In this document: in pieces, positions 1-64,000 of the stretch
Layout: the number at the start of each line of letters is the position of its first letter
Position numbering within the stretch: position 1 is the stretch's first letter
Assembly: GCF_036203305.1 (NCBI RefSeq)
Contig: NZ_CP108131.1
Span: 2,170,001-2,234,000, forward strand
Length of the DNA: 64,000 nucleotides
DNA from: Streptomyces sp. NBC_00190
GTDB taxonomy: Bacteria; Actinomycetota; Actinomycetes; Streptomycetales; Streptomycetaceae
Direction: 5' to 3'
Notes under the pieces: generated by a model
What the model saw: only the letters and a program-made list of their open reading frames with translations
Told to the model about the DNA's origin: nothing
Databases searched by the model: none
Program-made: the position numbers and the translations under genes

Positions 1-595
1 CGGCGTTGAAGTTGACGAAGCCCTCGTGCATGACGGTGGTGCCCTCGGCGAGGTGCGCGCCGAGGCGGACACGGTCCGCGTCGGCGATGCGCACGCCCTT
101 GGGGGCGACGTAGTCCGTCATCCGGGGGAACTTGTCGATCGAGGTGACCTGGAGGTGCAGGCCCTCGGCGCGCGCGTTGAGCCGGACGGTCTCGACCTGG
201 TCGACGGCGACCGGGCCCAGCGAGGTCCAGGCGACGTTGGTGAGCAGGCCGAAGACACCGTCGAGGTTCTGGCCGTGCGGCTTGACCAGGCGGTGGCTGA
301 GCAGGTGCAGGCGCAGGTACGCGTCGTGCGCGTCCAGCGGCTTGTCCTCCAGGGAGGAGATCACCGTACGGACGGCCACGACCTCGACGCCGCGGACCGC
401 GTCCTGGCGGATCGCCTTCGACGCGGCGGCGCCCAGCAGCTCCACGGCCTGCTCGGCGGTGAGGCGCTCGGTGCCGGCCGGGCCGGGCTCGGCGACCAGC
501 TCGGGGGCGGGGAACCAGGTGTCGAGGACGGTGCCGTCGGCGGTGATGGTGGCAAGTCCGGCGGCGACGGCGCCGGTGGTACGCGTAGCAGTCAT
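1..595 (-). CDS. dapD: 2,3,4,5-tetrahydropyridine-2,6-dicarboxylate N-succinyltransferase (DapD), 5' part only
   Basis: Succinylates tetrahydrodipicolinate using succinyl-CoA in the cytosolic diaminopimelate/lysine pathway. The frame starts at ATG 595 and leaves the window at its left edge, so only the first 198 residues are present; actinobacterial DapD is a little over 300 residues, so the end of the left-handed beta-helix and the C-terminus are missing. The visible part ends in the hexapeptide-repeat region with AHLAEGTTVMHEGFVN. No Shine-Dalgarno precedes the ATG. A TAGGTT hexamer lies 6 nt upstream (602-607) and shares its TA with the TAG stop of the upstream MFS gene, so the message may be leaderless and independently initiated. 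Family assignment is by recognition of the sequence. Confidence 0.93.
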   Translation of the reverse strand, partial: MTATRTTGAVAAGLATITADGTVLDTWFPAPELVAEPGPAGTERLTAEQAVELLGAAASKAIRQDAVRGVEVVAVRTVISSLEDKPLDAHDAYLRLHLLSHRLVKPHGQNLDGVFGLLTNVAWTSLGPVAVDQVETVRLNARAEGLHLQVTSIDKFPRMTDYVAPKGVRIADADRVRLGAHLAEGTTVMHEGFVNFNA

Positions 596-604
596 GCCAG
601 AAAC

Positions 605-1837
605 CTAACCGGCGACGGCCCGCGGTCGCGAACCGGTCTCATGTGCCGGTCGCGCGCGTCGCCGCGCCCCCGGCGCACCCATGACCAGCACGGTCACCCC
701 GGCGGCCGCGCCGAGCACCGCGCACACGGGCCACAGCAGGCCGGGCGCGGCGTCGTACAGGGCTCCGCCGAGGGGCCCCGCGAGGACGACGCCACTGACG
801 GACACGCCCGCGTACAGGCTCTGGAACCGGCCGATGGCGTGCTCGGGCGACTCGTCGGCGACGTACGCGGTGGCGGTGGTCTTGTAGAGGATCTCGCCGA
901 GGGTGAGCAGCACCATCATCGCGACGGTGGTCGCGATGCCCACCCCGAGCAGCAGCATCGCGTAGCCGCCGCCCACCAGCACCAGACCGCTGCCGATGAC
1001 GTGCAGCGGGGAACGCCGGCGCAGGGCGAGGGCGGCGGGTATCTCCAGGAGCATGATGACGCCGCCGTTGATCCCGATGAGCAGCCCGTACGCGCGGGTG
1101 TCCATGCCGTGGTCGGCGAGGAACACCGGGAACGTCGTGTAGTGCTGCCGGTAGACGAGGTCGATGACGGCGATCGCGCCGAGCAGCACGAGGACGGCCG
1201 GCCGCGCGCGCAGCTCCCGCCACAGCCCTCCGCGGCCCAGACCCCCGTCCGGGGCCGCGGAAGGGGTCGTGGCCGCCCTGGCCGGGACGACCCGGGCGGT
1301 CCAGACGGCGAAGAAGAGGGTGCCGAGGCCGTCCGCGACGAAGAGCCAGCCGTACGAGAGTCCGGTCGCGACCAGGGCCCCGAGCGGTGCGCCCACCGCG
1401 AAGCCGGCGTTGGACATGCAGCGGGTGACGGCGAAGGCCTGGCGCCGGGAGCCCTCCGGCACGGTGACGGCGACCAGCGCGGAGTTGGCGGCCCGGATCA
1501 CCCCGGAGGCGTACTGGGCGAGCGGCAGGACGAGGGCCAGCAGGCCCGTCGGGACCGTCGGCAGGACGACGAGGGCGGCGCCGCCGAGCGCGGAGGCGGT
1601 GAGCAGCACGCGGCGGTGGCCGAAGCGGTCGCCGTACCAGCCGCCGGTGAAGTTCCCGGCGACCAGGCCGACGCCGCCGACGCCGACGACCAGGCCCGCC
1701 TGGGCGGCGCCGAGGCCGCGCGGGCCGGTCAGGTAGAGGAAGACGAAGACGAAGGTGAAGCTGACGACGGCATTGACGAAGATCCCCGCAGCCAGCAGCC
1801 ACACAGTCCTCGGTACGTCCTTGAACCCCTGCAGCAC
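605..1837 (-). CDS. MFS transporter, probable drug/metabolite exporter
   Basis: Polytopic membrane protein of about 410 residues with two blocks of hydrophobic helices separated near the middle by a charged loop, as in 12-helix MFS permeases. A loop motif GDRFGHRRVLL follows helix 2 (MFS motif A-like). I chose GTG 1837 because GGGGGA lies about 9 nt upstream and the protein then begins LQGFKDVPRTVW directly before helix 1; an in-frame start further upstream (1948) would run through the divergent promoter region. It is divergent from an HxlR-peroxiredoxin regulator across about 95 bp, which suggests that regulator controls it. The substrate cannot be read from the sequence. The stop is 9 nt from the dapD start. 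Confidence 0.85.
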   Translation of the reverse strand: MLQGFKDVPRTVWLLAAGIFVNAVVSFTFVFVFLYLTGPRGLGAAQAGLVVGVGGVGLVAGNFTGGWYGDRFGHRRVLLTASALGGAALVVLPTVPTGLLALVLPLAQYASGVIRAANSALVAVTVPEGSRRQAFAVTRCMSNAGFAVGAPLGALVATGLSYGWLFVADGLGTLFFAVWTARVVPARAATTPSAAPDGGLGRGGLWRELRARPAVLVLLGAIAVIDLVYRQHYTTFPVFLADHGMDTRAYGLLIGINGGVIMLLEIPAALALRRRSPLHVIGSGLVLVGGGYAMLLLGVGIATTVAMMVLLTLGEILYKTTATAYVADESPEHAIGRFQSLYAGVSVSGVVLAGPLGGALYDAAPGLLWPVCAVLGAAAGVTVLVMGAPGARRRARPAHETGSRPRAVAG

Positions 1838-1890
1838 ACCCGTGTCCCCCGTATCCCCGAAGCGGGTCAGTTCCTTTTGGGAACGGACTA

Positions 1891-1903
1891 TGTCAGCATG
1901 ACA
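1891..1903. promoter_or_regulatory. Palindrome between MFS and HxlR-peroxiredoxin genes, candidate operator
   Basis: The 95-bp divergent promoter region holds the dyad TGTCAGCATGACA (5-bp arms, 3-bp spacer). A second dyad, GTTCC-TTTTG-GGAAC, lies about 10 bp upstream of it (about 1870-1884). Both sit where an operator for the divergent pair would be expected. Binding is inferred, not shown. Confidence 0.45.
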
Positions 1904-1932
1904 GCCTTGGGTCAACGGACAAAGGAGTTCCC

Positions 1933-2808
1933 ATGGCCCAGCGCACACACCTCGGCGACGTGGACTGCTCCATCGCCCAGGCCCTCGACGTGGTGGGCGA
2001 CTGGTGGACGCTGCTGATCGTGCGCGACGCCGCGCGCGGTCTGCACCGCTTCGAGGAGCTCCAGCGCGAGCTGGGGATGTCCCGGAAGGTCCTGGCCGAG
2101 CGGCTGAAGCTGCTGGTCGAGGCCGGGGTGCTGACGCGCGAGCCGTACCAGGAACGTCCGGTGCGGCACGAGTACCGGCTGACCCCGCGCGGGCGGGGAC
2201 TGCTGCCGGTGCTGGTGGCCCTCCAGGACTGGGGGGACAGCTGGATCCTGGGAGAGGGAGAGATGACGGCGACGACCGCGGAGGCCTCCCGGGAGGCGGA
2301 ACGGGTGCACGCGCTGCGCGGCACCCGGCTTCCGGAGCTGGCCCTGCCGGACCGTTTCGGCGAGCTGCGCGACCCGGTGGCGGACACCGCGTTCACGGTC
2401 CTGTACTGCTTCCCGGGCGCGTACGCGCGCGCCGAGTCCTACCCGCCGGGCTGGGCCGGGATACCGGGCGCAAAGGGCTGCACGTTCGAGTCGTGCACCT
2501 ACCGCGACCAGCTCGCGGAGTTCACCGCGGCCGGCGCCACCGTGCACGGCGTGTCGACCCAGCGGCCGGACGAGCAGCGGGAGTTCGCGGAGCAGGAGCG
2601 GCTGCGCTTCCCGCTCCTCTCGGACGCGGATCTGGCCCTGACGGCGGCGCTGCGGCTGCCGACCTTCCGCGCGGCGGGCACGACCCGGATCAAGCGGCTG
2701 ACCCTGGTCCTGGACCGCGACCGCACCGTGCGCGAGGTGTTCTACCCGATCCAGGACATCGAGGCGAGCGTCCAGGCGGCCCTGGCGTCGGTCCGCTCGG
2801 CAACCTAG
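1933..2808 (+). CDS. HxlR-family winged-helix regulator fused to a PrxQ-like peroxiredoxin
   Basis: A 291-residue two-domain protein. Residues 1-105 are an HxlR/MarR-type winged helix (VGDWWTLLIVRDAARGLHRFEE region, wing to about residue 90) with Cys12 at the position where redox-sensing HxlR proteins often carry a conserved cysteine. Residues about 130-290 are an AhpC/TSA thioredoxin fold with GCTFESC: Cys183 fits the peroxidatic cysteine and Cys188 the resolving cysteine of the PrxQ CxxxxC pattern. Cys159 is extra. The ATG has a clear AAGGAG 7 nt upstream. It is divergent from an MFS exporter and convergent with a TetR gene; the two TAG stops interlock in the palindrome CTAG (2805-2808). 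I infer a peroxide- or electrophile-sensing regulator of the exporter. Domain calls are confident; the sensing role is inference. Confidence 0.88.
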   Translation: MAQRTHLGDVDCSIAQALDVVGDWWTLLIVRDAARGLHRFEELQRELGMSRKVLAERLKLLVEAGVLTREPYQERPVRHEYRLTPRGRGLLPVLVALQDWGDSWILGEGEMTATTAEASREAERVHALRGTRLPELALPDRFGELRDPVADTAFTVLYCFPGAYARAESYPPGWAGIPGAKGCTFESCTYRDQLAEFTAAGATVHGVSTQRPDEQREFAEQERLRFPLLSDADLALTAALRLPTFRAAGTTRIKRLTLVLDRDRTVREVFYPIQDIEASVQAALASVRSAT

Positions 2809-3341
2809 GACGGACGCAGGACCCGGCCCAGGATCTCGCGGGCGTACGGCTCGTCGTACTCGGCGTCCGTCAGGAGGACCTGCAGGCTGATGCCGTCCAT
2901 GACGGCGACCAGGGCGCGCGCCGTCACCGGGTCGGTCCACGGGGCCAGGGCGGCGGCGACGGCCTCGCACCACTCCGCCGCCACCGGCCGCAGCGCGGGC
3001 CGTCGCAGGGCCGCCAGGTAGAGCTCGTACTCCAGCTCGGCCCGGCCCCGGTCGGCCGACAGGCTCTCCCCCAGCAGCCGCGCGAGGGCGCCCGCGAGGT
3101 CCTCGCCGTCCCGCACGGCCAGGGCGGGCGCGTAGGCCTCGTTGGCCTGCCGCAGGGCGGCGACCAGCAGGTCGTCGAGCGTCTTGAAGTGGTAGGTGGT
3201 CGACCCGAGCGGTACGTCGGCCTCCGCGGCCGCGCTGCGGTGGCTCAGCCCCGCGATGCCCTTGGCGGCCACCACCCGGATCGCCGCGTCGATGATCCGC
3301 TGCCTCCGCTCGGGGTCGTACCTGCGCGCGCCGGGAGCCAT
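2805..3341 (-). CDS. TetR-family transcriptional regulator of the adjacent SMR pump
   Basis: A 178-residue TetR repressor. The N-terminal HTH covers about residues 10-55 (QRIIDAAIRVVAAKG followed by VPLGSTTYHFKTLDDLL), and the rest is an all-helical ligand domain. Its ATG shares one base with the TGA of the upstream SMR gene (TGATG at 3339-3343), so the two are translationally coupled. Two GTAC-containing dyads just upstream of the SMR gene are the likely operators, giving a self-regulated efflux operon. The ligand is unknown; a cationic drug is plausible given the pump. Confidence 0.9.
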   Translation of the reverse strand: MAPGARRYDPERRQRIIDAAIRVVAAKGIAGLSHRSAAAEADVPLGSTTYHFKTLDDLLVAALRQANEAYAPALAVRDGEDLAGALARLLGESLSADRGRAELEYELYLAALRRPALRPVAAEWCEAVAAALAPWTDPVTARALVAVMDGISLQVLLTDAEYDEPYAREILGRVLRPS

Positions 3342-3661
3342 CAGTGCGCGCCCCCCAGGTTCAGCAGCACCACGCCACCGATCACCAGGGCGATCCCGGC
3401 GATCTTCGCGGCGGTGGCCGCCTCCCCCATGAACACCATCCCTATGGCGGCGATCGCGGCGGTCCCGACCCCGGCCCATATCGCGTACGCCGTGCCCACC
3501 GACATCGTCTTCAGCGTCTGCGCGAGCAGGGTGAAGGCGATGACGTAGCCCAGCAGCGTGCCCAGCGAGGGCCACAGCTTCGTGAAGCCGTCGCTGTACT
3601 TCATGGCGGTGGTCCCGGCGACCTCGGCGGCGATGGCCGCGGCAAGCAGTGCGTAAGGCAT
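3341..3661 (-). CDS. Small multidrug resistance (SMR/EmrE-type) transporter
   Basis: A 106-residue protein with four transmembrane helices, the normal SMR size. Glu13 in helix 1 (AAEVAGTTAMK) matches the essential membrane-embedded glutamate that binds protons and cationic substrates in EmrE; the SVGTAYAIWAG segment is the usual helix 3 signature. These proteins work as dimers driven by proton exchange. There is no Shine-Dalgarno before ATG 3661. A TACTCT hexamer 7 nt upstream and TGTACG 18 bp further away fit a promoter giving a leaderless transcript. The gene is followed by its coupled TetR repressor. Pairing of SMR subunits is possible but no second SMR gene is in the window. Confidence 0.92.
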   Translation of the reverse strand: MPYALLAAAIAAEVAGTTAMKYSDGFTKLWPSLGTLLGYVIAFTLLAQTLKTMSVGTAYAIWAGVGTAAIAAIGMVFMGEAATAAKIAGIALVIGGVVLLNLGGAH

Positions 3662-3698
3662 GTGTACAAGAGTACACAACGATGTGTACGGACGTACA
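3661..3698. promoter_or_regulatory. Two tandem TetR operator dyads covering the SMR promoter and start codon
   Basis: Site 1 is TGTGTAC-AAGA-GTACACA (3661-3678), a perfect 7-bp inverted repeat that includes the first base of the SMR start codon. Site 2 is TGTACG-GA-CGTACA (3685-3698). Their centres are 22 bp apart, about two helical turns. On the reverse strand site 1 covers a TACTCT -10 and site 2 a TGTACG -35, so repressor binding would block polymerase directly. Confidence 0.7.
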
Positions 3699-3791
3699 TA
3701 TGCAGCACCCGGGACTCCTGCGGCCTCCGGCGCTACCCTGTCCGCCTCCCAGGAGCCCGCAAGGAGCTCCCGGCGGACGGAGGGCCCGCGC

Positions 3792-4604
3792 ATGGCGCAG
3801 CACTGGACCCATCGGGGCGGCGGCTGGCTGCCCCCGCGCTCTCCACGGCCCGAGGTGATACCCCTGCGCCCACTGGGGCCGCGGGACATCCTCGACGGGA
3901 CGCTCACCACCCTGGGCCGGTACGGCGGCCGGCTGCTCGGCGCGCTGCTGCTGGGCCAGCTGGCCGGGCTGCTCCTGCTCGTCGCCGTCGCCGGAGCGGC
4001 CACCCTCGCCTCCGTCACCCGTACTGTCGGCAGCGGGGTGTTCGTCCACACCCTGGTCCCCGCCGTCGCCCTGTTCCTGCTGGCCGGCTGGGCGCTGGCC
4101 ACCGCCCTGGCCGCCGCGCTGCTCCGGCCCGCCGTGCTCGGGCGGCCCGTCACCACGCTCGGGCTGCTGCGGGCGGCGACGCCCCGGATCCCGGCCGTGC
4201 TCGGGGCCCGGCTGCTGGCCCTGCTCGCCGCCGCGGGCCCCGGCGCGGCCGCGCTCGCGGCGGGCCTGCCGCCGCTCGCGCTGCTCCCCCTCGCCCCGGT
4301 CGCCCTCTGGCTCGGAGTGCTCTTCGCCCTGGCGCCCACGGCCGCCGGGTACGAGCGGCTCGGCCCGGTGGCGGCCCTGCGCCGTTCGGCCCGCCTGGTG
4401 CGGGGGGCCTGGTGGCGGACCTTCGGCGTCACGGTCCCGGCCGGGGCCCTCGCGCTGGGCGCCGCGTTCGCCGTCCCGCTGCGGTTCGGTGTGCTCGGCG
4501 CGCTGCTCGCCCCGGCCCTGCTGCTGGCCTTCCCGCAGCCGGCTTCGGGCCTGCTCTACATGGACCGGCTGCTGCGCCTCGGACCGGGGCTCAGCCCAGG
4601 GTGA
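3792..4604 (+). CDS. Polytopic membrane protein of unknown function
   Basis: A 270-residue protein. A short basic N-terminus leads into RPLGPRDILDGTLTTLGRYGG, resembling the amphipathic start found in actinobacterial membrane proteins related to the glycerophosphodiesterase membrane domain. About six hydrophobic Ala/Leu-rich helices follow, from residue 45 to the end. ATG 3792 has GGAGGG upstream. The 3' end overlaps the converging DUF3616-like gene by 14 bp. No catalytic motif is visible, and I do not assign a substrate or partner. Confidence 0.7.
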   Translation: MAQHWTHRGGGWLPPRSPRPEVIPLRPLGPRDILDGTLTTLGRYGGRLLGALLLGQLAGLLLLVAVAGAATLASVTRTVGSGVFVHTLVPAVALFLLAGWALATALAAALLRPAVLGRPVTTLGLLRAATPRIPAVLGARLLALLAAAGPGAAALAAGLPPLALLPLAPVALWLGVLFALAPTAAGYERLGPVAALRRSARLVRGAWWRTFGVTVPAGALALGAAFAVPLRFGVLGALLAPALLLAFPQPASGLLYMDRLLRLGPGLSPG

Positions 4605-5952
4605 ACCAGGCCGTGCGGGCCTTCTTCCACTCCGGGTGCGTCAGGTCCTTGGCCTCGACGCCGTCCCCGTACAGGTCCGCCGAACCGCTGTCGGTGACCA
4701 GCTGCACCCGCGCGCCCGCCGCCGTCAGGTCGGGCACGTCCACGATGGCCTCCCAGCCGCCGGGGTCGGTGGTCGGCAGGTCGGCCCGCTTGACCGGGGC
4801 GTGGCCGGGGACGCCGTCCCACTGGTAGAGCGCGTACGGGTCGGAGTTGTCGTCCGCCGCCCAGGAACCGGCCAGGATCAGGTACTGGTTCGCCGCGTTC
4901 TTGCGGATGTCACGGACGGACAGCCCGCCGAGGTCGAGCTCGATGCCCGTCCCGAAGACCGCCTCGACCCCGGACGCCAGGACCTGGTCGAAGTTGGTGA
5001 CGGGCACGATCAGCGCCTTGCCGCCGGGGACGGCGGGCGCCAGCGGGGCCCGGAAGCCCAGGTAGGCGGTGGCGGTGGAGCCGGGCGCGAACTCCAGCCC
5101 TTCCACGTTGAATCCGTCGATCTGCTTCGGCGCCTGGCCGGCCGCGGTCCCCGCCGCGAAGCCGTAGCGGTTGCCGTTCGCCGTGTCCCAGGCCACCAGA
5201 TCGTCGCGGAGCTTCTTGTACGAGCGCTCGTACGCGAGCTGCGTGCCGGTCCCGGATCCGCTCACCGTGGTGGTGAACACCGTGTTCCGGGGCGCCTTGT
5301 ACTCGCCATCCTTGTTGTTGCCGAGCGAGCCCGTCCAGTAGATGGTGTCACCGATCCGGGTCGCCCCCTCGATGTCCACCTCCTTGGTGACCCCGAGCTG
5401 CGAGCTGAAGTCCCAGGTCCGCACCGGGGCACCCGACCGCGAACGGTCGTACAGGCGCAGCACGTTGGACTCGTCGTCGGCGACGATCGCGTACCCGCCG
5501 CCCACGTCGACGGCGGCCGAGGCGTCCGAGGACCCGGTGAGGTACCGCGCGTCGGCCGGGTTCTGCACGGCGGCCGAAGCCGCGTAGTACAGGGTCTTGG
5601 TGGCCGTCTTGCCGCCCAGCCCGGTCACCTTGACGGTGAGGTTGGTGTAGCCGCGGCCCCGCGCGGCGACGGCCAGCTGCCGCACCGCCCCGGCTCCGGT
5701 CACGGTGACGTCGCCGGTACCGGCGACGGAGGCCTTGCTCGACGCCGAGGCGCTGACGGTCAGCGCGGAGGCGTCGGCCCCGCTCTGCCCCACGGTCACG
5801 TTCACCACCGGGTCCCCGACGGCGCCGACTGCCCCGGACAGGTAGGAGGCGGACAGCCCGATGGTGGGCGTCCCGTACGTCACGGCCTGGGCGGGCGCGC
5901 CGACCGCGGCGACCACCATCGCCGCGAGACCTGCGACAGCGAACTTCTTCAT
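4591..5952 (-). CDS. Secreted DUF3616-like protein, downstream copy of a tandem pair
   Basis: A 453-residue exported protein. It has a Sec signal peptide (MKKFAVAGLAAMVVAAVGAP, cleavage near AQA), then an Ig-like N-terminal region (about 28-130) and a large domain beginning LTGSSDASAAVDVGGGYAIV. Its ADDESNVLRLYDRSRSGAPV segment resembles DUF3616 proteins, and the rest may form a beta-propeller-like fold. No enzyme motif is evident. Its ATG overlaps the TGA of the upstream paralogue (ATGA at 5949-5952), so both are made from one message. Nucleotide identity with that paralogue is very uneven: long stretches of the C-terminal half are identical while the N-terminal part has diverged. Confidence 0.8.
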   Translation of the reverse strand: MKKFAVAGLAAMVVAAVGAPAQAVTYGTPTIGLSASYLSGAVGAVGDPVVNVTVGQSGADASALTVSASASSKASVAGTGDVTVTGAGAVRQLAVAARGRGYTNLTVKVTGLGGKTATKTLYYAASAAVQNPADARYLTGSSDASAAVDVGGGYAIVADDESNVLRLYDRSRSGAPVRTWDFSSQLGVTKEVDIEGATRIGDTIYWTGSLGNNKDGEYKAPRNTVFTTTVSGSGTGTQLAYERSYKKLRDDLVAWDTANGNRYGFAAGTAAGQAPKQIDGFNVEGLEFAPGSTATAYLGFRAPLAPAVPGGKALIVPVTNFDQVLASGVEAVFGTGIELDLGGLSVRDIRKNAANQYLILAGSWAADDNSDPYALYQWDGVPGHAPVKRADLPTTDPGGWEAIVDVPDLTAAGARVQLVTDSGSADLYGDGVEAKDLTHPEWKKARTAWFTLG

Positions 5953-6295
5953 CGGTGACCCCCACGGGTGAAGTTGAGCGTGAACCATGCGGACCGGGAC
6001 TTCTTCCACTCCGGGTGGCCGAGGTCCTTGGCCTCGGTGCCGTCGCCGTACAGGTCGGCGGCGCCGCTGTCGGTGATCAGCTGGACTGGGGCGCCGGGAG
6101 CCCGCAGATCGGGTACGTCGACCACGGCCTCCCAGCCGCCGGGGTCGGAGGTGGGCAGGTCGGCCCGCTTCTTCGGCGCGTGGCCGGGGACGCCGTCCCA
6201 CTGGTAGAGCGCGTACGGGTCGGAGTTGTCGTCCGCCGCCCAGGAACCGGCCAGGATCAGGTACTGGTTCGCCGCGTTCTTGCGGATGTCACGGA
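4798..6295. repeat. Perfect direct repeat (about 118 bp) shared by the two DUF3616-like genes
   Basis: Bases about 4798-4916 recur at about 6177-6295, offset 1379 bp, without mismatch including third codon positions. A second near-identical block lies at about 5085-5200 versus 6464-6579. The flanking N-terminal halves are clearly diverged. Confidence 0.85.
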
Positions 6296-7376
6296 TGGCG
6301 AGGCCGCCGAGGTCGAGCTCGATGCCCGTCCCGAAGACCGCCTCGGCCCCGGACGCCAGGACCTGGTCGAAGTTGGTGACGGGCACGATCAGCGCCTTGG
6401 CGCCGGGGACGGCGGGCGCCAGCGGGACCCGGAAGCCCAGGTAGGCGGTGGTGGTGGAGCCGGGCGCGAACTCCAGCCCTTCCACGTTAAACCCGTCGAT
6501 CTGCTTCGGCACCTGGCCGGCCGCGGTCCCCGCCGCGAAGCCGTAGCGGTTGCCGTTCGCCGTGTCCCAGGCCACCAGGTCCTGGCGCAGGCCCCGGTAG
6601 GCACGGGCGAAGGTGACCTCGGTCGCGGCGCCGGAGCCGGTGATCTTCGTCGTGAAGACGGTGTTCCGCTCGGCCTTGTACTCGCCGTCCTTGTTGTTGC
6701 CCAGCGAGCCCGTCCAGTAGACGGTGTCGCCGACCCGGGCGGCCGCCTCGATGTCGGCCTCCTTCTTCAGGCCGAACGCGGGACCGAGATCCCAGGACTT
6801 CACCGGGGCGCCGGAACGGGAACGGTCGTACAGCCGCAGCACGTTGGACTCGTCGTCGGCCACCAGCACGTGACCGCCGCCCACGTCGACGGCGGCGGAG
6901 GCGTCCGAGGAGCCGGTCAGGTAGCGCGTGCCGAGGCCGTTGCCCACGCGCGCGGAGGCCGCGTAGGACAGGGTGGCCGTGGCGGTCTTCCCGCCGCGCC
7001 CGGTGACCTCCAGGGTCAGCTCGGTGTAGCCCTGCCCGTGGGCCTGCACCGTCAGGCGCCGGTCCCCTTCGCGGGTCCGCTCCTGCCGTACGTCGCCCAC
7101 GCCCGCGACGGCCGGATTGCTGGAGGAGACCACTCTCAGCCGCAGGAATCCGTCCGGTACACCGGCCTGCCCGACGTCCGCCGTCACGGCCGGGTCGCCG
7201 TACGCGCCCACCGCACCGCTCAGATGCGTGGCGGACAGCGAGACGGTCACGGCGGCGGCCTCCGGCAGGACGGCTCCCGCGGCCACGGGAGCGGTCAGCC
7301 CCGCGACGAGCAGGGCCGCGGCCCCTGCGGCGCCCGCGGCGCCCCAACGGCGCGCCGGTGAAAGGCGAACGGTCAC
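5949..7376 (-). CDS. Secreted DUF3616-like protein, upstream copy of a tandem pair
   Basis: A 475-residue paralogue of the next gene with the same order: a signal peptide (hydrophobic stretch residues 12-35, cleavage near VAAGA), an Ig-like region, then the SDASAAVDVGGG/ADDESNVLRLYDRSRSG domain. I chose GTG 7376 because GAGAGG lies 7-12 nt upstream. The promoter must lie in 7377-7525, since the SUF operon terminator is just beyond. Secretion is supported by the sequence; function is unknown. The family is only tentatively DUF3616. Confidence 0.78.
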   Translation of the reverse strand: MTVRLSPARRWGAAGAAGAAALLVAGLTAPVAAGAVLPEAAAVTVSLSATHLSGAVGAYGDPAVTADVGQAGVPDGFLRLRVVSSSNPAVAGVGDVRQERTREGDRRLTVQAHGQGYTELTLEVTGRGGKTATATLSYAASARVGNGLGTRYLTGSSDASAAVDVGGGHVLVADDESNVLRLYDRSRSGAPVKSWDLGPAFGLKKEADIEAAARVGDTVYWTGSLGNNKDGEYKAERNTVFTTKITGSGAATEVTFARAYRGLRQDLVAWDTANGNRYGFAAGTAAGQVPKQIDGFNVEGLEFAPGSTTTAYLGFRVPLAPAVPGAKALIVPVTNFDQVLASGAEAVFGTGIELDLGGLAIRDIRKNAANQYLILAGSWAADDNSDPYALYQWDGVPGHAPKKRADLPTSDPGGWEAVVDVPDLRAPGAPVQLITDSGAADLYGDGTEAKDLGHPEWKKSRSAWFTLNFTRGGHR

Positions 7377-7525
7377 GGGTGGTCCTCTCGTGGTCTGCGT
7401 CACGTCGTGACGGCCGTCGAGAAGATTCGGCCACCATGGCCAACTCCGCGTGCACTTCATCCGTCCACCCGGAGAACAGCGGACCGGAAGAAGGCGCACC
7501 GGAAGAGAGTCCGGCGGAAAACGAG

Positions 7526-7559
7526 GAGGGCCCCCGGCACGACCGTGCCGGGGGCCCTC
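7526..7559 (-). terminator. Rho-independent-type hairpin after the SUF operon
   Basis: A perfect 15-bp stem (GAGGGCCCCCGGCAC) with a GACC loop lies 12 bp beyond the stop of the last SUF gene. The remaining 7377-7525 is the leader/promoter region of the DUF3616-like pair; I see no gene there. Confidence 0.85.
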
Positions 7560-7571
7560 ACCTGCATGTGA

Positions 7572-7916
7572 TCAGACGTTGAAGCCGAGCGCGCGGAGCT
7601 GCTCACGGCCGTCGTCCGTGATCTTGTCCGGGCCCCACGGCGGCATCCAGACCCAGTTGATGCGAAGTTCGTTGACGATGCCGTCCGTCGCCGACTTCGC
7701 CTGGTCCTCGATGACGTCCGTCAGCGGGCAGGCCGCCGAGGTCAGCGTCATGTCGAGGGTGGCGATGTTCGCGTCGTCGATGTGGATGCCGTAGATCAGG
7801 CCCAGGTTGACGACGTCGATCCCCAGCTCGGGGTCGACCACGTCGTAGAGGGCCTCGCGGACCTCTTCCTCGGTGGCCGGCTTGATCGACGCCTCGGGCG
7901 TCGCGTTCTCGGTCAT
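7572..7916 (-). CDS. DUF59/MIP18-family metal-sulfur cluster assembly factor (SufT-like)
   Basis: A 114-residue DUF59 protein, the usual length of the single-domain form. The segment EEVREALYDVVDPELGIDVVNLGLIY is the family's N-terminal signature, and TSAACPL carries the conserved cysteine. Proteins of this type help mature Fe-S proteins and often close actinobacterial SUF operons. Its ATG overlaps the sufU stop (ATGA, 7913-7916), and a strong terminator follows, so it is the last gene of the operon. Confidence 0.9.
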   Translation of the reverse strand: MTENATPEASIKPATEEEVREALYDVVDPELGIDVVNLGLIYGIHIDDANIATLDMTLTSAACPLTDVIEDQAKSATDGIVNELRINWVWMPPWGPDKITDDGREQLRALGFNV

Positions 7917-8374
7917 GCCGTCTTCCTCTCCGCGTCGCCCAGTGCCTGGGCGGTCGCGTCCTTCCAGGCCATCCAACTCAGCAGAGCACACTTCACGCGA
8001 GCCGGGTACTTGGAGACGCCGACGAACGCGACCGCGTCCTCCAGCACCTCCTCCATGGCCTCGTCGGGCTCGATCTTGCCCTTCGACTGCATCATCTCCA
8101 GGAACACGCCCTGGATCTTCTGCGCCTCGGCCAGCTCCTTGCCGACGAGCAGCTCGTTCAGCACGGACGCGCTGGCCTGGCTGATGGAGCAGCCCTGGCC
8201 CTCGTACGAGACATCGGTCAGCGTCTCGCCGTCGTACTTCACGCGCAGCGTGATCTCGTCGCCGCACGTCGGGTTGACGTGGTGCACCTCGGCGTCACCG
8301 TCGCGCAGGCCACGCCCGTGCGGGTGCTTGTAGTGGTCCAGGATCAGTTCCTGGTACATCGAATCCAGCTTCAC
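7913..8374 (-). CDS. sufU: SufU Fe-S cluster assembly sulfurtransferase
   Basis: A 153-residue SufU. Cys37, Asp39, Cys62 and Cys129 match the zinc-ligand set of Gram-positive SufU, which accepts persulfide sulfur from SufS by zinc ligand exchange. The sequence HVNPTCGDEITLRV around Cys37 and YEGQGCSISQAS around Cys62 are typical. It follows sufS by 31 bp and overlaps the next gene by 4 bp. No scaffold-type C-terminal NifU domain is present. Confidence 0.96.
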   Translation of the reverse strand: MKLDSMYQELILDHYKHPHGRGLRDGDAEVHHVNPTCGDEITLRVKYDGETLTDVSYEGQGCSISQASASVLNELLVGKELAEAQKIQGVFLEMMQSKGKIEPDEAMEEVLEDAVAFVGVSKYPARVKCALLSWMAWKDATAQALGDAERKTA

Positions 8375-8405
8375 AGCGACCCCAGCGCCTTCGTCTCGTT
8401 CTTCG

Positions 8406-9662
8406 TCATCCGAAGAAGTTCCGTACGTGCTCCAGCCCGTCGATCAGCGCGTCGACATCGGCGGGAGAGGAGTACAGGTAGAAAGACGCTCGCGTCGTCG
8501 CGGGAATTCCGTAGCGCAGGCAGACGGGGCGCGCGCAGTGGTGTCCCACGCGGACCGCGATGCCCTGCTCGTCCAGCACCTGGCCCACGTCGTGCGGGTG
8601 GATGTCGCCGAGCACGAAGGAGATCGCGGCGCCGCGGTCCTCGGCCGTGGTGGGGCCGATGATCCGCAGGTCGGGCACCTCGGCGAGGCGCTTGATCGCG
8701 TACTCGGTGATCGCGTGCTCATGCGCGGCGATCTTGTCCATGCCGATCGCGGACAGGTAGTCCACGGCCGCGCCGAGGCCGACGGCCTGGGCGATCGGGG
8801 GCGTACCCGCCTCGAACTTGTGGGGCGCCGGGGCGTAGGTCGAGGCGTGCATCGACACGGTCTCGATCATCTCGCCGCCGCCGAGGAACGGGGGCAGGTC
8901 CTCCAGCAGCTCCTGGCGGCCCCACAGGACGCCGATGCCGGTCGGGCCGCACATCTTGTGGCCGGTGAAGGCCACGAAGTCGGCACCGAGCTCCTGCACG
9001 TCCAGCGGCATGTGCGGGGCGGCCTGGGAGGCGTCGATCAGCACCAGGGCGCCGACGTCCTGGGCACGCCGGACGATCGCCTCGACCGGGTTGACCGTGC
9101 CCATGATGTTGGAGACCAGCGTGAAGGAGACGATCTTCGTCTTCTCCGTGATGACCTCTTCGATGTTGGACAGGTCGAGCCGGCCGTCGTCGGTCAGGCC
9201 GAACCACTTCAGCTTCGCGCCGGTGCGCTGCGAGAGCAGCTGCCACGGGACGATGTTGGAGTGGTGCTCCATCTCCGTGATGGCGATCTCGGTCTCGCGG
9301 TCGACCCGGTAGGGCTCGTCCGCCCAGCCGAGCATGTTCGCGACCAGGTTGAGCGACTCCGAGGCGTTCTTGGTGAAGATCACCTCGTCGCGGCTCGGCG
9401 CGTTGATGAAGGCGGCGACCTTGTCGCGGGCGCCCTCGTACAGCGCCGTGGCCTCCTCGGCGAGCACGTGCACGCCGCGGTGGACGTTGGCGTTGTGCTG
9501 CTCGTAGTACTCGTTCAGCGCGTCGAGCACCTGGCGCGGCTTCTGCGAAGTCGCCGCGTTGTCCAGGTAAACGATCTTCTTCCCGTCGTGGACCACACGA
9601 TCCAGAAGGGGGAAGTCCTTGCGGATCGCCTCGATGTCGAGGAGGCCAGGCAACTGTGTCAC
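8406..9662 (-). CDS. sufS: SufS cysteine desulfurase
   Basis: A PLP enzyme of 418 residues that removes sulfur from cysteine and passes it to SufU. Lys236 in FTGHKMCGPTGIGVL is the Schiff-base lysine and Cys376 in RVGHHCARPV carries the persulfide. The ITEMEHHSNIVPWQ and DASQAAPHMP motifs are class V aminotransferase hallmarks. The start is GTG 9662, overlapping the sufC stop as GTGA (9659-9662). All active-site residues are intact. Confidence 0.97.
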   Translation of the reverse strand: MTQLPGLLDIEAIRKDFPLLDRVVHDGKKIVYLDNAATSQKPRQVLDALNEYYEQHNANVHRGVHVLAEEATALYEGARDKVAAFINAPSRDEVIFTKNASESLNLVANMLGWADEPYRVDRETEIAITEMEHHSNIVPWQLLSQRTGAKLKWFGLTDDGRLDLSNIEEVITEKTKIVSFTLVSNIMGTVNPVEAIVRRAQDVGALVLIDASQAAPHMPLDVQELGADFVAFTGHKMCGPTGIGVLWGRQELLEDLPPFLGGGEMIETVSMHASTYAPAPHKFEAGTPPIAQAVGLGAAVDYLSAIGMDKIAAHEHAITEYAIKRLAEVPDLRIIGPTTAEDRGAAISFVLGDIHPHDVGQVLDEQGIAVRVGHHCARPVCLRYGIPATTRASFYLYSSPADVDALIDGLEHVRNFFG

Positions 9663-10426
9663 GCGGTCGCGCCACCCTTCGTGCTGTACGACTCGTAGCC
9701 TTCGGCCTCCAGCTTGTCGGCGAGCTCGGCGCCGCCGGACTCGACGATGCGGCCTTCGGAGAAGACGTGGACGAAGTCGGGCTTGATGTAGCGCAGGATG
9801 CGCGTGTAGTGGGTGATCAGCAAGGTGCCGACCTCGCCGGTCTCGCGGACGCGGTTGACGCCCTCGGAGACCTGGCGCAGGGCGTCGACGTCGAGGCCGG
9901 AGTCGGTCTCGTCGAGGATCGCGATCTTCGGCTTCAGGAGCTCCAGCTGCAGGATCTCGTGGCGCTTCTTCTCACCGCCGGAGAAGCCCTCGTTGACGTT
10001 GCGCTCGGCGAAGGCCGGGTCCATCTGGAGCTGCTCCATCGCGGACTTGACCTCCTTCACCCAGGTACGCAGCTTCGGGGCCTCGCCGCGGATGGCGGTG
10101 GCCGAGGTGCGCAGGAAGTTGGAGACCGAGACGCCGGGGACCTCGACCGGGTACTGCATGGCGAGGAAGACGCCGGCGCGGGCGCGCTCGTCGACGGTCA
10201 TCTCCAGGACGTCTTCGCCGTCGAGGGTCACGGTGCCACCGGTGACGGTGTACTTCGGGTGACCGGCGAGCGAGTACGCCAGGGTGGACTTGCCGGAGCC
10301 GTTCGGACCCATGATGGCGTGCGTCTCACCCTGCTTGACGGTGAGGTCGACGCCCTTGAGGATCTCGCGGGCGCCGTTCTCGGCCTCGACGGAGACGTGC
10401 AGGTCGTGGATTTCAAGCGTTGCCAT
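9659..10426 (-). CDS. sufC: SufC ABC-type ATPase of the SufBCD scaffold
   Basis: A soluble ABC ATPase of 255 residues that drives SufB-SufD rearrangement during cluster assembly. Walker A is GPNGSGKSTL, the signature SGGEKKR, and Walker B IAILDETDSGLD with the unusual Asp-Glu-Thr context typical of SufC. The switch histidine is in LLITHYTRIL. It starts 8 nt after the Rieske ferredoxin stop and overlaps sufS by 4 bp. Confidence 0.97.
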   Translation of the reverse strand: MATLEIHDLHVSVEAENGAREILKGVDLTVKQGETHAIMGPNGSGKSTLAYSLAGHPKYTVTGGTVTLDGEDVLEMTVDERARAGVFLAMQYPVEVPGVSVSNFLRTSATAIRGEAPKLRTWVKEVKSAMEQLQMDPAFAERNVNEGFSGGEKKRHEILQLELLKPKIAILDETDSGLDVDALRQVSEGVNRVRETGEVGTLLITHYTRILRYIKPDFVHVFSEGRIVESGGAELADKLEAEGYESYSTKGGATA

Positions 10427-10433
10427 GGATACC

Positions 10434-10751
10434 TCAGGACTCCTGGGTGAGGGAGACGAGCACGTCGTCCCCTTCGATCTTTACGGGGTATACGGGTACG
10501 GGGCGCGTCGCGGGCAGGCCCGAGGGCTTGCCGGTGCGCAGGTCGAAGGAAGACCCGTGCAGCCAGCACTCGATCATGCAGTCCTCGACCTCGCCCTCCG
10601 AGAGCGAGACGTTCGCGTGCGAGCAGATGTCGTTGATCGCGAACACCTCTCCCTCGGCGCGGACGATGGACACCGGCGTGCCGTCGAGCTCCACCCGCTT
10701 GGGGGAGTTCTCCTCCAGCTCGCTCAGCGCACAGGCCTTGACGTAGTTCAT
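10434..10751 (-). CDS. Rieske [2Fe-2S] ferredoxin embedded in the SUF operon
   Basis: A 105-residue soluble Rieske protein of the dioxygenase-ferredoxin type. Ligands are Cys43-x-His45 (CSH) and Cys62-x-x-His65 (CWLH), without the extra disulfide cysteines of respiratory Rieske proteins. It starts at TGATG, overlapping the sufD stop. A Rieske ferredoxin at this spot is a known feature of actinobacterial SUF operons; electron delivery to cluster assembly is plausible but not established. No oxygenase gene is nearby, so a catabolic role is unlikely. Confidence 0.93.
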   Translation of the reverse strand: MNYVKACALSELEENSPKRVELDGTPVSIVRAEGEVFAINDICSHANVSLSEGEVEDCMIECWLHGSSFDLRTGKPSGLPATRPVPVYPVKIEGDDVLVSLTQES

Positions 10752-11929
10752 CAGACGGAGCCCTGGAGCTCGGCCTCGATCTTGGCGAGCAGGCGCTCCT
10801 CGATGTCGTCGACACCGATCTGCTGGACGAGCTCGGCGAAGAAGCCGCGCACGACCAGGCGGCGGGCGTCGTCGGCCGGGATGCCACGGGCCTGCAGGTA
10901 GAAGAGCTGCTCGTCGTCGAAGCGGCCGGTCGCGGAGGCGTGGCCGGCGCCGACGATCTCGCCGGTCTCGATCTCCAGGTTCGGCACCGAGTCGACCCGC
11001 GCGCCGTCCGTGAGGACGAGGTTGCGGTTCATCTCGTAGGTGTCGGTGCCCTCGGCGGTCTTCTGGATGAGCACGTCACCGATCCAGACGGCGTGGGCGT
11101 CCTGGCCCTGGAGCGCGCCCTTGTAGACCACGTTCGACTTGCAGTGCGGGGCGTCGTGCGTGACCAGGAGGCGGTGCTCCTGGTGCTGGCCGGCGTCCGT
11201 GAAGTACAGGCCGAAGAGCTCGGCCTCGCCGCCCGGACCGGCGTAGCTGACCCGCGGGTGCAGGCGTACGACGTCGCCGCCGAAGGTGACCACGATCGAC
11301 TTGAAGGTCGCGTCGCGGCCGACCAGCGCGTTGTGCTGGGAGACGTGGACGGCGGTGTCGTCCCAGTCCTGCACGGACACGACGGTGAGCTTGGCGCCGT
11401 CGCCGATCAGGAAGTCGACATTGGCGGCGCGCACGCCGTCACCGGTGTGGTCGATGACGATGACGGCCTCGGCGAAGGCCTGCACGTCGAAGACGGTGTG
11501 GCCGAAGGTCGTGCCGCCCTCGCCGTGCAGCGTGACGCGCACCGGCTCGGTCAGGACGGCCTCCTTGGGCACGGTGACGACCGTGGCCTTGGCGAAGGAC
11601 GAGAACGCCTGGGCGGCGATCCGGTCCACCGGGGTGCCGGCCTTGCCGATGCGCGCGTCGTCGCGCTCCACCGACTCGACGGTGACGCCCTCGGGCGCGT
11701 CGATCTGGGCCTTCATGGTGCCGTTGGCGACCGCGGTGCCGTCGTGGAGACCACGCAGGCGGGCGAGCGGGGTGAAGCGCCACTCCTCCTCGCGGCCGTG
11801 GGGCACGGGGAAGTCCGCCACGTCGAAGGACGGGGGGGCGCTCATCCGGGTGGCGACGGTCGACTCGGCGGCCACCGCGATCGCGCCGGCGGTGGTCGAA
11901 CCCGCCGGAATGTTCTGAGCCTCAGCCAT
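10751..11929 (-). CDS. sufD: SufD scaffold subunit
   Basis: A 392-residue SufD paralogue of SufB, forming the SufBC2D scaffold. The right-handed beta-helix core covers about residues 110-330, and the C-terminal GAGHASATGRFDDEQLFYLQARGI motif contains the conserved histidine near the SufB-SufD interface. ATG 11929 has GAAGAGAG upstream. About 60 bp separate it from sufB, the largest gap in the operon apart from the promoter; it overlaps the Rieske gene by 1 bp. Confidence 0.95.
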   Translation of the reverse strand: MAEAQNIPAGSTTAGAIAVAAESTVATRMSAPPSFDVADFPVPHGREEEWRFTPLARLRGLHDGTAVANGTMKAQIDAPEGVTVESVERDDARIGKAGTPVDRIAAQAFSSFAKATVVTVPKEAVLTEPVRVTLHGEGGTTFGHTVFDVQAFAEAVIVIDHTGDGVRAANVDFLIGDGAKLTVVSVQDWDDTAVHVSQHNALVGRDATFKSIVVTFGGDVVRLHPRVSYAGPGGEAELFGLYFTDAGQHQEHRLLVTHDAPHCKSNVVYKGALQGQDAHAVWIGDVLIQKTAEGTDTYEMNRNLVLTDGARVDSVPNLEIETGEIVGAGHASATGRFDDEQLFYLQARGIPADDARRLVVRGFFAELVQQIGVDDIEERLLAKIEAELQGSV

Positions 11930-11989
11930 GGCTGTCGTCTTGCTCTCTTCCTACGTCGTTAGCGGAGCTGGTGGTGGGGCGGTCGGGGA

Positions 11990-13405
11990 TTAACCGACCG
12001 AACCCTCCATCTGCAGCTCGATCAGCCGGTTCAGCTCCAGGGCGTACTCCATGGGCAGCTCGCGCGCGATGGGCTCGACGAAGCCGCGCACGATCATGGC
12101 CATCGCCTCGAACTCCGTCAGACCGCGGCTCATCAGGTAGAAGAGCTGGTCGTCGGAGACCTTGGAAACGGTGGCCTCGTGGCCCATGGAGACGTCGTCC
12201 TCACGCACGTCCACGTAGGGGTACGTGTCCGAGCGGGAGATCGTGTCGACCAGGAGCGCGTCGCACAGCACGTTGGACTTGGAGCCGTGGGCGCCCTCGC
12301 CGATCTCGACCAGGCCTCGGTAGGAGGTGCGGCCGCCGCCTCGGGCCACCGACTTCGAGACGATGTTCGAGGAGGTGTTCGGCGCCATGTGGACCATCTT
12401 GGAGCCGGCGTCCTGGTGCTGGCCCTCGCCCGCGAAGGCGATGGACAGGGTCTCGCCCTTGGCGTGCTCGCCCATCAGGTAGACGGCCGGGTACTTCATG
12501 GTGACCTTGGAACCGATGTTGCCGTCGATCCACTCCATGGTCGCGCCCTCGTACGCCACGGCGCGCTTGGTGACCAGGTTGTAGACGTTGTTCGACCAGT
12601 TCTGGATCGTCGTGTAGCGGCAGCGGCCGCCCTTCTTCACGATGATCTCGACCACGGCGCTGTGCAGCGAGTCCGAGGAGTAGATCGGGGCGGTGCAGCC
12701 CTCGACGTAGTGGACGTACGCGTCCTCGTCGACGATGATCAGCGTCCGCTCGAACTGGCCCATGTTCTCCGTGTTGATACGGAAGTAGGCCTGGAGCGGG
12801 ATGTCGACCTTGACGCCCTTGGGCACGTAGATGAACGAGCCGCCCGACCACACGGCGGTGTTCAGGGACGCGAACTTGTTGTCGCCGACCGGGATGACCG
12901 TGCCGAAGTACTCCTGGAAGAGCTCCGGGTGCTCCTTGAGCGCGGTGTCCGTGTCGAGGAAGATCACGCCCTGCTCCTCCAGGTCCTCGCGGATCTGGTG
13001 GTAGACGACCTCGGACTCGTACTGGGCGGCGACACCGGCGACGAGGCGCTGCTTCTCCGCCTCCGGGATGCCGAGCTTGTCGTACGTGTTCTTGATGTCC
13101 TCCGGCAGGTCCTCCCAGGAAGCGGCCTGCTTCTCGGTGGAGCGCACGAAGTACTTGATGTTGTCGAAGTCGATGCCCGTGAGGTCGGAGCCCCAGTTCG
13201 GCATGGGCTTCTTGTCGAACAGCTTGAGACCCTTGAGGCGGAGCTTCAGCATCCACTCCGGCTCGGACTTCTTCGCCGAGATGTCGCGCACGACATCCTC
13301 GGACAGACCCCGCTTGGCAGCGGCGCCGGCCGCGTCGGAGTCGGCCCAGCCGTATTCGTAGGTGCCCAGGCCATCGAGCTCAGGGTGAGCAGTCTCCGTG
13401 GTCAT
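11990..13405 (-). CDS. sufB: SufB scaffold subunit
   Basis: A 471-residue SufB, the main Fe-S scaffold on which clusters form with SufC and SufD. The [20 protein letters not shown] segment and [20 protein letters not shown] carry conserved cysteines of the beta-helix core; the C-terminal [21 protein letters not shown] repeats the SufD-type interface motif. ATG overlaps the sufR stop as ATGA (13402-13405), with AGGAACC close upstream. Full family length, no disruption. Confidence 0.97.
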
Positions 13406-14163
13406 GCGGGGTTCCTCCCGGCCGTACTTGCAGATACTGATGTGTCGGTCTGTGTGGTGCTCGCGCTACGCGGAATGAACGTCGTGCACACTCCGTCGCC
13501 GTGGGCGATCGTGGCGAGGCGCTGCACATGGGTCCCGAGCAGGCGGGAGAAGACCTCGGTCTCCGCCTCGCAGAGCTGCGGGAACTGCTCGGCGACGTGT
13601 GCGACCGGGCAGTGGTGCTGGCAGAGCTGTTCACCGCGTTGCGGACCGGGAGCGCTCTTCGCCGTAGCAGCGTACCCGTCGACGGTCAACGCCCTGGCAA
13701 GGGCCTCCGTACGCTCCTCCGCAGCGGCCGCGTCGACGGCTTCCCGGTAGGCCTTCGCCTGCTCTTCCATCCGCGACCGGGCGAAGGCGGCGACGGCCGC
13801 CTCTCCCCGCTCTCCGCCGCCGACGGACTGCGCGATCCAGCGCAGGGCGTCCGCGGCGAGCGTGTCGTAGGACTGGTCGAAGGCATCGCGGCCGCAATCG
13901 GTGAGCGCGAAGACCTTGGCGGGCCGGCCCCGGGTGCGCGCGCCGTACACACGCTGCTCACGGGGTGCGACCACGTCGTCGGCGACGAGCGTGTCGAGGT
14001 GGCGGCGGACGGCGGCCTGGGTGAGGCCGAGGCGCTGGGCGAGGTCGGCGACGGTGGACGGACCGTGGTCCAGGATGGACCGCGCGACCCGGTTGCGGGT
14101 TGACCGCTCCCCGGTCGCGAGCTCCCCCTGGGGGGTCTCGATCTGCCGTTCGCCGTATTTCAC
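13402..14163 (-). CDS. sufR: SufR, Fe-S cluster-dependent repressor of the SUF operon
   Basis: A 253-residue winged-helix regulator. The HTH ([23 protein letters not shown]) lies at about residues 37-60. Cys181, Cys185 and Cys198 in [19 protein letters not shown] are the likely [4Fe-4S] ligands; Cys226 is also present. It is first in the operon. The start is GTG 14163, with no Shine-Dalgarno; the message may be leaderless. A CAAC-N6-GTTG palindrome overlaps the start by one base, consistent with autorepression when clusters are sufficient. Confidence 0.94.
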
Positions 14164-14176
14164 AACGCCATTGTTG
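14163..14176. promoter_or_regulatory. SufR operator, CAAC-N6-GTTG
   Basis: CAAC-GCCATT-GTTG, a 14-bp palindrome immediately upstream of and overlapping the sufR GTG. This matches the SufR box that I recall being described for Streptomyces avermitilis. On the reverse strand an AACAAT hexamer lies within it 6 nt before the GTG, so binding would occlude the promoter. Confidence 0.8.
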
Positions 14177-14507
14177 CGTAATTAGTCGAGCGGCGACAAG
14201 CCGTGACGGACGCCACCCCTGGTGGCCTCCATCACTAAGGGTTACCTAATCTGTCGACGCAGAGTTATCCGGAGGGAAACGCTCCGCACTCTCGCCGGGC
14301 CGCCGGTGGACCGCCACACGGCCTCCCACCAGCCATCCTCCACCCATGGGGCGTCCCGGACGGCGGACATCGCATTCCGGAAAAGACCACCTGCCGGCGC
14401 TGGGCCATCCAGGACCGACATGCCGAAATCAGCCGTGATCGCGTCACGAGCTTCGAATCCGAAGGCGACGGAAACAGCCCTCCCCCGGCTCCGTAGACTC
14501 ATCCCCC
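14177..14507. other. Divergent non-coding region between sufR and the ABC exporter
   Basis: No supported gene in these 331 bp. It holds the sufR upstream region, a small dyad GCCACC-CCT-GGTGGC (14212-14226) and, at the right end, TAGACT (14494-14499) 8 nt before the ABC gene ATG. Codon bias is weak in every frame here compared with neighbouring genes. Confidence 0.6.
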
Positions 14508-15434
14508 ATGAGCAACGACCCCGCCGTGGAGATCCGCGGACTGGTGAAGCGGTACGGCCCCAGGGCAGCGGTGGACGGCCTGGACCTCACCGTCCGCAGG
14601 GCCTCCGTCACCGCGGTCCTCGGTCCCAACGGCGCGGGCAAGACGACCACGGTGGAAACCTGCGAGGGCTACCGCCGCCCCGACGCCGGCACCGTCCGCG
14701 TCCTCGGCCTCGACCCGGTCGCCCAGGCCGAGGCGCTGCGCCCCCGGATCGGCGTGATGCTCCAGTCCGGAGGCGTCTACTCCGGGGCCCGCGCGGTCGA
14801 GATGCTGCGCCACATGGCCAAGCTGTACGCCGACCCGCTCGACGTCGGCCCCCTCGTGGAGCGCCTCGGCCTCGGCGGCTGCGGCCGCACCCCCTACCGC
14901 AGGCTCTCCGGCGGCCAGCAGCAGCGCCTGGCCCTCGCCATGGCCGTGGTCGGCCGCCCCGAGCTGGTCTTCCTGGACGAGCCCACCGCAGGCCTGGACC
15001 CGCAGGCCCGTCGCGCGACCTGGGAGCTCGTACGGGAGCTGCGCGCGGACGGGGTCTCCGTCGTGCTCACCACCCACCACATGGACGAGGCCGAGCAGCT
15101 CGCGGACGAGGTCGCCATCGTGGACGCGGGCAAGGTCATCGCCCACGGCAGCCCCGAGCAGCTGTGCCGGGGCGGCGCAGAGAACACGCTGCGCTTCACC
15201 GGCCGGCCCGCCCTGGACCTCGCCTCGCTGCTCAAGGCGCTGCCCGACGGCACCCAGGCCGCCGAGCTCACCCCGGGCGTCTACCGGGTCACCGGCGACG
15301 TCGACCCCCAGCTGCTGGCCACCGTCGCCTCCTGGTGCGCGCAGCACGGCGTCATGCCGGACAGCCTCTCGGTGGAGCGGCACACCCTGGAGGACGTGTT
15401 CTTGGAGCTGACCGGCAAGGAGTTGCGTTCATGA
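14508..15434 (+). CDS. ABC exporter ATP-binding subunit (DrrA-like)
   Basis: A 308-residue ABC ATPase. Walker A is GPNGAGKTTT, Q-loop around MLQSGG, signature LSGGQQQRLALA, Walker B LVFLDEPTAGLDP and switch histidine in VVLTTHHMDEAEQ. A C-terminal extension of about 85 residues ending EDVFLELTGKELRS is usual for ABC-2 exporters of drugs, lipids or antibiotics. No Shine-Dalgarno precedes ATG 14508, and TAGACT sits 8 nt upstream, so the mRNA may be leaderless. Its partner permease is downstream but separated by a 31-codon inserted mini-cistron. The substrate is unknown. Confidence 0.93.
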   Translation: MSNDPAVEIRGLVKRYGPRAAVDGLDLTVRRASVTAVLGPNGAGKTTTVETCEGYRRPDAGTVRVLGLDPVAQAEALRPRIGVMLQSGGVYSGARAVEMLRHMAKLYADPLDVGPLVERLGLGGCGRTPYRRLSGGQQQRLALAMAVVGRPELVFLDEPTAGLDPQARRATWELVRELRADGVSVVLTTHHMDEAEQLADEVAIVDAGKVIAHGSPEQLCRGGAENTLRFTGRPALDLASLLKALPDGTQAAELTPGVYRVTGDVDPQLLATVASWCAQHGVMPDSLSVERHTLEDVFLELTGKELRS

Positions 15435-15526
15435 CGGCGTACGGGACCGGCACCTGCCGGGGGTCCGGGGGTTGCCCCCTGGGAGGACACAGCGTGGAGC
15501 CGACCGGTAAGGAGCTGCGCCGATGA
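15431..15526 (+). CDS. 31-codon mini-cistron made by duplication of the ATPase gene 3' end
   Basis: ATG 15431 overlaps the ATPase stop (ATGA), and its own TGA overlaps the permease ATG (ATGA, 15523-15526). The 31-residue product starts MTAYGTGTCRG and ends VEPTGKELRR, echoing the ATPase C-terminus LTGKELRS. Bases 15403-15434 and 15495-15526 match at 26 of 32 positions. A GC-rich hairpin (CCGGGGG-TTG-CCCCC) lies between. Whether the peptide accumulates is unknown; its likely role is to keep translation coupled. Confidence 0.6.
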   Translation: MTAYGTGTCRGSGGCPLGGHSVEPTGKELRR

Positions 15527-16290
15527 GCGTCGGCACGTTCACCCCCGCCCCGGGGGCGGCCCCCGTCTCCCGCATGATCCTCGCGCAGACGGCGCTGGAG
15601 ACCCGGATGCTGCTGCGCAACGGGGAGCAGCTGCTGCTGACCGTGATCATCCCGGCGCTGCTGCTGACCCTCTTCTCGGCCGTCGACATCGTCGATACGG
15701 GTTCCGGGAACTCCGTGGACTTCCTCGCCCCCGGCATCCTGGCCCTCGCCGTGATGTCCACCGCCTTCACCGGCCAGGCCATCGCCACCGGATTCGACCG
15801 CCGCTACGGGGTCCTCAAGCGCCTCGGGGCCTCCCCGCTGCCGCGCTGGGCCCTGATGGCCTCCAAGACCCTGTCCGTACTGGTCACCGAGGTGCTCCAG
15901 ATCGCCCTGCTCACGGCGATCGCCTTCGCCCTGGGCTGGTCCCCGCACGGGAACCCGCTGTCGGTGGCCGCGCTCGTCCTGCTGGGCACCGCCGCGTTCT
16001 CCGGGCTGGGCCTGCTGATGGCGGGCACCCTCAAGGCCGAGATGACCCTGGCCGCCGCCAATCTGGTGTTCCTGCTGCTGCTGGTCGGCGGCGGGGTGAT
16101 CGTGCCGATGGAGAAGTTCCCGGGCGCCGTCCAGTCCGTACTCGGGCTGCTGCCCATCTCGGCCCTGTCCGACGGGCTGCGCGAGGTGCTCCAGCACGGG
16201 GCGGCCCTGCCGTGGGGCGACGCGGCCGTACTGGCGGTCTGGGCCGTACTCGGTCTGGGCGCCGCTGCGCGCCTCTTCCGCTGGGAATGA
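15523..16290 (+). CDS. ABC-2 type exporter permease
   Basis: A 255-residue ABC-2 membrane protein with about six transmembrane segments (for example LLLTVIIPALLLTLFS and LVFLLLLVGGGVIVPM). The FLAPGILALAVMSTAFTGQAIATGFDRRYGVLKRLG section is typical of DrrB-like permeases, in which a cytoplasmic loop couples to the ATPase. AAGGAG lies in the duplicated block just upstream of ATG 15523. It ends at a hairpin terminator, so the operon is ATPase, mini-cistron, permease. Confidence 0.92.
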   Translation: MSVGTFTPAPGAAPVSRMILAQTALETRMLLRNGEQLLLTVIIPALLLTLFSAVDIVDTGSGNSVDFLAPGILALAVMSTAFTGQAIATGFDRRYGVLKRLGASPLPRWALMASKTLSVLVTEVLQIALLTAIAFALGWSPHGNPLSVAALVLLGTAAFSGLGLLMAGTLKAEMTLAAANLVFLLLLVGGGVIVPMEKFPGAVQSVLGLLPISALSDGLREVLQHGAALPWGDAAVLAVWAVLGLGAAARLFRWE

Positions 16291-16299
16291 AACCCTTCC

Positions 16300-16323
16300 C
16301 CTCGCGGCGGCGTTGCCGCGAGG
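16300..16323 (+). terminator. Hairpin terminator after the ABC permease
   Basis: Nine-base-pair stem CCTCGCGGC / GCCGCGAGG with a 6-nt loop, 9 bp after the permease stop. Confidence 0.75.
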
Positions 16324-16358
16324 ATGGGCGCCTCCACACATGAAGCCGGGGGGCGGAC

Positions 16359-17492
16359 ATGGTGCAGCGGGAGGCCGTTCTACGGCTGGACGACCAATGG
16401 GCACGCGTGCGGTCGGGGGCGGCGCACACGGAGCCGGCGGAGTGCGAGCGGCTGCTCGACGAGCTGATCGGAGCCCTGCGCACCCGGTCCGACGACCCCG
16501 ACTGCATCGCGCTGCTGGGACTGCGCCTCGCCGACCGGGCCGCCCTGCGCTTCGCCGAGGGCGACCGCACGACCGCTCTCGCCACGATCGAGGAGGGACT
16601 GCGCAGCTCCGAGCGTGCGGCCGCGTACTCCCCCGAGTTCACCCGCTGGTACGCCCGCGGGCTGATCAACCACGGGGTGTGGCTGGCCTGGCCGCTGAGC
16701 GACGAGGACCGGCTGCCGAGGCACCCGCTGGGCCGGGCCGCCACCGAGGGGCCGAGCGCCGTGGAGCGGGCGGCCGGTGAGCGCGCCCGCGATCTGACCC
16801 GCACGGCGGTCGGGGTGTGGGCGGGCCTGGACCAGAAGGATCCGGTCAACCGCCGGGGTCTCGCCCAGGCCAAGGTGTTCCTCGGGGACCGTCTCGCGGA
16901 GCTGGGGTCCACCGAGGACGCGGTGGCCTGGGCCGTGGACGCCGAGTCGGACTTCCGCCAGCTGCTGCTCGCGGGCCACGGCCCGGAGGAGTCCGAGGAG
17001 GCCGAGGAGGCCCTCGACCACATCGGCCGGCAGCTGGAGCTGCGCCTGCGCTTCCTGGCCTTCGACTCCCTGGTGAGCCTGCGCGCCGAGCGGCTGCTGC
17101 CCGAGCGGCTGCTGCCCCAGGCCGTGGTGGCCGCCCGTGTCCAGGGGTTCGAGGAGTCCGAGATAGCGGCCCGGCTGCGCCTCGGCGCCGAGCAGGTGCG
17201 CACGATGCTGGAGGTCACGCCCTGGCTCGCGGTGTGGCGCGTCGAGGTGCGCGGCCCGGACGGCACATGGAACGTACTGGAACATCCGTGGCACAGCGCC
17301 ACAGAGGTGAGGAACAGGACAGCTCGGGATGTAGGGGCTGAATTAGTGCGGGGGTTCGCGGACTCGGCGGACCACCCGGGCGACGGCGGCCACTGGCGCG
17401 TCCTCCTGTGGTGGCACGCGGCGGGCGACCCTGCGGGGGCGCGCTTCCGGCTGGCCTCCGGCCCCGACGCCCCCGTCGGCACCCCCTCGTGA
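16359..17492 (+). CDS. Conserved protein of unknown function, helical repeat plus HTH-like segment
   Basis: A 377-residue soluble protein I cannot name. Residues about 25-190 are helical with TPR-like spacing (LLGLRLADRAALRFAEGDRTTALATIEEGL; AKVFLGDRLAELGSTEDAVAWAVDA). Residues about 238-285 include LPQAVVAARVQGFEESEIAARLRLGAEQVRTML, which resembles a sigma-like HTH. The C-terminal 90 residues are Trp-rich beta-type sequence (WLAVWRVEVRGPDGTW). No signal peptide or membrane segment. ATG 16359 has GGGGGGCGGAC upstream. It stands alone, between a terminator and ctaA. Confidence 0.7.
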   Translation: MVQREAVLRLDDQWARVRSGAAHTEPAECERLLDELIGALRTRSDDPDCIALLGLRLADRAALRFAEGDRTTALATIEEGLRSSERAAAYSPEFTRWYARGLINHGVWLAWPLSDEDRLPRHPLGRAATEGPSAVERAAGERARDLTRTAVGVWAGLDQKDPVNRRGLAQAKVFLGDRLAELGSTEDAVAWAVDAESDFRQLLLAGHGPEESEEAEEALDHIGRQLELRLRFLAFDSLVSLRAERLLPERLLPQAVVAARVQGFEESEIAARLRLGAEQVRTMLEVTPWLAVWRVEVRGPDGTWNVLEHPWHSATEVRNRTARDVGAELVRGFADSADHPGDGGHWRVLLWWHAAGDPAGARFRLASGPDAPVGTPS

Positions 17493-17526
17493 AACTTTGC
17501 ACAAGGCTCCGCTTACGATAGGGGCC

Positions 17527-18486
17527 GTGTTGAACCCATTCGCATACATCGCCAGTCGCTGGACTCCGTCACCCCGGATCGTCCGGCGGGCCGCGGCCGC
17601 CGCACTCCTCATGAGCGTGGTCATCGTCGTCACCGGCGGCGCGGTGCGGCTGACCGGATCCGGACTCGGCTGCGACACCTGGCCCAAGTGCACCGACGAC
17701 AGCCTGGTCGCGACTCCGGCCCAGGGCTTCCACGGCGCCATCGAGTTCGGCAACCGGATGCTGACGTACGTGCTCAGCGCGGCCGTCGGCTGGGTCATCC
17801 TCGCGGCCCGCTCGGCCAAGCCCTGGCGCGAGGAGCTGACGAAGCTCGGGTGGGTCCAGTTCGTCATCGTGGTGGCCAACGCCGTGCTCGGCGGCATCAC
17901 CGTCTGGACGGGTCTCAACCCCTACAGCGTGGCCGGCCACTTCCTGCTCGCCACCTCGCTGATCACCGTGACGACGGTGACCTGGCAGCGCACCCAGGAG
18001 GGCGACTCGGCCCCCCGGCCGCGCGTGCCCGGCCCGGTGCGCAAGCTGGCCTGGACGCTGCTCGCGGTGACCTTCGTACTGATCGCGGCGGGCACGGTGG
18101 TCACCGGTTCCGGACCGCACGCCGGTGACCGCAGCGAGATCGAGCGGATGCCCTTCGACTGGTCGGCCACCGCCCACGTGCACGCCGTCGCCGCCTGGGT
18201 GGTGTGCGCGCTGGCCGTGGCGATGTGGCTGGTGCTGCGCGTGGTCGACGCCCCCGTGGACACCCGGGCCCGCGCCCGTGACCTGCTGATCGTGCTGCTC
18301 GCGCAGGGCGGCATCGGCTACGTGCAGTTCTTCACCGAGCTGCCCGAGCTCCTCGTAGCCGCCCACATGCTGGGCTCCTGCCTGGTGTGGATCTCGGCGC
18401 TCCGGCTCGCGCTGAGCCTGCGCGAGCGGCCGGCCGAACAGGCGGAGATCCCCGCCCAGGGCGACCCCCAGCTCTCCACCGTCTGA
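17527..18486 (+). CDS. ctaA: Heme A synthase (CtaA/COX15 family)
   Basis: An integral membrane enzyme of 319 residues that oxidises heme O to heme A for cytochrome aa3. About eight transmembrane helices form two four-helix halves. The first extracellular loop has GLGCDTWPKC, whose cysteine pair is typical of the bacterial enzyme, followed by FHGAIEFGNR; heme-ligating histidines appear in FHG, GHFL, HVHAVA and AAHML. GTG 17527 lacks a Shine-Dalgarno and has TACGAT 7 nt upstream (17514-17519), suggesting a leaderless mRNA. Heme O synthase ctaB lies 2 kb away on the other strand, so the pathway is split between two divergent units. Confidence 0.93.
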   Translation: MLNPFAYIASRWTPSPRIVRRAAAAALLMSVVIVVTGGAVRLTGSGLGCDTWPKCTDDSLVATPAQGFHGAIEFGNRMLTYVLSAAVGWVILAARSAKPWREELTKLGWVQFVIVVANAVLGGITVWTGLNPYSVAGHFLLATSLITVTTVTWQRTQEGDSAPRPRVPGPVRKLAWTLLAVTFVLIAAGTVVTGSGPHAGDRSEIERMPFDWSATAHVHAVAAWVVCALAVAMWLVLRVVDAPVDTRARARDLLIVLLAQGGIGYVQFFTELPELLVAAHMLGSCLVWISALRLALSLRERPAEQAEIPAQGDPQLSTV

Positions 18487-18496
18487 GCCGCGGGAC

Positions 18497-19591
18497 TTAA
18501 CCCCGCTCGTCCAGCCGGTAGACGCGGCGGGCATTGCCCGCCGCGACCATGGAGGCCACCCGGCCCGCGTCCCGCCAGGACCAGGACCCGTCGCCGACCC
18601 AGCCGCCCAGCACCCGGCCCAGCGCCTCCCGGAACACCAGGGCGCCCACCGCGTGCAGCTCGGGCAGCTGCCGCCCGCCGCTGGAGAACAGCAGCTTCCC
18701 GAACGGAGCGAGTTCCAGCAGCTCCGCCAGGACCGCCGCGGCCCGCGCCCCGGTCTGCCCGAGGGCCGCGCCGGCATCCGCGTAGACGTGCGGGAAGGAC
18801 GCGGCCAGCTGCGCCGTGTGCCGGTGGTACGGGTATCCGCCGAGCAGCACCAGCCGCGTCCCCGGACCGGCGGTGGCCTGCACGAACCGCGTGAGGCGCA
18901 CCGGATCCCCCGCGCCCGCGTGCAGCTGGAGCGGCAGCCCTGACGCCACCGCGCTCCACAGCAGGTGCCGCAGGAGTACGGGGTCGCGTACGGGCTCGCC
19001 GCGGACCCGTCGGGCCAGCCACCGCCCGGCCGCCCCGCGCACCTCGCCCGGATCGGGCGGCTCGGGCGCGCGGTCCAGGACGACCGGATAGTCGGCGGCC
19101 GCGCCGCAGGTGAAGGCCACGGCCCCGGCGGCGGCGTGGTGCATGGCCTCGGCGAGATTGGCGAGGAAGGCGGCCACCGTCCCGGAGGTGTCGGCGACCT
19201 GCTCGGCAAGCAACTCCGGCCGGACCACCTCGAAGGTCTCGGCGTTCCCGGCGAGGCCCAGCTCCTTGGGGCCGGTGACGTCACCCGCCACACCGGTGTC
19301 GACCAGGTAGGCGCCGACCCCGGCGCCCCGCAGCAGCAGCCGCGCGGACTCGACCGTGCCCAGCTCGCGTCGCCGGGCCAGATAGCGGGCGGGAGCACAG
19401 TGCGGCTCCAGCCCGAGCAGCGGCGGGCACCAGCGGCGCACCGCGAAACCGGTCTGCGTGTCGAAGAAGGTGGTACCCGCGGCGGGCGGGCCGGCCGAGC
19501 GGATCAGCTCGGCCTCGAAGGTGCCCAGGCCCAGCTCCGTACGGAGGACTCCGTGACAGTACTGGTCCACCAGGGGCGGCGTTTCGATCAT
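18497..19591 (-). CDS. Amidohydrolase-superfamily protein
   Basis: A 364-residue cytosolic protein related to the amidohydrolase 2 / FluG N-terminal type. VDQYCHGVLRTEL near the start and LPLQLHAGAGDP near residue 230 hold histidines placed like metal ligands of a TIM-barrel amidohydrolase; LLGGYPYHRHTAQLAASFPHVYAD and GKLLFSSGGRQLPELH supply later conserved elements. No glutamine synthetase domain is fused. I use ATG 19591; a GTG at 19627 would add 12 residues and cannot be excluded. The substrate is unknown. It converges on ctaA. Confidence 0.75.
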   Translation of the reverse strand: MIETPPLVDQYCHGVLRTELGLGTFEAELIRSAGPPAAGTTFFDTQTGFAVRRWCPPLLGLEPHCAPARYLARRRELGTVESARLLLRGAGVGAYLVDTGVAGDVTGPKELGLAGNAETFEVVRPELLAEQVADTSGTVAAFLANLAEAMHHAAAGAVAFTCGAAADYPVVLDRAPEPPDPGEVRGAAGRWLARRVRGEPVRDPVLLRHLLWSAVASGLPLQLHAGAGDPVRLTRFVQATAGPGTRLVLLGGYPYHRHTAQLAASFPHVYADAGAALGQTGARAAAVLAELLELAPFGKLLFSSGGRQLPELHAVGALVFREALGRVLGGWVGDGSWSWRDAGRVASMVAAGNARRVYRLDERG

Positions 19592-19715
19592 CCGGGCATC
19601 CCGTTGCGGACGTGGGGAGGGTTCCACACGTCCTAACGGGTGAGCGGGGTGTGAGGTGTTGCTCGCGCTGTTGACCGAGCGACCACTCCGGGCCCCGGAC
19701 GGCGCCCGGAAGGGG

Positions 19716-20060
19716 TCACGCCGCCGGGTTCTGCTGCCCGCCGAGCTGGATGCCGGCCATCCGCGTCCACTCGTAGGGGCCGGTGCGCACGCGCGCGGCG
19801 AACTCCCCGTCGAACTCCTCGTGGAGGGTCAGCCCGGCCTTCTCGACGGCCAGCTGGGCCACTGCGAAGGTCGGGGCCACCAGGTCGCCCCATTCGCCGT
19901 CCGTGCCCACGAGCACGATCCGGGTACCGGCCTGGCCGATGTGGGCGAGGTGGCCCTCGGCGCCGCCGTGCAGCCCGGCGAAAGCGCCGATCTGCCTGGC
20001 CAGCTTCGCCGCGGTGCGGTCCTGCTTCTTGTCTGCGGTGGTGTCTGCCATGGAGGGCAT
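19716..20060 (-). CDS. Small conserved protein of unknown function downstream of ctaB
   Basis: A 114-residue soluble protein starting 15 nt after the ctaB stop, so probably co-transcribed with it. A charged N-terminus (DTTADKKQDRTAAKLARQIGAFAG) is followed by a compact alpha/beta region with TRIVLVGTDGEWGDLVAPTFAVAQLAVEKAGL. No cysteine, heme motif or membrane helix is visible. A second in-frame ATG at 20051 is an equally possible start; neither has a strong ribosome binding site. The context hints at a cytochrome oxidase or heme role, but this is only association. Confidence 0.65.
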   Translation of the reverse strand: MPSMADTTADKKQDRTAAKLARQIGAFAGLHGGAEGHLAHIGQAGTRIVLVGTDGEWGDLVAPTFAVAQLAVEKAGLTLHEEFDGEFAARVRTGPYEWTRMAGIQLGGQQNPAA

Positions 20061-20075
20061 GCTACCGGTGAGTAA

Positions 20076-21017
20076 TCAGCGGAGGAAGGGATCCACGGCC
20101 ACCGCCACGAACAGCAGCGACACATAGGTGATGGACCAGTGGAACAGGCGCATCTCCTTGAGCTTCGCCCCCGTCACGCCGGCCTTGGCGCGGGCGTGCA
20201 GCGCGTGCGCCTCCCACAGCCACCAGCCGCCCGCGACCAGCGCGACCGAGGTGTAGAACCAGCCGGTGTACCCCAGCGGGGTCAGTAGCAGCGAGACCGC
20301 CACCATCACCCAGCTGTAGAGGACGATCTGCCGGGCCACGACCTTGTTGCCCGCCACGACGGGGAGCATCGGCACGCCGACACGCGCGTAGTCGTCCTTC
20401 ACCTTCATGGACAGCGGCCAGTAGTGCGGCGGGGTCCAGAAGAAGATGACGAGGAAGAGGATGACCGCGGCCCAGGAGACCTCGTCCTTGACCGCGGACC
20501 AGCCGATCAGCACCGGCATGCAGCCCGCGATGCCGCCCCAGACGATGTTCTGGGCGGTGCGCCGCTTCAGCAGCATCGTGTAGACCACGACGTAGAAGAG
20601 GAGCGCGCCGAGCGCGAGGGCGGCCGAGAGCCAGTTGATCAGGAAGCCGAAGAAGAGGGTGGAGACCACACCGAGAGTGATGCCGAAGGCCAGGCACTCG
20701 CGCGGGCTGACCATGCCGGTCACCAGCGGGCGCTGCGAGGTCCGGTCCATCAGGGCGTCGATGTCGCGGTCGATGTACATGTTCAGCGCGTTGGCGCCGC
20801 CCGCGGACAGGTATCCGCCGAAGCAGGTCGCGAGGACCAGCCACAGCGATGGCACACCCTGCTCGGCCAGGAACATCACCGGCACTGTGGTGATCAGCAG
20901 AAGTTCGATGATCCGCGGCTTGGTCAAAGCCACGAAAGCCATGACCCGGGCCCCGAACGGCCGGTGGACGGGGCTCGTCCCGAGCACCCCCGCTGGACGG
21001 GATTCGACGGCCGTCAC
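20076..21017 (-). CDS. ctaB: Protoheme IX farnesyltransferase (heme O synthase)
   Basis: A UbiA-family prenyltransferase of 313 residues with about nine transmembrane helices; it adds farnesyl to heme B to give heme O, the CtaA substrate. The first Asp-rich motif is [15 protein letters not shown] (DxxxD) and the second region is the loop with [27 protein letters not shown] chose GTG 21017 because AGGGG lies 6 nt upstream. It is divergent from tkt across about 300 bp. On the reverse strand TAGAGT (21104-21109) is a possible -10. Confidence 0.95.
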
Positions 21018-21315
21018 ACGCACCCCTGAGAGAGAATCCAGCAAGCCCCGACTCGCACCGCTCAGTAAATGAAGGGGTGGTGGAGGCTTGCGCGTACCAC
21101 GCCACTCTAGACGTTGCGCTTCCGTCGCCCCGCGCCGGGGTCGCTTCGTGTTGGGCCGATCGGACGGGGCGGGCAGGTGAACACGGCCTGCCGGTGCGGT
21201 GACGGACTGTGGGCACTCGAATAGCTGCACGCCGTTGCGGGGGTAGGCTCGGAATCGCGCCGGTGCGACCGTCCGTCACCGGGAACAGACATGTGGAGAG
21301 GAGCCCTGACCAACG
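21018..21315. promoter_or_regulatory. Divergent ctaB/tkt promoter region
   Basis: A 298-bp non-coding stretch. TAGGCT at 21244-21249 is a plausible -10 for tkt and TAGAGT on the reverse strand (21104-21109) for ctaB; I find no convincing -35 for either. No small gene or riboswitch is recognised. Confidence 0.4.
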
Positions 21316-23403
21316 GTGAGCACCAAGCCGACCACCACAGAGCTCGAGTGGACCGAACTGGACCAGCGGGCCGTCGACACCGCCCGCATCCTGGCCGCTG
21401 ACGCGGTCCAGAAGGTCGGAAACGGCCACCCCGGTACGGCGATGAGCCTGGCCCCCGCCGCCTACACCCTCTTCCAGAAGGTGATGCGGCACGACCCGGC
21501 GGACCATGAGTGGGTCGGCCGCGACCGCTTCGTGCTCTCCGCGGGGCACTCGTCCCTCACCCTTTACACCCAGCTCTACCTCGGTGGCTTCGGCCTGGAG
21601 CTGGACGACATCAAGGCGTTCCGCACCTGGGGCTCCAAGACCCCCGGTCACCCGGAGTACGGCCACACGGCCGCCGTCGAGACCACCACCGGCCCGCTGG
21701 GCCAGGGCATCGCCAACGCGGTGGGCATGGCCATGGCCGCCCGCTACGAGCGCGGCCTGTTCGACCCGGAGGCCGCCCAGGGCGCCTCCCCGTTCGACCA
21801 CATGATCTACGCGATCGCGGGCGACGGCTGCCTCCAGGAGGGCATCTCCCACGAGGCGTCCGCGCTGGCCGGCCACCAGAAGCTCGGCAACCTGGTGCTG
21901 CTGTGGGACGACAACCACATCTCCATCGAGGGTGACACCGAGACGGCCGTCTCCGAGGACACCCTGGGGCGCTACGAGGCGTACGGCTGGCACGTCCAGC
22001 GCGTCGCGCAGCAGGAGAACGGCGACCTCGACCCGAAGGCGCTGTTCGCCGCCCTCCAGGCCGCCAAGGCCGAGACCGGGCGCCCCTCCTTCATCGCGAT
22101 GCGCTCGATCATCGCCTGGCCGGCCCCGCACGCCCAGGGCACCGAGGCCTCGCACGGCTCCGCGCTCGGCGACGACGAGGTCGCGGCCACCAAGCGCGTC
22201 CTCGGCTTCGACCCGGAGCAGGCCTTCGAGGTCTCCGACGCGGTCATCACCCACACCCGCGCCCTCGGGGACCGCGGCCGTGACGCCCGCGCCGCCTGGG
22301 AGAAGGAGTTCTCCGCCTGGCGCACCGCCAACCCGGAGCGCGCCGCCGAGTTCGACCGCGTCAACGCCAACGAGCTGCCCGCGGGCTGGGAGGACAAGCT
22401 CCCCGTCTTCGAGGCCGGCAAGGGCGTCGCCACCCGCGCCGCCTCCGGCAAGGTGCTCCAGGCGCTCGGCGCGGTCATCCCGGAGCTGTGGGGCGGCTCG
22501 GCCGACCTGGCCGGCTCCAACAACACGACCATCGACAAGGACTCCTCGTTCCTGCCGGTGGGCAACCCGCTGCCGGAGGCCGACCCGTACGGCCGCACCA
22601 TCCACTTCGGCATCCGCGAGCACGCCATGGCCGCGGCCATGAACGGCATCGCCCTGCACGGCCACACCCGCATCTACGGCGGCACCTTCCTGGTGTTCTC
22701 CGACTACATGCGCAACGCCGTCCGCCTCTCCGCGCTGATGCACGTCCCGGTGACGTACGTGTGGACGCACGACTCCATCGGTCTCGGCGAGGACGGCCCG
22801 ACCCACCAGCCGGTCGAGCACCTCGCCTCGCTGCGCGCCATCCCGGGCCTCAACGTCGTCCGCCCGGCCGACGCCAACGAGACCGCCATCGCCTGGCGCG
22901 AGATCCTGCGCCGCCACACCAAGGTGTTCGGCAAGGGCGCCCCGCACGGTCTGGCGCTCACCCGCCAGGGCGTGCCGACCTACGAGCGCAACGAGGACGC
23001 CGCCAAGGGCGGATACGTGATGTTCGAGGCCGATGGCGGTCCCGCCGAGGTCGTCCTCATCGGCACCGGCTCCGAGGTCCACCTGGCCGTCGAGGCCCGC
23101 GAGCAGCTCCAGGCCGAGGGCGTCCCCACCCGGGTCGTCTCCATGCCGTCCGTCGAGTGGTTCGAGGAGCAGGACCAGGAGTACAAGGACAGCGTCCTGC
23201 CCTCCTCGGTGAAGGCCCGCGTCGCGGTCGAGGCCGGCATCGGCCTCACCTGGCACCGGTACGTCGGCGACGCCGGCCGGATCGTGTCGCTGGAGCACTT
23301 CGGCGCCTCCGCCGACGCGAAGGTGCTGTTCCGCGAGTTCGGCTTCACCGCCGAGGCCGTGACCGCCGCCGCCAAGGCCTCCCTGGCCGCAGCCGCGCGC
23401 TGA
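21316..23403 (+). CDS. tkt: Transketolase
   Basis: A thiamine-diphosphate enzyme of 695 residues exchanging two-carbon units in the non-oxidative pentose phosphate pathway. [17 protein letters not shown] near the start, the ThDP motif [13 protein letters not shown] through WDDNHISI, and [19 protein letters not shown] in the pyrimidine-binding domain are all intact. The GTG start has AGGAG about 12 nt upstream. It leads tkt-tal-zwf-opcA, genes separated by 34 bp, 5 bp and a 4-bp overlap. Confidence 0.98.
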
Positions 23404-23437
23404 CGCCCGTACAAGACCAGTAGGAGATGCAATTCCC

Positions 23438-24556
23438 ATGACAGACGCACTCAAGCGCCTCTCCGACGAGGGCGTGGCGATCTGGCTGGACGACCTGTCC
23501 CGCAAGCGCATCACGTCCGGCAACCTGGCCGAGCTCATCGACCAGTCGCACGTGGTCGGTGTCACCACCAACCCGGCGATCTTCCAGAAGGCCATCAGCG
23601 GCGGCGAGGGCTACGAGCGGCAGCTCACCGACCTCGCGACGCGCAAGGTCACCGTGGACGAGGCCCTGCGCATGATCACGACGGCGGACGTCCGCGACGC
23701 CGCCGACATCCTGCGCCCGGTCTACGACCGCACGGACGGCCAGGACGGCCGCGTATCCATCGAGGTCGACCCCCGTCTGGCCCACCAGACCGCGGCGACC
23801 GTGGCCGAGGCCAAGCAGCTGGCCTGGCTGGTGGACCGCCCGAACACGCTCATCAAGATCCCGGCGACCAAGGCCGGCCTGCCGGCGATCACCGAGGTCA
23901 TCGGCAAGGGCATCAGCGTCAATGTCACGCTGATCTTCTCGCTGGCGCGCTACCGCGAGGTCATGGACGCGTACCTGGCGGGTCTGGAGAAGGCCAAGGC
24001 CGCCGGCCTGGACCTCTCCCTGATCCACTCGGTCGCCTCCTTCTTCGTGTCCCGCGTGGACAGCGAGATCGACAAGCGCCTGGACGCCGTCGGCACCGAC
24101 GAGGCGAAGGCCCTCAAGGGCAAGGCGGCGCTCGCCAACGCCCGCCTGGCCTACGAGGCGTACGAGGAGGTCTTCTCCTCCGACCGGTGGAACGCCCTGG
24201 AGCGTGTCGGCGCCAACAAGCAGCGTGCGCTGTGGGCCTCGACGGGCGTCAAGGACCCGGCGTACAAGGACACCCTGTACGTGGACGACCTGGTCGCCCC
24301 GAACACGGTGAACACCATGCCGGAGGCCACCCTGGAGGCCACCGCCGACCACGGCCGGATCACGGGCGACACCGTGCGCGGGACCTACGCGCAGGCGCGC
24401 GCCGAGCTCGACGCGGTCGCGAAGCTGGGCATCTCGTACGACGATGTGGTGCAGCTGCTCGAGGACGAGGGCGTCGAGAAGTTCGAGGCGTCCTGGAACG
24501 ACCTGCTGAAGTCGACCGAGGCGGAGCTTGAGCGCCTCGCCCCCACGGAGGCCTGA
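23438..24556 (+). CDS. tal: Transaldolase
   Basis: A 372-residue transaldolase of the large actinobacterial type, moving a dihydroxyacetone unit between sugar phosphates. The motif [13 protein letters not shown] is the family's N-terminal signature; the Schiff-base lysine is in the [16 protein letters not shown] segment, followed by [23 protein letters not shown] precedes the ATG. Its 3' end carries the GGAGG used by zwf, so the two are tightly linked. Confidence 0.97.
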
Positions 24557-24561
24557 ACACC

Positions 24562-26088
24562 TTGTCTGTAAACGGAGCGAACCCGCTTCGTGACGCACAG
24601 GACCGGCGGCTCCCGCGTATCGCGGGGCCGTCCGGCCTGGTCATTTTCGGCGTTACGGGTGACCTGTCGCGCAAGAAGCTGATGCCCGCCATCTACGACC
24701 TGGCGAACCGGGGGCTGCTGCCGCCGGGCTTCTCGCTGATCGGCTTCGCCCGCCGTGAATGGGAGCACGAGGACTTCGCCCAGGAGGTGTACGAGGCCGT
24801 CAAGCAGCACTCGCGCACCCCCTTCCGGGAGGAGGTCTGGCAGCAGCTGGTGCAGGGCTGCCGCTTCGTGCAGGGCGATTTCGACGACGACGCGGCGTTC
24901 GAGACCCTGAAGTCCACGATCGACGACCTGGACAAGGCCCAGGGCACGGGCGGCAATTTCGCCTTCTACCTGTCCGTGCCGCCGAAGTTCTTCCCCAAGG
25001 TGGTCCAGCAGCTCAAGAACCACGGGCTGGCGCAGAAGGAGGGATCCTGGCGGCGTGCCGTCATCGAGAAGCCCTTCGGGCACGACCTGAAGAGCGCCGA
25101 GGAGCTCAACAAGGTCGTCCACGAGGTCTTCCCGCGTGACGAGGTCTTCCGGATCGACCACTACCTCGGCAAGGAGACCGTCCAGAACATCCTGGCGCTC
25201 CGCTTCGCCAACACCATGTTCGAGCCGATCTGGAACCGGTCGTACGTCGACCACGTGCAGATCACCATGGCCGAGGACATCGGCATCGGCGGCCGGGCCG
25301 GCTACTACGACGGCATCGGCGCGGCCCGTGACGTCATCCAGAACCACCTGCTGCAGCTGCTCGCGCTGACGGCGATGGAGGAGCCGGGCTCCTTCCACCC
25401 CAAGGCGCTGGTGGCCGAGAAGCTCAAGGTGCTGACCGCCGTGGAGCTGCCCGAGGACCTGGGCAAGCACACCGTGCGCGGCCAGTACTCGGCGGCGTGG
25501 CAGGGCGGCGAGAAGGTCGTCGGGTACCTCGAAGAGGACGGCATCGACCCCAAGTCGAAGACCGACACCTACGCGGCCATCCGCCTGGAGATCAACAACC
25601 GCCGCTGGGCGGGCGTCCCCTTCTACCTGCGGACCGGCAAGCGCCTGGGCCGCCGGGTGACCGAGATCGCGGTGGTCTTCAAGCGGGCCCCGTACCTCCC
25701 GTTCGAGTCGGGCGCGACCGAGGAGCTGGGGCAGAACGCCCTGGTCATCCGGGTCCAGCCGGACGAGGGCGTGACGGTCCGCTTCGGCTCCAAGGTTCCG
25801 GGCACCTCCATGGAGGTCCGGGACGTCACGATGGACTTCGCCTACGGCGAGTCCTTCACGGAGTCGAGCCCCGAGGCGTACGAGCGGCTCATCCTCGACG
25901 TGCTCCTCGGCGACGCGAACCTCTTCCCTCGTCACCAGGAGGTCGAGCTCTCCTGGAACATCCTCGACCCGATCGAGGAGTACTGGGACAAGCACGGCAA
26001 GCCCGCGCAGTACCCGGCGGGCACCTGGGGTCCGGTCGAGGCGGACGAGATGCTCGCACGAGACGGACGGAGCTGGCGCCGGCCATGA
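24562..26088 (+). CDS. zwf: Glucose-6-phosphate 1-dehydrogenase
   Basis: A 508-residue enzyme catalysing the first, NADP-reducing step of the oxidative pentose phosphate pathway. The nucleotide-binding motif is VIFGVTGDLSRKKLMPA and the substrate site is RIDHYLGKETVQN; EKPFGHDL is also conserved. The start is TTG 24562, a rare start codon, placed 8 nt after the GGAGG inside the tal 3' end. Its stop overlaps opcA (ATGA, 26085-26088), matching the known need of OpcA for Zwf activity in actinobacteria. Confidence 0.97.
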   Translation: MSVNGANPLRDAQDRRLPRIAGPSGLVIFGVTGDLSRKKLMPAIYDLANRGLLPPGFSLIGFARREWEHEDFAQEVYEAVKQHSRTPFREEVWQQLVQGCRFVQGDFDDDAAFETLKSTIDDLDKAQGTGGNFAFYLSVPPKFFPKVVQQLKNHGLAQKEGSWRRAVIEKPFGHDLKSAEELNKVVHEVFPRDEVFRIDHYLGKETVQNILALRFANTMFEPIWNRSYVDHVQITMAEDIGIGGRAGYYDGIGAARDVIQNHLLQLLALTAMEEPGSFHPKALVAEKLKVLTAVELPEDLGKHTVRGQYSAAWQGGEKVVGYLEEDGIDPKSKTDTYAAIRLEINNRRWAGVPFYLRTGKRLGRRVTEIAVVFKRAPYLPFESGATEELGQNALVIRVQPDEGVTVRFGSKVPGTSMEVRDVTMDFAYGESFTESSPEAYERLILDVLLGDANLFPRHQEVELSWNILDPIEEYWDKHGKPAQYPAGTWGPVEADEMLARDGRSWRRP

Positions 26089-27113
26089 AGATCGACCTGA
26101 CGGAGACCAACTCCAGCAAGATCAACGCCGCGTTGGTGCAGGCGCGCCGGGACATCGGCACGCCGGCCATCGGCATGGTCCTCACGCTGGTGATCGTGAC
26201 CGACGAGGAGAACGCGTACGACGCGCTCAAGTCGGCGAACGACGCGTCCCACGAACACCCCTCGCGGATCGTCGTCGTCGTCAAGCGGGTCAGCCGCTCG
26301 CCGCGCAGCCGCCAGGTGGCCCGTCTCGACGCGGAACTCCGCGTCGGGGCGGACTCCGGCACCGGCGAGACGGTCGTGCTCCGCCTTCACGGCGAACTGG
26401 TCGACCACGCCCAGTCGGTGGTTCTCCCTCTTCTGCTGCCGGACGCCCCCGTGGTGGTCTGGTGGCCGGACGGCGCCCCCTCGGACCTGGCGGGCGACCC
26501 GCTGGGTGCGCTGGGCCAGCGCCGGATCACGGACACGTACGCCACCGAGGACCCCGTCGGGGCCCTCGGCGGGCGGGCCGCGGCGTACGCGCCCGGGGAC
26601 ACGGACCTGTCGTGGACCCGGATCACGCCGTGGCGCTCCATGCTGGCGGCCGCGCTGGACCAGCAGAACCTGTCGGTGTCCTCGGCGACCGTCGAGGGCG
26701 AGGCCGACAACCCGAGTTGCGAGCTGCTGGCCATGTGGCTGGCGGACCGGCTCCAGGTCCCCGTCAAGCGCACGCTGTCGTCGGGCCCCGGCCTGACGGC
26801 GGTGCGGCTGGAGACCAAGGACGGGGCGATCGTCCTGGACCGGGCGGACGGGGCGCTGGCCACGCTGTGCATGCCGGGGCAGCCCGACCGTGCGGTGGCG
26901 CTCAAGCGCCGCGACACGGCCGAGCTCCTGGCGGAGGAGCTGCGCCGGCTGGACCCGGACAACACGTACGAGGCTTCGCTGAAGTTCGGCGTGTCGAAGC
27001 TGGACTCGTCCACACCGGCCGAGGCCGAGGCCCCGGCCAAGACCGAGGCGCCGGCCAAGGCCGAGGCCCCGAAGCCGGCGGCCAAGCCGGCGAAGAAGGC
27101 CGCGGCCAAGTAA
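26085..27113 (+). CDS. opcA: Glucose-6-phosphate dehydrogenase assembly protein OpcA
   Basis: A 342-residue activator that promotes oligomerisation and activity of Zwf. The MKIDLTETNSSKINAALVQARRDIG start and LPDAPVVVWWPDGAP are typical. The last 30 or so residues form a low-complexity Ala/Pro/Lys/Glu tail with repeated EAPAK units, probably disordered and not part of the core family. Start ATG 26085 overlaps the zwf stop. Confidence 0.95.
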   Translation: MKIDLTETNSSKINAALVQARRDIGTPAIGMVLTLVIVTDEENAYDALKSANDASHEHPSRIVVVVKRVSRSPRSRQVARLDAELRVGADSGTGETVVLRLHGELVDHAQSVVLPLLLPDAPVVVWWPDGAPSDLAGDPLGALGQRRITDTYATEDPVGALGGRAAAYAPGDTDLSWTRITPWRSMLAAALDQQNLSVSSATVEGEADNPSCELLAMWLADRLQVPVKRTLSSGPGLTAVRLETKDGAIVLDRADGALATLCMPGQPDRAVALKRRDTAELLAEELRRLDPDNTYEASLKFGVSKLDSSTPAEAEAPAKTEAPAKAEAPKPAAKPAKKAAAK

Positions 27114-27159
27114 CCGGGCCCTTCGGGTCCGCTGCCGGGGCTCCGACCCGGACGCCGGT

Positions 27160-27196
27160 GGGGCTGGACATGCCGCTGAGCGGCATGTCCAGCCCC
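27160..27196 (+). terminator. 37-bp near-perfect palindrome between opcA and pgl
   Basis: An 18-bp arm (GGGGCTGGACATGCCGCT) and its exact complement flank one G. As RNA this is a very stable hairpin; as DNA it could bind a dimeric protein. It could terminate or attenuate transcription into pgl, or mark an mRNA processing point. No U tract follows, as is usual in this group. Confidence 0.65.
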
Positions 27197-27267
27197 GCCC
27201 GGCGTTTGAGGGCCGGGTCCGCGCAGCGGCACCCGTACCACCAGACCTACCGACAAGGCGGCAGCAC

Positions 27268-28053
27268 ATGGGTATGACGACTCCCCAGGTCGTCGTCCAC
27301 CGGGACAAGGAGCTGATGGCCCAGGCCACGGCGGCCCGGCTCATCACGAAGATCGTGGACGCGCAGACGGCCCGCGGCACCGCGTCCGTCGTCCTCACCG
27401 GCGGCCGCAACGGCAACGGCCTCCTCGCGGCGCTCGCCGCCGCCCCGGCCCGGGACGCGGTCGACTGGTCGCGCCTCGACCTGTGGTGGGGCGACGAGCG
27501 TTACGTCCCCGCCGACGACCCCGAGCGCAACCACACCCAGGCCCGTGCGGCCCTCCTGGACTCCGTCCCGGTGGATCCCGCCCGGGTACACGTCATGCCG
27601 GCCTCCGACGGCCCGTACGGGAACGACGTGGACGCCGCCGCGGCGGCCTACGCGGCCGAGCTGGCGACGGCGGCCGGGCCGGAGGACCACGGCCCGGTCC
27701 CCCGCTTCGACGTGCTGATGCTGGGCGTCGGCCCCGACACCCACGTGGCCTCGCTCTTCCCGGAACACCCGGCGACCCGTGAGACCGAACGCACGGTGGT
27801 CGGCGTCCACGGCGCCCCGAAGCCCCCGCCCACCCGGATCTCCCTGACGCTCCCGGCGATCCGGGCCGCCCGTGAGGTCTGGCTCCTCGCGGCGGGCGAG
27901 GACAAGGCCGGCGCGGTGTCCATCGCCCTCGGCGGCACCGGGGAGGTCCAGGCCCCGGCGGCGGCCGCCTACGGCCGCTCCCGCACCCTGTGGCTCCTGG
28001 ACCGCGCGGCAGCCGCGAAGCTCCCCTCCGGGATGTACCCGCCGGCCTCCTGA
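27268..28053 (+). CDS. pgl: 6-phosphogluconolactonase
   Basis: A 261-residue lactonase of the SugarP isomerase fold (DevB type) hydrolysing the Zwf product. VVLTGGRNGNGLLAAL and WWGDERYVPADDPERNHTQAR carry the phosphate-binding and catalytic elements; LMLGVGPDTHVASLFPEH is the third signature. Here GPDTH replaces the more usual GPDGH. It completes the oxidative branch with zwf and opcA, but a strong palindrome separates it from them. A second ATG 6 nt downstream is a possible start. Confidence 0.95.
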   Translation: MGMTTPQVVVHRDKELMAQATAARLITKIVDAQTARGTASVVLTGGRNGNGLLAALAAAPARDAVDWSRLDLWWGDERYVPADDPERNHTQARAALLDSVPVDPARVHVMPASDGPYGNDVDAAAAAYAAELATAAGPEDHGPVPRFDVLMLGVGPDTHVASLFPEHPATRETERTVVGVHGAPKPPPTRISLTLPAIRAAREVWLLAAGEDKAGAVSIALGGTGEVQAPAAAAYGRSRTLWLLDRAAAAKLPSGMYPPAS

Positions 28054-28061
28054 CGTACGGC

Positions 28062-28095
28062 GAAGCGCCCCGCACCGACCGGTGCGGGGCGCTTC
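28062..28095. terminator. Bidirectional terminator between pgl and pgi
   Basis: Perfect 15-bp stem GAAGCGCCCCGCACC with a GACC loop between convergent genes; it has the same loop as the SUF operon terminator. Confidence 0.85.
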
Positions 28096-28099
28096 CTCA

Positions 28100-28123
28100 T
28101 GTCAGGCGTGTCAGGCGTGTCAG
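28100..28123. repeat. 9-bp tandem repeat at the pgi 3' end
   Basis: The unit TGTCAGGCG occurs twice in a row, followed by a partial TGTCAG whose TCA is the pgi stop codon on the reverse strand. Confidence 0.8.
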
Positions 28124-29784
28124 CCGCGGCCGCCCAGCTCGCGGTAGGCGGCCACCAGGGCCTTCGTCGAGGCGTCCAGGCCCGGTACGTCCGCGCCCTC
28201 CGTCAGCGCGGGCTCGACCCGCTTGGCGAGGACCTTGCCGAGCTCCACGCCCCACTGGTCGAAGGAGTCGATGTTCCACACCGCGCCCTGGACGAACACC
28301 TTGTGCTCGTACAGCGCGATCAGCTGGCCCAGCACCGCCGGGGTGAGCTCGGCGGCCAGGATGGTGGTCGTCGGGTGGTTCCCGTGGAAGGTCTTGTGCG
28401 GGACCAGCGACTCGGCGGCGCCCTCCGCCCGTACCTCGTCGGCCGTCTTGCCGAAGGCCAGTGCTTGGGTCTGCGCGAAGAAGTTCGCCATCAGCAGGTC
28501 GTGCTGGGCGGCGAGGGAGGGTCCCAGCTCCGCCACCGGGCGCGCGAAGCCGATGAAGTCGGCGGGGATCATCTTCGTCCCCTGGTGGATCAGCTGGTAG
28601 TAGGCGTGCTGCCCGTTGGTGCCGGGCGTGCCCCACACCACCGGACCCGTCTGCCACTCCACCGGACTGCCCTCGCGGTCCACCGACTTGCCGTTGGACT
28701 CCATGTCCAGCTGCTGCAAGTAGGCGGTGAAGCGGGAGAGGTAGTGGCTGTACGGGAGCACCGCGTGCGACTGCGCGTCGAAGAAGTTGCCGTACCAGAT
28801 GCCCAACAGCCCCAGCAGCAGCGGGGCGTTCTCCTCCGGCGGCGCCGTGCGGAAGTGCCGGTCCATGGTGTGGAAGCCGCCGAGCAGCTCGCGGAAGGCG
28901 TCCGGGCCGATCGCGATCATCAGGGAGAGGCCGATGGCCGAGTCGAAGGAGTAGCGGCCGCCGACCCAGTCCCAGAAGCCGAACATGTTGGCCGGATCGA
29001 TGCCGAAGCCGGTCACCTTCTCGGCGTTGGTCGACAGCGCCACGAAGTGCCGTGCCACGGCCGCCGTGTCACCGCCGAGCCCCGCCAGCAGCCATTCGCG
29101 GGCCGAAGTGGCGTTGGTGATGGTCTCGATGGTGGTGAAGGTCTTGGAGGCGATGATGAACAGCGTCTCGGCCGGGTCCAGGTCGCGCACGGCCTCGTGC
29201 AGGTCCGCGCCGTCCACGTTGGACACGAAGCGCACCGTCAGATCGCGGTCGGCGAAGGCGCGCAGCGCCTCGTAGGCCATCGCGGGACCCAGGTCGGAGC
29301 CGCCGATGCCGATGTTGACGACGTTCCTGATGCGCTTTCCGGTGAAGCCGGTCCACTGCCCCGACCTGACCTGGCCGGAGAAGGCCGCCATCTTGTCGAG
29401 GACGGCGTGCACCTCGGGGACGACGTTCTCGCCGTCCACCTCGACGACGGCGTCCGCCGGAGCGCGCAGGGCGGTGTGCAGGACCGCCCGGCCTTCGGTC
29501 ACGTTGATCTTCTCGCCGCGGAACATCGCCTCGCGCAGCCCGGCCACGCCCGTCGCCGCCGCCAGTTCGCGCAAGCGCGTCAGCGTCTCGTCGGTCACGA
29601 GGTGCTTCGAGTAGTCGATGTGCAGGTCCCCGGCGCGCAGGGTGTAGCCGACGCCGCGGCCCGGATTCTCCTCGAACAGCTCCCGCAGATGCGTCTGCCC
29701 GAGCTCCTCCCGGTGCTTGCCGAGTGCGAGCCACTCCGGCGTCCGGTTGAGCTTCGTACGGCTGTCTGCGTTCATCTCGGACAT
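28120..29784 (-). CDS. pgi: Glucose-6-phosphate isomerase
   Basis: A 554-residue glycolytic isomerase of the long bacterial/eukaryotic type. [34 protein letters not shown] and [28 protein letters not shown] are intact; the last contains the conserved glutamine/histidine active-site region. ATG 29784 is preceded by GAAGAAGTGG. It is monocistronic, bounded by the 28062 terminator and by the terminator of the RbpA-like gene. Confidence 0.97.
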
Positions 29785-29882
29785 CAACCCACTTCTTCCG
29801 TCCTGTCGTGCCCCGCCGGGCTCCAACCTAAGGGATCCGAAGCGGCGTATCGGACATCGCCTTCGGCCCGGACGCGCGCAAA

Positions 29883-29926
29883 GAGGCCCGGTCACGCAGG
29901 AGAAGACTCCTGCGTGACCGGGCCTC
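29883..29926 (-). terminator. Strong terminator downstream of the RbpA-like gene
   Basis: Perfect 20-bp stem, 5' arm GAGGCCCGGTCACGCAGGAG, with an AAGA loop, the longest clean terminator stem in the window. It insulates pgi from the upstream gene. Confidence 0.88.
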
Positions 29927-29947
29927 AATTCATACGCCCTGGCGGAT

Positions 29948-30283
29948 TCAGATCTCGCCGCGCAGTTTGGCGAGGGCCTCGGCGAGGATCGCCTCGCCGT
30001 CGGCGTCCGTGCGCCGCTCCCGTACGTACGCCAGGTGCGTCTTGTACGGCTCGGTACGCGGCGGCGCCGGCGGGTTGTCCCGGTCCTGGCCGGCCGGGAA
30101 CCCGCAGCGCGGGCAGTCCCAGGTGTCCGGCACCTGCGCGTCGCTGGCGAAGCTCGGCTGCGTCTCGTGCCCGTTCGAGCACCAGAAGGAGATGCGCAGG
30201 CGGGGCGCGGACTCGCCGCGCTCGGCCTCACCCATCGGCCCCGCGCCGACCCGGCTACCACGGATCGCGTTGCCACTTGCCAC
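29948..30283 (-). CDS. RbpA-family RNA polymerase-binding protein (probable RbpA paralogue)
   Basis: A 111-residue protein with the RbpA layout: a short N-terminal tail ([13 protein letters not shown]), a zinc-binding barrel with Cys35, His39, Cys57 and Cys60 (CSNGHE, CPRCG), then the basic linker and sigma-interacting helix ([24 protein letters not shown]). RbpA binds principal sigma factors and stabilises the open promoter complex. The zinc ligands align one residue off those I remember for S. coelicolor RbpA, but the rest differs enough that this looks like a paralogue. GTG 30283 has GGGGAG upstream; about 210 non-coding bp precede it. Confidence 0.85.
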
Positions 30284-30493
30284 GGTCGTAACTCCCCTGC
30301 GTGATGGTGCCGCCAAGCATGAGGTATGTCTGCTCAAGGCACCCCGGGTACGTAAAGCCCAACTCACGTTCAGCGTGCGGAGGGATCATCCCCCTCAGGT
30401 GCGGGGAGCAGAATAACTCGTTCCGCAACCAGGGTGCAGGACCTCATGATAGGCCGGGCTCCGCCGACCGGACTGCCGGAATGGCCAGAACGG

Positions 30494-30730
30494 TCAGCTG
30501 CTCGACTTCGACAGGAGGCCGAGCGCCATGATGCAGGCGAACCACAGCACACCGACCACGACGGTGATGCGGTCCAGGTTGCGCTCCGCCACGGACGAGC
30601 CACCGACGGACGACTGCATGCCGCCGCCGAACATGTCGGAAAGGCCGCCGCCCTTGCCCTTGTGCATCAGCACGAGCAGCATCAGCAGGGCGCTGAAGAC
30701 GATCAGGGCGATCGAGAACCCCATAATCAC
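30494..30730 (-). CDS. secG: Preprotein translocase subunit SecG
   Basis: A 78-residue accessory subunit of the SecYEG channel. Two transmembrane helices (FSIALIVFSALLMLLVLMH and ITVVVGVLWFACIMALGLL) flank the Gly-rich conserved loop KGKGGGLSDMFGGGM. The start is GTG 30730 with AGGA 7-8 nt upstream; ATG 30724 is the alternative. It follows tpiA on the same strand, but a hairpin lies between them. Confidence 0.95.
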   Translation of the reverse strand: MIMGFSIALIVFSALLMLLVLMHKGKGGGLSDMFGGGMQSSVGGSSVAERNLDRITVVVGVLWFACIMALGLLSKSSS

Positions 30731-30784
30731 GGCTGATTCCTACTTTCTGGCTTTTCTGGCTTTCCGGCTGTGTGCTGGATGTGC

Positions 30785-30823
30785 GCGGGGGCCAGCGGCT
30801 GGTGTTCAGCCTCTGGCCCCCGC
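30785..30823 (-). terminator. Hairpin between tpiA and secG
   Basis: An 11-bp stem GCGGGGGCCAG / CTGGCCCCCGC is extended by an inner GGCTG/CAGCC pairing. It lies 31 bp after the tpiA stop and would end the gap-pgk-tpiA transcript or reduce read-through into secG. Confidence 0.8.
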
Positions 30824-30854
30824 AAGGGTACGACGGATCCGTCCTACCGCATAC

Positions 30855-31631
30855 TCACTGGTCGCGGAAGCGGACGATCTTGACGAACTCGTCCGCGTCC
30901 AGTGCGGCGCCGCCGATCAGGGCGCCGTCGACGTCGGGCTGGGCCATGATCGCCGCGATGTTCCCGGACTTCACCGAGCCGCCGTACTGGATGCGGACCT
31001 TGTCGGCCAGCTCCTGCGAGTACAGCTCCGCGAGACGGCCGCGGATCGCACCGCAGACCTCCTGGGCGTCCTCGGGGGTGGCGACCTCGCCGGTCCCGAT
31101 GGCCCACACGGGCTCGTACGCGATCACGATGGACTCGACCTGCTCGGCCGGGATGTCCTTGAGGCCGCCGTCGACCTGCTTCAGCGTGTACTCGACCTGC
31201 TGGCCGGCCTTGCGGATGTCCAAGCCCTCGCCGACGCACAGGATCGGGGTGAGCCCGTGGCGGTAGGCGGCCTTGACCTTGGCGTTGCAGAGCTCGTCGG
31301 TCTCGGCGTGGTACTGGCGGCGCTCGCTGTGGCCGACGGCCACGTACGTGCACTTCAGCTTCGAGAGCATCGAGCCGGAGATCTCGCCGGTGTAGGCGCC
31401 GGAGTCGTGCCCGGAGATGTCCTGGGCGCCGAACTTGATCTTCAGCTTGTCGCCCTCGACCAGGGTCTGGACGGAGCGGAGGTCGACGAAGGGCGGCAGG
31501 ACCGCGACCTCGACGGCGTCGTAGTCCTTGTCGGCGAGCGCGAAGGCGAGCTTCTGGGTGTGGGCGATGGCCTCAAGGTGGTTGAGGTTCATCTTCCAGT
31601 TGCCCGCCATGAGCGGGGTGCGGTTGCTCAT
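30855..31631 (-). CDS. tpiA: Triosephosphate isomerase
   Basis: A 258-residue TIM barrel interconverting glyceraldehyde-3-phosphate and dihydroxyacetone phosphate. Lys13 in AGNWKMN, the catalytic histidine in VGHSERR and the catalytic glutamate in [12 protein letters not shown] are all present, as is the phosphate loop [12 protein letters not shown] 31631 follows the pgk stop by 6 bp, with GGAGG in the pgk 3' end. Confidence 0.98.
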
Positions 31632-31637
31632 TAAGGG

Positions 31638-32849
31638 TCAGACCTCCAGTGCGGCGATGCCGGGGAGCGTCTTGCCCTCGAGGTATTCGAGGGAGGCGCC
31701 GCCACCGGTCGAGATGTGGCCGAAAGCGTTCTCGTCGAAGCCGAGCGTACGCACGGCCGCGGCGGAGTCGCCGCCGCCGACCACGGTGAACGCGCTGCTG
31801 TCGACGAGGGCCTGCGCGATCGCGCGGGTGCCTCCGGCGTAGTCGGGGTGCTCGAAGACGCCCACGGGACCGTTCCAGAAGACGGTCTCGGCGTCGGCGA
31901 TCTTCGACGCGTACAGCTCACGGGTCTTGGGACCGATGTCCAGACCCTCCTTGTCGGCGGGGATCTTGTCCGCGTCGACGGTCTCGAAGACGGCCGGGGC
32001 CTTGGTCTTCAGGTCCGGGAAGTCGGCGGAGACCAGGACGTCGACCGGGAGGACCAGCTCGACGCCGCTCTTCTCGGCGCGCGCCATGTACTCCTTGACG
32101 GTGTCCACCTGGTCCTTCTGGAGCAGGGAGATGCCGACCTCGTAGCCCTTGGCGTAGAGGAAGGTGTACGCCATGCCGCCGCCGATCAGGATGCGGTCGG
32201 CCTTGCCGAGCAGCTCGTCGATGACGGCGAGCTTGTCGGAGACCTTGGCGCCGCCGAGGATGACGATGTACGGGCGCTTGACCTCGGCCGTCAGCTTCTT
32301 CAGGACGCCGACCTCGGTGGCGATGAGGGAGCCGGCCGCGTGCGGGAGGCGCGCGGGGAGGTCGAAGACCGAGGCGTGCTTGCGGTGGACGGCACCGAAG
32401 CCGTCGCCGACGTAGACGTCGGCGAGCTCCGCGAGCTGGTCCGCGAAGGCGCCGCGCTCGGCGTCGTCCTTCGCGGTCTCACCGGCGTTGAAGCGCAGGT
32501 TCTCGATGACGGCGACCTGGCCGTCGACGAGGGCGGCGACGGTCTCCTTGGCGGAGTCGCCGACGGTGTCGGTGGCGAACGCCACGTCCGCACCGAGCAG
32601 TTCGCCGAGCCGGGCGGCTGCCGGGGCCAGCGAGAAGGCCGGGTCCGGGGCGCCCTTGGGGCGGCCCAGGTGCGAGGCCACGATGACGCGGGCGCCGGAG
32701 GCGGCGAGCTTCGCGATCGTGGGCTGGACGGCGCGGATGCGGCCGTCGTCGGTGATGGTGCCCCCGGCCAGCGGGACGTTGAGGTCCGCGCGGACGAAGA
32801 CCCGCTTGCCCTTGACGCCCTCGGCGAGCAGTTCGTCGATCGTCTTCAT
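31638..32849 (-). CDS. pgk: Phosphoglycerate kinase
   Basis: A 403-residue two-domain kinase of lower glycolysis. The N-terminal [14 protein letters not shown] and basic-patch SHLGRPKG bind 3-phosphoglycerate; [11 protein letters not shown] and the hinge supply the nucleotide site. ATG 32849 has AAAGGAG upstream. It is transcribed between gap and tpiA, with a 138-bp gap to gap that contains a long imperfect hairpin. Confidence 0.98.
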
Positions 32850-32908
32850 GTGTTTCTACTCCTTTGTGCCCTTCGCTCGAAGGGCGAGGAAGGGAGAACG
32901 AGCAAGCA

Positions 32909-32950
32909 ACAGGGCCCGTGCGGCGCTTCGTCGCGCTGCCCGGACCCTGT
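32909..32950 (-). terminator. Imperfect hairpin between gap and pgk, possible attenuator
   Basis: ACAGGG pairs with CCCTGT at the base, followed by further pairing with two mismatches up to a 6-nt loop near 32927-32932. As the rest of the gap-pgk interval has no gene, this may partly end transcription after gap, the usually most abundant product. Confidence 0.6.
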
Positions 32951-32987
32951 GCTCACACCGTGGTGCCTTACCTAGAACCGGGCGACC

Positions 32988-34205
<1,218 letters not shown>

Positions 34206-37178
34206 TCAGCGGTTCAGCGCTCGCAGCGCCTTACCGACGAGTAGCGCGCGGTCCGCGGGGGCCGGCAGGTGTTCCAGGCCGAAGCCGAGCAGTACGGTGT
34301 CACGCGTAGTGACCGCGGCATAGGACTTGTAGAGCTCTCCGGTCCGGGTCCAGTCGCCGGGAACTTCAGGGCTTCCCACAGGAGCGCCCTGGGCGGTCCA
34401 GGCGCCGAGGGAGGTCTCGAACCCCTCCACGGCCTGGTCCGCGCCGCCGACCTTCAGGCGTGCCTCGTCCGCGAAGACGCCGCGGCCGCCGGAGCCTCCG
34501 TCGGTGATGTAGGAGAGCGAGACCTCGACGGTCTTGCCCGCGTAGGCGCTCAGGTCGAAGGAGAGCTGCTTCCAGCCGCCGGAGGAGCCCGTGAAGCTGT
34601 TCCACGCGCCGCTGGTGCCCTTGGAGGTGCAGCTGCCGCCGTCCAGGGTGAGGTAATGGCGCAGGAACGGATGGCCGTTGACGAAGAATCCGGCCCCGCA
34701 CTCCTCGGGAACGGCCGTGCTGCTCAGGCCGCCCGCGTCCGGCAGGGTGGTCCAGTCGTCCCCGCCCACCGTGTGCGCCTCCAGCACGGCGTGGTCGTAG
34801 GCCTCCTCGGTGTTCCAGCTCAGCGCGAGCGCCAGCTGCGGCTTGTCGGCGGCGGTGACCTTGGTCAGGTCGACCGTGCGGACCAGCCGCTTCCAGTCGT
34901 CGTCCTCGTGGAGGGCCGAGGCCATCGAGGTGCCCGCGTAGGGGGCGTACGGGTTCACGATGCTGGTGAACTGGCCCGCCTGCGCGCTCTTGAACTGCGG
35001 GAACTGCGCAGGAGCCAGGGTCTCGGAGGTCACGGTGTAGGAGCCGGGGGCGTTCAGCGGGTTGCCCGCGGCGTCGCCGAGGCCGCCCTTCGCGCCGTTC
35101 AGCAGCCCTCCGCCGGTGAAGCCGGTGGCACCGGGGGTGCTGGTACGGCCGTACGCGCCGAGCCAGTACTGGCTGAAGTCGTTGGTCACGGCGCGGCCGA
35201 CCTGGGCGTTGCCGCCCGCCAGCTCACCGGCCTCGATCAGCTTGCCGCCCTCGTTCAGGAAGTCGCGCACCGCCAGCTGGGTGTCGCCGCCGGGCGTCTT
35301 GGCGCCGGTGTAGTGGACGGCCGTACCGAAGTGGGACAGCACGCCGAGGTGGTGCGGGACGCCCTGGGTGGCGACGTCCCAGACCGCGGCGGACCTGCCG
35401 TTGGCCCGCAGGGCGTCGACGTAGGCCTGGGCGTGCTGGGCCTTGGCGCCCTCCTCCGCGATCACCAGCACGTCCGCGCGCGGCCGCTCGGCCACCGTGT
35501 ACGTGAAGTGCTCGCTGGAGACCGTCTTGCCGGAGGAGCGGTCGCGGCCGGTGAACCAGACCTCGACCTTGTCGCCGGGCCTGGCGCCGTCCACCTTGGC
35601 CCGGTACTCGTCGAACCAGTTGTTGTCGTCGCCGCCGTAGACGTCGCCGCCCTTCCAGGCCTTGAGGTCCTCGTCGTGCGTGCGGCCGCCGTTGATCCTG
35701 AAGTTGAGCTCCTTGTCCTTCAGCGCCTTGCGGGCCGTGACGGCGACCGTCTGGTCCTCGCCGCGGGCGACGTAGGAGGTGGTGAAGGGGTCGAGCGTGA
35801 AGTCGGCGGCCTTCAGGCCCACGGAGGACGCCGGCCGGTCCGGGTGCGCGGCGCTCTCGCCGACCGAGAGGGCGAAGGAGACGTTCTTGGCGAACTCCGC
35901 CTGGATGAGCTTCTCGTCGTCCGGGAAGTTGAAGCCGGAGGCGCAGTCCTCGGGCTTCCACTGGTCGTTCGGGTCGCTCGCGGAGGCCGTCTGGCAGGTG
36001 GTCATCTCCGGCGTGAACATCATGACGCCGTTGACGTTGGAGGCGTGGCCGTCGGCCTCGCCGTTGGTGGTGTAGAGCTCGGAGGAGACCTGGGGGTAGT
36101 AGCCGGGGACGGCGGGGTTCTCCGGGGTGCCGGCGAGCGCCTTGTAGGCGATGTCGTCGGGGGTGGGGGTGGCCACCTGCCAGCCCACGCCGTAGAGCAG
36201 CAGCTCGGCGGCGGAGTGGTAGTTGACGGCGTACTCGAAGCCGATGCGCTTCTCGAAGGCGTCGAGGGCGGCGGTCTCGGGCTCGGAGGACGCCTTGGGG
36301 CCACGGTAGGTCTCGCTCGCCTGGCTGGGCGAGGAACCCTCGTTGTCGTAACCCCACTTGAAGGCGAAGTTCCGGTTGAGGTCGACCCCGTCGCCGGTGG
36401 TGATCTTGCCGTCGCCGTTGTTGTCGCGCAGGTTCTTGCGCCACAGCCGCTCGCCGCCGGGCGCGTGCGTGTAGTCGTACCCGTCGGGGTTGGCCGAGAG
36501 CAGGAACCACAGCTCCGTGGAGTCCACGAGGCTGGTGATGCGCGGGTCCTTGCCGTAGTTGTCGAGGGTGTGGTGCATCAGCCGCCGGGTCATCTCGGGG
36601 GTGATCCACTCACGGGCGTGCTGGTTGGACATGTAGAGCACGGACGGCTTGTCGCCGTCCTTGGTCTTCCTGGCGTTCTTGCTGACCTTGAGGGCGAGGA
36701 TGTCCTTGCCCTGGACGGTCTTGCCGATGGAGACGACCTTGGTGAGCGCCGGGTTCTGCTGGGCGGTCCGCAGGATCTCCTCCTGGAGGCCGCCCTTGCC
36801 GCTGTACGGGCGGAACACGCCGTCCCCGGCGGCCTTGGCTCGGGCCAGGCCCTCGGCCGGGACCTTGTGCTCGGTGAGCTTGACGCCCTGGGCGGTCAGC
36901 TCCCCGGCCTGGGCGCCGGTGAGGAAGAGCTCGACGCGGGCGGTGCCGGTCTGCGGGACCTGCTTGCCGAGCTCGTGGGCGTCCTGGCCGGCCGCGAGGA
37001 CGAGCGGGACCTGCTCCCGGGTGATGTCGGCGTCGTAGACCCGCACGTCGGCATCGGATGCGGCATCGGATGTGGCCATGGAACCCGGCTGGGCCTGCGC
37101 CGCGCCGGGCAGTACGGCAAGTGTGGTTCCGAAGACGAGTGCGCTTGCGGCGAGGATCGATCTCGCGCGGTGCCTCAT
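34206..37178 (-). CDS. Secreted M14 zinc carboxypeptidase, large multidomain form
   Basis: A 990-residue exported metallopeptidase. It has a signal peptide (residues 1-30, AQA site), a prodomain to about 115, and a catalytic domain with zinc ligands His187 and Glu190 (NQHARE) and His321 (VNYHSAAE); Glu391 in FTPEMTTC fits the general base. Within it DNNGDGKITTGD (252-263) fits a complete EF-hand-type calcium loop. The C-terminal 550 residues include a putative immune inhibitor A-like or beta-sandwich region with GWKQLSFDLSAYAGKTVEVSLSY. ATG 37178 has GGGGGGC upstream. Probable role: extracellular peptide trimming. It lies alone between terminators. Confidence 0.92.
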   Translation of the reverse strand: MRHRARSILAASALVFGTTLAVLPGAAQAQPGSMATSDAASDADVRVYDADITREQVPLVLAAGQDAHELGKQVPQTGTARVELFLTGAQAGELTAQGVKLTEHKVPAEGLARAKAAGDGVFRPYSGKGGLQEEILRTAQQNPALTKVVSIGKTVQGKDILALKVSKNARKTKDGDKPSVLYMSNQHAREWITPEMTRRLMHHTLDNYGKDPRITSLVDSTELWFLLSANPDGYDYTHAPGGERLWRKNLRDNNGDGKITTGDGVDLNRNFAFKWGYDNEGSSPSQASETYRGPKASSEPETAALDAFEKRIGFEYAVNYHSAAELLLYGVGWQVATPTPDDIAYKALAGTPENPAVPGYYPQVSSELYTTNGEADGHASNVNGVMMFTPEMTTCQTASASDPNDQWKPEDCASGFNFPDDEKLIQAEFAKNVSFALSVGESAAHPDRPASSVGLKAADFTLDPFTTSYVARGEDQTVAVTARKALKDKELNFRINGGRTHDEDLKAWKGGDVYGGDDNNWFDEYRAKVDGARPGDKVEVWFTGRDRSSGKTVSSEHFTYTVAERPRADVLVIAEEGAKAQHAQAYVDALRANGRSAAVWDVATQGVPHHLGVLSHFGTAVHYTGAKTPGGDTQLAVRDFLNEGGKLIEAGELAGGNAQVGRAVTNDFSQYWLGAYGRTSTPGATGFTGGGLLNGAKGGLGDAAGNPLNAPGSYTVTSETLAPAQFPQFKSAQAGQFTSIVNPYAPYAGTSMASALHEDDDWKRLVRTVDLTKVTAADKPQLALALSWNTEEAYDHAVLEAHTVGGDDWTTLPDAGGLSSTAVPEECGAGFFVNGHPFLRHYLTLDGGSCTSKGTSGAWNSFTGSSGGWKQLSFDLSAYAGKTVEVSLSYITDGGSGGRGVFADEARLKVGGADQAVEGFETSLGAWTAQGAPVGSPEVPGDWTRTGELYKSYAAVTTRDTVLLGFGLEHLPAPADRALLVGKALRALNR

Positions 37179-37264
37179 GTGCCCCCCTGGGCGTCGTCTG
37201 CCACGAAAGCGTTCGGACGCCAGCCTCAAGACCGGCCCATGCTCATGTCAATGGGGCCTACGGG

Positions 37265-37300
37265 AAAGGGACCCGCGCGGGTGATCGCGTGGGTCCCTTT
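37265..37300 (-). terminator. Terminator after whiA
   Basis: AAAGGGACCC/GGGTCCCTTT plus CGCG/CGCG separated by one mismatch, with a GGTGAT loop, starting 18 bp after the whiA stop. It closes the uvrC-rapZ-yvcK-whiA unit. Confidence 0.8.
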
Positions 37301-37317
37301 GACGTACGGCTTCTCGA

Positions 37318-38313
37318 CTAACCGGCCATGTTGTCGGCCATCTCCTCGCTGAGGTCGAGGTTGGACTCCGTACCCGGGATGCCGAGGTCCTGGGCCCGCT
37401 TGTCGGCCATCGCCAGCAGACGGCGGATCCGGCCCGCGACGGCGTCCTTGGTCAGCGGCGGGTCGGCGAGCGCGCCGAGCTCCTCCAGGGAGGCCTGCTT
37501 GTGCTCCATGCGCAGCCGGCCGGCCGCGGCGAGGTGCTCGGGGACCTCCTCGCCGAGGATCTCCAGCGCGCGCTGGACGCGGGCTCCGGCGGCCACCGCG
37601 GCCCGCGCCGAGCGGCGCAGGTTGGCGTCGTCGAAGTTGGCGAGGCGGTTGGCGGTGGCGCGCACCTCGCGCCGCATCCGCCGCTCCTCCCAGGCCAGCA
37701 CCGACTCGTGCGCGCCGAGCCGGGTCAGCAGCGCGCCGATCGCGTCGCCGTCACGGACCACGACCCGGTCGACTCCGCGTACCTCGCGCGCCTTGGCGGC
37801 GATGGAGAGCCTGCGGGCGGCGCCCACCAGGGCCAGGGCGGCCTCCGGACCGGGGCAGGTGACCTCCAGGGAGGAGGACCGGCCCGGCTCGGTCAGCGAG
37901 CCGTGGGCCAGGAAGGCGCCGCGCCAGGCCGCCTCGGCGTCGCAGGTGGCACCGGAGACCACCTGGGGCGGGAGACCCCGGATGGGCCGTCCGCGGCCGT
38001 CCACGAGGCCCGTCTGGCGCGCCAGCTGGTCGCCGCCGGCCACGACCCGGACCACGTAGCGGCTGCCGCGGCGCAGTCCGCCCGGAGCCATGACCACCAG
38101 GTCCGAGGAGTGGCCGAAGATCTCCAGGATGTCCTTGCGCAGCCGGCGGGCGGCGATCCCGGTGTCCAGCTCCGCCTCGATGACGATGCGGCCGCTCACC
38201 AGGTGCAGCCCGCCCGCGAACCGAAGGATCGCCGAGACCTCCGCCTTCCTGCAGCAGGTCCGGGTGACGGGGAGGCGGGAGATCTCATCCTTCACCGCGG
38301 GCGTCATCGCCAT
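37318..38313 (-). CDS. whiA: Sporulation regulator WhiA
   Basis: A 331-residue DNA-binding protein that activates and represses sporulation and division genes together with WhiB in Streptomyces. The N-terminal domain (residues about 20-220) has the LAGLIDADG homing-endonuclease fold without nuclease motifs, and the C-terminal HTH is around [29 protein letters not shown]. The start shown gives MAMTPAVK and overlaps yvcK by 10 nt. The ATG at 38307 forms an exact ATGA overlap with the yvcK stop and is an equally good choice. Confidence 0.97.
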
Positions 38314-39359
38314 GGGCCGATCCTTCCATGCATCCGAAAAATACGGTCGTACGCGGCGGCGAGCAGCTCCGGATCATGCTTCGGAGAGCCGTCTTCCCTG
38401 GCCACCGGCGCCAGCTCGACCGCGGCACCGAACCGTTTTGCGGCATCGGCCAGGGACTCGCGGTCGGGCACGGCGGCCTCGTCGGCCAGCACCACGTCCA
38501 GGGCGAGTTTAGGGGCGTGTCGGGCCAAAACCTCCAAATGACGCTGCGGAGAGAAGCCCTCTGTTTCGCCGGGCTGCGGCGCGAGGTTCAGCGAGAGGAC
38601 CCTGCGGGCCTTCGTTTCGACCAGTGCGTCCAGCAGTTCCGGCACCAGCAGGTGGGGAATCACGGAGGAGAACCAGGACCCCGGACCGAGCACCACCCAG
38701 TCGGCGTCCAGGACGGCCGCGACGGCCTCCGGCACGGCCGGCGGGTCGCCGGGCACGACCTGCACGGAGAGCACCTCGCCGGGGGTGAGGGCGACGGTGG
38801 CCTGCCCGCGGACGGTGTCGACGTCCTCGGGGCGCGCCGGGTCGTGGCCCCTGACCAGGGCCTGGAGCTCCAGCGGCACGGCCGACATCGGCAGGACGCG
38901 GCCTTGCGCGCCGAGCAGCTTGCCGACCAGGTCGAGGGCCTGGACGGGGTCGCCGAGCTGTTCCCACAGGGCGACGATCAGCAGGTTGCCGACGGCGTGC
39001 CCGTGCAGGTCGCCCTCGGACTGGAAGCGGTGCTGGATGACGCGGGCCCAGGTCTGGCCCCAGTCGTCGTCCCCGCACAGCGCGGCCAGCGCCTTGCGCA
39101 GGTCGCCGGGCGGCAGCACGCCGAGCTCCTCCCGGAGCCGGCCGCTGGATCCGCCGTCGTCGGCGACGGTGACCACGGCGGTGAGGTCACCGGTGATCCG
39201 GCGCAGGGCTGCGAGGGAGGCCGACAGGCCCTGGCCGCCGCCCAGCGCGACCACCTTGGGCGCGGTGCCGCGCCGTCGGCCGGAACGGCGTGCACCGTCC
39301 TCGCCCCGGGAGGGGGCAAGGCGGCGCAGGCGGCTCAGCCGCGGGGTCCGTGCGGTCAC
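38304..39359 (-). CDS. yvcK: YvcK/CofD-like protein, UDP-sugar-binding growth regulator
   Basis: A 351-residue member of the YvcK (GlmR) family, which in Firmicutes and mycobacteria binds UDP-GlcNAc and governs carbon flow to the cell wall. An Arg-rich N-terminal stretch of about 33 residues precedes the core [17 protein letters not shown], with [29 protein letters not shown] and [16 protein letters not shown] also conserved. GTG 39359 overlaps the rapZ stop as GTGA. The rapZ-yvcK-whiA order is conserved across Gram-positive bacteria. Confidence 0.93.
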
Positions 39360-40303
39360 TCGCGCCCCATGTCCCGGTGGACTACGACGGTCTCGACTCC
39401 CTCGGAGGCGAGGCGGGCGGCGAGCTTCTCGGACATGGCCACGCTGCGGTGCTTGCCGCCCGTGCACCCGACCGCGATGGTCACGTACCTCTTGCCCTCG
39501 CGGCGGTAGCCGGTGGCGATGAGCTGGAGCAGCTCGGTGTAGCGGTCGAGGAACTCCTTGGCGCCGGGCTGGCTGAAGACGTACCCCGACACCTCCTCGT
39601 TGAGCCCGGTGAAGGGGCGCAGCTCCGGCACCCAGTGCGGGTTGGGGATGAAGCGGCAGTCGACGACGAGGTCGGCGTCGACGGGGAGGCCGTACTTGTA
39701 GCCGAAGGACATGACGGTGGCCCGCAGCTCGGGCTCCTCGTCCCCGGCGAACTGCGCGTCCATCTTGGCGCGCAGCTCGTGCACGTTCAGGCTGGAGGTG
39801 TCGATCACCAGGTCGGCGTCGCCGCGCAGCTCGCGCAGCAGGTCGCGCTCGGCGGCGATGCCGTCGGTGATGCGCCCGTCGCCCTGGAGCGGGTGCGGGC
39901 GGCGGACCGATTCGAAGCGGCGGACCAGCGCGTCGTCGGAGGACTCCAGGAAGACGATGCGGCGGGTGACGCCCTTGCTGTCGAGGTCGGCGAGGGACTC
40001 GCGCAGGGCGTCGAAGAACTGGCGGCCGCGGACGTCGACGACGACGGCGATGCGCGCCACGTTGCCCTGGGAGCGGGCGCCGAGCTCCACCATGGTGGGG
40101 ATCAGCGCGGGCGGAAGGTTGTCGACGACGAACCAGCCGAGGTCCTCCAGACACTTGGCCGCCGTACTGCGGCCGGCCCCGGACATGCCGGAGATGATCA
40201 CCAGCTCGGGGATGGCCGCCTCGGCGGTCTCGCCGGGCTCCACTGTCGTGCCCGTACTCACCTGTGCTCCGTCTCGGTCGTGCGCGGTCTCGTGCTCGGT
40301 CAT
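39356..40303 (-). CDS. rapZ: RapZ-family nucleotide-binding protein (YvcJ type)
   Basis: A 315-residue P-loop protein with an extra 30-residue acidic N-terminus. Walker A is GMSGAGRSTAAK, followed by DLGWFVVDNLPPALI; the C-terminal domain has VDCRFIPNPHWVPELRPFTG and GCTGGKHRSVAMSEKLA. In enterobacteria RapZ controls glmS RNA; the actinobacterial role is not known. I chose ATG 40303, which has GGGGGA upstream. A longer upstream frame would only translate a palindromic repeat. Confidence 0.92.
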   Translation of the reverse strand: MTEHETAHDRDGAQVSTGTTVEPGETAEAAIPELVIISGMSGAGRSTAAKCLEDLGWFVVDNLPPALIPTMVELGARSQGNVARIAVVVDVRGRQFFDALRESLADLDSKGVTRRIVFLESSDDALVRRFESVRRPHPLQGDGRITDGIAAERDLLRELRGDADLVIDTSSLNVHELRAKMDAQFAGDEEPELRATVMSFGYKYGLPVDADLVVDCRFIPNPHWVPELRPFTGLNEEVSGYVFSQPGAKEFLDRYTELLQLIATGYRREGKRYVTIAVGCTGGKHRSVAMSEKLAARLASEGVETVVVHRDMGRE

Positions 40304-40332
40304 TGCTCGGTCCCCCGTTCGGACGATGTTCC

Positions 40333-40385
40333 CCCAGCTGACGCTGGGAGGTGCCCCCACCCAGCTACCGCTGGGAGGAGCCCCC
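40333..40385. repeat. Two tandem copies of a 26-bp palindromic repeat at the uvrC/rapZ junction
   Basis: Copies at 40333-40358 and 40360-40385, each CCCAGCTNNCGCTGGG followed by AGGNGCCCCC. Each begins with a CCCAGC/GCTGGG hairpin. Similar elements are scattered through Streptomyces genomes. The second copy also encodes the last residues of UvrC (AGGGSSQR). Confidence 0.75.
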
Positions 40386-42365
40386 GCCCGCGGGGGCGGG
40401 GTTCTCATCCTCAATGATCTCTCCTGTGGCCGTGTTGACGGCAGGACCAGCGGGAACCGCCCGGGCGAGGGCCGCGGCCACGGTCTCCGCCGTCTTGCGG
40501 CCTATGCCGGGGACCTCGCAGATCTGGTCGATTGTCGCCTGTCTCAGCTTCTTCACCGAACCGAAGTGTTTGACCAGGGCCTGCTTGCGCGTCTCGCCCA
40601 GCCCGGGCACCTCGTCCAGCGGGCCCGCCTTGAGCCGCTTTCCGCGCTTGTTGCGCTGGTACTGGATGGCGAACCGGTGGGCTTCGTCACGTACCCGCTG
40701 GAGCAGGTAGAGGCCCTCGCTGGTGCGGGGCAGCACCACCGGGTCGTCCTCGCCGGGCAGCCAGACCTCCTCCAGCCGCTTGGCCAGGCCGCACACGGCC
40801 ACGTCGTCGACCCCGAGCTCCTCCAGGGCCCGCTTGGCGGCGGCGACCTGCGGCTGCCCGCCGTCGACCACGACGAGCTGCGGCGGGTACGCGAAGCGCC
40901 TGGGCCGCCCGTCCTCGTCGGGCGACGCGCCGTCGCCCTCCTCCGGTTCCCACTCCCCGGTCTTCAGCTTCTCCTGGAGGTAGCGGCGGAAGCGCCGGGA
41001 GACGACCTCGTGCATGGAGCGGACGTCGTCCTGCCCCTCGAAGGATTTGATCTGGAAGCGCCGGTACTCGCTCTTCCTCGCCAGCCCGTCCTCGAAGACG
41101 ACCATGGAGGCGACCACGTCGTCGCCCTGGAGGTGCGAGATGTCGAAGCACTCGATGCGCAGCGGCGCGCTGTCCAGCTCCAGGGCCTCGGCGATCTCCT
41201 CCAGGGCCCGGGAGCGGGTGGTCAGGTCGCTGGCGCGCTTGGTCTTGTGCAGGGCGAGGGACTGCTGCGCGTTGCGGTGGACGGTCTCCATGAGGGCCTT
41301 CTTGTCGCCGCGCTGCGGTATGCGCAGGCTGACCTGCGACCCGCGCCGCTCGGCGAGCCACTGGCTCAGCGTGGGCGTGTCCTCGGGGAGCGCCGGGACG
41401 AGCACCTCCTTGGGGACGGCCTCGCCCTTCTCCTCCCCGTACAGCTGCTGGAGGGCGTGCTCGACGAGTCCGGCGGTGTCGACGGCCTCGACCTTGTCGG
41501 TGACCCAGCCGCGCTGGCCGCGGACCCTGCCGCCGCGTACGTGGAAGATCTGCACGGCGGCTTCGAGCTCGTCCTCGGCGACCGCGATGAGGTCGGCGTC
41601 GGTGGCGTCGGCGAGGACGACCGCATTCTTCTCCATGGCGCGGCGCAGCGCCCCGATGTCGTCGCGCAGCCGGGCAGCCTTCTCGTACTCCATCTCCTCG
41701 GCGGCCTCGTGCATCTCCTGCTCCAGGCGGGAGAGGTACGTCCCGGTCCGGCCGGCCATGAAGTCGCAGAAGTCCTCGGCCAGTTCGCGGTGCTCCTCGG
41801 GGGTGACCCGGCCGACGCAGGGCGCGGAGCACTTGCCGATGTAGCCGAGCAGGCAGGGCCGGCCGATCTGCGCGGAGCGCTTGAACACTCCCGCGGAGCA
41901 GGTCCGTACCGGGAACACGCGGAGCATCAGGTCGACGGTCTCGCGGATGGCCCAGGCGTGCCCGTACGGACCGAAGTAGCGCACGCCCTTCTTCTTCGGC
42001 CCGCGCATGACCTGGACCCGCGGGTACTCCTCGTCGAGGGTGACGGCGAGGGAGGGGTAGCTCTTGTCGTCGCGGTACTTGACGTTGAACCGCGGGTCGT
42101 ACTCCTTGATCCAGGAGTACTCCAGTTGGAGCGCCTCGACCTCGGTGGAGACGACCGTCCACTCGACGGAGGCGGCGGTGGTCACCATGGTGGCGGTACG
42201 GGGGTGCAGCCCGGCGAGGTCCTGGAAGTAACTGGCCAGGCGCTGGCGCAGGCTCTTGGCCTTCCCGACGTAGATCACCCGGCGGTGCTCGTCGCGGAAT
42301 CTGTAGACCCCCGGGGAGTCGGGGATCTGTCCCGGCTTGGGGCGGTAGCTGGAAGGGTCGGCCAT
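40365..42365 (-). CDS. uvrC: Excinuclease ABC subunit C
   Basis: A 666-residue nuclease that makes both incisions in nucleotide-excision repair. The GIY-YIG domain ([30 protein letters not shown]) is N-terminal, a UVR motif near 205-240 ([20 protein letters not shown]) binds UvrB, the RNase H-like domain follows ([21 protein letters not shown]), and two helix-hairpin-helix units end the protein. I chose ATG 42365 with AGGGTGG upstream. The last residues come from a palindromic repeat. It heads uvrC-rapZ-yvcK-whiA. Confidence 0.97.
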
Positions 42366-42450
42366 GCCAACCACCCTACTGGCGCGGGCTGACAACGGAC
42401 CGTACCCGTCGCCTCCGGCCGGGGCCCGGGCGGTCCGCGCCGCGGGGCCT

Positions 42451-42481
42451 GGCCCCTGGCCTCCGGCGGAAGCCAGGGGCC
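42451..42481 (-). terminator. Terminator between the C39-like protease operon and uvrC
   Basis: Stem GGCCCCTGGC / GCCAGGGGCC with an 11-nt loop, 15 bp after the stop of the anchored protein gene. Confidence 0.75.
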
Positions 42482-42495
42482 TGCGGGCGCGGGGG

Positions 42496-43302
42496 CTACG
42501 CCTCGGCGGCGACGCGGCGGCGGCGCAGGGCCAGCGCCCCGGCCCCGCCCAGCACGATCGCCCCGGCGGCCGCGGCCGTCAGCGTCAGCGTCGCCGTCGC
42601 CGTCCGCGTCGCGTCGGGCTCCGGGGAAGCCGCGAAACCACCGGCCCCGCCCCCCTTGGCATAGGCCGAGCCGGGGAGCTTGTCCCCGTACGCCTCGGCG
42701 ACCCGAGCCCGGTACGCGCCCAGGCTCGTCCCCCCGGCGCCCACGGCCCGCACCGCGTCCTCGTCCAGCGGCAGCACCCTGCTGCCCCCGGCCACGTACC
42801 AGGCGTCGATCTGCGGCTCCCGGAACACGGTCCCTCCGGGCAGCTTCGCGGCGCCCAGCTGCGCGTAGCGGAATTCGTCGTCGCCGGTGGCGATGTTCAC
42901 GACCTGCCAGCCGGCCTCCGTCCGCGCGGTCCACAGCGCGGCCTGCTGCCCGTCGGAGGAGACCGCCTTGCTGGCGAGGAACTCCAGGCGGGCGACGGGC
43001 GCCCCCGCCTTGCCCGCGACGAACTCCGGGGAGAGGTAGCTGACCGGTATCGCCTCCCCCTCTATCCGGGGCTGCGCGGCTGCCGGCGAGACCTTGCCCT
43101 CCCGGGCGAAGAAGCGGGAGAGCGTGGCCGTGCTGTCGGGGGCGGCGGCCACCTGCGCGGCGGCCGCCCGGTTCTCGGCCGTGGCGGCCTGGGGCTGCGG
43201 CACGGGGGCGGCGACGGCCTGCGGGGCGAGGCCGAGGAGGGCGGTGGCCGCGAGGACCACGGTGGCGGCGGTGGCGGTGGCGCGCAGGGTCATGGCGCTC
43301 AC
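42496..43302 (-). CDS. Exported membrane-anchored protein, coupled to the C39-like protease
   Basis: A 268-residue protein of unknown function. It has a signal peptide (hydrophobic run ending [10 protein letters not shown]), an extracytoplasmic domain (about 35-225) containing [21 protein letters not shown] and [25 protein letters not shown], a Thr/Ala-rich stalk, and a C-terminal helix followed by RRRRV. This resembles a cell-surface anchor but has no LPxTG or LAxTG box. GTG 43302 overlaps the protease stop as GTGA (43299-43302), so the two are made together. It may be a substrate, inhibitor or receptor for the protease. Confidence 0.75.
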
Positions 43303-43940
43303 GCCCCGATCCGGTAGAGGGAGTGGGTCCAGGAGAAGGTGCTGTTGTCCACGTACCAGGCGTGCGAGGCCCAGTTGTAGCGGTCGCTTGAGGGCCACGG
43401 GTCGCCCCAGTAGACCCAGCTGCTGGCGGTGTCGTAGCCGTAGATCACGTGCATGTGGCCACCTCCGCCCGACCACTGGATCCGGGTCTCGATCGGCCGG
43501 TTGGCGTTGATCTCGGTCTGGACGGTGGAGTACTGGAGCCAGCCGGTCACGTACGAGCCGGGGCTGATGCCCGCCCAGCGCAGCCCGGTCTGGACGTTGC
43601 CGAGGGTGGCCTGGTTGTTGGGGCAGTCGTAGCCCTGCTGGCGGTTGAAGGCGGCATTGCAGAACTGGTTCTGGCTGTAGTTGCGGCCGAACCAGGTGGC
43701 GATGGTGTTGCCGCCCGCGGCCCAGCACCAGTTGGTCTTCTCCTGCGCCTGCATGGTGATGTTCAGGCGCTTGTACGCGAGGGCGGCGCTTTCGGCCGGG
43801 GCGGCGGCGGTACCGGCGGCGGCGCTGGTACCGGCAGCGGTGGTATCGGCGGCGGCGGCGGTGCCGGCACCGAGGGACAGGGCGAGGAGCAGGGCGGAGA
43901 TGACGGCGGCTGGGGAATGCCGCCGGATTCTGTTGCGCAT
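43299..43940 (-). CDS. Secreted papain-like (C39/C70-type) cysteine protease
   Basis: A 213-residue exported protein. It has a signal peptide (residues about 12-31), an Ala-rich linker, and a papain-like domain starting LNITMQAQEKTNWCWAAGGN. Cys72 is the likely nucleophile with an upstream Gln for the oxyanion hole, His162 or His164 in GGGHMHVIYGYD the base, and Asp180 in YWGDPWP the third residue. Three more cysteines may form disulfides. It is divergent from an HTH regulator, and the partner anchored protein is translationally coupled. The target is unknown; peptidase or transglutaminase-like chemistry are both possible. Confidence 0.82.
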   Translation of the reverse strand: MRNRIRRHSPAAVISALLLALSLGAGTAAAADTTAAGTSAAAGTAAAPAESAALAYKRLNITMQAQEKTNWCWAAGGNTIATWFGRNYSQNQFCNAAFNRQQGYDCPNNQATLGNVQTGLRWAGISPGSYVTGWLQYSTVQTEINANRPIETRIQWSGGGGHMHVIYGYDTASSWVYWGDPWPSSDRYNWASHAWYVDNSTFSWTHSLYRIGA

Positions 43941-44056
43941 CGCGTTCCTCCCGAGGCGGGGATGTGGGGGTGGAGGAGCGCGTCCGGACGCTGTGGAGGA
44001 GCATCAGGGTGTTGTCCGGATCAGGTCAACCCGCTTCAATACGCGGTGACACCGCC

Positions 44057-44157
44057 GTGTGAACGGTGGGGCTGCGGTGTGAATGGTGACTGTCGTTTCA
44101 TCTGGTCCGGCAGAGCCGCCGACGCGATCCACGGTGCCCGCGCGCGTGAACGTTCAC
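44057..44157. promoter_or_regulatory. GTGAA-containing operator cluster upstream of the HTH regulator
   Basis: Direct repeats GTGTGAACGGTG (44057-44068) and GTGTGAATGGTG (44077-44088) are exactly 20 bp apart. A perfect palindrome GTGAACGTTCAC (44146-44157) lies next to the ribosome binding site of the regulator gene. The region is shared with the divergent protease operon. Confidence 0.5.
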
Positions 44158-44169
44158 AGAGGAGGCGCC

Positions 44170-45120
44170 ATGCGGCCGACCGGGGACACGGCGGACTCGG
44201 CCGACGCGGCAGAACTCAGCCGGCTGCTGCGCGGCGGCCCCTTCCACCTCGCCCTGCGCGCCGCCCTCGCCGCGCGTGGACTTCCCCTGCACCGGGTCCA
44301 GCACCGGCTCGCGGCCCGGGGGATCAAGGTCGGTGTCACCAGCCTCAGCTACTGGCAGCAGGGCGCCCGGCGGCCGCGGCACGCCGAGTCCCTGCGGGCC
44401 GTGACGGCCCTGGAGCAGATCCTGGAGCTGCCCGACGGGGCCCTCGTCCGGCTGCTCCTCGCCCCGGAACCCGCCCCCGGGCCCGCCCGCCCGGCCGCCC
44501 GCTCGTACCGGGCCCTGTTCAGCGTCGGCGGGACGGTGGAGCAGCTGCTGGACGGGATGGAACTCCCGTCGGACGGCGGACTGCACACGCTCGCCCACCA
44601 CGAGCGGGTCCGCATCGGCCCGGCGGGCGAGATGCTGGCCCGCGAGTCGCAGCAGATCGTCCGGGCCCACCGGGACGGGGTCGACCGCTACGTCGCCGTC
44701 CACCACGGCGATCCGGGCTGCGACGTGTCCCGGATCAGCGTGACGGCGTACGAGAACTGCCGCACGGGCCGTGTGCGGTGCCACCCGGAGGCCGGGGTGG
44801 TGGTCGCGGAGCTGCTCTTCGACGCCCGGTTGCGGCGCGGGGACACGTACGTCTTCGGCTACGGCATCGAGGACGGCACGGGCGTCCGCAGCGGCGAGTA
44901 CGTGCGCGGCTTCAGCTACGCGGGCGGCCAGTACATGCTCCAGGTCCGCTTCGACGAGTCCGCCCTGCCGGTGCGCTGCCGCCGCTTCGCGCGCAGCGGG
45001 CCGAAGGCCGCGCGCACCGGCCTCGCGGACCTCACGCCGAGCGGCCGCCACCGGGCGGTGCACCTGGTGGAGCAGGCGGTACGGCGCGGGATCCTCGGGA
45101 TCGTCTGGGACTGGGACTGA
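44170..45120 (+). CDS. HTH DNA-binding protein of unknown specificity
   Basis: A 316-residue regulator. An N-terminal helix-turn-helix of XRE type spans about residues 20-90 (LPLHRVQHRLAARGIKVGVTSLSYWQQGARRP followed by a helical cap). Residues about 110-316 form a beta-rich domain with HHERVRIGPAGEMLARESQQIVRAHRDGVDRYVAVHHGDPG and YGIEDGTGVRSGEYVRGFSYAGGQYML, which I do not recognise and which may be a sensor. ATG 44170 has GAGGAGG upstream. GTGAACG motifs in front suggest autoregulation and control of the divergent protease pair. It converges on a Rieske lipoprotein gene. Confidence 0.75.
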   Translation: MRPTGDTADSADAAELSRLLRGGPFHLALRAALAARGLPLHRVQHRLAARGIKVGVTSLSYWQQGARRPRHAESLRAVTALEQILELPDGALVRLLLAPEPAPGPARPAARSYRALFSVGGTVEQLLDGMELPSDGGLHTLAHHERVRIGPAGEMLARESQQIVRAHRDGVDRYVAVHHGDPGCDVSRISVTAYENCRTGRVRCHPEAGVVVAELLFDARLRRGDTYVFGYGIEDGTGVRSGEYVRGFSYAGGQYMLQVRFDESALPVRCRRFARSGPKAARTGLADLTPSGRHRAVHLVEQAVRRGILGIVWDWD

Positions 45121-45139
45121 CCGGCCCGCTCCCGGTCAG
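45117..45139. terminator. Compact bidirectional terminator spanning both stop codons
   Basis: CTGACCGG / CCGGTCAG, an 8-bp stem with a 7-nt loop. The left arm holds the TGA of the HTH gene and the right arm the TGA of the Rieske gene, so the convergent units end in one shared hairpin. Confidence 0.7.
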
Positions 45140-45567
45140 CCCGCGACGAGCTTGCCGTTCTCCGCCTTGACGGGGACCGCGGGCAGCGGGTCGGTGGCCG
45201 GGCCGCGCAGCACCTTGCCGGTCGCCACGTCGAAGCGGCTGCCGTGGCAGGGGCAGTTGCCCTCACCTTCGACGATCTTGTCCAGTACGCAGCCGGCGTG
45301 CGTGCACTGGGCGCTGAACGCCTTGTATTCGCCCTCCGCCGGGCAGCTGACGATCAGCTTCCGCTCCCGGTACAGTTTCGCCCCGCCGACCGGGACCTCG
45401 GCCGCGGCTCCCAGCTCCACCGGGGCGGTGGGCGTCGCGGGAGTGTTCCCGCCGGTACGGCTCTCGGTGGAGCAGGCCGCGAGTGCCGCTCCGGCGCCGG
45501 CCGCTCCCGCGAGCGCGGCGGCGCCCCTGAGCACGGTACGGCGGGCGGGGGACGGCGACACGGACAT
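45136..45567 (-). CDS. Tat-exported Rieske [2Fe-2S] lipoprotein
   Basis: A 143-residue exported Rieske protein. The signal has a Tat-like ARRTVLRG and a lipobox LAAC (Cys32), so it is likely folded in the cytosol, exported with its cluster and anchored by a lipid. Ligands are Cys88, His90, Cys105 and His108; Cys93 and Cys107 can form the disulfide of respiratory-type Rieske proteins (CTHAGC, CPCHGS). AGGAGAG precedes ATG 45567. It stands alone without partner oxidase genes, so its electron partners are unknown. Confidence 0.9.
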   Translation of the reverse strand: MSVSPSPARRTVLRGAAALAGAAGAGAALAACSTESRTGGNTPATPTAPVELGAAAEVPVGGAKLYRERKLIVSCPAEGEYKAFSAQCTHAGCVLDKIVEGEGNCPCHGSRFDVATGKVLRGPATDPLPAVPVKAENGKLVAG

Positions 45568-45642
45568 GGAACTCTCCTGGAGAAGCGGGCGGGGCACGGC
45601 GCACCCGACGATACCGCCGTCCGATGGGGTACCTTCCCCCGC

Positions 45643-46518
45643 GTGATCGTCGTCGGCGGAGAAGCCCTCATCGACCTGGTGCCCGTGGCACGGCCGCCGG
45701 GCGCCCTGCTGCCCCGGCCGGGCGGCGGACCGTACAACACCGCTCTCGCGCTCGGCCGCCTCGGCGCCGAGGTGGCCTTCTGCTCCCGGGTCTCGGCCGA
45801 CGGCTTCGGCGAGAACCTGCTGACCGGGCTGCGGGCGGCCGGCGTGGACCTGTCGCTCGTGCAGCGCGGGCCGGAGCCGACCACCCTCGCCGTGCCCTCG
45901 CTGGCCCCGGACGGCTCGGCCTCGTACGGCTTCTACGTCGAGGGCACCGCGGACCGGCTGTTCACCCTGCCGCCCACCCTCCCGGCCTCCGTACGGGCCC
46001 TCGCGCTCGGGACCTGCTCGCTCGTGCTGGAGCCGGGCGCGAGCGCGTACGAGACCCTGCTGCGCCGGGAGTCGCGGCGCGGGCTGCTGACCCTGCTGGA
46101 CCCCAACATCCGGCCGGCGCTGATCGCGGATCCGGCGGCCTACCGCGCCCGGTTCCTGACCGGGCTGCTGCCGTACGCGTCCGTCCTCAAACTGTCGGAG
46201 GAGGACGCCTTCTGGCTGGGGGGCCGGCCCCGCGACTGGCTGGCGGCGGGGCCGTCGGCCGTGGTCCTGACCCGGGGCGCGGCGGGGCTGACGGTCTGGA
46301 CGCGGGAGGGCGCGGAGCACTCGGTGGCGGCCCGCCGGGTCACGGTGGCGGACACGATCGGGGCGGGCGACACCGTCAACGCCGCTCTGCTGCACCGGCT
46401 CTCAGATGCGCGGGACCGCGCGGTGGACTGGCCCGACGTGCTGGCCTACGCCGCGCACGCGGCGGCCTTGACCTGCACGCGGGCGGGCGCGGAGCCGCCG
46501 TACGCGGCGGAGCTGTAG
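45643..46518 (+). CDS. PfkB-family carbohydrate kinase
   Basis: A 291-residue ribokinase-fold sugar or nucleoside kinase. The N-terminal GGEALIDLVP and GGGPYNTALALGRLGAEVAF bind substrate; the C-terminal DTIGAGDTVNAALL contains the anion hole and catalytic Asp. Fructokinase-type activity is the usual annotation for this subgroup, but specificity cannot be read. GTG 45643 has no Shine-Dalgarno, and TACCTT ends 7 nt upstream, again suggesting a leaderless message. Confidence 0.88.
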   Translation: MIVVGGEALIDLVPVARPPGALLPRPGGGPYNTALALGRLGAEVAFCSRVSADGFGENLLTGLRAAGVDLSLVQRGPEPTTLAVPSLAPDGSASYGFYVEGTADRLFTLPPTLPASVRALALGTCSLVLEPGASAYETLLRRESRRGLLTLLDPNIRPALIADPAAYRARFLTGLLPYASVLKLSEEDAFWLGGRPRDWLAAGPSAVVLTRGAAGLTVWTREGAEHSVAARRVTVADTIGAGDTVNAALLHRLSDARDRAVDWPDVLAYAAHAAALTCTRAGAEPPYAAEL

Positions 46519-46558
46519 CGCTTCAGCGCAGTGCGGCAGCGCTTCAGCGCAGTGCGGC
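46517..46558. repeat. 21-bp tandem duplication at the TetR gene 3' end
   Basis: AGCGCTTCAGCGCAGTGCGGC repeated twice without mismatch (46517-46537, 46538-46558). The inner copy contains the TetR stop codon; the outer copy begins inside the stop codon of the PfkB gene. Confidence 0.9.
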
Positions 46559-47185
46559 CCAGACCGTCCGGGCCACGGCGGGGGCGAACTCCTCCACCGG
46601 CTGGACCACGTCCGCACCGGAGAAGTGCAGGAAGAAGGCCCGCTGGAAGCAGGCGCCGAGCAGCAGGGACGCGGCGGCCCGCGGATCGGCGTCGGGGCGC
46701 AGCCGTCCGGCGTCGAGCTCGCGCCGCAGCCGCCCGGCCAGGGCGTTGAGGATCACGTGCGGCCCGGCGCCGATCTTCCGCACGCCCTCGCGGTGGCGGG
46801 TGAGCAGGACGGGGTCGGCGAAGAGCGAGGCGGCCATGGGCATCGCGTCGGCGTAGAAGAGCGAGGCGTGCCGGGCGATGGCGGCGAGCCCCTCTTCGAC
46901 CCCTCCCTCGGATCCCTCCTCGGCTCCCTGCCCGACCGCGCCCTCTCCCGGCTCGGCGAGCAGGGCGGTCATGAGCGGGCCCGCGTTGGGCGTGCGCTCC
47001 ATCAGCACCCGCACGAACAGCTCTTCCTTGTTCGCGAAGTGCTTGTAGAGCGCGGCCTCGGAGCAGCCGGCCTCGCGGGCGATGGCCTTGGTGGTGGCAT
47101 TCGCCAGTCCACTGGTGCGCATCAGGGTCTCGGCGGCGTCGAGGAGCCGCTCGGGGGTGGGGCGGCTTGACTTTGAGGTGAGCAT
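46544..47185 (-). CDS. TetR-family transcriptional regulator
   Basis: A 213-residue TetR repressor. The HTH is residues about 10-55 (PERLLDAAETLMRTSGLANATTKAIAREAGCSEAALYKHFANKEELF). The ligand domain has an acidic Glu/Gly-rich loop at about 80-98 (EPGEGAVGQGAEEGSEGG). ATG 47185 and its GGGTGAGTGA ribosome binding site lie inside one arm of the large inverted repeat shared with the divergent gene, so the protein probably represses its own translation start region. The regulated partner is the adjacent NAD(P)-binding protein. Confidence 0.9.
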   Translation of the reverse strand: MLTSKSSRPTPERLLDAAETLMRTSGLANATTKAIAREAGCSEAALYKHFANKEELFVRVLMERTPNAGPLMTALLAEPGEGAVGQGAEEGSEGGVEEGLAAIARHASLFYADAMPMAASLFADPVLLTRHREGVRKIGAGPHVILNALAGRLRRELDAGRLRPDADPRAAASLLLGACFQRAFFLHFSGADVVQPVEEFAPAVARTVWAALR

Positions 47186-47226
47186 TCACTCACCCTAGTC
47201 GAAGCGAGGGTGAGTGAATGCTCACC
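47177..47226. promoter_or_regulatory. 50-bp inverted repeat, operator between TetR and NAD(P)-binding gene
   Basis: Two perfect 20-bp arms (GGTGAGCATTCACTCACCCT and its complement) separated by 10 bp. Each arm contains TGAG-N6-CTCA, so two TetR dimers could bind. The left arm contains the tetR start codon; the mirror image creates an equivalent ATG with GGGTGAGTGA on the other strand at 47218. Confidence 0.8.
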
Positions 47227-47263
47227 CACCACCTGCTCCACCTCTTCGGCCACGGGGGAATCC

Positions 47264-47914
47264 ATGAAGATCACGGTGTTCGGTGCCACGGGCGGCGTCG
47301 GCCGCGAAGTCGTCCGGCAGGCACTCGACGCGGGGCACGAGGTGACCGCGGTGGTCCGCGACCCGGCCCGCCTGCCCGTTCCCGCCCACGAGCGGCTCCA
47401 CGTGGCCACGGTGGCCGACGTGACCGACCAGGAGGCGCTGCTGCCGGTGGTGAGCGGCCAGGACGCGGTGGTCTCCGCACTGGGCGCGGCGACCAACAAG
47501 CAGGCCAAGCAGACTCCCATCGCGGGCCCGGCCCTCGACGCGATCACCTCGGCCATGGACCGGGCGGGCGTGCGGCGGCTGTCCGCCGTCAGCGCCGCTC
47601 CGGTCGGCCGGCTACCGGACGGCGAGGGGGTGTTCACCCGGGCCGTGGTCTACCCGCTGCTGCGCAGGCTGCTGCGGGACGTGTACGCGGACCTCGCGGA
47701 CATGGAGGCGGCGATGGGGGCGAGCGGTACGCAATGGACGGTCATCCGCCCGCCGATGCTCCAGAACAAGCCCCACACCGGGAGGTACCGGCGCGCGATC
47801 GACGGCAACGTGCGGGGCGGCCGGGTCATCCCCCGCGCGGACGTCGCGGACGCCCTGCTGGCGAGCCTGACGGACCCGGCCACCGCCGGCCACGCGGTGG
47901 GCGTGGCGTCGTAG
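47264..47914 (+). CDS. NAD(P)-binding protein (atypical SDR, NmrA/YwnB-like)
   Basis: A 216-residue Rossmann protein. The dinucleotide motif is ITVFGATGGVGREVVRQALDAGHEVTAVVRDP; DAVVSALGAATN follows strand 4 and TQWTVIRPPML the C-terminal lobe. The usual SDR Tyr-x3-Lys pair is not evident, in keeping with atypical SDRs that sense redox or reduce flavin-like substrates. GGGGGA precedes ATG 47264. Control by the divergent TetR gene through the 47177-47226 repeat is inferred. Confidence 0.85.
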   Translation: MKITVFGATGGVGREVVRQALDAGHEVTAVVRDPARLPVPAHERLHVATVADVTDQEALLPVVSGQDAVVSALGAATNKQAKQTPIAGPALDAITSAMDRAGVRRLSAVSAAPVGRLPDGEGVFTRAVVYPLLRRLLRDVYADLADMEAAMGASGTQWTVIRPPMLQNKPHTGRYRRAIDGNVRGGRVIPRADVADALLASLTDPATAGHAVGVAS

Positions 47915-47986
47915 GGCCGCCCGGCCCCGCTGGCGGGGCTCCGCCCAAGAGCCCGCGGCAGCCCCCGCAACGGCGCCGCAGACGCA

Positions 47987-48016
47987 GAGGGGCCCGGCCG
48001 GCCGGCCGAGCCCCTC
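47987..48016. terminator. Hairpin between the NAD(P)-binding gene and uvrA
   Basis: GAGGGGC / GCCCCTC closes a GC-rich loop that can itself pair (CCGG repeats). It lies between converging genes and can serve both. Confidence 0.6.
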
Positions 48017-48037
48017 CCGCCGCGCTCAGCGCAGCGG

Positions 48038-51013
<2,976 letters not shown>

Positions 51014-51202
51014 GCCGGTCCGCACCTTTCTTGAGAGAGCGGGGGGCACGGGGCCCCCGTCCCAGGGTATGGGGGGGCGCCTCTGCGATGGACTTGCTGT
51101 CCGGACTTCGAGCGTATAGCACGCACATTCGATTTACGGCACTACGCCAACCGCTTCACCCGATCGTGTGGCCGCGGGCCCGCGACCACTAGGCTCGGCT
51201 TC

Positions 51203-51892
51203 ATGACTGATCATGTGCACGACCTGCGATCTGTACGTGAAGCGACCGAACGGCTCCTGACCGCGGTCGCGAAGCTGGACAACGCCGCCCTCGCCGAGGA
51301 GTCACTGCTCCCCGGCTGGAGCCGGGGCCACATCCTGGCCCACCTCGCGCGCAACGCGGACGCCCTCGTCAACGTCTTCGAGGGGCGCCCGATGTACGAG
51401 AGCGCCGAAGCCCGCGACCAGGACATCGAGCGCGATGCGGGCCGACCCCTGGAAGAACAGCTGGCGGACCTCCGTGATTCCGGGGCCCGCTTCCTCGCCA
51501 CCACGGAGCCCGACCAGGACTGGTCCCGCACCGTCGAGCTGCGCAACGGCGTCACCGATCTCGCCGCGAACGTGCCCTTCCGCCGCTGGGTCGAGGTCGA
51601 GCTGCACCACGTCGACCTGAACATCGGCTACGAGCTCTCCGATCTCCCGGACGAGTTCACCGACCGCGAGATCATCTTCCTCGCCGACCGCTGGTCGGGC
51701 CGGCCGGAGGTGCCGCCGACGGCCCTCGCCACGGGCGACGGGCGCGGCTGGCGCACCGGCTCGGCCGGGGACCCGGCCGTCACCGTGTCCGGCACCCCGG
51801 CCGGGCTGCTGGCCTGGCTGGCGGGCCGCGGCGACAAGGGCGCCTCCCTGACGACGAGCGGTGGCCCGCTCCCCGGGCTCCCCCCGCTCTAG
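51203..51892 (+). CDS. Maleylpyruvate isomerase-family (DinB fold) mycothiol-dependent enzyme
   Basis: A 229-residue protein. The four-helix DinB fold with PGWSRGHILAHLARNADALVN carries a metal-binding His (residue 47), and RRWVEVELHHVDLNIGYELSDL (about 128-149) supplies the Glu/His pair of zinc-dependent mycothiol transferases. A C-terminal SCP2-like region ends the protein. The reaction is unknown; detoxification by mycothiol conjugation is the family role. No Shine-Dalgarno; TAGGCT ends 7 nt before ATG 51203. Confidence 0.85.
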   Translation: MTDHVHDLRSVREATERLLTAVAKLDNAALAEESLLPGWSRGHILAHLARNADALVNVFEGRPMYESAEARDQDIERDAGRPLEEQLADLRDSGARFLATTEPDQDWSRTVELRNGVTDLAANVPFRRWVEVELHHVDLNIGYELSDLPDEFTDREIIFLADRWSGRPEVPPTALATGDGRGWRTGSAGDPAVTVSGTPAGLLAWLAGRGDKGASLTTSGGPLPGLPPL

Positions 51893-51901
51893 GATCAAGA
51901 C

Positions 51902-52558
51902 ATGACGTACACCGGAGAGGTCAAGGTCGGCGGTCCGGCCGACGTGCACGAACTCGCGGACCTGATGATTTCCAAGGTCGCGGTGGGCCCGATGAACAAC
52001 AACGCCTACCTGTTGCGCTGCCGGGCCACCGACGAGCAGCTGCTGATCGACGCGGCCGCGGACGCGGACACACTGCTGAGCCTGATCGGCGACGACGGCA
52101 TCGCGTCGGTCGTCACCACCCACCAGCACGGAGACCACTGGGGCGCCCTCCAGGCCGTGGTCGACGCGACGGGGGCGGCCACCTACGCGGGCGCCCTCGA
52201 CGCCGAGGGCATCCCGGTGGCGACCGACGTCCTGGTCGCGGACGGGGACACCGTGCGCGTCGGACGGGTGGAACTCACCGCCCGCCACCTCGTCGGTCAC
52301 ACCCCAGGCTCGATCGCGCTGATCTACGACGACCCGCACGGACACCCGCACGTCTTCACCGGGGACTGCCTCTTCCCCGGCGGCGTCGGCAACACGTGGG
52401 GTGACCCGAAGGCCTTCGCGACGCTGATCGACGACGTCCAGCACAAGATCTTCGAGCAGTTGCCGGACGAGGCCTGGGTGTATCCGGGGCACGGCAACGA
52501 CACCACGCTCGGCGCCGAGCGTCCGCACCTCACGGAGTGGCGCGAGCGCGGCTGGTAG
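51902..52558 (+). CDS. MBL-fold metallo-hydrolase (glyoxalase II-like)
   Basis: A 218-residue hydrolase. The metal motif HQHGDH is at residues 74-79, with later ligands in VGHTPGSIALIYDD, FTGDCLFPGG and YPGHGNDT, the glyoxalase II arrangement for thioester cleavage. It starts 9 bp after the mycothiol-enzyme gene. TAGGAT (51890-51895) ends 6 nt before the ATG and contains the upstream TAG stop, so it may have its own leaderless promoter. A mycothiol-thioester substrate is an inference from the neighbour. Confidence 0.9.
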   Translation: MTYTGEVKVGGPADVHELADLMISKVAVGPMNNNAYLLRCRATDEQLLIDAAADADTLLSLIGDDGIASVVTTHQHGDHWGALQAVVDATGAATYAGALDAEGIPVATDVLVADGDTVRVGRVELTARHLVGHTPGSIALIYDDPHGHPHVFTGDCLFPGGVGNTWGDPKAFATLIDDVQHKIFEQLPDEAWVYPGHGNDTTLGAERPHLTEWRERGW

Positions 52559-52626
52559 ACCCGCAATCCGTCAACTTCGGTACGCGGTGCACTCCTTCCG
52601 GTCGATGATGGCCGAGCACACGTCCT

Positions 52627-52683
52627 GAGGGACGGGGAGGGGGTACTTGCTGCACCATGCAACAAGACCCCTCCCCGTCCCTC
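52627..52683 (+). promoter_or_regulatory. Hairpin enclosing the start codon of the MHS transporter gene
   Basis: A perfect 16-bp stem, GAGGGACGGGGAGGGG (52627-52642) with CCCCTCCCCGTCCCTC (52668-52683). The 5' arm includes the ribosome binding site and the 3' arm is codons 4-9. The 25-nt loop holds ATG 52657, and TTGC (52647-52650) can pair with GCAA (52659-52662) inside it. Folding should hide the start site. Confidence 0.75.
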
Positions 52684-54087
52684 TCTCCGTCTCCCACCAC
52701 ACCCCCGCCACGGGCTCCGGCCCCGTCCGCGCCCGCGTCAGCGCCTGAGTCCCGGCCCGCCCCCTCGATGCTGCGCCTCGCCTCGGCCTCGCTCGCCGGG
52801 ACCGCCATCGAGTTCTACGACTTCTTCGTCTACGGGACGGCCGCCGCCCTCGTCCTCGGCCCGCTCTTCTTCCCGTCCTTCTCCCCGCTCGCCGGGACCC
52901 TCGCCGCCTTCGGCACCTTCGGCGTCGGCTTCCTCGCACGCCCGCTGGGTTCGGCGGTCTTCGGCCACATCGGCGACCGCTACGGCCGGCGCCCGGTGCT
53001 CCTCGCCTCCCTGCTGCTCACGGGTCTCGCCACCGTCGCCGTCGGCTGCGTGCCGACGTACGCCTCCATCGGCATGGCCGCCCCGGTACTCCTGCTCCTG
53101 CTGCGCTTCCTGCAAGGCCTCGGGCTCGGCGGCGAATGGGGCGGAGCGGTACTGCTGACCGCCGAACACGCCCCCGAGGGGCGGCGCGGCCTGTGGGCGA
53201 GCTTCCCGCAGATCGGCCCGGCGGTGGGGTTCCTGCTGGCCAACGGCCTGATGCTGACCCTGTCCGCCGCCCTGACCGACGGGCAGTTCCGGGCCTGGGG
53301 CTGGCGGGTGCCGTTCTGGGCGGCCGGGCTGCTGGCACTGGCCGGCCTGTGGCTGCGCAGCTCCGTGGAGGAGACCCCACAGTTCCGCGCGCTCGCCGAG
53401 ACCGGCCGCCGGGCCGAGGCCCCGCTGACAGAGGTCGTACGGGACCACTGGCGGCTGCTCCTGCTCACCGGCGGGGCGCTCTCGGTGGGGTACGCCGTCT
53501 TCTACGCGGTCACCACCTGGTCCCTCGCGTACGCCACCGAACACCTCGGCGTGCACCGCACGGTGATGCTCGCCTGCATCATGGCCGCGGTCGCCCTCAA
53601 GGGCCTGGCGACCCCGCTGGTGGCGCTGCTCGGCGACCGCCACGGACGGCGCCCCCTGTGCCTGATCGGCTGCGCGGCCTGCGCGCTGTGGATGTTCCCG
53701 TTCGTGGCGCTGCTGCGCACGGCGGATCCGCTGCTGATGACGGTGGGGTTCGTCGGGGCGCTGTTCGGCATGGTGACGATGTTCGCGGTCGTGGGCGCGT
53801 ACCTGCCGGAGCTGTACGCGCCGCGCATCCGGTGTACGGGCGCGGCCGTCGGCTACAACCTGGGCGGCGTGCTGGGCGGGGCGCTGACCCCGATCGTGGC
53901 GACGGCGCTGGCGGACGGCAACGGTCCGCCGTGGGGGGTCGCGGTGTACCTGACCGGGGTCGCCCTCGTCTCGCTGGCCTGCTTCGCGCTGCTGCCCGAG
54001 ACGAATCCGCTGGTCGTACGGGTCCGCAGGAAGGGCCCGCGGGCGGGTACGGGAACGGGGGCGGCCGAAGCGGCCGCCCCCGTGTAG
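52657..54087 (+). CDS. MFS transporter of the metabolite:H+ symporter (MHS) family
   Basis: A 476-residue permease with 12 predicted helices after a 38-residue Pro/Ser-rich N-terminus. AGTAIEFYDFFVYGTAAALV in helix 1 and GHIGDRYGRRPVLL are MHS hallmarks, shared with shikimate, citrate and proline/betaine importers. The substrate is not identifiable. The 3' end contains a terminator stem (54057-54081) translated as Gly/Ala repeats. Translation is probably controlled by the hairpin around the start codon. Confidence 0.9.
   Translation: MQQDPSPSLSPSPTTPPPRAPAPSAPASAPESRPAPSMLRLASASLAGTAIEFYDFFVYGTAAALVLGPLFFPSFSPLAGTLAAFGTFGVGFLARPLGSAVFGHIGDRYGRRPVLLASLLLTGLATVAVGCVPTYASIGMAAPVLLLLLRFLQGLGLGGEWGGAVLLTAEHAPEGRRGLWASFPQIGPAVGFLLANGLMLTLSAALTDGQFRAWGWRVPFWAAGLLALAGLWLRSSVEETPQFRALAETGRRAEAPLTEVVRDHWRLLLLTGGALSVGYAVFYAVTTWSLAYATEHLGVHRTVMLACIMAAVALKGLATPLVALLGDRHGRRPLCLIGCAACALWMFPFVALLRTADPLLMTVGFVGALFGMVTMFAVVGAYLPELYAPRIRCTGAAVGYNLGGVLGGALTPIVATALADGNGPPWGVAVYLTGVALVSLACFALLPETNPLVVRVRRKGPRAGTGTGAAEAAAPV
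54057..54081. terminator. Bidirectional terminator inside the MHS transporter 3' coding end
   Basis: GGGGGCGGCCG / CGGCCGCCCCC with an AAG loop, immediately before the transporter stop and 20 bp from the terC stop on the other strand. Confidence 0.8.
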
Positions 54088-54101
54088 ACCCGCGGGCCCG
54101 C

Positions 54102-55085
54102 TTACGCGTCGATGCTCTCCGGGCGGGCGGCGGCCTCGGCCGCCGCCCGCTTCTTCGAGGCCATCAGGCTGGTGATCGTGGTGATGACCAGGACACCGCA
54201 GATGACGCCCAGGGAGACCGGGATCGAGATCACCGGGACGTGCACCCCGTTCTCGTGCAGCGCGTGCAGCACCAGCTTGACGCCGATGAAGCCCAGGATG
54301 ACCGACAGGCCGTAGCTGAGGTGGACCAGCTTCTTGAGCAGGCCGCCGATGAGGAAGTACAGCTGGCGCAGACCCATCAGGGCGAAGGCGTTGGCGGTGA
54401 AGACGATGTACGGGTCCTGGGTGAGGCCGAAGATCGCGGGGATCGAGTCCAGCGCGAAGAGCACGTCGGTGGTGCCGATGGCGAGCATGACGACCATCAG
54501 CGGGGTCAGGACGCGCTTGCCGTTGCTCTGGATGAAGAGCTTGGTGCCGTGGTACCTGTCGGCGACGCCGAACTTCTTCTCGACGGACTTGAGGAGACGG
54601 TTCTCCTCGAACTCGTCCTCCTCCTCGTCCTTGCGTGCCTCCTGGATCAGCTTCCACGCGGTGTAGATCAGGAACGCGCCGAAGATGTAGAAGACCCAGG
54701 CGAAGCTGGCGATGATCGCCGCGCCGGCCGCGATGAAGACCGCGCGCAGGACCAGGGCGATCAGCACGCCCACGAGCAGTACGCGCTGCTGGAGGTGGGA
54801 GGGCACCGCGAACTTCGCCATGATCAGGACGAAGACGAAGAGGTTGTCCACGCTCAGGGACTTCTCGGTGATGAAGCCCGCGAAGAACTCCTGGGAGGCC
54901 TGGCCGTTCCCGAAGAACCACAGACCGAGGCCGAACAGCCCGGCGAGGACGATCCAGACGACCGTCCAGGTGCCCGCTTCCTTGATCGATACGTCGTGCG
55001 GTTTGCGGCCGATGAAGAAATCGGCGCCGATGAGGAGGGACAGACCAAGGATGGTCAGCGCCCACAGGGTCCAGGAAACTTCCAC
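54102..55085 (-). CDS. terC: TerC/Alx-family metal-homeostasis membrane protein
   Basis: A 327-residue protein with about nine transmembrane helices. Conserved acidic segments lie in GADFFIGRKPHDV, EKSLSVDNLFVFVLIM and TTDVLFALDSIPAIFG, the last two each containing the family's membrane aspartates. A charged central loop has EARKDEEEDEFEEN. TerC relatives export Mn(II) or assist metallation of secreted proteins. I chose GTG 55085, since GGAGG lies 10 nt upstream; GTG 55094 would leave only 1 nt. A likely Mn riboswitch is directly in front. Confidence 0.92.
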   Translation of the reverse strand: MEVSWTLWALTILGLSLLIGADFFIGRKPHDVSIKEAGTWTVVWIVLAGLFGLGLWFFGNGQASQEFFAGFITEKSLSVDNLFVFVLIMAKFAVPSHLQQRVLLVGVLIALVLRAVFIAAGAAIIASFAWVFYIFGAFLIYTAWKLIQEARKDEEEDEFEENRLLKSVEKKFGVADRYHGTKLFIQSNGKRVLTPLMVVMLAIGTTDVLFALDSIPAIFGLTQDPYIVFTANAFALMGLRQLYFLIGGLLKKLVHLSYGLSVILGFIGVKLVLHALHENGVHVPVISIPVSLGVICGVLVITTITSLMASKKRAAAEAAARPESIDA

Positions 55086-55101
55086 GGTAAACACGCCTCC
55101 G

Positions 55102-55269
55102 GCGGATGGCTCAGCACTTCGTCAGCGTCATCGCTGCCGGAGGTCTCTTCCACCCGGACGGCCTGGAGGCCGTGGGCCGGCGCCCCGGGACCGGCCGCGC
55201 TCATGAAAACCGCAGTGGTCCGTATTGACGGGTACGCCGTAGCAGGAAAGCAGGAATACTCCCCTCCGC
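55102..55269 (-). promoter_or_regulatory. Probable yybP-ykoY manganese riboswitch in the terC leader
   Basis: The leader RNA contains GGGGAGUAUUCC right after GCGGA (55269-55265) and ends in GACGAAGUGCUGAGCC, then UCCGC (55106-55102), which pairs with that GCGGA as helix P1. The GGGGAGUA box and the closing GAG-CC box are hallmarks of the yybP-ykoY class, which senses Mn(II). GGAGG of terC follows within 2 nt of P1, so translational control is likely. The P2/P3 arms were not folded. Confidence 0.65.
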
Positions 55270-55298
55270 GCTCACCAGGGTACCCGCCGGAGACGGTT

Positions 55299-55328
55299 TA
55301 GGTAAAGAGAATCCCAAGGACTGGTCAG
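55299..55328 (-). promoter_or_regulatory. Candidate terC promoter
   Basis: On the reverse strand CTGACC and TACCTA are separated by 18 bp. Transcription would begin about 25 nt before the riboswitch P1 helix. Confidence 0.45.
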
Positions 55329-55329
55329 T

Positions 55330-55348
55330 GGCAGGTCATCGACCTGCC
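55330..55348 (-). terminator. Short hairpin after the TerD-fusion gene
   Basis: GGCAGGTC-ATC-GACCTGCC, 8-bp stem, just beyond the fusion gene stop and at the upstream edge of the terC promoter. Confidence 0.55.
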
Positions 55349-55356
55349 GCCGACCG

Positions 55357-57351
55357 TCACCGGCGGGTGCGCCGGCGGGCCTCCGCGATCCGGTCCAGTG
55401 CCTGTTCGAGGACCCGGCTGCCCTGCGGGGGCAGGTCCGGCTCGAAGGTCCAGGCGTGGTGGACCCAGGGGTCGGCGAGGTGGTTGTCCGGCACCGGCGA
55501 CAGCCGCATGAGCGAGCGCCACAGCGGGTCCAGCAGCGGCCCGTAGGCCGAGGCCTCGTCACGGTCCGCGACCATCAGCAGGTGCACACCGACGGCCGGA
55601 CCCTCGTCGGCGAGGTAGCGCAGCTGGGTGACCGCCCGGTCGTCGAAGCCGTGCGGGAAGTCGTGCACGAGGAGCAGCTGGTCGGCCGTGTCCACGTCCG
55701 GCGGCAGGTCCTCGGGGGCTCCGGCCCGCACCGCCATCTGTACGAGGTCCACCCGCCGGGTCAGCCGCGCCAGGGTCTCGGTGACCCCGGCGGCCCCGGC
55801 GGCGGGCGGGGCGGCCAGCACCCCGGCCCGGACCAGCGGCGCCAGCGAGGCGGCTCCGGCCCCGGCCGCGTCGATGACGTGGACGGCGAACCGGTCGCCG
55901 GGGTGGACCGCGAGCAGCCGCGCCGCGTGCGCGACGGCCATGTCCATGGCGGCCCGGCGCAGCCGGTCGGTGTCCATGGCCATCGCGGACTCGGAGCCGG
56001 TGCGGCCGTTGTCGATCCAGATGCCGCGCTCCAGCGGGAGCCTCATCAGCATCGGGATGCGCAGATCGGGCCGCTCGGGCAGGTGCAGGTCGCCCAGGCG
56101 CAGGGCCAGCGGGCTCTCCTCGGGCAGCCCGTTCGACCGGCTGTCGTGCCAGACGGGGTTGTCCCAGCGGGCGTACGCGGCCGGCAGCGCGGGCTCGACG
56201 ACCTCCGACTCGGCGATCAGCTGGGCGAGGTCCCGGTCGAGGACGGCCTGGGCCTGGGCGACGAGCTCCTCGCGGCGCGCCCGGGCGGTGTCGCGGGCGG
56301 CGTTCCCGGAGCCTCCGAGGCGGTGGCGCGGGTCTGACAGGGCCTCGTCGAGCTCGCGGTCCATGCGGGAATCGGCGAAGTCGACGGCGCTGCGGTACGC
56401 GGCGACCGTGCGGGACAGGTCCTCGAACATGCCCCACACCTGGTTGTAGAGCCGCTCCTCCATGGACCAGCCGCTGGCGTCCCCGGCGACGGGCTGCGGG
56501 AACTGCCCGGGCTCCGTCGGCGGGGCGGCCTGCGGCGCGGGCTCGGGCGGCTCGGTGCTGGCGCGGCGGCGCCGCGGGTGGGCGTAGCTGATGGTGGGCG
56601 GGGAGTCCGCGGTGTCGCCGCCCGGGGCGGGGTGCGGCGCGGGGCCGGGCGTACCGGCGTAGGGAACCCCGGAGACGGGGACCGGGCCTTGGGGCTCGGG
56701 AGTGGGCGCAGGGGCCTGGGCGGCAGCCCCGGCCGCTGTCCGCGGGGCGCGCAGATCACCGGCCAGGCTCGTCCGGTTGGAGAGCGTGCCGCCCGCCTGC
56801 CCGGTCCCCGCGGCCGTCGCCAGTGCGGCGGCGGCGAGCGCGGTGGCCTCCGGTGCGGCCAGTCCGCCGTCGGCCAGCAGGGCGTCGAGGCCGTCGGCGT
56901 ATCCCTGGCCCACGGCCCGGACCTTCCAGGCGCCCTGGCGGCGGTACAGCTCCAGGGCCACGACGGCCGTCTCCGCATCCAGCCCGGTCAGGGTGTATCC
57001 GGCGAGCTCGGCGCCCTCCGGGTCGGCCACGGCCACGTAGGAGGACGGGACCGCGCCGAAGCGCACCGGGCCGCCGGGCGGCAGGACGAGCAGTACGCCG
57101 ACCCGGTGGACCTGCGGGGCGACCGCGTCGAGGTCGACGGCGAAGGTGTGCCGCTCGGCGAGCTCCCCCGGCGCGCGGACCCCCGGGAGGGTCCGGGCGC
57201 CCGGGTGTGCCAGTGCCCCGGGGCCTTCGAGCCTGCCCTGTTCGTCGGAGAGCGAGGCCAGGGCGAGCACGGGTGTGCCCGCCGAGACCCTGATCTCCAC
57301 CCGGCTGTGGGACACGGGGTGGTTCTGCCCCCGGACCAGTTCGGCCGTCAT
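55357..57351 (-). CDS. TerD-domain protein fused to an FtsK-like ATPase-type domain
   Basis: A 664-residue protein. Residues 1-155 are TerD-like (HTFAVDLDAVAPQVHRVGVLL; AELAGYTLTGLDAETAVVALELYRRQGAWKVRAVGQGY). Residues about 205-290 are a Pro/Ala-rich linker. The C-terminal half (about 295-664) resembles the FtsK/SpoIIIE-related ATPases of Ter systems, with QLLLVHDFPHGFDDRAVTQLRYLADEGPAVGVHLLMVAD in place of a Walker B region, but no Walker A is present where IWIDNGRTGSESA occurs, so ATP hydrolysis is doubtful. GGAGGG precedes ATG 57351. It is between terD and terC on the same strand. Confidence 0.8.
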   Translation of the reverse strand: MTAELVRGQNHPVSHSRVEIRVSAGTPVLALASLSDEQGRLEGPGALAHPGARTLPGVRAPGELAERHTFAVDLDAVAPQVHRVGVLLVLPPGGPVRFGAVPSSYVAVADPEGAELAGYTLTGLDAETAVVALELYRRQGAWKVRAVGQGYADGLDALLADGGLAAPEATALAAAALATAAGTGQAGGTLSNRTSLAGDLRAPRTAAGAAAQAPAPTPEPQGPVPVSGVPYAGTPGPAPHPAPGGDTADSPPTISYAHPRRRRASTEPPEPAPQAAPPTEPGQFPQPVAGDASGWSMEERLYNQVWGMFEDLSRTVAAYRSAVDFADSRMDRELDEALSDPRHRLGGSGNAARDTARARREELVAQAQAVLDRDLAQLIAESEVVEPALPAAYARWDNPVWHDSRSNGLPEESPLALRLGDLHLPERPDLRIPMLMRLPLERGIWIDNGRTGSESAMAMDTDRLRRAAMDMAVAHAARLLAVHPGDRFAVHVIDAAGAGAASLAPLVRAGVLAAPPAAGAAGVTETLARLTRRVDLVQMAVRAGAPEDLPPDVDTADQLLLVHDFPHGFDDRAVTQLRYLADEGPAVGVHLLMVADRDEASAYGPLLDPLWRSLMRLSPVPDNHLADPWVHHAWTFEPDLPPQGSRVLEQALDRIAEARRRTRR

Positions 57352-57382
57352 CGTGCAGCCCTCCCCCGTGCCTTCTTCTCTT

Positions 57383-57409
57383 GTTGCGTCTGTTGCGTCG
57401 GTTGCGTCT
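57383..57409. repeat. 9-bp tandem repeat between terD and the TerD-fusion gene
   Basis: Three consecutive units GTTGCGTCT, GTTGCGTCG, GTTGCGTCT, ending at the terD stop codon (reverse-strand TAA, 57411-57409). Confidence 0.85.
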
Positions 57410-57987
57410 TACAGGTGCGGCAGGATCGCCGGCATCAGGTCCTGGAACGTACGGCCGTTGGCCGGGTTGCCGAGAGCCGTCATCTGCCAGCCGGCGCCCG
57501 AACGCGACACCTTCGCCATGATCTGCGCCGTGTACTGGCCGCCGCCGTCGAGGGTGTAGCGGGCCAGTTCCTGGCCGTTGGTCTCGTCGACGATGCGGCA
57601 GAACGCGTTCTGCACTTCCTGGAACGTCTGGCCGGTGAACGAGTTCACCGTGAAGACGATCTGGTCGATGTGCACCGGCACGCGCTGGAGGTCGACGAGG
57701 ATCGCCTCGTCGTCCCCGCCCTGGCCGACACCGCCGACGAGGTTGTCACCGGTGTGCCGTACCGAGCCGTCGTCGCTCTGCAGGTGCCGGAAGAAGACGA
57801 CGTCCACCGGCTGCTTGTCGGCGAAGAGTACCGCCGACGCGTCCAGGTCGATCTCCTGGGTCCGCGACCCGAACAGCCCGCGGCGCTTGGCCGCCTGCCA
57901 GCCGAGGCCCATCCGGACCGCGGTCAGCGTGCCCCCGTCCGACTTCTGCAGACTGATGGCCTGACCCTTGGTCATGTTGACCGTCAC
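57409..57987 (-). CDS. TerD-family calcium-binding stress protein
   Basis: A 192-residue single-domain TerD protein. The family's two Ca(II) sites are visible as DLDASAVLF, TGDNLVGG and GQGGDDEAILVDL; the rest follows the expected beta-sandwich pattern (IDQIVFTVNSFTGQTFQEVQNAFCRIVD). TerD proteins support tellurite/oxidative stress tolerance and, in Streptomyces, differentiation. GTG 57987 has GAGGGG 7 nt upstream. On the reverse strand TAGGGT (58060-58055) is a possible -10. It is the first gene of the Ter unit. Confidence 0.93.
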   Translation of the reverse strand: MTVNMTKGQAISLQKSDGGTLTAVRMGLGWQAAKRRGLFGSRTQEIDLDASAVLFADKQPVDVVFFRHLQSDDGSVRHTGDNLVGGVGQGGDDEAILVDLQRVPVHIDQIVFTVNSFTGQTFQEVQNAFCRIVDETNGQELARYTLDGGGQYTAQIMAKVSRSGAGWQMTALGNPANGRTFQDLMPAILPHL

Positions 57988-58075
57988 GCGCTGTCCCCTC
58001 TCCATGGCCCGCCCCGACAACGGGGGCGCAGCGTGTACCTGCGGCTGTGACCCAACCCTACTGACAGGCCCCGGG

Positions 58076-60229
58076 TCAGGCGAGGCCCGCTTCCTTCATC
58101 TGTCGCAGCTCCTTCTTCAGCTCGCCGACCTCGTCCCGGATCCGGGCCGCGACCTCGAACTGCAACTCCGCGGCCGCCCCGCGCATCCGCTCGGTCATCT
58201 GCTCGATGAGCGAGGCCAGTTCGGCGGCGGGCCGGTCGGTGAGCACCTCGCCCTTGGCCGCGCCCTTCGCGCCCTTGCCGCCCGCCTTGCCCTTGGTCTG
58301 GGCCGCCTTGCCGCCGAGCGCCGGCACCGGAGCCTTGGCCCCCTTGCCGTCGGCCGCCTGTCGGTACCCGGTGCCGAGGAGCTGCTCGGTGTCCAGTTCC
58401 TCGCGGGCGATGGTGGCGACGATGTCGTTGATCTTCTTGCGCAGCGGCTGCGGGTCGATCCCGTTGGCCGTGTTGTAGGCGACCTGCTTCTCCCGGCGGC
58501 GGTTGGTCTCGTCGATCGCCTGCGCCATCGCCGGGGTGATGCTGTCCGCGTACATGTGGACCTGGCCCGACACGTTGCGCGCGGCGCGGCCGATGGTCTG
58601 GATCAGGGAGGTACCCGAGCGCAGGAAGCCCTGCTTGTCGGCATCGAGGATCGCCACCAGCGAGACCTCGGGCAGGTCGAGGCCCTCGCGCAGCAGGTTG
58701 ATGCCGACCAGGACGTCGAACTCGCCGGACCGGAGCTCGCGCAGCAGCTCGATGCGGCGCAGCGTGTCCACGTCGCTGTGCAGGTAGCGGACCTGGATGC
58801 CGAGCTCCAGGAAGTAGTCCGTGAGGTCCTCGGCCATCTTCTTGGTGAGGGTGGTGACCAGGACCCGCTCGTCCTTCTCCACCCGCTCGCGGATCTCGTG
58901 CACCAGGTCGTCGATCTGGCCCTCGGTCGGCTTGACCACGACCTCGGGGTCGATGAGGCCGGTGGGGCGGATGATCTGCTCGACGAAGCCGTCGCCGCGC
59001 GAGAGCTCGTACTTGCCGGGGGTCGCCGACAGGTAGACGGTCTGCCCGATGCGCTCCTGGAACTCCTCCCACTTCAGCGGCCGGTTGTCGAGCGCGGACG
59101 GCAGCCGGAATCCGTGGTCGACCAGGGTCCGCTTGCGCGAGGCGTCGCCCTCGTACATGGCGCCGATCTGCGGCACGGTGACGTGCGACTCGTCGATGAC
59201 GAGGAGGAAGTCCTCCGGGAAGTAGTCGATGAGGGTGTTGGGCGCGGAGCCCGGCTCGCGGTCGTCCATGTGCAGCGAGTAGTTCTCGATGCCGGAGCAG
59301 GACCCGATCTGCCGCATCATCTCCAGGTCGTACGTGGTGCGCATGCGCAGCCGCTGGGCCTCCAGCATCTTGCCCTGCTTCTCCAGCTCGGCGAGGCGCT
59401 GGGCCAGTTCGGCCTCGATGCCGCGGACCGCCTTCTCCATGCGCTCGGGGCCGGCGACGTAGTGGCTGGCGGGGAACACGTACAGCTCGCGGTCCTCGCT
59501 GATGACCTCGCCGGTCAGCGGGTGCAGGGTGGACAGGGCCTCGATCTCGTCGCCGAACATCTCGATGCGGACGGCCAGTTCCTCGTAGACCGGGAAGATC
59601 TCGATGGTGTCGCCGCGCACCCGGAAGGTGCCGCGGGTGAACGCCACGTCGTTGCGGGTGTACTGGATGTCGACGAAGCGGCGCAGGAGCTGGTCCCGGT
59701 CGATCTCCTCGCCCACCTTGAGGGAGACCATCCGGTCGACGTACTCCTGCGGGGTGCCGAGGCCGTAGATGCAGGACACGGAGGCGACGACGATGACGTC
59801 GCGCCGGGTCAGGAGCGAGTTGGTGGCGGAGTGGCGCAGCCGCTCCACCTCCTCGTTGATCGAGGAGTCCTTCTCGATGTAGGTGTCCGACTGCGGAACG
59901 TAGGCCTCGGGCTGGTAGTAGTCGTAGTACGAGACGAAGTACTCGACGGCGTTGTTCGGCAGGAGCTCCCGGAACTCGTTCGCCAGCTGGGCGGCGAGGG
60001 TCTTGTTCGGCGCCATCACCAGGGTGGGGCGCTGGAGCTTCTCGATCATCCACGCGGTGGTCGCCGACTTGCCTGTGCCGGTCGCGCCCAGCAGGACGAC
60101 ATCCTTCTCACCTGCACGGATGCGCTTCTCCAGCTCGGCGATGGCCGTCGGCTGGTCGCCGCTGGGCTTGTAGGGGCTGACGACCTCGAAAGGCGCCACC
60201 GTGCGTTCGATCTTCGATACGGGCCGCAT
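58076..60229 (-). CDS. uvrB: Excinuclease ABC subunit B
   Basis: A 717-residue DNA helicase-like protein of nucleotide-excision repair. Walker A is [10 protein letters not shown]; the beta-hairpin region is [25 protein letters not shown]-like [11 protein letters not shown] and [12 protein letters not shown] follow. The C-terminal UVR domain ([30 protein letters not shown]) binds UvrC. An insert of about 37 residues (about 625-662) before it is Gly/Lys/Ala-rich and probably disordered. No Shine-Dalgarno; TACGGT lies 6 nt before ATG 60229, suggesting a leaderless mRNA. Confidence 0.97.
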
Positions 60230-60509
60230 GACTCAACCGTACGACCCCCCACTGACACTCAGGTGACGCGCGGGCGGATCCGCTCGGGTCCGGGCCGGTC
60301 CGCGCGCGCCCGCGGGGCGCTCGTACACGGCTGCCCGGCCGGACCCGCCTCACACGTTCTGGTCCGTTTGTCGTAGTTCGGTGGCGGCCCCGTGATCTTC
60401 AACCCCATGATCGCGGTGAAGGCCCCGCTGTGAAGTGCATCGCCACAAAGTCTGCCGCTCCGCACCCGTCTGACGCAGGAACAGGGCTCCCGACCAGAGG
60501 AGAACGCAC

Positions 60510-61415
60510 ATGTACGTCCGACCCGCCGCCGCGGCCGCCGCCGCATTCCTGGGCTTCACCCTCACCCTGCTGGGCGGGACGGCGTCGTACGCCGCCACCG
60601 GCCCCGACTCCCCCACGACCGCCCGGGCGGCGCTGGGAGGACCCGTCGTGTACGCCCACCGGGGGGCCTCGGCGTACGCCCCGGAGAACACCCTCGACTC
60701 GATCGACCTGGCGATGCGGCTGGGCTTCGAATGGGTCGAGAACGACGTGCAGCGCACCCGGGACGGCGAGCTGGTGGTCATCCACGACGACACCCTGGCC
60801 CGGACCACCGACGTCGAGCAGGTGTTCCCCGGCCGCCAGCCGTGGCGGGTCAAGGACTTCACGGCCGCGGAGATCGCCCGGCTGGACGCGGGCAGCTGGT
60901 TCGGGGAGGAGTACTGGGGCGCCCGGGTGCCGACCCTGCGCGAGTACCTCGACCGGGTATCGCGCAACCAGCAGCGGCTGCTGCTGGAGATCAAGAAGCC
61001 GGAGCTCTACCCCGGGATCGAGGAGCAGACCCTGAAGGTACTGGACGAGGCCGGCTGGCTCGACCGGCGCCACGTGACGCAGCGCCTGGTGGTGCAGAGC
61101 TTCAGCGCGGACAGCGTCCGCATCGTGCACGGCCTGCGCCCGGACCTCGTGACGGCCTTCCTGGGCACCCCGGCGGTGGCGGACCTGCCGCGGTACGCCC
61201 AGTTCACCGACCGGATCAACCCGTGGCACACCACGATCTCGGCCGACTGGGTCTCGGCGGTGCACGGCCTGCTGGGAGCCCACGGCAAGGCCATGGAGGT
61301 GGACACCTGGATCGTGGACGACGCCGCGACCGCCCGGAAGGTCCAGGCGATGGGCGTGGACGGGATCATCACCAACGCCCCGGATGTCGTCCAGGAGGCG
61401 GTGGGCGGCTACTGA
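60510..61415 (+). CDS. Secreted glycerophosphodiester phosphodiesterase
   Basis: A 301-residue exported GDPD enzyme releasing glycerol-3-phosphate from deacylated phospholipids. A signal peptide (residues 1-28, SYA site) precedes the TIM barrel with His50-Arg51 in YAHRGASAYAPENT, Glu59, the metal-binding ENDVQRTRDG (Glu77, Asp79) and His92 in VIHDDT. All catalytic residues are intact. AGAGGAG precedes the ATG. The 280 bp upstream hold no gene. Phosphate control is usual for such enzymes, but I find no convincing PHO box. Confidence 0.93.
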   Translation: MYVRPAAAAAAAFLGFTLTLLGGTASYAATGPDSPTTARAALGGPVVYAHRGASAYAPENTLDSIDLAMRLGFEWVENDVQRTRDGELVVIHDDTLARTTDVEQVFPGRQPWRVKDFTAAEIARLDAGSWFGEEYWGARVPTLREYLDRVSRNQQRLLLEIKKPELYPGIEEQTLKVLDEAGWLDRRHVTQRLVVQSFSADSVRIVHGLRPDLVTAFLGTPAVADLPRYAQFTDRINPWHTTISADWVSAVHGLLGAHGKAMEVDTWIVDDAATARKVQAMGVDGIITNAPDVVQEAVGGY

Positions 61416-61453
61416 GCCGGGCCCGCACGGGCGGTGCCGCGAGCGTCGCCGGC

Positions 61454-61498
61454 GCCGTCGGTGCTGTCGGCGCTGTCGGCGCTGTCGGCGCTGTCGGC
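61454..61498. repeat. 9-bp tandem repeat in front of the alkyltransferase gene
   Basis: Five units: one GCCGTCGGT followed by four identical GCTGTCGGC copies. It lies between the glycerophosphodiesterase stop and the alkyltransferase promoter; the expected -35 position falls in the last copies. Confidence 0.9.
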
Positions 61499-61519
61499 GG
61501 GGCGCCGTACCGTGGACGC

Positions 61520-62083
61520 GTGGACAGCACCGAGCGGCCCCGCGGGCCGCGCCTCGAATGGACCGTCGTCGCCAGCGACATCGGACCTCTGCTCCTGGCC
61601 GCGACACCTGAGGGTCTGGTCCGGGTCGAGTTCCATGCCGGGCCGGACCGGGTCGACGCCATGATCGGTTCGCTCGTCTCCCGGCTCGGCGCCGACGCCT
61701 GGCGGCCCGCACCGGGCGAGGAGGTGCTGCTGGCCGAGCCCGTGCGCCAGCTCGCCGCGTACTTCTCCGGTTCGCTGCGTCGCTTCGAGCTGCCGCTGGA
61801 CTGGCGCCTCAGCTCCGGCTTCAACCGGCAGGTGCTCCAGGAGCTGGACCGTTCCGTGCCGTACGGAGCGGTCGTCGGCTACGGGGAACTGGCCGCCCGC
61901 GTCGGCCAGCCCGGCGCCGCGCAGGCCGTGGGCAACGCCATGGGTTCGAACCCGCTGCCGCTGGTCGTGGCCTGCCACCGGGTCGTGGAGAACGACGGGG
62001 GCATCGGGGGCTTCGGCGGCGGGGTCGAGACGAAGCGGCAGCTGCTCGCGCTGGAGGGCGTGCTCCCGCAGCCGCTGTTCTGA
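61520..62083 (+). CDS. Methylated-DNA-[protein]-cysteine S-methyltransferase
   Basis: A 187-residue suicide repair protein removing O6-alkyl groups from guanine. The N-terminal domain has LEWTVVASDIGPLLLAATPEGL; the C-terminal HTH domain ends in the active-site Cys152 in VVACHRVV. Two departures from the norm: ACHRV replaces PCHRV, and Gln replaces the usual Arg finger (GAAQAVGNAMGSNP instead of ARAVG). GTG 61520 has no Shine-Dalgarno and TACCGT 6 nt upstream, suggesting a leaderless mRNA. Whether it repairs or only binds lesions is uncertain. Confidence 0.9.
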   Translation: MDSTERPRGPRLEWTVVASDIGPLLLAATPEGLVRVEFHAGPDRVDAMIGSLVSRLGADAWRPAPGEEVLLAEPVRQLAAYFSGSLRRFELPLDWRLSSGFNRQVLQELDRSVPYGAVVGYGELAARVGQPGAAQAVGNAMGSNPLPLVVACHRVVENDGGIGGFGGGVETKRQLLALEGVLPQPLF

Positions 62084-62245
62084 GCGTCAGCGCCGCGCCG
62101 GTATCCGTACTCCGGACCCCGGATACCCGGTTCCGCCGCGCGGTAAGGGGTGTCACACTTCCGCGGTGACTACTCCTGCCGCCGCACCCGGTCCCACCGC
62201 GTCCGCCCGCGCCCCGCACCCGTCCTCGCGAAGGGGGTGGACGGC

Positions 62246-63541
62246 GTGACCGCCTCGCCCGGCACGGACCGGCCCACAGTCGCGGCCACCGGCCCGGAGC
62301 TGGCCCGGCTGCAGCGCCGTACCACCGGCGTGCTCATCGCGAGCCAGGCTCTCGGCGGGCTCGGCGTGCCCATCAGCATCGCCCTGGCCCCCGTACTCGC
62401 GACCGAGGTCAGCGGCACCGAGGCCCTGTCCGGCCTCGCCTCCACCGCCGCGGTGATCGGTACGGCCCTGGTCTCCCTGCCGCTCGCCGCCCTGATGACC
62501 GCCCGCGGCCGCCGCCCGGGGCTCGTCCTCGCGTACGCGATCGGCGCGACCGGCGCCCTGCTCGTCGTCCTCGCCGCCACCGTCAAGAGCTTCCCGCTGC
62601 TGATGCTCGGCATGGCCGCCTTCGGCGCCGCCTCCTCCGCCAACCTGCAGGCCCGGTTCGCCGCCGCCGACCTGGCCGCCCCGGACCGCCGGGCCCGGGC
62701 GATCTCCGTCGTCGTGTGGGCGTCCACCATCGGCGCGGTGCTCGGCCCCAACCTGTCCGCCCCGGCCAGCCGCAGCTTCGCCGGGACCTCCATACCCGAG
62801 ACGGCCGGCCCCTTCGTGTGGGCCGCCGCCGTCTTCCTGCTCACCGGCACGCTGATCGGCGTACTCCTGCGCCCGGACCCGCTGCTGACCGCCCGTGCGC
62901 TGGCCACGGCCGGGGAGCAGACCCGCGAGGGCCGCTCCCTGCGGGCCGGGATCGCCGCCGTCAAGGCCTCCCCGCGGGCCCGGCTCGCCCTCGTCACCGT
63001 CGCCGTGTCACACACCACCATGGTCTCGATCATGGTGATGACCCCGATGGACCTGGGCCACCACGGCGCCGGGCTGGAGCTCATCGGCCTGGTGATCAGC
63101 GGTCACATCGCGGGCATGTTCGCCTTCTCCCCCGTGATGGGGTGGCTCGCGGACCGGATCGGCCGGCTGTCCGTGATCGGCCTGGCGGCCGGGCTGCTCT
63201 CGGTCGCCGCCCTGCTCGCCGGCACGGCCGGGCCGCACCACGGCCAGACCGCGGCCGGCCTGTTCCTGCTCGGCCTCGGCTGGTCCGCCGGGATGGTGTC
63301 CGGCTCGGCGCTGCTGACGGACTCGGTGCCGCAGCCCGCGCGGGCCGCCGTACAGGGCCTGAGCGACCTGACGATGAACACGGCCGCGGGCGTCGGCGGC
63401 GCCGCCGCCGGCCTGGTCATGTCCCAGGCGAGCTACGGCTGGCTGAACGCCATCGGAGCCTGCCTGCTGCTGCCGATGGCGGCGCTCGCGCTGTTCACCG
63501 CGCGCCGCCACCCCGCTTCCGCGAAGGGCGTCAGCAGCTGA
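62246..63541 (+). CDS. MFS transporter, probable drug or metabolite exporter
   Basis: A 431-residue permease with 12 predicted helices. The start of helix 1 is LIASQALGGLGVPISIALAPVLAT, the GRRPGLVLAY loop lies after helix 2, and the protein is Ala/Gly/Leu-rich. I chose GTG 62246 since AAGGGGG lies 8 nt upstream; GTG 62237 would add three residues. The 3' end overlaps the converging cupin gene by 11 bp. The substrate is unknown. Confidence 0.88.
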   Translation: MTASPGTDRPTVAATGPELARLQRRTTGVLIASQALGGLGVPISIALAPVLATEVSGTEALSGLASTAAVIGTALVSLPLAALMTARGRRPGLVLAYAIGATGALLVVLAATVKSFPLLMLGMAAFGAASSANLQARFAAADLAAPDRRARAISVVVWASTIGAVLGPNLSAPASRSFAGTSIPETAGPFVWAAAVFLLTGTLIGVLLRPDPLLTARALATAGEQTREGRSLRAGIAAVKASPRARLALVTVAVSHTTMVSIMVMTPMDLGHHGAGLELIGLVISGHIAGMFAFSPVMGWLADRIGRLSVIGLAAGLLSVAALLAGTAGPHHGQTAAGLFLLGLGWSAGMVSGSALLTDSVPQPARAAVQGLSDLTMNTAAGVGGAAAGLVMSQASYGWLNAIGACLLLPMAALALFTARRHPASAKGVSS

Positions 63542-63908
63542 TGTGGTAGGCCTTGCGGAGCGTCTCGTGCACGGTCCAGGTGGTCTTGTCGCCCTCCCGG
63601 AGCACGCAGGCGGAGCCGGGGCCCACCTCCAGGGTCTCTCCACCCTCGACCTCGATGGTGGCGCGGCCGCTGACCACGACGAACAGCTCGTCGGCCTCGG
63701 TGTCGGTGACCACGCCGGGGGTGATCTGCCAGATCCCGCGCAGCTGCCTGCCGTCCGGCGACTCCCAGAGCACCTTGCCCGTCACGACGGGCTCGCCGGA
63801 GACGATCTGCCCGGAGTCGAGGTCTTCGGCCTCCAGTTCGACGTCCGGTACGGAGACGGCGAAGGAGGCGGGGGCTGCGGAGGGTGCGGAGTGATCGCTG
63901 GTGCTCAT
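63531..63908 (-). CDS. Cupin-domain protein
   Basis: A 125-residue single-domain cupin of the Cupin_3 type. The core GIWQITPGVVTDTEADELFVVVSGRATIEVEGGETLEVGPGSACVLREGD has the beta-barrel pattern, but only part of the usual metal-binding His/Glu set is visible (Glu in DTEADE). The protein may bind a small organic ligand. No Shine-Dalgarno; TAGGCT ends 8 nt before ATG 63908. The remaining 92 bp to the window edge show no gene. Confidence 0.85.
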   Translation of the reverse strand: MSTSDHSAPSAAPASFAVSVPDVELEAEDLDSGQIVSGEPVVTGKVLWESPDGRQLRGIWQITPGVVTDTEADELFVVVSGRATIEVEGGETLEVGPGSACVLREGDKTTWTVHETLRKAYHISC

Positions 63909-64000
63909 GGCGCGCCAGCCTAATCCGGCCCGGCCGCGCGGCGCGGCGGCCAGAGCGTCCAGGAACCGCCGGCGCTACGGGGCACCCTGTCCAGTCAGGC

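Follow-up and report, generated by a model that had tools for sequence, protein, structure and literature searches.

The window, a 64,000-nucleotide stretch of DNA (G000:C1:2170001-2234000) within an 8.89-Mb genome, contains a gene in which an HxlR winged helix and a peroxiredoxin-fold domain are joined in one chain. Comparison of related fusions showed that their conserved core is Cys12 of the HxlR half together with Cys183 of the peroxiredoxin half, not the Cys183/Cys188 pair. The gene lies behind a 25-bp palindrome, the predicted operator, which is tied to the fusion and to an O-methyltransferase gene; the fusion, the conservation of Cys12 and Cys183, the operator and these ties are read directly from sequence. 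We propose an autoregulated redox repressor whose own chain includes the receptor for oxidants, so that oxidation of Cys183 would be handed to Cys12; we hold this reading tentatively, as quite possible. In a broader sense the fusion is likely to sense stress and to control pumps and detoxifying enzymes in response.

The fusion gene and its distribution

An earlier note on this DNA described an HxlR winged helix and a peroxiredoxin in a single polypeptide, with cysteines at positions 12, 183 and 188, and this description is borne out: the open reading frame has an ATG start preceded by AAAGGAG and no internal stop, Pfam recognizes both domains, and all three cysteine codons are in place (Table 1). 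One further cysteine, C159, is present. The HxlR domain scores 88.3 bits, above the Pfam gathering cut-off of 20.8, and the solved relatives of this half, found by sequence, are PA1607, 4gcv, HxlR, YodB, YybR and QsrR; the 50 matches listed cover the peroxiredoxin half of the fusion, and the identity of the HxlR half rests on sequence. In the other half, Pfam found AhpC-TSA (PF00578, residues 181-268, E 8.8e-14) and Redoxin (PF08534, residues 182-275, E 3e-8); the protein has the AhpC-TSA/Redoxin domain and the peroxiredoxin fold of the PrxQ/BCP group. All 12 PDB matches of this half start at the active site, past a loop insertion. No NCBIfam model reached its cut-off for the fusion protein (PRK09437, 45.2 bits versus 140; PerredPrxQDein, 41.1 versus 260). 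The fusion is single-copy in its own genome, where the remaining 11 of 12 matches are half-length only, nine to the HxlR half and two to the redoxin half; one of the nine continues as far as residue 137 of the query and contains one stop.

Table 1. Positions in the window of the fusion gene, its parts, the predicted operator and the divergent gene
Feature	Position	Strand	Basis or remark
Divergent MFS exporter gene	605..1837	-	PF07690; likely GTG start near 1837 (our own reading), mechanical ORF to 1948
Predicted operator GGTCAGTTCCTTTTGGGAACGGACT, form of AGTNAGTTCC-N5-GGAACTNACT with 2 mismatches	1865..1889		conserved palindrome
HxlR-peroxiredoxin fusion gene, 291 aa	1933..2808 (stop included)	+	ORF reading, Pfam, conservation
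Cys12 codon, conserved N-terminal HxlR-family cysteine	1966..1968	+	
HxlR winged-helix domain, residues 20-105	1990..2247	+	Pfam PF01638, E 3.1e-25
Peroxiredoxin-fold domain, residues 124-291	2302..2805	+	
Cys183 codon, peroxidatic cysteine	2479..2481	+	
Cys188 codon, position of the resolving cysteine, not kept throughout the family	2494..2496	+	

The earlier note had suggested a search for the same architecture elsewhere, and had named a frameshift joining two genes, or a lack of homologues, as what would speak against it. A scan of genome contigs gave 171 relatives, of which 80 were retained, and all 80 are single chains of 289-315 aa; the titles give Streptomyces for 79 of these loci and 'Actinobacteria bacterium OV450' for the remaining one (L009). 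The full-length fusion was found in 19 of 394 sampled genomes of the class, 14 in the genus of the window and 5 across four other families, and a partial fusion in two more (L107 and L108). Among the best 120 of 2603, 1572 and 1474 matches in protein searches, fusions came from Streptomyces, Kribbella, Allostreptomyces, Nocardioides, Terrabacter, Terracoccus, Intrasporangium, Calidifontibacter, Angustibacter and a Humibacillus MAG. A 296-genome sample of the phylum, including the genome and the genus of the window, yielded two already-known fusions and two standalone redoxins at E 1e-40. A sequencing or annotation artefact that joined two genes, by frameshift or misjoin, has practically no chance of being the explanation: nothing was found in its favour, and the one chain at all 80 loci, each from a separate assembly, together with the presence of the fusion in 17 of 61 Streptomyces genomes, excludes it. 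Many fusions carry the JGI label 'DNA-binding HxlR family transcriptional regulator/peroxiredoxin', so annotation pipelines do recognize the architecture. Judged by the titles and abstract openings listed, no study of an HxlR-peroxiredoxin fusion was found in the open-access literature, which agrees with the suggestion that the type is uncharacterized.

A redoxin tree of 35 rows groups its 18 fusions on a single branch (95/99; recovered in 94% of 200 bootstrap trees), as would fit a join that arose once. A 37-row HxlR tree does not unite the fusions; two changes are needed, 0% of 200 bootstrap trees give one, and the starred branches never force more than one change. Derivation of the fusion from an adjacent HxlR-redoxin gene pair was rejected, since a tblastn search with the HxlR half of the window protein (E 1e-3) found no HxlR match flanking the 17 standalone redoxin loci (flanks mostly 1.5 kb per side, shorter in two of the 17).

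Conservation of the cysteines and the peroxiredoxin active site

Cysteines were counted in 458 aligned fusions (361 proteins, 80 loci and L090-L106), near-identical copies included; 360 of the proteins came from the best-hit lists (best 120 of 2603, 1572 and 1474), and the counts exclude L107 and L108, which are partial genes. Thinning to less than 90% identity gave a non-redundant set of 192. Cys183 is present in 458/458 and 192/192 fusions, and Cys12 in 453/458 (5 gaps) and 188/192 (4 gaps). Cys188 is found in 323 of the 458 and is missing in 135 (127 Arg, 8 others); in the non-redundant set it is kept in 116 and lost in 76. Cys159 is present in 327/458, Arg252 in 458/458 and Arg255 in 457/458. 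In 44 of the 192 non-redundant fusions, Cys12 and Cys183 are the sole cysteines. The intact Cys183/Cys188 pair claimed in the earlier note therefore stands for the window protein and fails as a general feature, and its role as the sensing unit is disfavoured by the repeated loss of Cys188 among fusions. In the redoxin tree, members without Cys188 occur in three places (L095/L096; L099/L101/L102; a ten-row branch of the L097-L106 type), which at least three losses would fit best, if the cysteine is ancestral. All 16 readable standalone redoxin relatives (17 loci examined) keep the resolving cysteine at +5; thus, the loss is seen only among fusions.

The peroxidatic motif of PrxQ/BCP proteins has the form P-(X)3-(T/S)-[P/F]-X-Cys (PMC5811025). 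In the window protein, the resolving cysteine is at +5 from the peroxidatic one (C188), while the places of the Pro and the Thr/Ser are taken by G176 and A180. Read by eye, the loop ahead of Cys183 is about 15 residues longer than usual, and P161 may be the Pro of the motif with a lengthened loop. At position 180, three residues before the peroxidatic cysteine and usually Thr or Ser, the 192 fusions have Ala in 97, Gly in 75, Thr in 19 and Ser in 1. Ala or Gly at this position (172/192) could mean weak peroxidase activity, and with the lengthened loop it makes the 'dedicated peroxidase' of the earlier note uncertain. Ala is also found there in the same 16 standalone relatives. L118, L119 and 14 of the standalone loci L126-L150 belong to a group of standalone peroxiredoxins that have a comparable insertion in the loop and Ala at -3 (IPGARGCTPESC type).

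Cys12 was present in 19 of 20 loci read for standalone HxlR proteins, the remaining match being too poor to read; its presence is thus no proof of a relay. In known members of the HxlR family an N-terminal cysteine is the sensing position, Cys11 in HxlR and Cys6 in YodB (PMC7835342, PMC8063818).

The palindrome and the genes around it

The earlier note had also pointed to a palindrome between the fusion gene and a divergent MFS exporter gene, and both prove to be conserved, the exporter within the clade of the window. Upstream of the 80 loci, the 25-bp dyad has 0 mismatches in 13, 1 in 42, 2 in 18, 3 in 3, 4 in 3 and 6 in 1. Three mismatches or fewer were found in 76/80 upstream regions versus 0/80 shuffled ones (4 mismatches once, at least 6 in 79), and thus the palindrome is beyond chance. 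At 24 additional or more remote loci (50-90% identity), mismatches in the best site number at most 2 in 15, 3 in 4 and 4 in 3, so that 22 keep the operator at 4 or fewer although the divergent partners vary; the weakest, L215 (5 mismatches) and L099 (6), have no clear site, which counts against the repressor model. A TAT-like -10 sequence often follows directly, for example ACTATACT in L101 (read by eye), which suggests that the predicted operator overlaps the promoter of the fusion gene. In some of the Streptomyces members the dyad is present twice, in tandem.

A site at 2 mismatches or fewer is present in 15 of the 61 Streptomyces genomes, and each of these 15 carries the fusion. No such site occurs in the 44 fusion-free genomes, nor in the fusion-positive G673 and G703, which have degraded sites only (L215 with 5 and L216 with 3 mismatches); the co-occurrence gives a Fisher p of 2e-12, with shared ancestry ignored. 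Seventeen of the 20 distinct sites are at the fusion gene and three are before an O-methyltransferase gene (G018, G681, G716). The reversed pattern, used as a control, gave one site in the 61 genomes (in G708), and the chance expectation of the 25-mer is about 0.18 per genome at even base composition. At 3 mismatches, the genome of the window has 5 rows versus 2 control matches; such matches therefore mean little there. That the operator is a general HxlR site was rejected, because it is absent at 2 mismatches or fewer from the 44 fusion-free genomes. A related dyad occurs at standalone HxlR genes of the nearest subfamily in other families (in L116 with 0 mismatches in the 12 half-site letters tested), and thus the DNA specificity of the fusion was probably inherited. 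In G087 (L107, L154, L233), the HxlR domain lacks its first half, and the sequence read there contains no operator (7 mismatches at best); loss of both the reading head and the site fits the assignment of the site to the fusion protein.

A divergent MFS_1 match was obtained by tblastn in 73 of the 80 loci of the clade of the window (in L015 for a short stretch only) and in 7 there was none; NCBIfam models match the MFS gene of the window only far below cut-off, for example one for a multidrug resistance protein. Elsewhere, Pfam identified MFS_1 (L232), MFS_3 (L224, L226, L228, L230) or an ABC-2 permease (L223, L225) as the divergent partner, and an ABC-2 ATPase gene was read as well in L223. 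The conserved neighbourhood that the earlier note proposed to look for thus exists in the clade, with the exporter and the operator mostly kept; the divergent partner varies outside it. Exchange of partners with a mostly constant operator is as expected from a repressor recruiting efflux and detoxification genes. In L229 and L234 (genomes G225 and G664), the operator lies between the fusion gene and a divergent enolase gene, recognized by Pfam in L229 (1784-3148, Enolase_N and Enolase_C) and by likeness in L234; a glycolytic enzyme is a puzzling neighbour there. In L235, none of the MFS, ABC-2, O-methyltransferase or enolase partners adjoins the fusion. The gene next to it there resembles what we take to be dapD.

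On the other side of the fusion gene, the minus strand of the window has a TetR-type gene (2805-3344) and an SMR-family exporter gene (3341-3661), both often found beside the fusion. By eye, the palindromes TGTACAAGAGTACA and TGTACGGACGTACA ahead of the SMR exporter (dyads at about 3660-3700) resemble TetR operators, and two adjoining similar open reading frames further on (about 4591-5952 and 5968-7499, minus strand) appear to be a tandem duplication.

The second site in the genome of the window (G000:C1:7220263-7220283; 2 mismatches in a 21-base pattern, 3 in the 25-mer) is about 20-40 bp ahead of a class I O-methyltransferase gene (region G000:C1:7219584-7220283, L151), which we predict to be a second target. 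A survey of this gene gave 40 matches in the 61 genomes, of which 30 were read. The core site (0-1 mismatch) precedes 6/6 orthologs of at least 70% identity, the six genomes of which all hold the fusion, and 1 of the 24 others (L163). In addition, a methyltransferase gene of the same family (PF01596) is divergent from the fusion in G163, with a 4-mismatch site between them (L104). The target is thus supported twice, by the sites at orthologs in fusion genomes and by this neighbour. Against the model, the genome of L163 (G690) has the core site with 1 mismatch and no fusion. The nearest solved relatives of the methyltransferase are putative O-methyltransferases, with catechol O-methyltransferases among the weaker matches. 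Exporter and methyltransferase targets would suit stress by aromatic or redox-active compounds; the neighbours of the fusion are not classical peroxide-defence genes, which counts against the proposed reading. This target and the universal Cys12 and Cys183 pair were out of reach of the earlier note.

A possible mechanism, its alternatives and known systems

From these features we infer operator binding, repression, oxidation of Cys183, transfer to Cys12 and peroxide as the signal. In its reduced state, the HxlR dimer would occupy the 25-bp operator, within the promoter region that separates the fusion gene from the exporter, and the same repressor would also sit before the O-methyltransferase gene elsewhere in the genome. 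Cys183 would be oxidized by peroxide, or by peroxide arising from redox-cycling catechols, quinones or antibiotics, and the oxidation would be handed to Cys12, part of HxlR helix 1, directly or via Cys188 where it is kept; the simplest route would lead from a sulfenic acid at Cys183 to Cys12. The altered dimer would then leave the DNA, which would induce the exporter and the methyltransferase along with the sensor itself. A more specific version, that Cys12 replaced the resolving cysteine for Cys183 so that each turnover step of a one-polypeptide relay would be a transcription signal, we consider unlikely as it stands; it would explain why Cys188 was repeatedly lost with Cys12 and Cys183 kept. 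Two further points count against the proposed mechanism. The predicted structure is that of a monomer, with residues 1-12 at pLDDT below 50; and in G269 (L153) the HxlR half is lost while the redoxin gene, the MFS-like divergent gene and a 1-mismatch operator are retained, so that the halves can work apart.

The main rival to the relay is that Cys12 alone senses electrophiles or oxidants, as in YodB or QsrR, and that the peroxiredoxin half is a passenger, one of the detoxifying enzymes that it induces, fused for co-expression, with no signal passed from one domain to the other. The sensing role of the N-terminal cysteine in known HxlR members (PMC7835342, PMC8063818) agrees with this, as does the position of the fusion gene behind its own operator, by which the enzyme would be induced, and the redoxin gene of G269 persists alone behind such a site. 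The C54S variant of Corynebacterium glutamicum PrxQ bears on both sides: it is inactive with thioredoxin in vitro, not being effectively reduced by it, and retains mild survival effects in vivo (PMC5811025). However, selection for turnover should preserve the resolving cysteine, which fusions lose repeatedly and the standalone relatives read keep, and regulators would normally be too scarce for useful scavenging. We find a self-induced detoxifier somewhat doubtful. Since the C. glutamicum PrxQ is poorly reduced without its resolving cysteine, a fusion that has dropped Cys188 with Cys12 and Cys183 kept appears more sensor-like than scavenger-like. It is quite improbable, in our judgement, that the peroxiredoxin half is dead or nearly dead as a catalyst and serves for ligand binding or dimerization, the protein then sensing an exported compound and not peroxide. 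Ala or Gly at -3 in 172/192, loss of the resolving cysteine in 76/192, the long loop insertion and the neighbouring exporters and methyltransferase would all be in keeping with such a domain, but the retention of Cys183 in 458/458 and Arg255 in 457/458 fusions would be difficult to account for unless Cys183 takes part in thiol chemistry.

The autoregulated redox repressor that we prefer resembles known systems in each of its parts. With the HxlR/MarR-DUF24 sensors YodB, QsrR, HypR and HxlR it shares the winged helix-turn-helix, the conserved N-terminal cysteine, a palindromic site, here predicted, and putative detoxification targets; the solved HxlR-type chains among the matches measure 107-168 aa and lack the second, enzymatic domain that the fusion has, and the YodB site, TACT-N7-AGTA (PMC8063818), differs from AGTNAGTTCC-N5-GGAACTNACT. 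With PrxQ/BCP proteins (Mycobacterium tuberculosis BcpB, 5epf, and C. glutamicum PrxQ) it shares the peroxiredoxin fold, the peroxidatic cysteine, the conserved Arg and, in the window protein, the +5 resolving cysteine. In contrast to them, the fusion has a longer loop before the active site, mostly Ala or Gly for Thr/Ser at -3, a resolving cysteine lost in 135/458 members and an attached DNA-binding domain. Peroxide-responsive control of transcription, as proposed here, is also the function of OhrR, OxyR and PerR, regulators that themselves carry the cysteine or metal site by which they sense peroxide and do not use a peroxiredoxin domain for it. The fusion points to drug-type exporters and an O-methyltransferase being under redox-linked control in Streptomyces, a genus rich in antibiotic producers.

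In eukaryotes, Orp1-Yap1 is a two-protein relay from a peroxidase thiol to a transcription factor. Prx2-STAT3 is likewise a eukaryotic two-protein relay, from a peroxiredoxin to a transcription factor, and how the partners of such relays meet has been an open question (PMC7481202). The proposed likeness is that a peroxidase thiol is oxidized first and hands the oxidation to a regulator; the difference is that those relays employ two eukaryotic proteins, whereas the relay proposed here would take place within one bacterial polypeptide. With both partners in one chain, a 25-bp operator and few definite targets, the chemistry would be directly testable in vitro.
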